Origin: a virus
DNA length: 29,563 nt
Reading direction: 5' to 3' (one strand)
IMG/VR virus record: IMGVR_UViG_3300004770_000076
Span: 1-29,563 of that record
Part shown: positions 1-29,563 of the stretch, one piece after another
Layout of the letters: each line of letters opens with the position of its first letter
Position numbering within the stretch: position 1 is the stretch's first letter
Notes under the pieces: model-generated
What the model saw: the letters and a program-made list of their open reading frames with translations, nothing else
Database searches by the model: none
Told to the model about the DNA's origin: nothing
Position numbers and translations under genes: made by a program

Positions 1-96
1 ATTCCTGCAAAGAAGCTAGCCGCCGCTGCAAAAAAACCCGGGAAACTGGGGCAGCGTGCGCGGTTGGCCGAAACGCTCAAGGGCTTTAAGAAATGA
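1..96 (+). CDS. C-terminal end of an upstream gene (partial)
   Basis: The first reading frame is open from base 1 and stops at TGA 94-96, giving the last 31 residues of a protein that begins outside the window. The tail is strongly basic and alanine-rich (many Lys and Arg, ending GFKK). The stop overlaps the next start as ATGA, which suggests translational coupling with the gene at 93. No family can be assigned from this tail; by position it belongs to the virion/lysis block. Confidence 0.6.
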   Translation: MPAKKLAAAAKKPGKLGQRARLAETLKGFKK

Positions 97-287
97 GCGA
101 TACTGAAAAAGACTTAGCCGTCCACGTTGCCGTATGTGACCAACGCTATCAGCAGATTTCCCAATCCTTAAAAGAAGGGGAGAGGCGCATGACTAAGATC
201 GAGTATTTGATCTATGCGGTGATGGCAATGGTCATGTTTGGCCCCGGTGTAGCGGCAACGTTTTTTCACAAAGTCTTTGGAATCTAA
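93..287 (+). CDS. Small single-pass membrane protein of the lysis cassette
   Basis: This 64-residue protein has a polar helical N-terminal half (about residues 1-34) and one hydrophobic segment near residues 37-58 (YLIYAVMAMVMFGPGVAATFF), so it should sit in the inner membrane with one span. The layout resembles small XhlA-type holin accessory proteins: a short soluble coil followed by one transmembrane helix near the C-terminus. That similarity is of shape, not proven homology. It starts in an ATGA overlap with the preceding gene and its TAA overlaps the next ATG (TAATG). The nearby holin and endolysin suggest a role in lysis. The specific function is unknown. Confidence 0.6.
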   Translation: MSDTEKDLAVHVAVCDQRYQQISQSLKEGERRMTKIEYLIYAVMAMVMFGPGVAATFFHKVFGI

Positions 288-805
288 TGGATCCGATCAC
301 CATCTTTGCGGCGTGTAAAGCGGCTCATGCAGGGATTCGTGAGTGCATTGATCTCTACCAAGATTTCAAGAAAGACGGCAAAGAGGTTGGTGATATTGTC
401 AACGATATTGGCAGTCACCTTGGTGCGTTCTTTACCCATCAAGAGTCGTTCAAGGAGGCTGAGAAAGAAGCCAAGAAGAACCCTCTACCCAAGAACATCA
501 GCATCAATGAAGAGGCAATGAACAGAATTCTGCGCCAACAACAGATTGAACAGATGGAGACTGAACTTCGTGAGATGATTATTTATCAGGTTGGGATGCC
601 GGGTCTGTGGTCAAAATTCACAGAAATGCGAGAAGTTGTCCGAAAAGAGCGCGAAAAAGTCGAGCGTGAACAAAAAAAGCCCGTGAAGACGCCGATAGAA
701 AAAGGCGTCAATTCATTGCAAAGTGGGAGCTTCGGGGCGCGATTTGTGCAGGAATCATTGCGTGGCTCTTGGTCTTTGGCTCGCTTATGTACGGTATCCA
801 TCTAG
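287..805 (+). CDS. Coiled-coil protein, zero-frame product of a likely frameshifted gene
   Basis: The zero-frame product is 172 residues. Residues 1-131 are helical and charged (KEAEKEAKKN, then a long KERE-rich stretch), consistent with a cytoplasmic coiled coil. After residue 131 the zero frame runs 41 more residues with no clear character and stops at TAG 803-805, leaving 26 nt before the next gene. In the -1 frame the same DNA encodes a transmembrane helix and stops immediately before the next ATG, and a slippery heptamer A_AAA_AAG lies in phase at 673-679. The zero-frame tail therefore looks like a byproduct or a regulated short form. It lies between a small membrane protein and the holin. 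I recognise no family. Confidence 0.6.
   Translation: MDPITIFAACKAAHAGIRECIDLYQDFKKDGKEVGDIVNDIGSHLGAFFTHQESFKEAEKEAKKNPLPKNISINEEAMNRILRQQQIEQMETELREMIIYQVGMPGLWSKFTEMREVVRKEREKVEREQKKPVKTPIEKGVNSLQSGSFGARFVQESLRGSWSLARLCTVSI
673..715 (+). promoter_or_regulatory. Candidate programmed -1 ribosomal frameshift signal
   Basis: The heptamer at 673-679 reads A_AAA_AAG in the zero-frame phase, the classic bacterial X_XXY_YYZ slippery site. Downstream a perfect 6-bp stem pairs GACGCC (688-693) with GGCGTC (704-709) around a 10-nt loop. It can be lengthened by TGAA (684-687) pairing with TTCA (712-715) across a 2-nt bulge. The spacer from heptamer to stem is 8 nt, or 4 nt to the longer stem, within the usual range for stimulatory hairpins. 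The homopolymer means a sequencing deletion is the main alternative. Confidence 0.65.
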
Positions 806-831
806 ATTACCAAAAGTCGAAAGGACAATAA
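679..831 (+). CDS. Minus-one-frame extension encoding a C-terminal membrane anchor
   Basis: Reading on in the -1 frame after AAG 677-679 gives 50 residues: a basic stretch (REDADRKRRQF), a hydrophobic helix (GAICAGIIAWLLVFGSLMYG, about 742-795), and a short polar tail ending SKGQ. The stop TAA 829-831 directly abuts the ATG at 832. Joined to residues 1-131 of the gene at 287 this makes a 181-residue tail-anchored protein with positive charge beside the membrane. The segment is too long, too hydrophobic and too well placed to be an accidental frame. It lacks its own start codon with a ribosome site, so frameshifting, or a one-base sequencing loss in the A7 run, is needed to make it. Confidence 0.7.
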   Translation, partial: AREDADRKRRQFIAKWELRGAICAGIIAWLLVFGSLMYGIHLDYQKSKGQ

Positions 832-1332
832 ATGGATTGGCTTAAATCAATTGCACCTACGATAGCTACAGCGCTCGGTGGCCCCCTTGCAGGCATGGCT
901 GTTGAGGCCGTTTCCAAAGCCATAGGGGTTGACCCTAGTGAAGTTCAAAATGTTATCAGTTCAGGCAAGATGACCGCTGACCAGATTGCCTCGCTCCAAA
1001 CCGCTGAGATTGCCTTAAAAGCTCGGGCGCAAGAGATGGGGCTTGACTTTGAAAAGCTGGCCGTTGCAGACCGAGCAAGCGCTCGTCAAATGCAGATGAC
1101 CACAGGCAGTTTTATACCCCCTGCCTTGTCCATTATGATTGTGCTGGCTTGGGCGGCGGTGCAGTTTTTCTTGTTGACCCATGTGATTGAGCCGACCATG
1201 CGCGAGCTAATTGCCCGTGTACTGGGTACGCTTGATGGGGCTTTAATGTTAGTTCTTTCGTTTTACTTTGGCTCATCCAGTGGTTCACAAGCCAAGGACA
1301 CAATGATCCACAACTCGACACCCACAAAATGA
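832..1332 (+). CDS. Holin, GTA-type three-helix family
   Basis: This 166-residue protein would form inner-membrane lesions that release the endolysin. Residues 8-32 form a Gly/Ala-rich amphipathic or hydrophobic helix. The middle is soluble with the DRASAR element (about 80-85) typical of the GTA holin 3TM family. Two clear membrane helices follow at about 94-118 and 127-147, and the tail is polar. It is preceded by AAAGGA seven bases before the ATG. Its 3' end overlaps the peptidase gene start (ATGA), a tight holin-endolysin pair. Family assignment is from memory of the conserved N-terminal WLKSIAPTIATALGGPLAG pattern. Confidence 0.8.
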   Translation: MDWLKSIAPTIATALGGPLAGMAVEAVSKAIGVDPSEVQNVISSGKMTADQIASLQTAEIALKARAQEMGLDFEKLAVADRASARQMQMTTGSFIPPALSIMIVLAWAAVQFFLLTHVIEPTMRELIARVLGTLDGALMLVLSFYFGSSSGSQAKDTMIHNSTPTK

Positions 1333-1763
1333 CTACACTACTCAGCCCCCATTTTTCGCTTGAAGAGCTTACAATTACAGACCACAGGGAGTTTTCAAAT
1401 GAACCTAATGAATCTGAAAGACAAAATCTTGTCCGGCTCGCAAACTTTTTGGAACAAGTTAAGTTCGTATTGGGCGGCGTTCCGATCATGGTTAATTCGG
1501 CCTATCGATCCGCCCAAGTGAATCAGGCGGTTGGTTCAAAAGACTCGAGCCAGCATCGAGTGGGGTGCGCGGCTGACCTCCGAGTCCCCGGCATGACCCC
1601 AGACCAAGTGGTGCAAGCCATCATCGGGTCACAGTTAGAATTTGATCAAGTTATTCGGGAGTTCGACCGCTGGACGCATATTTCTGTGCCAAACCACGAA
1701 GGCGAAAAGCCTAGACGCCAAGCGCTTATCATTGATAAAATGGGCACAAGGAAGTACGCCTAA
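1329..1763 (+). CDS. Endolysin, M15-type zinc peptidase
   Basis: This 144-residue enzyme matches the Peptidase_M15_3 layout: N-terminal LSPHFSLEEL, then NSAYRS (56-61), the zinc motif SSQHRVGCAADL and a second motif WTHISV. Putative zinc ligands are His76, Asp83 and His117. Family members cut peptide bonds in peptidoglycan (D-Ala or L-Ala-D-Glu type linkages); the exact bond is not readable here. There is no signal peptide, so release through the upstream holin is expected. It overlaps the holin gene by 4 nt, and its stop overlaps the next ATG (TAATG). The same fold also occurs as a virion peptidase, but the holin neighbour favours lysis. Confidence 0.88.
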   Translation: MTTLLSPHFSLEELTITDHREFSNEPNESERQNLVRLANFLEQVKFVLGGVPIMVNSAYRSAQVNQAVGSKDSSQHRVGCAADLRVPGMTPDQVVQAIIGSQLEFDQVIREFDRWTHISVPNHEGEKPRRQALIIDKMGTRKYA

Positions 1764-3856
1764 TGCCTTTATTTAAACCCACGTTCAGACCCGGAGTCAA
1801 CCGCGAGAACACCCGTTATAAGAACGAAGGTGGGTGGTACGAGTCCGACAAAGTAAGGTTTCGCCAAGGCAGTCCCGAGAAGATTGGCGGCTGGACACAA
1901 TATTCAACAAGCAAATTTTTAGGTGTTTGTCGTTCACTTTGGAATTGGATTACTTTAGCTTCTCAAAATATTGTAGGTGTTGGCACTAGTTTAAAATACT
2001 ATTTAACCATAGGTGATATTTATTACGATATCACCCCTATCAGACTTACGCAAACACTTACAAATCCGTTTACAGCTTCGGCAGGTTTAGCAACAATTAC
2101 AGTATCAGCTACCGCACACGGGGCTATTATTAATGATTTTGTAACGTTTAGTGGCGCTACAGGGCTTGGTGGTAATATCACAGCCGCAGTACTAAACCAA
2201 CAGTACCAAGTTACAAGCGTACCTAACGCAAATTCTTTTACTTTTGTTGCAACAGCTACTGCCAATTCAACAGATGCGGCCGGGTCTCCGGGTGGTGGTA
2301 CGGTTACAGCAGCATACCAAGTAAATACTGGCCCCTCTGTTCAAACGCCATTTACAGGTTGGGGCGCTGGTAATTGGGGTTATGGTAATTGGGGTAATGG
2401 GCAAGTTGTTAAAAACAATCTTCAAATTTGGAATGCCTATAACTTTGGACAAAATTTGCTATTTGGGCCTGCTGGCGGCGGTATTTATTATTGGGCTGCG
2501 CCTACGTTAACTAATCCGGGAGTTTTGCTTAGTAGTACGGGTGGGACAGTTACTATTACTATTGCGTCTCCTGCGGTAGTTACCTCATCGGTTAATTTGC
2601 CCAATAACAGTTCTATTCAACTGGGCACAACTGGCGCGCTGCCAACTGGCTTAGCAACGAATACCACATATTATGTTGTCAATGTTTCAGGCACTACGTT
2701 TAATCTTGCCGCCACAGCCAATGGCGCGCCAATAAATACAAGCGGGTCACAGTCTGGCGTGCAATCTATTTCTGATTTAGTGGACGTACCCTTGTTTCAA
2801 AACTACTTGCAAGTCTCAGATGCGTCTAACTTTGTTCTTGTTTTTGGTACAAACGCGTTGGGTACAACAACTATAGATCCCATGCTCATTAGATGGTCGG
2901 ATCAACAAAATCCTTTGGTATGGTATCCCGATATTACCAACCAAGCAGGTGATGTGCGCCTGTCTCACGGGTCTAAAATTGTAACGGCAATTCAAACTCG
3001 CCAAGAGATATTTGTAATGACAGATCAGGCGGTTTATTCGCTTCAATACCTTGGGCCACCCTATGTTTGGGGAGTGCAATTGCTCAGTGAAAACATATCT
3101 ATTATTGGCCCCAACGCCGCCGTGCTTGCGTCTGGCATTGTATATTGGATGGGCATAGATAAGTTTTATATGTATAGCGGCGGTGCGGTAGCTACATTGA
3201 ATTGCGATCTACGACGCTATGTATTTCAAAATATTAATTATTACCAAAACGAGCAAGTGTATTGCTCAACTGTAGAAGGTTTTAATGAAGTTTGGTGGTT
3301 CTATGTGTCAGGAACAGGCACACAAGTTAACAGTTATGTTGTGTATAACTACCTCGAAAAAACATGGTGCTATGGCACAATGGGTCGCACAGCTTGGTTG
3401 GACACAACGCTTCAGTCTAATCCTATTGCGGCCACTTATAACGGGTATTTGTGCAATCAAGAAAGTGGTCTTGATGATAATGAGACTGGAACCCCTGCCC
3501 CAATAGACGCCTACATCTCTTCTTCTGAGTTTGATATTTCAGACCCAACAGGAGATCATTTTGCTTTTATTACCAAAGTTTTGCCTGACTTGACGTTTGA
3601 AAATTCAACGGCCACCAATCCCGTTACCACAATGACAATTCAGTCTTTGACCAACTCAGGGTCTGGCGTTACGCAGGCCGTGCCCAATTCGGTATATAGC
3701 GTCAACATTAACGGCAACCCTGAGACATTTACGGGGTATGTGTACACCCGAATCAGAGGACGCCAATTTATATTTAAGATGGAGTCCAATCAACTGGGTA
3801 CATCGTGGCAATTGGGCGCTCCGAGGTTTGACGCCAGAGCAGATGGGCGCAGATAA
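1763..3856 (+). CDS. Tail nozzle-like structural protein (P22 gp10 / T7 gp12 type)
   Basis: This 697-residue protein opens with a motif common in environmental phages (PTFRPGVNRENTRY, GGWYESDKVRFRQGSPEKIGGW). I associate it with the P22 gp10 DNA-stabilisation / T7 gp12 nozzle group, which builds the end of the short tail. The body is rich in Asn, Thr, Gly and Tyr, as expected for beta propellers. Residues about 90-170 and 250-340 (TVTISVTA... and TTYYVVNVSGTTFNL) look like inserted Ig-like or lectin-like modules. A 15-bp period repeat at 2368-2394 encodes GNWGYGNWG. An AAGGAAG-like site precedes the start. The gp10/gp12 assignment rests on recalled sequence pattern and gene order; other tail hub proteins are possible. 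Confidence 0.62.
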   Translation: MPLFKPTFRPGVNRENTRYKNEGGWYESDKVRFRQGSPEKIGGWTQYSTSKFLGVCRSLWNWITLASQNIVGVGTSLKYYLTIGDIYYDITPIRLTQTLTNPFTASAGLATITVSATAHGAIINDFVTFSGATGLGGNITAAVLNQQYQVTSVPNANSFTFVATATANSTDAAGSPGGGTVTAAYQVNTGPSVQTPFTGWGAGNWGYGNWGNGQVVKNNLQIWNAYNFGQNLLFGPAGGGIYYWAAPTLTNPGVLLSSTGGTVTITIASPAVVTSSVNLPNNSSIQLGTTGALPTGLATNTTYYVVNVSGTTFNLAATANGAPINTSGSQSGVQSISDLVDVPLFQNYLQVSDASNFVLVFGTNALGTTTIDPMLIRWSDQQNPLVWYPDITNQAGDVRLSHGSKIVTAIQTRQEIFVMTDQAVYSLQYLGPPYVWGVQLLSENISIIGPNAAVLASGIVYWMGIDKFYMYSGGAVATLNCDLRRYVFQNINYYQNEQVYCSTVEGFNEVWWFYVSGTGTQVNSYVVYNYLEKTWCYGTMGRTAWLDTTLQSNPIAATYNGYLCNQESGLDDNETGTPAPIDAYISSSEFDISDPTGDHFAFITKVLPDLTFENSTATNPVTTMTIQSLTNSGSGVTQAVPNSVYSVNINGNPETFTGYVYTRIRGRQFIFKMESNQLGTSWQLGAPRFDARADGRR
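2368..2394 (+). repeat. Two-copy 12-bp direct repeat, period 15
   Basis: TGGTAATTGGGG occurs at 2368-2379 and 2383-2394, inside the nozzle-like gene, and encodes GNWGYGNWG. It is in frame and probably reflects a short aromatic-glycine surface loop. Confidence 0.7.
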
Positions 3857-4182
3857 TGGCAATTAAACCCATCAACCCAACACCGCCAAATCTTCCGTTG
3901 GCTCCTTTACAGTACGACCAAGCCATTTCAAATCAATTGGCCAACGTTTTGCGTTTGTATTTTAATCAAACAAATGATGTTTTAAATACACTGGTTGCCG
4001 CGTTCATCACCAACACATCCATAACCACAGTAGCTAAACTGCCTACAGCTTCTATGGCAAATGCTGGAAGTAGGACTTTTGTATCAGACGCAACAGTTAC
4101 AACATTTGGCACTACGGTGGTTGGCGGCGGATCAAATACTGTGCCAATCTACTCCACCGGCACTAGCTGGAACATTGGTTAA
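3856..4182 (+). CDS. Small tail-associated structural protein
   Basis: The product has 108 residues. Its N-terminal half contains YDQAISNQLANVLRLYFNQTNDVLN (about 20-44), a helical pattern seen in short proteins beside tail genes of many environmental podoviruses. The C-terminal half (VAKLPTASMANAGSRTFVSDATVTTFGTTVVGGGSNTVPIY..W.IG, about 58-108) is the beta-rich ending often found on phage tail fibre or appendage proteins. Its ATG overlaps the stop of the nozzle-like gene (ATAATGG). It may be a fibre adaptor or small appendage; no enzyme motif is seen. The exact role is unknown. Confidence 0.6.
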   Translation: MAIKPINPTPPNLPLAPLQYDQAISNQLANVLRLYFNQTNDVLNTLVAAFITNTSITTVAKLPTASMANAGSRTFVSDATVTTFGTTVVGGGSNTVPIYSTGTSWNIG

Positions 4183-4218
4183 ATGGTAAACTTCAACTTA
4201 TTCATGGAGCAAACATGA
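4183..4218 (+). CDS. Eleven-codon leader ORF before the 887-residue gene
   Basis: An ATG at 4183 opens an 11-residue frame (MVNFNLFMEQT) that stops at TGA 4216-4218, overlapping the start at 4215 as ATGA. The same stretch contains the GGAG (about 4206-4209) that serves the downstream gene. It could couple translation to the preceding gene or be chance; it has no good ribosome site of its own. Confidence 0.2.
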   Translation: MVNFNLFMEQT

Positions 4219-6878
4219 GCTTCTTAGCAGACCCCATAGGCAACATATCCGGCGCTATCCACGATGTGGGTAAAAGTACCATTGGCAAAATGGCCGAAAC
4301 GGCGGCGCTTGCATATTTTCTTGGCCCTGCTGGCGCTGGATTGTTGGGTAGCACAGCCGCTTTGGGTGTGGGCGGTGGGCTTACGACCTTGCTAAATGGC
4401 GGCAATCTGCAAGATTCCCTTAAAAGTGGTTTGTTAAGTGCAGGCATTGGCTCATTAACTGGCGTTGGTGATACCATTGGCGCTACGGCAATTCCGGGCG
4501 GAGCGCCCGTTGGAGAGGGTGCATTTACTCCCGTAGAAGCCCCTCTTCCACAATCCGCGGGTATTGGCGCTGGTGAAGAAATAATACCTAATACACCGCA
4601 GACGCCGCCCGTAAATAGTGCGCCTCCCGTACCCGAAGCAGTAAGTCAGCAAGTATCTAACCTATCAAAAACTCCCCTCACTGATCCAAATGCGGGCAGA
4701 GCTTTCTATGACCAACTTGGCCCTGATGGTAAACCTCTCAGCGTAACCAAGAGCCTATTGCAAAGCTACGGCAATGCAGGCTTACCCACACAACTTGGAA
4801 TTGCGGCACTGGCCGCCGCAGGGTTGAAAGCCGCTACTGCCCCACAAAAACTCAATGCCCCCAATATGCCAGACACAAGGTATGTTAAATACTACAACTA
4901 CGCGCCAATGGGCGGTTACAGTTACCAAGGTCAAACCCCTGCTTTGAAAGCCGCCACAGGCGGTATTGTGGCTTTGGCTCAAGGCGGTGGTGTGCACCAC
5001 TACGATGATGGCGGTAATGTTAATACAACTTATACGCCTGAACAAATAAACAGCTATATTGCGCAAAATAATTTATCTGGTGCGGCTTTAACAGCCGCTG
5101 AACAGCAGTTTGGCGTTTCCCCTGCACAAGTCAATTACGCACAAAGTCTAGCTCAAGGGAACACAGCCACACCGGGCTTATATGTTAATGGAAGCAATGC
5201 CGCAGACACTGCTCAAGGCATTGCCCCACCTTCAGGCGCACCAGCCCCCGCATATAACACTTATACGCCCAACCAAATTGCGCAATACATTCAAACAAGT
5301 GGTATTAATTTAAATGATCCTGCCGCTATTGCTGCGGCTGAAAAACAATCTAATATTGATCCTGCGGCATATAACGCGTTTTTTACTTCCAGTGCAAATC
5401 CATTTTCAGCAGACTATTTAAATAACCCCGCAAATGCAACTGCTGCAAATGTAAGTAATTTTGACAAGCAGTTGGGCACTGCTGGCGCAAATATGGACAT
5501 CAACAACGCAGTAATGACTGCGTACAAAAATACAGGCGCTACTGAAAATATTGCGGGCAATATAACAGGCAATACTCAGATTGCTAAAGAGATGGATACG
5601 TGGAGCGTACCACCTGCACAAATGGCAAAAACTCTTGGTTCGTCTGAAGCAACAATTCAAGCGCTCTACAATCAAGTTAACCCCACCGGTAAATATTCAA
5701 CTGTACCAAAAACGCCCACCCCCACCCCCACTCCTAGTCCAACCACAATTTCCGGTTTAGGCACAACCACTACACAAAACGGCACAGTACTAAACACATA
5801 CACACCACCCGGATCAACAACACCAATCACGCTCAACCCAGTTAACCGCACAACCCAGAATGTGAGCACCCCAACTGATATTGCTACTGCGCCTGCTGGT
5901 GCTCTGCCTTCAGGTGTTAGCGGTAACAATGCGGCGGTTAATCCCAATGGAACGATTAGCCAAAACCCTAACTTGCCCAATAGACCCGCAGGTGGTTATA
6001 CCTCTGTACAACAAATGGTGGACGCTGTTACCGCAGGTGGGGGTAGTACGGGTTTTGTACCCAACCAACCTAAAACATTGACAGAGTTTAACGCGCAAAA
6101 TAACAAGTTGACGGGTCAATCTAAAGCCAACTATGATTATCTGATGGGTTTAAGTAGCGTAAATCCCGCCTTAAACCCCGTAACACCCACAGGCGAGATA
6201 TCCAAACCATACCAAAGTTCGGTGATGGGTATGCCAATGAGTGAGGTATACAACGTATCTCAACCGTTGATATACGACCAAGCATCGCACACATACAAAG
6301 CCAATCCAAAGTACGATGCCGCTTTCAGTGCAACCAAAGATTATTTGGGAACGCCACAAACAGGCTTAACAAATCAAAAAGCCATTGATGCGTTGGGGTA
6401 TGCGCTTATACCCAACAGTCAAATTTACGGAAAGAAAAACCCTGATGGTACATATACAGGCTTAGACGGCATAAATTATGATGCAGACGGCAAAGCAATT
6501 GCTAGTACCGACACCACAAGCACCAATTCTGGGGCGGCTAAAGAAGGTGGTTTAATGGGTCTTGCCGCAGGTGGTATGTCCGTTGGCCATTTAGGAGGGT
6601 ATTCAGATGGTGGTCGTCTATTGCGAGGCCCAGGCGATGGCGTGTCGGATTCGATACCTGCTACTATTGGTAGCACTGATCCTGAGCCTGCTCGGCTTGC
6701 TGACGGTGAGTTTGTGGTTCCTGCTCGGATCGTCTCCGAACTTGGCAATGGCTCTACTGAGGCTGGTGCAAGACAGCTTTACAAAATGATGGATCGCATT
6801 CAAAAAGCCCGATCAAAAACAGTTGGTAAAGATCGCGTGGCGGCCAATACCAACGCACACCAATATTTACCTGCATAA
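4215..6878 (+). CDS. Large virion protein with repeats and glycine-rich motifs
   Basis: This 887-residue protein begins with a hydrophobic Gly/Ala segment (about 27-60, ALAYFLGPAGAGLLGSTAALGVGGG) that could enter a membrane. A motif GGIVALAQGGGVHHYDDGG follows near residue 250. Two or three related modules come next (YTPEQINSYIAQNNLSGAAL near 275, YTPNQIAQYIQTSGINLNDP near 354, a weaker one near 430-495). A Pro-Thr linker lies near 498-510. The C-terminus carries GPGDGVSDSIPA, LADGEFVVPARIVSELGNGSTEAGA and MMDRIQKAR (about 800-870), a tail signature common in environmental phage virion proteins. GGAG precedes the ATG. Position next to ejection-type genes suggests an internal, tail or ejected protein; the function is unproven. 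Confidence 0.65.
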   Translation: MSFLADPIGNISGAIHDVGKSTIGKMAETAALAYFLGPAGAGLLGSTAALGVGGGLTTLLNGGNLQDSLKSGLLSAGIGSLTGVGDTIGATAIPGGAPVGEGAFTPVEAPLPQSAGIGAGEEIIPNTPQTPPVNSAPPVPEAVSQQVSNLSKTPLTDPNAGRAFYDQLGPDGKPLSVTKSLLQSYGNAGLPTQLGIAALAAAGLKAATAPQKLNAPNMPDTRYVKYYNYAPMGGYSYQGQTPALKAATGGIVALAQGGGVHHYDDGGNVNTTYTPEQINSYIAQNNLSGAALTAAEQQFGVSPAQVNYAQSLAQGNTATPGLYVNGSNAADTAQGIAPPSGAPAPAYNTYTPNQIAQYIQTSGINLNDPAAIAAAEKQSNIDPAAYNAFFTSSANPFSADYLNNPANATAANVSNFDKQLGTAGANMDINNAVMTAYKNTGATENIAGNITGNTQIAKEMDTWSVPPAQMAKTLGSSEATIQALYNQVNPTGKYSTVPKTPTPTPTPSPTTISGLGTTTTQNGTVLNTYTPPGSTTPITLNPVNRTTQNVSTPTDIATAPAGALPSGVSGNNAAVNPNGTISQNPNLPNRPAGGYTSVQQMVDAVTAGGGSTGFVPNQPKTLTEFNAQNNKLTGQSKANYDYLMGLSSVNPALNPVTPTGEISKPYQSSVMGMPMSEVYNVSQPLIYDQASHTYKANPKYDAAFSATKDYLGTPQTGLTNQKAIDALGYALIPNSQIYGKKNPDGTYTGLDGINYDADGKAIASTDTTSTNSGAAKEGGLMGLAAGGMSVGHLGGYSDGGRLLRGPGDGVSDSIPATIGSTDPEPARLADGEFVVPARIVSELGNGSTEAGARQLYKMMDRIQKARSKTVGKDRVAANTNAHQYLPA
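4954..5016 (+). other. Glycine-rich GGI-GG-Y-DGG motif, first copy
   Basis: Encodes ATGGIVALAQGGGVHHYDDGG. Similar motifs occur at 6548-6616, 8251-8301 and, weaker, 7831-7902 in neighbouring virion genes. Confidence 0.45.
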
Positions 6879-6887
6879 GGAACGGTC

Positions 6888-7925
6888 ATGGCAGATACCA
6901 CAACACCAACAAGTATAACGCAGTACCAAACAGGCTTTGCGCCTGAACTTGCTCCGTATGGTCAAGCAATGCTTGGACAAGCCGCGGCATTAACCAATGT
7001 AAACACAAACCCTTACCAACAGTATCAAGGCGAGACGACTGCGCAATTTAGTCCGTTACAACAGCAAGCGTTCAATAACGCGGCTACGATGCAGACTAAT
7101 CCCGCTTTGGGGCAAGCCACTGCCGCCTCGCAAGCCGCTACGCTTGGGGGGCTTAACACCCAGTACACATACAACCCGTACCAGACGCAGAGTTTTACAA
7201 GTCCGGGAATGGCTCAAAGCTACATGAACCCGTATTTGCAAGCATCCCTTGCACCGCAGTTGGCAATTCAACAACAGCAACAAGGCGCGGCACAACAAAC
7301 TCAAAATGCACAAGCCGCCCAAGCCGGGGCTTTTGGCGGTTCACGCGCTGGTGTACAGGCGGCGGCTACGGGCCTAAGTAATCAACTTGCCAATCAAAAT
7401 TTAATTGGCCAAGGCTACAACACCGCCTATAACCAAGGCGCACAACAGTTCAATACCGAACAAGGGGCGGGCCAACAAGCGGCTAACCTCAATGCTCAAC
7501 AAGGCCAGTTTGGTGCTAATCTTGGACTGCAAGGCTTAAATACAGCGCTTCAGGGAGCTAATACAACTGGCACGCTGGCCAATAATCAGTACAATCAAAA
7601 CATGGGGATCAATGCCTTGCAAGCTCAGTACGGTGGCGTACAACAACAGCAGATGCAAAACATTGATAATACCGCACAGCAGAATTTTCTTAACGCTCAG
7701 AACTATCCATACCAGCAGTTGAACTTCATGTCCAACTTGGTTCGTGGTTTACCAATGACTCAGCAATCTGCATCTGTGTATCAAGCACCTCCAAGTACGT
7801 TGTCTCAAGTGGCAGGCGCGGGTTTGACTGCCGCAGCTTTGTTAAAAGCCAAAGGCGGGGCAATTAAAAAATCAAATGGCCTGATGGACTTGGCACTAAA
7901 AAAAATGGAGCCTGAGAATGTTTAA
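6888..7925 (+). CDS. Gln/Ala-rich putative ejection (internal virion) protein
   Basis: This 345-residue protein is dominated by Gln, Ala, Asn and Gly. It contains runs such as IQQQQQGAAQQTQNAQAAQAGAFGGSRAGVQAAATGLSNQLANQNLIGQGYNTAYNQGAQQFN (about 125-190) that should form long helices. The C-terminus has a hydrophobic Ala-rich stretch (VAGAGLTAAALLKA, about 306-320) and a GGAIKKSNGLMDLALKK tail. The composition resembles small ejection proteins of podoviruses (the role of T7 gp14 or P22 gp7), and two larger ejection-type proteins follow. AAGGA lies before the ATG; the stop overlaps the next gene by 8 nt. Assignment is by composition and context only. Confidence 0.55.
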   Translation: MADTTTPTSITQYQTGFAPELAPYGQAMLGQAAALTNVNTNPYQQYQGETTAQFSPLQQQAFNNAATMQTNPALGQATAASQAATLGGLNTQYTYNPYQTQSFTSPGMAQSYMNPYLQASLAPQLAIQQQQQGAAQQTQNAQAAQAGAFGGSRAGVQAAATGLSNQLANQNLIGQGYNTAYNQGAQQFNTEQGAGQQAANLNAQQGQFGANLGLQGLNTALQGANTTGTLANNQYNQNMGINALQAQYGGVQQQQMQNIDNTAQQNFLNAQNYPYQQLNFMSNLVRGLPMTQQSASVYQAPPSTLSQVAGAGLTAAALLKAKGGAIKKSNGLMDLALKKMEPENV

Positions 7926-9885
7926 TGTTCCTCAAATCCAAGCCCGCTTAAAGGGCATGAATCAGCAACAGCTTTTTCAAGAAGGCCAAGCCAATCAGAA
8001 TGACGCTTTAATGTTTTCGTTGGTCAACAATGAGAATATGAACCGCCAAAAAGCCAAACAAGCAATGATGGCACAACAAGCAGGCCAGCAGCAGCCACCT
8101 GTCAAACAACAAGATTTGATGGCAATGGCTCCTACTCCTGCGCCTAACATGGGCGCTGGTATCCCTTTGCAAGGTGCTGGTTCTCCGCAACAAATGGGGC
8201 AGAACCAACTGCCTGAAGAACAAGGTATTGGCGCCTTGCCTGCACCAAATTTAACCAAACTGGCGGGTGGCGGTATTACTGGGTATGCGGACGAGGGTCT
8301 GGTTAATAAAGATCCTAAACAAGTGTTTGCTCAGCAATACCAAGGACTTGCTACGCAAGTTGCGCAACAATTGGGTGTTAGTCCCGGCGTTGTTATTGCG
8401 CACTGGGGTCAAGAATCTGCATGGGGTAAAAAACCTGTTGGCCAGTACAACTTTGGAAACATCAAAGACTTTTCAGGCAAAGGCACTAAAGCGTTTGATA
8501 AATCTGAAAAAAGCACATCTGCTTATCGTAACTACGATGATCCACAGGATTTTGCCAATGACTATGTGGATCAAATTAAACGGAATTTTCCAAAAGCTGT
8601 TGGCGCGGGTTCGGACATTCGTGCTTTTTCATCGGGCCTACAAAACGGAAGACTCGGACAGTACGCATCTGATGCTAACTACGGCAAACACTTGACAAGT
8701 ACGTTTAATAGCATCCTGCCCTTTAGCCCTGCACAAGCGGAAACAGTACCCGGTGCACAACCAAAAGCAACCGCACCTGTTTCTTCAGCATCCATGATAC
8801 CCGGACAAAGTGTGAAAGCTCCGGCATATGTGGCGCCACAAAAAGGTTTCTTTGGAAACATGGCGGACAAAATGGGTATTTCTGAAGATACCCAAATGAA
8901 TCTTGGCAATTTAGCCAATGCGGCGGCGGGTGCTACGGGCGCTACTTTTATTCCAAGTTATTTGCCTAGAGTAGGGTTAGGTCTTGCCGGATTGGGTGAA
9001 AAAATATACAGCAAGTTTGCGCCTGAAGCAGGTGCAGTTGGTCAAAAAGGTATAGCTGAATTACAAGCGGCAAACAAAGCGGCGCAAGTAGAAAAAGGTG
9101 TGCAAGGCGCACAAGAGGCGGGCTCAACGCTAGAAGAACAAGATTACATCCGTAAAATGATGGAAGCTAATCAGCAAGCACAATTACCCAGCAAGGCGCT
9201 TGAACTTCAAAACGCATCTACTGTAAGACAGGCTACTGAAGCCGCGCGTATGCTTGAAGGTGCTAATGCCGCTAGAGCCACCGCCGCTGGAACAGCAGGG
9301 GTTGCTGATCTTTCAAATGCAATGGCGCAACCATCGACACCCACCACCGCACCCGTTGCTTCCACCACAACGCCAAACTACGATGCAATGACGGAAGAAG
9401 CCGACAGAGAGTTTGGGCCTAAACTACAAGGCACGCCTACAGTACCTTCTATAAGTGATATAACCAAAACAGTCACCAAGCCCGAAGGCGGTAGGGACTG
9501 GAACGATATGCTGTTGAATCTTGGCCTTGGGTTGATGGCAGGGCAGTCTCCATATGCTTTACAGAACCTTGGTACCGCCGGTTTGGGCGCTTTGAAAGCA
9601 GACCGCGAACAGAAAAATCAAGCCATGCAAGACGCGTATTTAAAAGCCAAAACATTGGAGACTATGAACGCCTCTGATCCTGAATGGCTTAAACAAATGG
9701 CTGAACTTAAACGTGAGAAATTTGATCCACTTTCTGCGTACAATCAGTACATTCTTTCTCATCAAAAGCTTGCAGCCACCCCTGGCGCAGAAGTTGGCGC
9801 ATTAATGAATTACCCTGATTTTGTTAGGCAGTTTCCAATGGCCACTTCTGCTCCTCCCCAAGGCGCTAACTTACGGGCAAAATAA
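7918..9885 (+). CDS. Ejection-type virion protein with lysozyme/glucosaminidase-like domain
   Basis: The product has 655 residues. A cell-wall hydrolase-like domain spans about residues 136-270. The helix GVSPGVVIAHWGQESAWGKK is followed by YNFGNIK, the usual GH73 / FlgJ-type pattern, with Glu166 the likely catalytic acid. Before it lie a Gln-rich segment (about 15-70), a Pro/Ala region and a LAGGGITGYADEG motif (about 115-128). After it come a Pro/Ala linker, a Gly/Ala hydrophobic segment (about 333-370), a coiled coil (about 375-445) and a helical tail. Combining a muralytic domain with coiled coils fits a protein that locally opens peptidoglycan at infection, as T7 gp16 does. It overlaps its upstream neighbour by 8 nt. 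Confidence 0.7.
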   Translation: MFNVPQIQARLKGMNQQQLFQEGQANQNDALMFSLVNNENMNRQKAKQAMMAQQAGQQQPPVKQQDLMAMAPTPAPNMGAGIPLQGAGSPQQMGQNQLPEEQGIGALPAPNLTKLAGGGITGYADEGLVNKDPKQVFAQQYQGLATQVAQQLGVSPGVVIAHWGQESAWGKKPVGQYNFGNIKDFSGKGTKAFDKSEKSTSAYRNYDDPQDFANDYVDQIKRNFPKAVGAGSDIRAFSSGLQNGRLGQYASDANYGKHLTSTFNSILPFSPAQAETVPGAQPKATAPVSSASMIPGQSVKAPAYVAPQKGFFGNMADKMGISEDTQMNLGNLANAAAGATGATFIPSYLPRVGLGLAGLGEKIYSKFAPEAGAVGQKGIAELQAANKAAQVEKGVQGAQEAGSTLEEQDYIRKMMEANQQAQLPSKALELQNASTVRQATEAARMLEGANAARATAAGTAGVADLSNAMAQPSTPTTAPVASTTTPNYDAMTEEADREFGPKLQGTPTVPSISDITKTVTKPEGGRDWNDMLLNLGLGLMAGQSPYALQNLGTAGLGALKADREQKNQAMQDAYLKAKTLETMNASDPEWLKQMAELKREKFDPLSAYNQYILSHQKLAATPGAEVGALMNYPDFVRQFPMATSAPPQGANLRAK

Positions 9886-9887
9886 TT

Positions 9888-12800
9888 ATGGCTGAACAAC
9901 AGTACGTCCAACTACCCGATAATTCATATTACCCTCTCAGCAAAGGGGAAAGTGCGGCGCAAGCGTATGCAGTGGCTATGCAAAAATACCCCGAAGCGTT
10001 TGCCACAAAAGCTGTTGAAGCTGAAAAACCAAAAGCAGACACTGGTCTTCTGTCTGAACTTGGCGCAGGGTTTAGGGGCGGTGCAGGGTCAGCATTGTCG
10101 GGTTTGGGCGAACTGACAGGGCTGGAAGGGCTACGCGCCTATGGTGAAAAGCAAAAAGCCAAAGCCGCTGAAACGCCCGAAGCTGAAGGTATTTTGGGCG
10201 ATGTCGCTCGTGGTGCGGGTAGTATGGCTGGGCGGTTTGGGGCTCCGGTACTAGCAGGTATTGGGGCTACGGCCTTGTTGCCTGAAGCAATAGCATCCGC
10301 GCCTATCGTTGGTGCGTTAACCGCAGGGCGTCTTGCGGGAGCCGCAGGCTTTGCCGCGGTAGATGCGCCTACTAACATTGGTGAACATTTACAAGCTCAA
10401 AAAGCGGCGGGTCAAGAACCCAACATAGCCAAAGCCATTGCCGTGGGCGTTGGCCAGACTGCGCTTAATTTGTTGGGTGGTGAAGTCATTTCTAGCCCAA
10501 TGCGGAGCATCTTGGGTAAGACCGCCGCAGAACAAGCATCCGCTTTTGTGCCTGATATTCTTGCAGGCAAGATGACTGCGGAAGAAGCATCCAAGCAAGT
10601 GGGCGGATTTTTACGTAACTTTCTCCAAGGCACAGCGCAGAACGCGGCTGTAGGTACAGGTTTGATGGCAGGCAGTGAGGCTATGACCCGTGCAGGGCTC
10701 GGCCAAGATGTGACTTCTCCTCAAGCCATTGAGCAGTATATGGGCGCAGGCAAGTCTGCATTGGAGATGGCGCCGTTATTTGGTGCATTCCACGCTTACG
10801 GCGCTCGGGGTCAAGCCAGAGGTATTTTGGGTCAAGCGGAAGAAGCTCGCCAAGTGGGCGAGTCACAGAAAGCTGCACAGGCAGCATCTCTTGAAGCACA
10901 AAGAGTAGCTGATGAAGAAGCAAAAGCCGAAGCCCATAGACAAACGCCTGCATACGCTATAGATATTGGTAAACAATACGATGAAGCGTTGGCTAAACGT
11001 GATGAAATGCTTGCGGGTTTGGTTAAGCCTGAGAAAAGTGCTGACCCTGCCACTAGAGCGCAGTATGTGGCTGACCTCCAAGCTGTTAGAGAACATACTA
11101 AAAACACGTTGATGCCTTTGGTTCCTGAGTACAACCGTACTCGGGCATTGCGCAAACAAGAATTAGACAAACAACAAGCCGAAGCAGAAGCGCAGAAACA
11201 AGCTGATGCGCTTAAAGAACAGCAACGTCAAGCGGCTATTGAACAGCAAGCGGCGGGTATGCCCCAAGATGCACAAACTCTTGCATACCACCAAGAAACT
11301 CAAGGCACATTGCCCGGCATCGAGCCTGCGCCGAAAGCACCTGCACCCCCTAAAGCAGGCCCAACACCTGCGGAACTGTACGCACACTTGCAGTACTTGC
11401 AACGTCTTAAAGATGACCATCAAGCACAAGAACGTGAGATTGGCGTTAGTGGGGATTTAGATGCTTTTGAAGAATTTTCCAAACAGACCAATGCCGTTAA
11501 TAAAGCATACGCTGATACAGAGAAAGCATTGAAAGATGCGGGTGGTTTTAACGAAAACGAACCCCACCCCGCTCTTGCCGCACACGATGCTTACAATAAA
11601 GCGTACGACGAGTTCCATGCAAAGAGCAACATGGGCAGTGAAGAGGGCTACGACCGAGATAAAGCCCTGAAACTTTTGCCTAAAGTTAAGGCCGCAAAGG
11701 CGCATTTAGATGCAATCGTTGCCGAGCATGGCGAAGCGCCTGAAGCCGTACAACAACGCTTTGACTTTGGCCCTGAAGACAGAACGAACTACTTAGAGCC
11801 AAGAGCGGAATTTGCCGCACGCGTCTACAAGCCCGGTGCTCCTGAAGCAGAAGCCCAAGAGCAGGCTTTTATTGAAGAAGCTCGCCGTAGAGACGACGAA
11901 GAAAACGCACGCCTTGCCAAAGTTAATCCAGAAATTAGTGCCTTGGGCGCTATGGGGCTTAGGAAAAACCCTGAGTTACGTGCGGCAAATGAACTTGAGA
12001 ATGCACGCATTCTTAAAGGTATGCCCGAAAGACAAGCCAAATTGGCGGGGGCAGAACAACAAGATTTGTTTGGCACAGGTAATGTTTTAAACGAACCTAA
12101 AGAATTGCCCAAAAAGACACGCCCTGAAGATCGGTTGTATCGTCAGTTGGAAAGGGCATTTGCCGAAGACCCCAGCAGATGGTTACCTGAACAGCGCAGA
12201 CTTCTTGAGCGCGTATCCGAAAACTTGGATGTCATTGAACTAAGTCCCAAGCGCATGGAAATGGTGTCGGATTGGCTATACCACATTGACCATAATCGGT
12301 CGATGGAAAAGCTGGCTACCAAAGAAGGATTAAAGTACGTTAAGCGTGAAGACTTCCGCGCCAAAGAACTGACGGCAGAACTTGATCGCATGGAAGAGGG
12401 CAAGCGCTCGGAGACCGAGGGCGGTAAGACTGCGGTGCAAGGCGAACTTAAACTTGGCGAAACTACCGAAGCCAAAGGCCGACTGTTCAATACTCCCCAA
12501 GAATTCCAAGCGTATTTGGCAGGAGATGCGCTCAATGATATGCGCCGTTCAATGGGGCTTGTTCACCAAACAATGTCTAGGATCAGCCAACGTGTTGCGC
12601 CTATGCAGGCCAGAGCCGAAAGTCTTTTAAAGCAAGTAACGGGTTTACAAACGCAGTACGAGAAACTGAAAGAAGCTAAAGGCACAGAGATTGCCGACGC
12701 CAATAAGATGGTGCTTGACGCCAAGAAACGCCAGTCAGCGTTGACTCAGCGTTTGGATGAAGAGTTAAAAGATTTGCAAGCGGCGTACATCAAAGCCAAG

Positions 12801-15800
12801 ACTGAGTTTGACTTTGCTGTTCAAACATCCCACGATATCAGCAAGAATTTTGCCGCCAATGAAATTGGCGAGTTGGCCGATAAGGTAGTTGCCGCTAAAG
12901 CGGCAATGATGCAGGCAATGAAAAAGCCCGCCACCAAAAGCAACTGGGATGCAATGCGAGCCGAACAAGCCAAGGTGGTTGCCGCTGTTCGTGAACACCG
13001 CAACTACTTAAATAGAATGCACCGTGACCCAGAAGGGTTCTTGAACCGTGACTTGGATTTCCAATTGCAGTTACAGCATGAGCTTGACTCAATGGGCGCG
13101 CTACAACACAATTTGACCGCCGCTAAGTTTGACTTGGACATGGCTGTTGAGAAGCAACAACGTAGCCGCAAAAACAAAGCAGAAGCCAAAGCATCTGCAA
13201 CAGAACTTGAAACAGCAGAAAAAATTAAAGCTGAAGCGGTAGCCGCCAATGAAGCGCGAGACAAAGAAGCCGCTGAAATAATTGAACAAATTAAATCTTT
13301 AGACGACCGCCGTAGAAACCTACAACGAGTTGTTGATGAGCATTTGGGTCGTAGCAAAGCAGTTGCAAGCGAGCGTGCTGGCCCTGCTTTGGTGGAGTCT
13401 CAAGCGGAACGCGAGCTTAAAGATGGCGCGGCGCGCATTAAAGAACAGCAAAGTTTGGAAAGACTTGAAGCATTGCCGGGTGAAGAAATTTCTTTTGAGC
13501 CTCGCCGCAAAGTCTTGGATAAACTTAATATTACGCCTGACCATTTGGAAGCGCTTGATGAAAGTATTAAAGATGCCGATCAAGTAGTTAAGCACATTGA
13601 GGCGCTTAATGTTAAACGCCGAGTTGAGATTGAAGAAAAACAAAAACAAAAAGCCGGTACAAAAGATACAACGGTAAAAGAAGAAATTGAAAAAGACATT
13701 GCTAAGCGTCAAGAAGGTATTGTCAAGGGCAATGAAGACATTCAAAAAATTGAAAAGATTAAAGAGGATTTGCACGCTGAGATTGTAAACAAGACCGCAG
13801 ATGTAACAAAGTACAACGAGTTGCTTTCTAATGATCCCGAGATTGCCAATGCGGCGCTTAAAATAGTGCATGATCGCATACCCAAAGTACTGAAGTTGAT
13901 TGAAACGGTTCAAAGTCGTTTAAAAGAAACTGACGTCAAGCCTTCCGTTAAAGCTAGCCGTGTTCGGGATTTGCGCAATTACAAAAAAGAACTTGCAGAA
14001 TTGGAAGCCAAAGCCAATTTAATGCGCGGTATTGAGCGCAGGCCAGTTGGCGGTAGTAAAGAAATGCTGAAGACCGAGGCGGTGGAAGCGGGTACTAGAT
14101 TGCCTTCAAGGGTTATTGGCCCCGTGGTCAAGCCTGTTGTAACTGCGGGTAATATCCGCACTGGGGAAGGCACAACTGTATCCGAGCGCAAACTACCTCC
14201 TAAAAATAAAGCCACACAAGCTGGTGAAAAACGTGGCCTGACATCTACGCAAGCACAACGCGGCGCTAATAAAGACATTGAAAAAGGCTTGTTTAAAAAC
14301 GTTGAGAAAACGCCTCAAGAACCCGTCAGTGGCAAGTACACTGCCGAGCAACGTCCCAAAATTGCACCAAAGAAAAAAACCAACAATGATCTTTTGTTGG
14401 AACACGATGCTTTAACAGACGAAATTGCAGAGAACGAACGGAAACTCCATCAAGCGGAAATGGATGACGACAATGAAGCGGCGACCAAATATGAAGCGCT
14501 AGGCGTTGAGTTGGAGAAAAAGCTCGAACAAGTTGAAGAGCAAATGGATCAGCACAAGCCCACAGTATTGCGCACTTCCACCAAGCAAGGCGCTGGCATG
14601 AAAGCGGAAACCATTAAAAATATGGTTGACCGCATGACCCATGAGTGGGAGAAAATGCCTGATGTTGAGATCGTAGACACTGAGAAAGATTTGCCAGAGC
14701 ACATTCGGAACCAGTTAACGAAAGACGAGAAAACAGGTTTAGTTCCCGGCTTATACGACCCGACTACCAAGAAAGTGTATCTTATTGCATCAAACTTGCA
14801 CGACCAACAAGATGTAGTGCTGACTGTCTTGCACGAGATTGCAGGACACCACGGACTGCGTGAACTGCTTGGTGATACGTACGAGAGTACGATGAACAAA
14901 ATGTACGAAGGCAACAAAGCGCTACGTGAAAAAGTAGACGCTCGCATGAAAGCAGAGCCTAAGTTGTCTCGTGAGATAGCGGTTGAAGAGACACTTGCTG
15001 ACATGGCAGAAGAAGCCCCAAGAGCCAACGAACGTGGGCAAAATGTCTTTCGCAGAATTGGCTATGCAATTAAACAATGGATTGCCAAGATGTTTGGCAT
15101 CACCCACGTATCAGATGAAGAAGTTCTACAACTCGTTGCAAACGCACGACGCTATGTCAAAAAAGGCTTGGGCGCGGCAGGAGGTGAGTCTGGGTTCCGT
15201 CATTTTTTATATAGGACAACTCCAGAGTACGGCGCTAAAACGCCCCTTACTGAATTTACAAACAAGGTAGTTGCGCAACCGAAGACTTGGCGTGAGAAGT
15301 TGGGAAACTTTGCGTGGCTCCAAGCTGAGATGAACAACGTGGACATGCGGGCAGGTGTGCGGGAAGCTCTGCGCCTTGGCGCTAAAGCTACGGGGGATAG
15401 CCGTTCCTACGAGCAAGCCATGTACAACATTACCAAGGCCGACCAAAAGAGCTCGTTCACTAGATCGGTTCTTTTGAATGGTGGCCCCATTTTGTACACC
15501 GATGAAAAAGGTTTCCGTGGTGTTAAGGCTGCTGGCGGTGTGACTTACATGGATATCATGAAGCCTATATCCGACATCCCAGGCGGCAATGCCAGAGGCA
15601 AGATAGATCAAGCTACCGCTTATTTTATTGCGGTGCGCGCAGGCAATAAAGGTTTGGCTAAATTAGATCTTGGCGCTTTGGGCGTGACGGAAGCTGAGTT
15701 AAAAGCTGTTAAAGATACTGTTGATGCCGACCCAAGACTTAAAGCTGCATTGGAAAAGTCACGCTCGGCTTACAATGAGTACAACAAAAACTTAATTAAC

Positions 15801-17909
15801 TGGCTTGCGTCTACTGGCGCTATACCCAAGGGCGTTGCTGAACAGTTGCTTAAAGAAGGCGATTACGTTCCGTTTTACCGCATTAAAGAAAACGGCCAAG
15901 CCGATCTAGTGTTTAGCTCTGCTGTGACCATCAACATTGGGGACATCCGTCATCAGCCTTATTTGCATGAACTCAAAGGCGGTGAGACCAAAATCATGCC
16001 GCTTGATGAATCCATTCAGCGCAACACCACATTAATTGTAGACAAAGGCTTAACCAACTTGGCGGTCAAGAACACCGCATATGCCATGCAAAAGTTTGGT
16101 GAAGGCCACGGGCCAGTGAACCCCATCACAGGCAAGCGCGAGAATCTGATGCCAATTCACAGGGGTCATGGCCCTGCTGATCCCAATATTATTCGCTTTA
16201 ATCAAGAACCTGATCCTGCTGTCAAAGACGACACAGGCGAGCGTTGGTTAAAGATTAAGACTGACGGCACTGTGCTTGGCGGTATTCCTGCGGAGATTGT
16301 TATCCAAAGTTTGGAAGGCGCGCATTTAACTTTGCCCGCATTTCTAAAACTAGGCGGTCTTTTTGGGGATGTGTTGCGCTCTGGCGTGACGCGCTCACCG
16401 TTGTATGCTTTGCGCCAGTTGATTAAAGATCCGATGTCTATGGCCTTTACTGGCGGGTTGGACTACGGCCCACTGCGAGCTGTGCTCAAAGCAGGTACAG
16501 CGTTCATTGACATGAGTCGTGGAGACAGCAAAACAGAAGCCAAACTAATTGAAAAAGGTTTGATTCAAAGTGGAATCTTTACGGGCGATCAAAGCGATAT
16601 GGCCAAGTTTGCTTTGCAATTGGCAAGCGGTAAGGATGCGAACGCGATAACCCGACTGTTTGCTATGGCCGACAGAGTGGCAATGCGCGCTGACTCTGCA
16701 ACCCGTGTATTGGTTTATGAGAATGCCATTAAGAGAGGGCTGTCCGAGACGCAAGCGGATATGTTCACAATGGAATCCATGAACTACTACAAGCGCGGTT
16801 TGTCTCCCACGTTGCAGTACGCCAACCGCATGATACCTTTCTTTAACTCGCAGATTCAGGGCTTGAACGTACTGTACAAGGCAGCGCGTGGTCAGATGCC
16901 TTACGAAGAGCAGTTAAAGATTAAACAAAAATTCATGAACAATGCCATGATGCTGATGGGCGCGGGCTTGGTTTATGGTATGGCCATGCAAGACGACGAG
17001 TACTACATGAACGCCAAGCCGAAGGATCGCTACAGCAACTTCTTCTTACACTTGCCCGGCCTTGATGAGCCAATGAAATTGCCTTTGCCTTATGAAGCAG
17101 GCTATTTCTTCTCAGCCGCAGTTGCCGCAGTGGATGCAATGGTTGGTAAAACCGATACCAAGCAACAACTCAAGGCGCTTAAAGATATGTTCTTGAACTC
17201 TGTGCCGGGCTACACTTCGGACTTTATACCGCAGATAGCCAAGCCTGCTTTTGAAGTTGCGTTCAACCACGACTTTTATACGGGCGACAATATCGAGTCC
17301 AACAGTATGCAACGCAAGAGCATCGATGAGCGCTACAACAATGCGACTACTGAGTGGGCTAAAGCCATGTCCAAAGCGATCCCTGTGTTGTCACCAATTC
17401 AAACTGACTACATAGTCAAGGGTTACTTAGGCCAGTTGCCTATTGCCGCCCTGAAAGCGGCGGATGGCTTGTTCAAACCCGCAGAGACAGGCGAGAAACC
17501 TGCTATGCGCGCGTCAGACTTGCCTATCATTGGCGGGCAGTTCCAACGCAAATATGGCGGTGCAGAGACCGATGTCGTATATGGGCTGGCCAAACAAGCT
17601 ACTGAAGCGTCTGACTCCTACAAGAGTCTACTAAAACAAGGCCGAAGAGATGACGCCAAAGAGTATCTTGAAAATCATCGCGGGGAGATTTACGCGGCGG
17701 GCGCTTCAAGAAGGTTTGAAAAAGTCATGGGCGCATTGCGTCTTCAAGAAGATATTGCTCGCTCCAATAAAAACATGACGCCTGATGAGAAGCGTGCAAA
17801 GCTCGATAGCTTGGATGCGTTAAAGCAAAAAGAAGCAAACTTGTTTATGAAAGCTATTAAGGACGCAGAGGCCCGCGGTGAAAAAGCACCCCAATTAGCC
17901 CTGCCCTAA
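9888..17909 (+). CDS. Giant polyvalent ejected protein with HExxH metallopeptidase motif
   Basis: This 2,673-residue protein fills 27% of the window. The N-terminus (LPDNSYYPLSKGESAAQAYAVAMQKYPEAF) is followed by a long Gly/Ala hydrophobic region (about 50-300) that could insert in membrane. Extensive Ala/Glu/Lys coiled coils run to about 1570. A protease-like domain has HEIAGHHGL at 1649-1657 and a candidate third ligand in VEETLADMAE (Glu1700 or Glu1701), suggesting a gluzincin zinc peptidase. The C-terminal third (about 2140-2560, SPLYALRQLIKDPM, YANRMIPFFNSQIQG) matches my memory of large polyvalent protein domain LPD38. Such proteins are packaged and injected. It begins 2 nt after the preceding stop and has no separate promoter visible. 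Confidence 0.75.
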   Translation: MAEQQYVQLPDNSYYPLSKGESAAQAYAVAMQKYPEAFATKAVEAEKPKADTGLLSELGAGFRGGAGSALSGLGELTGLEGLRAYGEKQKAKAAETPEAEGILGDVARGAGSMAGRFGAPVLAGIGATALLPEAIASAPIVGALTAGRLAGAAGFAAVDAPTNIGEHLQAQKAAGQEPNIAKAIAVGVGQTALNLLGGEVISSPMRSILGKTAAEQASAFVPDILAGKMTAEEASKQVGGFLRNFLQGTAQNAAVGTGLMAGSEAMTRAGLGQDVTSPQAIEQYMGAGKSALEMAPLFGAFHAYGARGQARGILGQAEEARQVGESQKAAQAASLEAQRVADEEAKAEAHRQTPAYAIDIGKQYDEALAKRDEMLAGLVKPEKSADPATRAQYVADLQAVREHTKNTLMPLVPEYNRTRALRKQELDKQQAEAEAQKQADALKEQQRQAAIEQQAAGMPQDAQTLAYHQETQGTLPGIEPAPKAPAPPKAGPTPAELYAHLQYLQRLKDDHQAQEREIGVSGDLDAFEEFSKQTNAVNKAYADTEKALKDAGGFNENEPHPALAAHDAYNKAYDEFHAKSNMGSEEGYDRDKALKLLPKVKAAKAHLDAIVAEHGEAPEAVQQRFDFGPEDRTNYLEPRAEFAARVYKPGAPEAEAQEQAFIEEARRRDDEENARLAKVNPEISALGAMGLRKNPELRAANELENARILKGMPERQAKLAGAEQQDLFGTGNVLNEPKELPKKTRPEDRLYRQLERAFAEDPSRWLPEQRRLLERVSENLDVIELSPKRMEMVSDWLYHIDHNRSMEKLATKEGLKYVKREDFRAKELTAELDRMEEGKRSETEGGKTAVQGELKLGETTEAKGRLFNTPQEFQAYLAGDALNDMRRSMGLVHQTMSRISQRVAPMQARAESLLKQVTGLQTQYEKLKEAKGTEIADANKMVLDAKKRQSALTQRLDEELKDLQAAYIKAKTEFDFAVQTSHDISKNFAANEIGELADKVVAAKAAMMQAMKKPATKSNWDAMRAEQAKVVAAVREHRNYLNRMHRDPEGFLNRDLDFQLQLQHELDSMGALQHNLTAAKFDLDMAVEKQQRSRKNKAEAKASATELETAEKIKAEAVAANEARDKEAAEIIEQIKSLDDRRRNLQRVVDEHLGRSKAVASERAGPALVESQAERELKDGAARIKEQQSLERLEALPGEEISFEPRRKVLDKLNITPDHLEALDESIKDADQVVKHIEALNVKRRVEIEEKQKQKAGTKDTTVKEEIEKDIAKRQEGIVKGNEDIQKIEKIKEDLHAEIVNKTADVTKYNELLSNDPEIANAALKIVHDRIPKVLKLIETVQSRLKETDVKPSVKASRVRDLRNYKKELAELEAKANLMRGIERRPVGGSKEMLKTEAVEAGTRLPSRVIGPVVKPVVTAGNIRTGEGTTVSERKLPPKNKATQAGEKRGLTSTQAQRGANKDIEKGLFKNVEKTPQEPVSGKYTAEQRPKIAPKKKTNNDLLLEHDALTDEIAENERKLHQAEMDDDNEAATKYEALGVELEKKLEQVEEQMDQHKPTVLRTSTKQGAGMKAETIKNMVDRMTHEWEKMPDVEIVDTEKDLPEHIRNQLTKDEKTGLVPGLYDPTTKKVYLIASNLHDQQDVVLTVLHEIAGHHGLRELLGDTYESTMNKMYEGNKALREKVDARMKAEPKLSREIAVEETLADMAEEAPRANERGQNVFRRIGYAIKQWIAKMFGITHVSDEEVLQLVANARRYVKKGLGAAGGESGFRHFLYRTTPEYGAKTPLTEFTNKVVAQPKTWREKLGNFAWLQAEMNNVDMRAGVREALRLGAKATGDSRSYEQAMYNITKADQKSSFTRSVLLNGGPILYTDEKGFRGVKAAGGVTYMDIMKPISDIPGGNARGKIDQATAYFIAVRAGNKGLAKLDLGALGVTEAELKAVKDTVDADPRLKAALEKSRSAYNEYNKNLINWLASTGAIPKGVAEQLLKEGDYVPFYRIKENGQADLVFSSAVTINIGDIRHQPYLHELKGGETKIMPLDESIQRNTTLIVDKGLTNLAVKNTAYAMQKFGEGHGPVNPITGKRENLMPIHRGHGPADPNIIRFNQEPDPAVKDDTGERWLKIKTDGTVLGGIPAEIVIQSLEGAHLTLPAFLKLGGLFGDVLRSGVTRSPLYALRQLIKDPMSMAFTGGLDYGPLRAVLKAGTAFIDMSRGDSKTEAKLIEKGLIQSGIFTGDQSDMAKFALQLASGKDANAITRLFAMADRVAMRADSATRVLVYENAIKRGLSETQADMFTMESMNYYKRGLSPTLQYANRMIPFFNSQIQGLNVLYKAARGQMPYEEQLKIKQKFMNNAMMLMGAGLVYGMAMQDDEYYMNAKPKDRYSNFFLHLPGLDEPMKLPLPYEAGYFFSAAVAAVDAMVGKTDTKQQLKALKDMFLNSVPGYTSDFIPQIAKPAFEVAFNHDFYTGDNIESNSMQRKSIDERYNNATTEWAKAMSKAIPVLSPIQTDYIVKGYLGQLPIAALKAADGLFKPAETGEKPAMRASDLPIIGGQFQRKYGGAETDVVYGLAKQATEASDSYKSLLKQGRRDDAKEYLENHRGEIYAAGASRRFEKVMGALRLQEDIARSNKNMTPDEKRAKLDSLDALKQKEANLFMKAIKDAEARGEKAPQLALP

Positions 17910-17956
17910 TACCGACAGTGGCCTTGGCATCGAACAGCCTGTAGTGCAAAGCGGAT

Positions 17957-17984
17957 TGGAGACCGTTAGTTTTAACGGTCTCCA
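17957..17984. terminator. Strong 12-bp hairpin between converging operons
   Basis: TGGAGACCGTTA (17957-17968) pairs perfectly with its reverse complement (17973-17984) around a GTTT loop. It lies 47 nt after the giant gene stop. No T-run follows on either strand, so it may be a factor-assisted or RNA-stabilising 3' structure rather than a standard intrinsic terminator. Confidence 0.5.
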
Positions 17985-17990
17985 CATCTA

Positions 17991-18014
17991 GGCAAGGGAT
18001 AAAAAATCCCTGCC
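17991..18014. terminator. Second hairpin, 3' end of the primase transcript
   Basis: AGGGAT (17995-18000) pairs with ATCCCT (18006-18011) around a 5-base A loop, and GGC/GCC flanks (17991-17993, 18012-18014) extend it past a bulged A. It lies 6 nt beyond the primase stop. The T5 on the minus strand is in the loop, not after the stem, so termination strength is uncertain. Confidence 0.4.
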
Positions 18015-18019
18015 CTTTC

Positions 18020-20956
18020 TTAAGATGCTTCCACGGAAGGCGCATCGTCTTCTTCTCTTCTTGAGATTTTCATAACTGCCACACGCATTTGCGGGCCATT
18101 GGTCTTGGACATCAAGTCCTTCTTGGGGAGATACGCCACAGAGTACTGGCGCTCCATCTGCTTCTTAAAGTCCGCGTAACCAAAGCTCATGGAAGAACAG
18201 AATGATCGGAGCAAGCGCTCTTCAATATAGAAGTCCTTGCACCCTGCGGTAATGCCGTTTTCCACACGCCCCATCACGCTAGACTTGGTGGTTGATCTGT
18301 CGATTGCAGAACCATCCCCCATATACGATGCGGCTTTCTCTCCATAGTTAACAACCACAAACTTACCCCAAAACTCCCTGATGAAGCCGTTGAGCACATC
18401 CTCGGCTGTTCGCTTATTGCCTTTGATGTTAGCGCGCATATATTCAATGCGCTTGTGTAAAGAGTTGATGATCGCATCCATTGGAAACTCTGCGATGCCC
18501 GCGTGCTTAGTGTTCATAGTAATACCCGCCGCAATGATTGTCCCAATACCCGCCATCCAAAAGCGCTCGTCGTTTGATGCTTTGAACTCCACGTACATAT
18601 TACGCACACACTCTGGTACCAGCTTGGCTAAATAGGGCGTATTGTCCACCATGTACTGCACAAGCGCATCCCCTGCCACAGCGTAATTGTTGGCTAAAGA
18701 CTTAAGTATCTCGATCTCTGACGGCTCCCAAGTCAGCTCTTCATCCATCACAAACTCGATTAAACGCCGTAATTCACCTTCAGCCGAGTGTTTTCTCTCG
18801 CCCGTCAGCTTGTCCACAATGTGCGTGTTTGAGGACATGATCGCATTGGTCATCCATGTGGACAAGTTGATGCGCTCTTTATTCGAGCCCGACTCCATGC
18901 GCTCTTTACCACGGCCTTCAGTCATGTCCAATAAAAACTCAGGAAACCATTCAAAGTCATTTCTGTTCTTGGAAGTAATCTCGTCTGTTATCAATGGGCA
19001 ATTGTTGAGTAGTCCAAGTCGCTGTTGCATGGCCACGGGAGAAGTCCCTTTACCTGTACGATAGTGCACAGGGTGACCCCAAATAGAAGCCGCGCCTTCA
19101 AGAGCAAGTGACTTACCTGTCCCCGACTCAGTGCTTCCGCAATGATACGTAAGACCATAAAACCCCGTAAACCGCATGAGGGGAGCGCCTGCACCCGCAA
19201 GAATGACCGCAAGGTGGTCATACATTTTCTTTCGTATAAAGAGGTTAATAACTTCACGCCAGTTCTCTAGCGTGCCTGTGGGTTGTGTATTGGCTACGAT
19301 ATTCTCTAAGCCGGGCATGGGCACGGGTACTGGCTCGCTGTCCTTAGAATATATCTTACCTGCAAACACAAAACTTTCATCAGCTTGCCAACCATAGCTT
19401 GATGGAACATCGATGGGGGATTTTTCTGTACTCATTTTTTCTACGCACGCCCTTATGTAAGCCGCTAAATTGTTATCGTTACCTGCACCAAAAGCGGCCA
19501 CAATGTTTTGGCTCGCCAATGATTTGACTGTCTCATCCTTGCTTACCACCGCCTTCTGCGGTAGTGTGACTGTCTGCGCGCCATTGGTACGCAAGGCAAG
19601 CATATGGACTGTGTGTTCGCCTGCGTTATGCAAGATGTCTACGGGAAACAAGTCGTACGGCAGTATCATCACTTGTCTCACCATTTTGTTGCCGTGTGCA
19701 TCTTCGTCTTCTTTTTCCATGAACACGCCACCCCTAACGCCATACGCGTAGCCTCTTGGGGTTTCGGGTCTCTGTACTTTGGTTGTCTCCTCTTTACCAT
19801 TTGTTACCGCGGTGAGTTCAATTGTTTTCTCAGTGGTGGTCACCGCTGTGGATCGCCCCAAGATTAAGGGGTTGGTGATCTTACCCCAGTGAATACAACT
19901 TGGACATACCCCCGGGTTTTCACCATCTAACTTAGTGCATGGATATGGGCCTTTGATTTGGCTTAACTTCTCGTGCATTCTGTCGTGTGAGTACGGGTGC
20001 ATATCACTCAACCAGATTGCTGCCCTTGCGCCATCATCACACTTCTGTGCAAGACTTAACAAACCACGCCACAAAGGTTCCATGCCATCATCACTAGCGT
20101 TGTTAACATAATGGTCGAGTTGATTACACCCGCCACCCTGCGCAGTCAGCTTAATGATTTTGCCAAACTTAGTGCTTGAGTTCTCAAAGAGTTTGACACT
20201 GGTCGCCCCCACGGGAGCAACGCCAGGCAGTACCAACGAGGTGCTCGGCTTTGTCTTGGGCAAAGTTTCATACGCCGTGCCTACTAGCTTTTGGGTTATC
20301 AGCGCCCTGAAGTCTTCAAAGTCAAAGAAGTCGCCCTCGTTCTTGAAACGCACGTTAGTCACCTCTCGTACGCGCTTGTCACCCTTGACGCCGTTGTTGA
20401 GCGTATCAGGCACACGCAGTACACGAGACGCATCTCCCGTCACCGTTGGATCAATGGCTAGCTTGTGTTGAAAGCACAAGCGCTTGAAGCCTTGGGCTAC
20501 GGGTTCCCACTCTGATTTGGGCACAGCTTCTTTCAAAGGCCAGTAAGCGTGAACGCCACCGCCCGATGCCACTAGCCAAGGGCTACCCATGTCACTCAGC
20601 CCAATCACATCGCAAAAATCAATGATTGCTTTAGCCGCCGCTTGCGCATTGGGGTAAGCCTTCTCTTTGATAATGCCCTGCTCGTTGGGCAAGTCCTTGG
20701 GATGATTACAGTCTACGTCAATGGCAACACACTTGACCATTTGTACATTAGTTTGAACGCGTTTCTTCTCGCTACCAAATGTACCAAGGGCAAAGTAAAT
20801 GTCGTAGTTGCGGTTTTTCCATGTGTCCAGTTTTTCTTGCGCTTCTTCTAATGTGTCAACATAGAAGTGTTCTTTTTTCTTGGTGAGTTCTACCACGCAA
20901 TAGCGTCCGTTACCCGGTGGCGGTAGAACCGCCGCCATAAACTCTAGCGGTTCCAT
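18020..20956 (-). CDS. Primase-helicase (archaeo-eukaryotic primase plus DUF927-like helicase)
   Basis: This 978-residue protein probably makes primers and unwinds the replication fork. Residues 70-185 carry archaeo-eukaryotic primase motifs: IDVD (Asp80, Asp82), SGGGVHAYWP (Ser131, His136) and GDASRVLRVPDT (Asp175, Arg178). A cysteine cluster follows (Cys340, Cys351, Cys354, with Cys277 and Cys306 upstream) that may bind zinc or an iron-sulfur cluster. The C-terminal half is a P-loop ATPase: Walker A GSTESGTGKS (607-616) and Walker B LITDE (655-659), in the DUF927 style. AAAGGA lies just before the chosen ATG; another ATG 4 nt upstream is out of frame. It is the last gene of the minus-strand unit. 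Confidence 0.85.
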   Translation of the reverse strand: MEPLEFMAAVLPPPGNGRYCVVELTKKKEHFYVDTLEEAQEKLDTWKNRNYDIYFALGTFGSEKKRVQTNVQMVKCVAIDVDCNHPKDLPNEQGIIKEKAYPNAQAAAKAIIDFCDVIGLSDMGSPWLVASGGGVHAYWPLKEAVPKSEWEPVAQGFKRLCFQHKLAIDPTVTGDASRVLRVPDTLNNGVKGDKRVREVTNVRFKNEGDFFDFEDFRALITQKLVGTAYETLPKTKPSTSLVLPGVAPVGATSVKLFENSSTKFGKIIKLTAQGGGCNQLDHYVNNASDDGMEPLWRGLLSLAQKCDDGARAAIWLSDMHPYSHDRMHEKLSQIKGPYPCTKLDGENPGVCPSCIHWGKITNPLILGRSTAVTTTEKTIELTAVTNGKEETTKVQRPETPRGYAYGVRGGVFMEKEDEDAHGNKMVRQVMILPYDLFPVDILHNAGEHTVHMLALRTNGAQTVTLPQKAVVSKDETVKSLASQNIVAAFGAGNDNNLAAYIRACVEKMSTEKSPIDVPSSYGWQADESFVFAGKIYSKDSEPVPVPMPGLENIVANTQPTGTLENWREVINLFIRKKMYDHLAVILAGAGAPLMRFTGFYGLTYHCGSTESGTGKSLALEGAASIWGHPVHYRTGKGTSPVAMQQRLGLLNNCPLITDEITSKNRNDFEWFPEFLLDMTEGRGKERMESGSNKERINLSTWMTNAIMSSNTHIVDKLTGERKHSAEGELRRLIEFVMDEELTWEPSEIEILKSLANNYAVAGDALVQYMVDNTPYLAKLVPECVRNMYVEFKASNDERFWMAGIGTIIAAGITMNTKHAGIAEFPMDAIINSLHKRIEYMRANIKGNKRTAEDVLNGFIREFWGKFVVVNYGEKAASYMGDGSAIDRSTTKSSVMGRVENGITAGCKDFYIEERLLRSFCSSMSFGYADFKKQMERQYSVAYLPKKDLMSKTNGPQMRVAVMKISRREEDDAPSVEAS

Positions 20957-20971
20957 TCATTTCCTTTGGGG

Positions 20972-21157
20972 TTATTTGAAAAGGTCTAGCTGACCTTCTT
21001 GGGGATAAGGCACTGCTTGCTGTACATCCGCTTGAATAAAGCGTTTGAGTAGCTCTTCTTGGTAGTTGACGGGCATACCATTGGGCGAGTGCAACAGGCT
21101 TTCTCCGTGCCTGATTAGTTCTTGGTTACTGAGGGATCGAGGTTGTATTCCTGACAT
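20972..21157 (-). CDS. Small protein ending in a sliding-clamp-binding motif
   Basis: I chose the ATG at 21157 (61 residues) because GGAG lies about 7 nt upstream; an ATG at 21169 would add four residues. The gene overlaps the HTH gene by 43 nt in another frame. The body is a short helical domain (SNQELIRHGESLL, NYQEELLKRFIQAD). The last residues, GQLDLFK, contain QLDLF, an exact match to the bacterial beta-clamp-binding consensus QL[SD]LF, at an exposed C-terminus. This predicts binding to host DnaN, either to bring a partner to the clamp or to block host proteins. The body family is not recognised. It precedes the primase gene by 15 nt. Confidence 0.65.
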   Translation of the reverse strand: MSGIQPRSLSNQELIRHGESLLHSPNGMPVNYQEELLKRFIQADVQQAVPYPQEGQLDLFK

Positions 21158-21408
21158 ATTCTTCTCCATGCTTCGTCTGCTGTTTTTGAGCTAGACATAA
21201 TTTTTGTTAAAAGTTCTACCCTGTTTTGATACGCAACAAAGACATCCTTACCTTCAAACCAGTTGTACACAGTTTGTCGGGTGACTCCAAGCACATATGC
21301 AATTTTTGTAACAGGAAAGTCCAAATGAATAGCCCAACGCCCAAGAGTACTCCCAAGAGTTTTAGGCGACTGGGCTACAAGATTTACAATTTTGTCTGAG
21401 TACGGCAT
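21115..21408 (-). CDS. Helix-turn-helix DNA-binding protein
   Basis: The product has 97 residues. Residues 31-54 (FPVTKIAYVLGVTRQTVYNWFEGK) form a clear helix-turn-helix of Cro/XRE or resolvase type: IAYVLGV is the first helix, TRQTVYNWF the recognition helix. The rest is helical. It is likely a phage transcription regulator or replication accessory factor acting on nearby DNA. The 152-nt gap upstream of its ATG (21409-21560) is the longest clear gap in the minus block besides the convergence zone and could hold its control sites. The 3' end overlaps the clamp-motif gene by 43 nt. Confidence 0.75.
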   Translation of the reverse strand: MPYSDKIVNLVAQSPKTLGSTLGRWAIHLDFPVTKIAYVLGVTRQTVYNWFEGKDVFVAYQNRVELLTKIMSSSKTADEAWRRICQEYNLDPSVTKN

Positions 21409-21425
21409 TGTTCTACTTTAAAGGC

Positions 21426-21551
21426 GGGGGTAACGTGGTCATCAAACCAGAGGAAACGCAATCGTGGATGTGTGAGCGAAAGGTTAACGAGATGCAAAAA
21501 TTCAAAGAAAAACACCCCGACCCACGCATTGCGACCGCTCCTGTTACCCCC
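21426..21551. repeat. Nine-bp inverted repeat 108 nt apart
   Basis: GGGGGTAAC (21426-21434) and GTTACCCCC (21543-21551) are perfect inverted copies. They flank the 39-codon plus-strand frame almost exactly, and one arm lies 18 nt upstream of the HTH gene start. They could be operator half-sites for the HTH protein or form an RNA stem. Confidence 0.4.
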
Positions 21552-21554
21552 TAA
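21435..21554 (+). CDS. Possible 39-residue opposite-strand gene
   Basis: In the gap between two minus-strand genes a GTG at 21435 opens a 39-residue plus-strand frame, highly charged and protein-like (IKPEETQSWMCERKVNEMQKFKEKHPDPRIATAPVTP). GGCGGGGG lies just before the start and could act as a ribosome site. It stops at TAA 21552-21554, just short of the converging gene end at 21561. The frame starts immediately after one arm of a 9-bp inverted repeat and ends just after the other. It could be a real mini-gene read against the operon; no homologue is recognised. Confidence 0.35.
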   Translation: MVIKPEETQSWMCERKVNEMQKFKEKHPDPRIATAPVTP

Positions 21555-21560
21555 ACTTAT

Positions 21561-22505
21561 TTACTCATCGTCCCAATCAGACACGATGTCCGCGAGCTTG
21601 CTCTTCTTTGCAGGCACAGCGCTTGGCTTGGCCGTTTCCTTGCGGACTTCAGGCTCTTCGTCAGCTTCAGCAGTGGGCTCAACACGGGGTTTCTTCGCGG
21701 CCTTGGGCACGGGTAGTTCCTCGGCTTCAGCTTCAACGACAAGCGGTGTACCTGCAAGCGCTAGAGGTTTGCCCTTCACGCCATCAGCTTGGGCAACAGT
21801 CATGTTGACTGCGGCTTCAGCTTCCTTGGTGTTGCCCTTGGCTTTGCCCAACTCATACTCAACCTGAGTCAACCAACGCGTTGGGGAGAACAACAACTTG
21901 GGACTCTCGGCTTTGGTGTCGAACTTCATGCGAGTGACAACCATCTCCACGTTGACGGGTGGGGATGCCAATGCCAAGTGGCGAACATACGCTTGGAGCG
22001 CACGCTTGTCGCCGTCTTCCTTACCGAAGATCGATGTGGCGGGCAGAGTTAACTGCAACACATCATCGGGATTATCGGCAAGCACTACAGCCAAGCGCTG
22101 TTGGTAACGGCAAGCACGGCTATTACCCTGCCCCGATCCGGCTACGTTGTTCTTACAAGTCATGCAAGACACGGCTTGCTTTGCGCTTGCTGTTGCGTCA
22201 GGTGTCTCACCATCGTTAGACCAACAATCGGGGCCTGTGATATTTTCCGCATCGTAAGACTTGGCATAGTACACACGGCTCACCTTTGGGGCGGCTTTGA
22301 TAATGATGACATCGAGGTGGCGCTCATCGATAGAGGCCATCTCCTTACCACCTGCAACTAAGCGAAAGACTCCACCCTTGATCGAGATGCGCTTCGTGGT
22401 ATTACCCAAAGCACCGCCCAGTAGGGCGCGTGAAGTTTCAGATAGCTCGCCTGATTGAGCGAACGCGGGGGCTTGGGAGGGGTTGAAAAGAGCTACATTG
22501 CTCAT
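21561..22505 (-). CDS. Putative single-stranded DNA-binding protein with zinc motif
   Basis: This 314-residue protein has an N-terminal and middle beta-rich region (about 38-220). Four cysteines there (Cys94, Cys114, Cys117, Cys132) look like a zinc site. A Pro/Ala/Glu/Lys linker (about 245-300) and a sharply acidic C-terminus, SDWDDE, follow. The OB-like core plus disordered linker plus acidic tip is the usual plan of phage ssDNA-binding proteins (T7 gp2.5, T4 gp32), where the tip contacts polymerase and helicase. Position inside the replication block agrees. The fold was not verified, so this is inference from layout. AAGGAA lies before the ATG. Confidence 0.5.
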   Translation of the reverse strand: MSNVALFNPSQAPAFAQSGELSETSRALLGGALGNTTKRISIKGGVFRLVAGGKEMASIDERHLDVIIIKAAPKVSRVYYAKSYDAENITGPDCWSNDGETPDATASAKQAVSCMTCKNNVAGSGQGNSRACRYQQRLAVVLADNPDDVLQLTLPATSIFGKEDGDKRALQAYVRHLALASPPVNVEMVVTRMKFDTKAESPKLLFSPTRWLTQVEYELGKAKGNTKEAEAAVNMTVAQADGVKGKPLALAGTPLVVEAEAEELPVPKAAKKPRVEPTAEADEEPEVRKETAKPSAVPAKKSKLADIVSDWDDE

Positions 22506-22514
22506 GGTGTTTCC

Positions 22515-22925
22515 TTAGTTGGTGGGTTTAGTTACGCGTATCTCAAACTCTGACATAGAGTTCAAGCCCGGGGGAACGAGACCCGGGTTCTCGTCGATAA
22601 ACTTGGCCATGTTAGCCTGTGCGATGCGCTTCTCAAGCAAGTCCACGACTTCATGCTCAACGACAAAGCGTTTGAATGAGTCCCAGTCCTGTGTTGAATA
22701 GCGCGTCTTGGTCACAAGGCTTACTGTACCAAAGCTCGTCTTAACAGATGTCTGCCCGTTGGCTTTCATCTGATCCTTTAGCGCAAACTTGATTTGCTCT
22801 TGCTGTGCTTTGAGTTCTTCAAGTTGCGTATCATACGCCTGTGTAAGCGTATCCATGTGTTCTTTTATCTTGCGATAAATCTTGGTCAGTTTGTCGAAAG
22901 GTACTTCACTTAAATCAGTTTCCAT
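22515..22925 (-). CDS. Hypothetical coiled-coil protein of the replication block
   Basis: The product has 136 residues. Residues 8-55 form a predicted coiled coil (KLTKIYRKIKEHMDTLTQAYDTQLEELKAQQEQIKFALKDQMKANG). A compact domain follows (SVKTSFGTVSLVTKTRYSTQDWDSFKRFVVEH, about 59-91), and the C-terminus ends PGLVPPGLNSMSEFEIRVTKPTN. This plan (N-terminal coil, then a small beta-alpha unit) recurs in environmental phages next to ssDNA-binding proteins, but I know no function. GGAG lies 8 nt before the ATG. It is the first gene after a candidate promoter and is followed 9 nt later by the putative ssDNA-binding gene, so the two are probably co-translated. Confidence 0.65.
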   Translation of the reverse strand: METDLSEVPFDKLTKIYRKIKEHMDTLTQAYDTQLEELKAQQEQIKFALKDQMKANGQTSVKTSFGTVSLVTKTRYSTQDWDSFKRFVVEHEVVDLLEKRIAQANMAKFIDENPGLVPPGLNSMSEFEIRVTKPTN

Positions 22926-22964
22926 TTACTTCTCCGTTTGTTGTTATTGTCAAGTGTTAGACAT

Positions 22965-22992
22965 TGTATATTAAATTTTTGCTACATGGCAA
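22965..22992 (-). promoter_or_regulatory. Candidate sigma-70 promoter for the second minus-strand unit
   Basis: On the minus strand TTGCCA (22987-22992) and TATACA (22965-22970) are separated by 16 nt, four or more matches each to -35 and -10 consensus. They sit in an AT-rich 74-nt gap between the helicase stop and the gene at 22925. The -35 lies inside an imperfect palindrome TTGCCATGTAGCAA that could be an operator. A further TTGACA (22947-22952 region) lies closer to the gene but lacks a -10. Confidence 0.4.
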
Positions 22993-22999
22993 CCCCTTT

Positions 23000-24559
23000 T
23001 TAATATTTAATTTCGTTCTCGAACATCTGGGTGATAAGTAAGTTATCACTCACCTTGGCACTCAAAGCCTTGAACATCTTCTTCTCAATGGGCGAGCCCT
23101 CGATGTGGATCACCGTGACCTTATCCGAGTCTTGCCCCTTGCGATCAGCCCGCGCTATGGCCTGTGTGTACTGCTCCACGCTCATCAATGGGCCATAGAA
23201 CACCACTGTATCCGCTCTCGTTAATGTGATCCCGTGTGCCGTGGCTTGGGGTTGCATAACAAGTACCCTAGGGTTTTCCTCATTCTGGAATCTCCTAATG
23301 ATGTCCGAGCGTTTAGGTGGGGATACCGCGCCATTGATGAACTCTGCGGCAATACCGCGCTTGAGCAAGTGCGCATGGATTGTGGATATCGTTGAGCGGA
23401 ACATGGCAAACACAATGACTTTGCGATCCGTCTCTTCGAGTATCTCTTCCAACACACCGAGCCTTGGCGCAGAGTCAAACTCCACCACTTCGTTGTCATC
23501 GGTATAAGCCGCACCGCAACTGATCTGCAAGAGCTTACTCACAGCAACCGCCGCATTGACTGCGCTGATCGTCTCGCCTGCGGCTTGCACAAGCATCTGC
23601 TCTTTAAGCAGGTTGTAGTACTTGGCTTGCTGTGGGGTGAGCGGTACTTCGCGGGTCATGGTGAGCACTGGCGGTAAGTCCAAGCATTGATCCTTGGTGA
23701 ACCTGATTGCAGGTTGTAGCGCTTCATGCACTACGTCTTTGGCTTCGGGCTTTGGAGCCCACTTGTACATGGTCATCTTGTTCATAACCTTGTCACGCCA
23801 ACCCGTATAGAACATCGGCACGCCCGTGGGATTCACGAGCTTGGCAAGTCCATACGCATCCACAGGCGACTGTGCGGCGGGTGTCCCCGTCATCATCCAC
23901 AAGTGTGTGTCGGGCTTGATGATTGACTTCAATGCCTTCCACCGCTTGGTGGTCACCGTCTTGTAGGCGTTAGCCTCATCCACGATCACAAGATCAAAGC
24001 GCCCATCATTGTTAACCTCATTGGCAATCAGATTCAAACCATCGTAGTTTGTGATGACGAACTCATAGTTCTGCTGAATCATCTCGATCCTGCGGGTAGC
24101 CTGCGCATGGTGCGCGACAACGGCAGAGCGATGGATAACACTGTTGTTCAAGTCTGATAACCATGCAGCTTGCATGATGGATAGGGGGCAGAGAATCAAG
24201 CAACGCCTGACATCCCCACGATTCATCAAGTAGTCAGCCGCCCATAGTGCGGATAGCGTCTTGCCTGTGCCCGGCTCGGAGAATACAAACGCACGTTTGT
24301 GCATGGTCAAGAACGCAGAGGTTTCAACCTGATGCGCCATTGGTTTGAATCGACCCGGCCATGTGTAGCGCCTAGTGATGGGCGAGGGTACGTCTTTGAC
24401 ACCTAAGTTTCTTAGAACGCGACACTCATCCAACCCCCAGTACACCGCCACCTCGTACCCATCATCTAGCTCAAAGACCTTGTGTTTTGGAATGATGCTG
24501 TATTTGGCTGGGTTTCTTGTGCGGAACACCAGAGCTTTATCTTCCACAATTTGCATCAT
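23000..24559 (-). CDS. SNF2-type DNA helicase/translocase
   Basis: This 519-residue superfamily 2 ATPase has a Q-like motif (KPMAHQVE, 72-79), Walker A EPGTGKT (95-101), motif Ia (LILCPLSIM, 121-129) and Walker B VIVDEAN (191-197). DEAN replaces the usual DEAH. Motif III is MMTGTPA, and motif VI QAIARADRKGQ lies near residue 470. Motif V/VI spacing and the final RxGQ-like element place it in the SNF2 group, as in phage helicases that assist replication or recombination. Two consecutive ATGs at 24559 and 24556 give Met-Met; the first overlaps the stop of the HNH gene as ATGA. It ends the first minus-strand unit before a promoter-like gap. Confidence 0.88.
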   Translation of the reverse strand: MMQIVEDKALVFRTRNPAKYSIIPKHKVFELDDGYEVAVYWGLDECRVLRNLGVKDVPSPITRRYTWPGRFKPMAHQVETSAFLTMHKRAFVFSEPGTGKTLSALWAADYLMNRGDVRRCLILCPLSIMQAAWLSDLNNSVIHRSAVVAHHAQATRRIEMIQQNYEFVITNYDGLNLIANEVNNDGRFDLVIVDEANAYKTVTTKRWKALKSIIKPDTHLWMMTGTPAAQSPVDAYGLAKLVNPTGVPMFYTGWRDKVMNKMTMYKWAPKPEAKDVVHEALQPAIRFTKDQCLDLPPVLTMTREVPLTPQQAKYYNLLKEQMLVQAAGETISAVNAAVAVSKLLQISCGAAYTDDNEVVEFDSAPRLGVLEEILEETDRKVIVFAMFRSTISTIHAHLLKRGIAAEFINGAVSPPKRSDIIRRFQNEENPRVLVMQPQATAHGITLTRADTVVFYGPLMSVEQYTQAIARADRKGQDSDKVTVIHIEGSPIEKKMFKALSAKVSDNLLITQMFENEIKY

Positions 24560-24792
24560 TTATTGTCGCCCTGATTGGCGCTCTTGGCTCTTAGTCTCAA
24601 GTTGCCAGGCACAGTCTTACCACCTGCGCGCAGGGGTTTGATGTGGTCAATGTCTTTGCCCTTGCGGTCAATCTTCTCCTTGTCGTAGAGTTGTCTTGCT
24701 TTTTGGCGCTCGATCTGATCGGCTGTCTCGCCACTTTTCTTTTGCAATTTGTATGCGTGCTTGTAGTCACGCTTGCCGTTAACTTGCGTCAT
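24556..24792 (-). CDS. Small HNH-type endonuclease-like protein
   Basis: This 78-residue protein has a highly charged N-terminus (KRDYKHAYKLQKKSG). The C-terminal half then carries KGKDIDHIKPLRAGGKTVPGNLRL (about 44-67), the beta-beta-alpha HNH core: Asp-His-Ile, Asn63 and a final AsnQ. The third HNH His position is taken by an uncertain residue (SANQGDNK where many relatives have NR.H), so catalysis may be weakened. Role could be DNA nicking in packaging or recombination, or a remnant homing nuclease. It is preceded by AAGGAAATAAA and coupled to the helicase by a 4-nt overlap. Confidence 0.7.
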   Translation of the reverse strand: MTQVNGKRDYKHAYKLQKKSGETADQIERQKARQLYDKEKIDRKGKDIDHIKPLRAGGKTVPGNLRLRAKSANQGDNK

Positions 24793-24801
24793 TTTATTTC
24801 C

Positions 24802-25464
24802 TTAATGTTTTGGATGATGCTCACACGTTGTCACAGGACACCACGGGCACAGGGGCGTGGGCTTTGCGTTCCATACTCCTGTAGCGTGGGCTTGTTCGAT
24901 CCGTGCAACTCGTTGGCGGTACTGCCACCACTCTCCTTCGGCTTGCTCCACCGTCATGCTGTGCTTGACCATATCTTCTTTGACTACAAACAGCAGGGCT
25001 GAGTTGACCTTTCTAATGTGGGGCATATGTGCAAAGACCATGATGGACATGAGCTTTAACTGCTCACGATCAGGGTACTTGTTATTGCCCGTCTTATAGT
25101 CCACGACCCACGCCGTCAAGTTGTCGTCATCGATGATCAGCAAGTCAGCAATCCCCCGCACCCACACATCCTTGCTAGTCCATGTGGTAGGCTTGAGGTC
25201 GGCTGTCAAGGCCATCTGATACTCACACAGCTTGCGCCCGGGCTTCTTGATCAAAGCATCCAACGTACCTTGGCTGTAACTAAACTTCTCAGGTATTGCT
25301 GTGCCGTCTTTGATAAAGTCCTCCGCCGCTTTGTGAAACTCTGTGCCGTACCGCGTAGCGTCATTCTCAACGAACGGGAAGTTCTTCAAGACTTTGACTT
25401 CGTGATACCTGCGTGAGCACCCCTCATAGTCTTTGAGGGAGCTGTGTGACCATGTGACTTTCAT
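24802..25464 (-). CDS. Cas4/AddB-like PD-(D/E)XK nuclease with iron-sulfur cysteines
   Basis: This 220-residue nuclease has RecB-family residues: His44 in TEFHKAAEDF, Asp107 in VRGIADLL, and Asp122 with Lys124 in VDYKTG. One cysteine near the N-terminus (Cys16) and three near the C-terminus (Cys206, Cys209, Cys214 in CPWCPVTTC) match the [4Fe-4S] staple of Cas4, AddB and Dna2. It likely trims DNA ends in replication or recombination. No CRISPR or cas gene lies nearby, so an adaptation role is not supported. Its start overlaps the metallopeptidase stop (TAATG) and the HNH gene follows after 9 nt. Confidence 0.83.
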   Translation of the reverse strand: MKVTWSHSSLKDYEGCSRRYHEVKVLKNFPFVENDATRYGTEFHKAAEDFIKDGTAIPEKFSYSQGTLDALIKKPGRKLCEYQMALTADLKPTTWTSKDVWVRGIADLLIIDDDNLTAWVVDYKTGNNKYPDREQLKLMSIMVFAHMPHIRKVNSALLFVVKEDMVKHSMTVEQAEGEWWQYRQRVARIEQAHATGVWNAKPTPLCPWCPVTTCEHHPKH

Positions 25465-25781
25465 TAGAACCTCGCTGATTTAATTGCTTTGGTGAGTTGC
25501 TTGGCAAACTCTGACACAAACTTCTCGTCCTTGTTCAATGATGACTGACCCATATTGTTGAGTATGGCGTGAACCAACTCGTGCCAAAATGTCTCAGTCA
25601 TCATTGCTTGGCTGTAGTTATGTCCCGTGACATTGCTCTTACGACCAAGTGTGATCCGTTGTGTTGAGTAGTCAATCATACCCATACGCCTTCGTTGTAG
25701 CATGGTTTCTACAATCTCGATGGAGTATTTCTTGTTACCAACTCTTATTGTTTTTGGTATTGGTGTTTTAGTTACTGCCAT
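25464..25781 (-). CDS. Small zinc metallopeptidase-like protein (SprT or ImmA/IrrE type)
   Basis: The product has 105 residues. The motif TFWHELVHAILNNMG holds HExxH (His67, Glu68, His71), and an acidic residue downstream (Glu86 or Glu91 in KDEKFVSEFA) could be the third zinc ligand. The N-terminal half is a small beta sheet (TIRVGNKKYSIEIVE, DYSTQRITLGR). It may cut a host or phage protein such as a repressor or DNA-bound factor, or be a non-catalytic zinc fold; the substrate is unknown. AAGGAG lies 6 nt before the ATG. It is between polymerase and nuclease genes, which points to DNA metabolism. Confidence 0.75.
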   Translation of the reverse strand: MAVTKTPIPKTIRVGNKKYSIEIVETMLQRRRMGMIDYSTQRITLGRKSNVTGHNYSQAMMTETFWHELVHAILNNMGQSSLNKDEKFVSEFAKQLTKAIKSARF

Positions 25782-25789
25782 GCTTCTCC

Positions 25790-27763
25790 TTAGTTTTTAG
25801 CTTCACCGTATCGTCTATGTGCGCCACCCTCTGCGTCAAGCGGTATGCCCGGCATATACAGCGGCTCCATAGTCATTTGATCCAAGACCCAAGTCTTGGC
25901 TTCTTCCACCTCGGCATCTGGCACGACGGCGATTAGCTCGTCGTGTACTGTGCCTGCTATGAAGTATCTTTTGGATACTCTGAGCATTCCGTCTGTCATC
26001 ACAATGCGTGCGAGCGCCTGTGTGACGTTGTTCGTTATCTTTCCTGAGTACAGCTTGGTAGCGTCTGGCCCGTATACATACTGGCTCCTACCCTTGTCAT
26101 CCTTCTCAATCCTCAAATTGGGATAAAGAAGTTTCATTCCATTGGGCAATTCTATTTCTTCTTTGCGGAATGTCAAGCATTTATATTTGTACTCTTTTCC
26201 GTGGTACAGACTGTCCGTCATCAACCCCGCGCACATATCCCAAAATGAGACCACCTGAGACGCGGTGCTACGATAGATATCGATAATCTTCTTGGATGCC
26301 ACAGCGTGCACCAATAGCTCCGGATCGCTACAGGTGTGTGGGATTTCCTCCAAGCGGATGACGTTATCATCCCAATCAAGAAAGCGGTTGATGTACTCGG
26401 CATCAACTTTCAACGTCTTAGCAAAGGCTTTCTCATACCTGATCGGCGGCGCCCCGAGAAACCCTGTGAGTAATTGCGAGGCAAACGATGCCCACCCGAG
26501 ACCATACCCACAGCCAAGTAATGCGCTTTTTGCAGACTGCCTAAGCTCAGGGTGTGTTTCTTTACTAAGGCCGGGAATGTTAAACATCTGTGCGCCAAAC
26601 GCGGCGTAAGGGTCACGACCGCTCCGGAAGATGTTAAGCATATCTTCGTAGTCACTAAGCCATGCGAGGACACGCGGTTCAATCTGCGATAAGTCTCCGA
26701 CAACCAATTGGTAGTTTTCGGGAGCCATAATTGCTTGTCGTAGGAATGACTTTCGTTTGAGGTTTTGCATATTGATGGCCGAGCCTTTTGCCGCCGACCA
26801 GCGACCCGATTTCGCGCCATAGTACGAGAGCGGAACTGGTAGACTACCTCGCTGACTGATGTCCAAGAACCTCTGCGCCCTTGTGCGTTCCGTGGTTGAT
26901 TTAACCCGTAGACGCGCTTCACATAAAAGGGCAACGTCTTCACGTTCACCGTTGAGGAGCGCTTGAAAAAGAGCATCATTCTTGGCGAGAGCGAGGGTTT
27001 CTTTCCCTGTTGTTTTGCTGATCTTTGTAGGTGGAACCACCCCGAGTTTTTGTAGCTGTTCAGCAAACTTTGGGTTCGACGCGAGTTCAACTTCTTCCAC
27101 GCCGAGAGTCTGTAATAAAGTTTCACGGGAATTCCTTTCGTCTTCAATGGCATTGGACAGCATGAGCGGGTCAAGCTTTAACACTGGTTGAGTAAACATC
27201 TTCAAGGTCATGTCGATCAAGTCCAGCTCTTTGGCGGGGTAGCGATGCGCAAGTCTCGTGAATATTTCTTCGCACAGATACACATCGTGCTTGCAGTAGT
27301 CTGCTAACTCTCGCTCCACATCGGGGGGTAATCCCTCCACACCGTCCAGTCCCTCTGTGGAGTGAACGGCGTTTCCTTTAGGGGGCAACCCAAAATCTGA
27401 TGCGAGCTTGGCCAAAGAGTTCCCAACTTCCACGCCTCGTAGAGCTCGTGCCATTGATAGGGAGTCAAAGATAAAGCAGGGGTGGACGTTGTACGCCCAT
27501 TCAAGAATTGCGATGTCGAATTGTGCGTTATGAGCAAGGACTGCTGTTCGTCCCCAGTTGATATTTGAAAAGAGTTCAGGTAGTTCTGATCCGCTATACC
27601 ATTCAATTGGATCTGCGCTTCCATATTCATGGATGCAAGCTCCGAATGCTTTGAATCTCTCATCGCGTATGTACTCCTCGGTGGTCATCTTCGATAGCGT
27701 GTAGTCAGCTTTAGACCAACGCGTCTCGAAGTCAATGGTTAGTATGCGGTCGTACTGTTTCAA
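25790..27763 (-). CDS. Family A DNA polymerase with 3'-5' exonuclease domain
   Basis: This 657-residue replicative polymerase has a DnaQ-like proofreading domain at the N-terminus: Asp11 and Glu13 in LTIDFETRW, AHNAQFD, and DYCKHDVYL. The polymerase domain has motif A GDLSQIEPR (catalytic Asp357), motif B RQSAKSALLGCGYG and motif C VHDE (His607, Asp608, Glu609). It should copy the phage genome. The start is TTG at 27763, supported by AAGGAG 7 nt upstream and because the first ATG (residue 26) would remove the exonuclease motif. The upstream stop TGA overlaps it (TTGA). Length is close to other phage family A enzymes that lack a 5' nuclease domain. Confidence 0.92.
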   Translation of the reverse strand: MKQYDRILTIDFETRWSKADYTLSKMTTEEYIRDERFKAFGACIHEYGSADPIEWYSGSELPELFSNINWGRTAVLAHNAQFDIAILEWAYNVHPCFIFDSLSMARALRGVEVGNSLAKLASDFGLPPKGNAVHSTEGLDGVEGLPPDVERELADYCKHDVYLCEEIFTRLAHRYPAKELDLIDMTLKMFTQPVLKLDPLMLSNAIEDERNSRETLLQTLGVEEVELASNPKFAEQLQKLGVVPPTKISKTTGKETLALAKNDALFQALLNGEREDVALLCEARLRVKSTTERTRAQRFLDISQRGSLPVPLSYYGAKSGRWSAAKGSAINMQNLKRKSFLRQAIMAPENYQLVVGDLSQIEPRVLAWLSDYEDMLNIFRSGRDPYAAFGAQMFNIPGLSKETHPELRQSAKSALLGCGYGLGWASFASQLLTGFLGAPPIRYEKAFAKTLKVDAEYINRFLDWDDNVIRLEEIPHTCSDPELLVHAVASKKIIDIYRSTASQVVSFWDMCAGLMTDSLYHGKEYKYKCLTFRKEEIELPNGMKLLYPNLRIEKDDKGRSQYVYGPDATKLYSGKITNNVTQALARIVMTDGMLRVSKRYFIAGTVHDELIAVVPDAEVEEAKTWVLDQMTMEPLYMPGIPLDAEGGAHRRYGEAKN

Positions 27764-28032
27764 TTAAATTTCTCCTTGGGCGGTGCGCCCACTGTGTGTA
27801 AAAAGTCCATGTACTCGCGTGTGCCTTTCAGTATCTCGGAAGCATCCATGTCGTTGCAGTTGAATTGAATCACCTCAGACATATCACCCAGCAAGTGGCC
27901 CCTCACAACGAGCACGGCGCTCCACGCATCTTTTCCATAGCACATGGCCACGCGGTAGATGGCTTCTTTGAAATGCGCCTGCTCCTCGTCTGTCATTTGT
28001 TCTACGCGTCGTTCAAGTTCTTTATTATCCAT
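27760..28032 (-). CDS. Hypothetical helical protein before DNA polymerase
   Basis: The product has 90 residues, is mostly helical, and starts with a charged coil (NKELERRVEQMTDEEQAHFKEAIYRVAMC). It then has a hydrophobic strand (WSAVLVVRGHLLGDMSEVIQFNCN). No catalytic motif is seen and I do not recognise a family. It overlaps the VRR-NUC gene by 31 nt; an internal ATG at 27996 would avoid the overlap but has no better ribosome site. The stop overlaps the polymerase TTG. Its last codons contain the AAGGAG used by the polymerase gene, so translation of the two is probably linked. Confidence 0.6.
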   Translation of the reverse strand: MDNKELERRVEQMTDEEQAHFKEAIYRVAMCYGKDAWSAVLVVRGHLLGDMSEVIQFNCNDMDASEILKGTREYMDFLHTVGAPPKEKFN

Positions 28033-28313
28033 ATCAGTCTTTCGTATAGTTCTTCAAGGTTAGTCTCTCGTGCCACAAACACTTCGCCATTGGCTATGGT
28101 GATGGCGTTAAGCTCGCGCTCTTGTAGCGCAGTCGTCTGCCCCTTGCCTGCCTTGCATTCTATGGCAACAAACTTGCCATTGGCGCAACATATCAGGTCG
28201 GGGATACCCGAGCGCCCAAGCCCCATGCCGGGCGGTGAGAAATGGTATATCTCCAAATGATCAAGCATTTCCTTGACCCGCTTCTTAACTTTGGCTTCGG
28301 GCGTCATGGCCAT
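28002..28313 (-). CDS. VRR-NUC family nuclease
   Basis: This 103-residue stand-alone nuclease has the VRR-NUC core: a basic N-terminal helix, then GRSGIPDLI (Asp39), AIECKAG (Glu52, Lys54) and QTTALQERELNAI, closing with VFVARETNLEELYE. Family members cut DNA structures such as Holliday junctions or flaps; the phage forms likely resolve recombination or replication intermediates before packaging. It begins 1 nt after the alpha-CTD-like gene stop and overlaps the downstream gene. A second in-frame Met sits two residues in. Confidence 0.88.
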   Translation of the reverse strand: MAMTPEAKVKKRVKEMLDHLEIYHFSPPGMGLGRSGIPDLICCANGKFVAIECKAGKGQTTALQERELNAITIANGEVFVARETNLEELYERLIWIIKNLNDA

Positions 28314-28314
28314 G

Positions 28315-28578
28315 TTATTTTTTCTTTAAAATTAAGCCGCACTTGGCGAATGCTTTGGTGATCTCTTCTACTGTCTTCAAACCACACGCCTCCTCGTAGC
28401 CAAGGCGTTTAACAGTCAGGTTACCAAAGGCATCCATGATGTCTGCGTCTCTGTTGATGGGTTTGACTGTGTAGAAGACTTTGTTGAGTCGGTAATTGTA
28501 CCCATGCTCGGTCATGCGGATGATGACGTTCCTTGCGCGCACGCTGAGCGGTAATAAAAATTCATTGATGGTGGTCAT
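28315..28578 (-). CDS. RNA polymerase alpha C-terminal domain-like protein
   Basis: The 87-residue product has two parts that align with bacterial RpoA C-terminal domain: FLLPLSVRARNVI (about 7-19) with the ELTVRSANCL helix, and GNLTVKRLGYEEACGLKTVEEITKAFAKCGLIL (52-84) with [29 protein letters not shown]. About 20 extra residues lie between them. Residues that in E. coli contact DNA (Arg265, Asn268, Gly296, Lys298, Ser299) have counterparts Arg14, Asn17, Gly66, Lys68 and Thr69. It could bind promoters or host transcription factors in place of host alpha, or be a general helix-hairpin-helix DNA-binder. It starts in an ATGA overlap. Recognition is by eye. Confidence 0.6.
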   Translation of the reverse strand: MTTINEFLLPLSVRARNVIIRMTEHGYNYRLNKVFYTVKPINRDADIMDAFGNLTVKRLGYEEACGLKTVEEITKAFAKCGLILKKK

Positions 28579-28748
28579 TTGTTTTTCTCCGATAGTGCCC
28601 GTTCAAGGCGTTTCATTAAGATGTCTATGTCCTCACGCATCTTAGCGCAGTTGGGACATTCCTTTGTGTGATCTCTCCAACGTGGGTGTTCAAGATACTC
28701 ACGTTGTCTACGCGTGATGCGTTCAAACTCTTCGTCTTCTTCGGTCAT
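28575..28748 (-). CDS. Small acidic helical protein with CxxC
   Basis: I place the start at ATG 28748 (57 residues): GGAGGG lies 4-5 nt upstream, and this ATG overlaps the stop of the preceding mini-gene as ATGA. An upstream ATG at 28775 would add nine residues but overlap that gene. The sequence is a charged coil (EEDEEFERITRRQREYL), a PRWRDHTKECPNCAKM loop with Cys-x2-Cys and a nearby His that may bind zinc, and a second coil (REDIDILMKRLERAL). Zinc-linked helical hairpins of this size are common small phage proteins. Function unknown. Confidence 0.6.
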   Translation of the reverse strand: MTEEDEEFERITRRQREYLEHPRWRDHTKECPNCAKMREDIDILMKRLERALSEKNK

Positions 28749-28918
28749 AGCACCCTCCAATTGATCAGCCAACATTTGATGGATCCCCAGAATGTTTGTT
28801 TAAATAGTTGAATCTCTAGTTTGTTTATACGTTCCTTCAGCGCATAGTTCTCCAACAACAATTCACTGTTATGCATAGACATCATGTTCCATGCTTTTTG
28901 TATGTCTTTTCTAATCAT
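28745..28918 (-). CDS. 57-residue mini-gene, ATGA-coupled on both sides
   Basis: A frame from ATG 28918 to TGA 28747-28745 encodes 57 residues: MIRKDIQKAWNMMSMHNSE, a leucine-rich coil (LLLENYALKERINKLEIQLF), then a hydrophobic, tryptophan-rich end (FWGSIKCWLINWRVL). Its start overlaps the upstream stop as ATGA and its stop overlaps the downstream start as ATGA. This double coupling, together with filling an otherwise empty 140-nt gap, supports a real gene. The end may be a membrane or protein contact helix. No family known. Confidence 0.6.
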   Translation of the reverse strand: MIRKDIQKAWNMMSMHNSELLLENYALKERINKLEIQLFKQTFWGSIKCWLINWRVL

Positions 28919-29226
28919 GTGTTGCGCTCCTTCAGCTTGTCTTCAATTCTTTTGTAAATGTGCCACGGCAAAAACTGATCAGAAGTTATGGCAAAGCATT
29001 CTTTGATTTCATCTTCTGTCAGTCCTACCCATATGCGAGTTTGTACAGTTGACATAGCCCAATCAAGCCATTCTTTTGCATCCATATCGTAATAACCAAC
29101 AGGGCCAACAGATGCCAACTCTTCTCCAAGCCTGATTGCGGCTTTATGCCACTGCTCATTTTGGTACTTGTCAGCCCACGCATTTAACTCATCAATGGTG
29201 TACCAAGGGCGTGTATTTTCATCCAT
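28915..29226 (-). CDS. Small protein with one WVGLT module
   Basis: I start at ATG 29226 (103 residues), which overlaps the upstream stop by 8 nt (ATGGATGA). A longer frame from 29319 would lie inside the upstream gene. The N-terminal part is YTIDELNAWADKYQNEQWHKAAIRLGEELASVGPVGYYDMDAKEWLDWAM. The C-terminal module is RIWVGLTEDEIKECF, a variable stretch, then IYKRIEDKLKERN. The same module occurs twice in the upstream gene. Short proteins ending in a W.GLT.EEI...EAKLKEKN pattern are frequent in environmental phages. Their function is unknown. Confidence 0.6.
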   Translation of the reverse strand: MDENTRPWYTIDELNAWADKYQNEQWHKAAIRLGEELASVGPVGYYDMDAKEWLDWAMSTVQTRIWVGLTEDEIKECFAITSDQFLPWHIYKRIEDKLKERNT

Positions 29227-29563
29227 TGTTCTTATCCTTAATCTTGGTTTCAAGCATTCGCTCGTATTCAAATTTGTCCCATACATTGCACTCTGCATAA
29301 ATGGTTTCAATTTCCTCATCTGTGAGTCCTACCCATGTGCGTTGTCGGTCTTTGTACAGCGGGATAGCGCCGTCATCACCTTTGTTTGTTTCAAACCAAA
29401 GACGCAAACTTTCGTCATACCCAAACCAACCTACGCAGTCTAGTTCAGTTAGTCCTACCCATGTGCGTTGTGGTTGGGTGTAAACAGGAATGGTGTATTC
29501 TTCTTTTGCGCCAGCTTCCATCTCCCTAAACAAAGAAGTCTTACAAGCACCGTGTCTGTTCAT
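29219..29563 (-). CDS. Protein with two tandem WVGLT modules (possibly partial)
   Basis: An ATG sits exactly at the window edge (29561-29563), so 114 residues may be the full gene or its end. It carries IPVYTQPQRTWVGLTELD and IPLYKDRQRTWVGLTDEEI, two copies of one module, then a helix ending ETKIKDKNNG. The copies are also repeated at DNA level (29325-29345 and 29451-29471). The pattern suggests recent duplication of a small domain. A conserved Trp-Val-Gly-Leu-Thr turn leads each helix. No enzyme motif is visible; function unknown. Confidence 0.6.
   Translation of the reverse strand: MNRHGACKTSLFREMEAGAKEEYTIPVYTQPQRTWVGLTELDCVGWFGYDESLRLWFETNKGDDGAIPLYKDRQRTWVGLTDEEIETIYAECNVWDKFEYERMLETKIKDKNNG
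29325..29471 (-). repeat. 21-bp perfect direct repeat, 126-bp period
   Basis: Bases 29325-29345 and 29451-29471 are identical over 21 nt (plus-strand reading begins AGTCCTACCCATGTGCG). A third, diverged copy lies at 29021-29040 (AGTCCTACCCATATGCGAGT). Each encodes RxWVGLT on the minus strand. Confidence 0.85.

Follow-up and report, generated by a model that had tools for sequence, protein, structure and literature searches.

A conserved signal for probable -1 ribosomal frameshifting that would add a membrane anchor to a protein encoded next to phage lysis genes

Background

Does an uncultured phage use a ribosomal slip near the 3' end of a small gene to make a soluble and a membrane-anchored form of one protein? 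The question is raised by a 29.6-kb virus record (IMGVR_UViG_3300004770_000076; 29,563 nt), the whole of which was analysed and is called the window below. Its plus strand exhibits an ORF of 172 aa (positions 287 to 805) containing the slippery heptamer A_AAA_AAG, which ranks among the top three heptamers in E. coli when stimulators are present (PMC4066793). The original prediction placed the site in a phage lysis cassette and interpreted it as a programmed -1 frameshift by which a membrane anchor is added, and regarded an A lost from the A7 run as an equally good explanation. The comparative evidence presented here is drawn wholly from related uncultured phages.

Results

The heptamer lies at positions 673 to 679 (plus strand), where the zero frame reads CAA (671-673), AAA (674-676) and AAG (677-679); this codon reading confirms that it is in phase. 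Upstream lies a mostly helical N-terminal domain of 131 aa, common to both predicted products. Beyond the site the zero frame adds the 41-residue tail already described, ending at 805. The -1 frame extension (673 to 831, plus strand), read from position 673, gives 52 residues, KKAREDADRKRRQFIAKWELRGAICAGIIAWLLVFGSLMYGIHLDYQKSKGQ, followed by a TAA stop (829-831) that abuts the ATG of the next gene at 832; the hydrophobic helix and the stop flush against a start codon are as had been claimed. The predicted transmembrane (TM) helix, GAICAGIIAWLLVFGSLMYGI (736 to 798, plus strand), is recognized from the sequence and from the hydropathy of relatives, and the slip product would be a protein of 181 aa composed of the shared domain and this C-terminal helix. 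A basic stretch (KRRQF.AKW.LR) precedes the helix in the -1 frame. Under the positive-inside rule, basic residues before a helix predict a cytoplasmic N-terminal domain.

A TGA codon in the -1 frame (667 to 669, plus strand), two codons before the heptamer, is found in all 61 distinct sequences of the close clade described below. Since it closes the -1 frame upstream, that frame can be entered only by a slip or by internal initiation. The heptamer occurs in phase only once within the 28.7 kb of annotated coding sequence of the window, and as this sole copy is also kept by 61 distinct relatives, its presence is more than chance. Two other A-runs were noted in the window. An A8 run (7898-7905) places A_AAA_AAA in phase near the end of the gene at 6888-7925; the next gene starts about 20 nt later, with an ATG at 7918, and a -1 shift would miss its frame. 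A second A7 run (30-36) forms an in-phase A_AAA_AAA (GCA AAA AAA) in a small lysine-rich gene truncated at the start of the window.

With the 181-aa fused protein as query, a protein search of IMG/VR recovered 80 loci; additional scans, one using a divergent member and one an alignment, enlarged the close clade to 199 records, of which 197 are intact and exhibit 61 distinct sequences around the site. A_AAA_AAG is present in the same phase, as exactly A7-G, in every intact record (197/197; 61/61 distinct sequences). The two non-intact records (L002 and L275) represent one contig, with the same A7-G and a one-base insertion just upstream. In L002 (1136-1672; the contig is shared with L275 and L406) the insertion precedes the counterpart of GAGCGTGA, an element discussed below, and puts the gene out of frame until it ends at a TGA; it is an assembly error or a broken copy. 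The relatives are far from identical, the upstream part of the gene having a median nucleotide identity of 76% (24% difference), and at least 9 to 14 lineages (clusters below 80-85% nucleotide identity) keep the heptamer. The probability of obtaining it from the same codons by chance is about 0.08 per independent lineage.

These data bear directly on the suspicion that an A was lost from an A8 run, the true gene being single-frame, or that the tail is a relic of a decayed gene. A one-base change would indeed yield the single frame found in distant relatives. However, at least 77 distinct sequences, taken from many metagenome assemblies, have seven A, and independent assemblies all show exactly seven, which refutes the lost A. 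Sequencing error is rejected on this conservation of A7 among relatives, and strong purifying selection on the -1 frame, together with synonymous constraint at the site, makes error or decay together hardly credible. In the overlap past the slip, dN/dS among relatives is 0.11 in the -1 frame versus 1.2 in the zero frame; the -1 frame beyond the slip is under purifying selection, and the zero frame there is not. The zero-frame tail varies from 26 to 41 residues in relatives, with variable stops and sequence, and so resembles a stopping place rather than a domain.

Constraint on the nucleotide sequence extends upstream of the heptamer. Within the 50 codons that precede the slip, most positions that allow more than one codon have high synonymous entropy, and it is high over codons -50 to -13. 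It is zero at five codons, namely GAG (-6), CGT (-5), CAA (-3), AAA (-2) and AAG (-1), the first two of which fall outside the heptamer. They belong to GAGCGTGA (662 to 669, plus strand), a Shine-Dalgarno (SD)-like element that was absent from the original prediction and that its invariance and duplex energy make a candidate stimulator. The synonymous sites of this GAG CGT GA, located 3-10 nt upstream of the heptamer, are invariant in 61/61 sequences. Against the 3' end of 16S rRNA, the predicted pairing of the element is GAG-(C)-GUGA, which needs a bulged C. Glu-Arg-Glu can be encoded in 24 synonymous ways, of which those with GAG CGT form the most stable anti-Shine-Dalgarno duplex, with an energy of -8.2 kcal/mol versus -7.4 for the approximate dnaX SD stretch in the same calculation. 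The SD forms used as proven stimulators are GAGG, GGAG, AGGA, GGNGG and AGGKG (PMC4066793); GAG-C-GUGA is outside these.

An SD-like sequence could also serve as a ribosome binding site, the -1 frame then encoding a separate small TM protein by internal initiation. Besides the SD-like character of GAGCGTGA, this reading draws on the presence of an ATG, GTG or TTG in the -1 frame before or at the helix start in 41 of 61 relatives. The other 20, the window included, have none of these among the initial 22 codons of the -1 frame, and the candidate starts that exist lie at least 12 nt from the SD, at differing codons. The TGA in 61/61 sequences and the absence of a start codon in 20/61 argue against a separately initiated protein. 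Internal initiation, which also leaves the invariant A7-G unexplained and ignores that distant relatives have the TM helix fused to the same domain, is rejected on the 20 sequences without a start codon; we give it very little probability.

Downstream of the heptamer, the window exhibits the predicted 6-bp GC-rich stem (688-709), with the core GACGCC (688-693)/GGCGTC (704-709) beginning 8 nt past the heptamer. The claim that it is extendable is also correct (683-687/712-716), giving a stem-loop at 683 to 716 on the plus strand. In the window alone, folding of the 101-nt downstream region is unremarkable (z -0.8). A 40-nt sliding folding profile of 30 representatives, compared with dinucleotide shuffles, exhibits a single sharp energy minimum starting 1 to 6 nt past the heptamer (means -11.4 and -9.9 kcal/mol; z -2.0 and -2.1); from about 150 nt upstream to about 120 nt downstream, no other 40-nt segment folds as well as the one just past the heptamer. 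Against synonymous recodings that preserve the -1 protein, the mean folding z is -1.55. Folding past the heptamer is weak in five relatives, and the stem register varies between tail types. RNAalifold returned no consensus structure for 46 sequences, and pair counts in two subgroups revealed no compensatory changes in the stem. A single conserved stem across the clade is rejected on these two results; with no shared register, consensus or two-sided changes, the downstream structure is supported by energy and not by covariation. The original prediction had looked to relatives for conservation of the heptamer, the hairpin and both frames: the heptamer is kept and the -1 frame is conserved, whereas the zero frame is unconstrained and the hairpin has no shared register.

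The same A-run might act on RNA polymerase, which by adding or dropping an A in A7 would allow normal translation to give the fused protein. All relatives keep the run, and homopolymer slippage is a known recoding route (PMC5009743). Against this transcriptional slippage, every relative has precisely seven A, in a single phase and with G next, although longer runs or other phases would be tolerated. Seven A are short for slippage of bacterial polymerases. The invariant GAGCGTGA and the downstream structure would act on ribosomes, not polymerase, and we know of no conserved frame change at the A7 and A8 runs in other genes of the window. We consider transcriptional slippage improbable, if somewhat less so than internal initiation.

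The reach of the signal was surveyed by scanning IMG/VR with the 18-nt motif GAGCGTGANSAAAAAAAG, the counts being lower bounds. Among the motif matches listed, 111 are in newly opened loci, and of these 100 fall in this gene with a -1 TM tail, one match missed by the pattern filter having been classed by eye; the remaining 11 of the 111 are in other places with no comparable -1 extension. The listed matches also include divergent homologues with the same signal (L336, L375 and L401; 42% identical in protein), in which a stem is present and a 93-residue -1 tail carries a TM helix. In these homologues (about 1490-2170 in L375) the zero frame meets no stop for about 95 codons, which makes both products long, and L336 and L401 encode a further domain-plus-TM protein just downstream. 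At L075 (1706-2247), a domain of the L072 type is joined to a tail of the type found in L037 and the window. This arrangement gives the slip signal, together with the tail, the look of an exchange module.

The shared domain of the window protein matches the phrog_32327 profile (E-value 3.8e-6, residues 1-132), the C-terminal TM helix of which is reached in the window gene solely via the -1 frame. More distant relatives encode the domain followed directly by the TM helix in one frame: Limnohabitans phage DC31 (L083), the Roseobacter phages CRP-x (L317-L320), Manatee Spring phages and many IMG/VR contigs. All the single-frame relatives tested match phrog_32327, annotated as of unknown function; the phrog_32327 proteins of the CRP-x phages and DC31 are without a slip site before the helix. 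L258 and L259 are single-frame genes with an in-phase A_AAA_AAG at differing places (offsets 353 and 404 from the gene start, respectively) upstream of the TM helix; a slip there would delete the anchor. The single-frame sequences confirm the domain plus TM helix as a natural protein. Two scans of bacterial genome contigs found no relatives, and the window protein has no Pfam match. AlphaFold modelled a single-frame relative poorly except for the C-terminal helix (mean pLDDT 65.8), and a Foldseek search gave nothing below E 1.

A tree built on the shared domain places the two frameshift groups near each other; the best tree implies two changes, and one is also compatible. Since domain and TM helix share one frame in the more distant relatives, anchoring is probably ancestral and the soluble product a by-product acquired in the frameshift clade, as judged from a tree whose root is not fixed. 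Where the original framing took the anchor as the addition, the family tree suggests that the anchor is older and the soluble product the novelty.

The neighbours of the gene, all on the plus strand, bear on its role. Upstream, 93 to 287 encodes a 64-aa protein with a coiled-coil-like region and one TM helix, by sequence; its positional counterpart in Limnohabitans phage DC31 has a match (E-value 0.003) to a PHROG that carries the annotation 'hemolysin'. Downstream are a putative holin-like protein with two hydrophobic helices (832 to 1332; phrog_1544, function unknown, E-value 2.5e-16; GTA_holin_3TM, E-value 0.53) and an endolysin of the peptidase M15_3 type (1329 to 1763; phrog_894, E-value 1.2e-32; PF08291, E-value 1.8e-16). 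Elsewhere, the window encodes a very large 2673-aa virion-region protein (9888-17909) and, on the other strand, replication genes: a family A DNA polymerase (25790-27763), a SNF2-type helicase (23000-24559) and a DUF927 protein (18020-20956).

In 61/61 clade contexts, one or more lysis genes (holin-like, Rz, M15 endolysin or lysozyme) are found downstream. The lysis genes differ between phages; in L090, for example, they are a lysozyme and Rz. The single-frame relative in MW202701 sits between an annotated holin and a peptidase M15. Other relatives adjoin terminase genes (L375, CRP-603 and CRP-7) or tail genes (CRP-345 and CRP-13). The window protein has no Pfam or PHROG match to the holin, antiholin or spanin families. 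The assignment to a lysis cassette therefore stands by position in the clade, but single-frame relatives elsewhere, next to tail-fibre or terminase genes, do not share it. A lysis role is plausible from gene position, lysis genes lying downstream although some relatives adjoin terminase or tail genes.

Discussion

We consider it highly probable that the site directs programmed -1 ribosomal frameshifting of the dnaX/IS type, setting the ratio of soluble to membrane-anchored protein. The comparison of related sequences demonstrates the signal, its conservation and the selection on the -1 frame; the slippage and its frequency we infer. The invariant heptamer, the conserved -1 frame and the local structure give strong comparative support to the frameshift and its membrane anchor as first proposed. 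Ribosomes on AAA-AAG would pause at the stem, held by an SD-like contact (GAGCGTGA, 662-669), and both tRNA-Lys would re-pair one base back at A_AAA_AAG (673-679). Those that do not slip would stop at 805 and release the soluble 172-aa protein; those that slip would stop at 831 and give the 181-aa protein, tail-anchored in the inner membrane with its domain in the cytoplasm. The anchored form, common to the phrog_32327 family, would be the probable working protein, and the frameshift would lower and fix its share while adding a soluble competitor or partner. As a speculation that we think rather unlikely, though worth stating, the soluble product might antagonise or titrate the anchored one or the neighbouring holin, so that slip efficiency sets the burst time; a single-frame membrane protein would then have been made into a two-product switch in one lineage.

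The slip mechanism is of a known bacterial kind. E. coli dnaX exhibits the same in-phase heptamer, with an SD-like element upstream and a stem-loop shortly downstream; in the phage GAG ends 8 nt before the heptamer, compared with 10 nt for AGGGAG of dnaX (MG1655 record). In contrast to dnaX, the phage SD-like pairing requires a bulged C, the stem has no one conserved register, and the slip lengthens the product by a TM helix whereas that of dnaX shortens it. Among phages, a recoding review names tail chaperones and coat proteins as frameshift cases (PMC5009743). The tail assembly chaperone gene of lambda (G/GT) and its relatives, as described there, also uses a -1 slip near the 3' end of a dsDNA phage gene to add a C-terminal extension at a fixed product ratio (PMC5009743). 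The present gene is not a tail chaperone: its neighbours are holin-like and endolysin genes, it precedes lysis genes and not the tape measure, and its extension is a membrane anchor. The coat proteins of T7 (10A/10B), T3 and Lactobacillus phage A2 similarly have a minor, C-terminally extended form made by -1 frameshifting, according to the same review (PMC5009743), but they are structural proteins with Ig-like or other extensions and not membrane proteins. The phrog_32327 proteins of the Roseobacter phages CRP-x and Limnohabitans phage DC31 have the same domain and C-terminal TM helix, but in one frame. A literature search, with most subscription papers outside its reach, found no case of frameshifting linked to a holin, lysis or a membrane anchor, and the word 'holin' is absent from the available part of a 2016 recoding review. 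A frameshift that decides membrane anchoring in a phage lysis cassette thus appears undescribed.

Conclusion

A compact signal is predicted to split one gene into a soluble and an anchored protein in the lysis cassettes of many uncultured freshwater phages. Gene callers would annotate the 172-aa ORF alone and overlook the membrane form; screening phages comparatively for the three-part signal should reveal more cases. Since the family includes single-frame members, how the frameshift was gained and why both products are kept can be tested directly.
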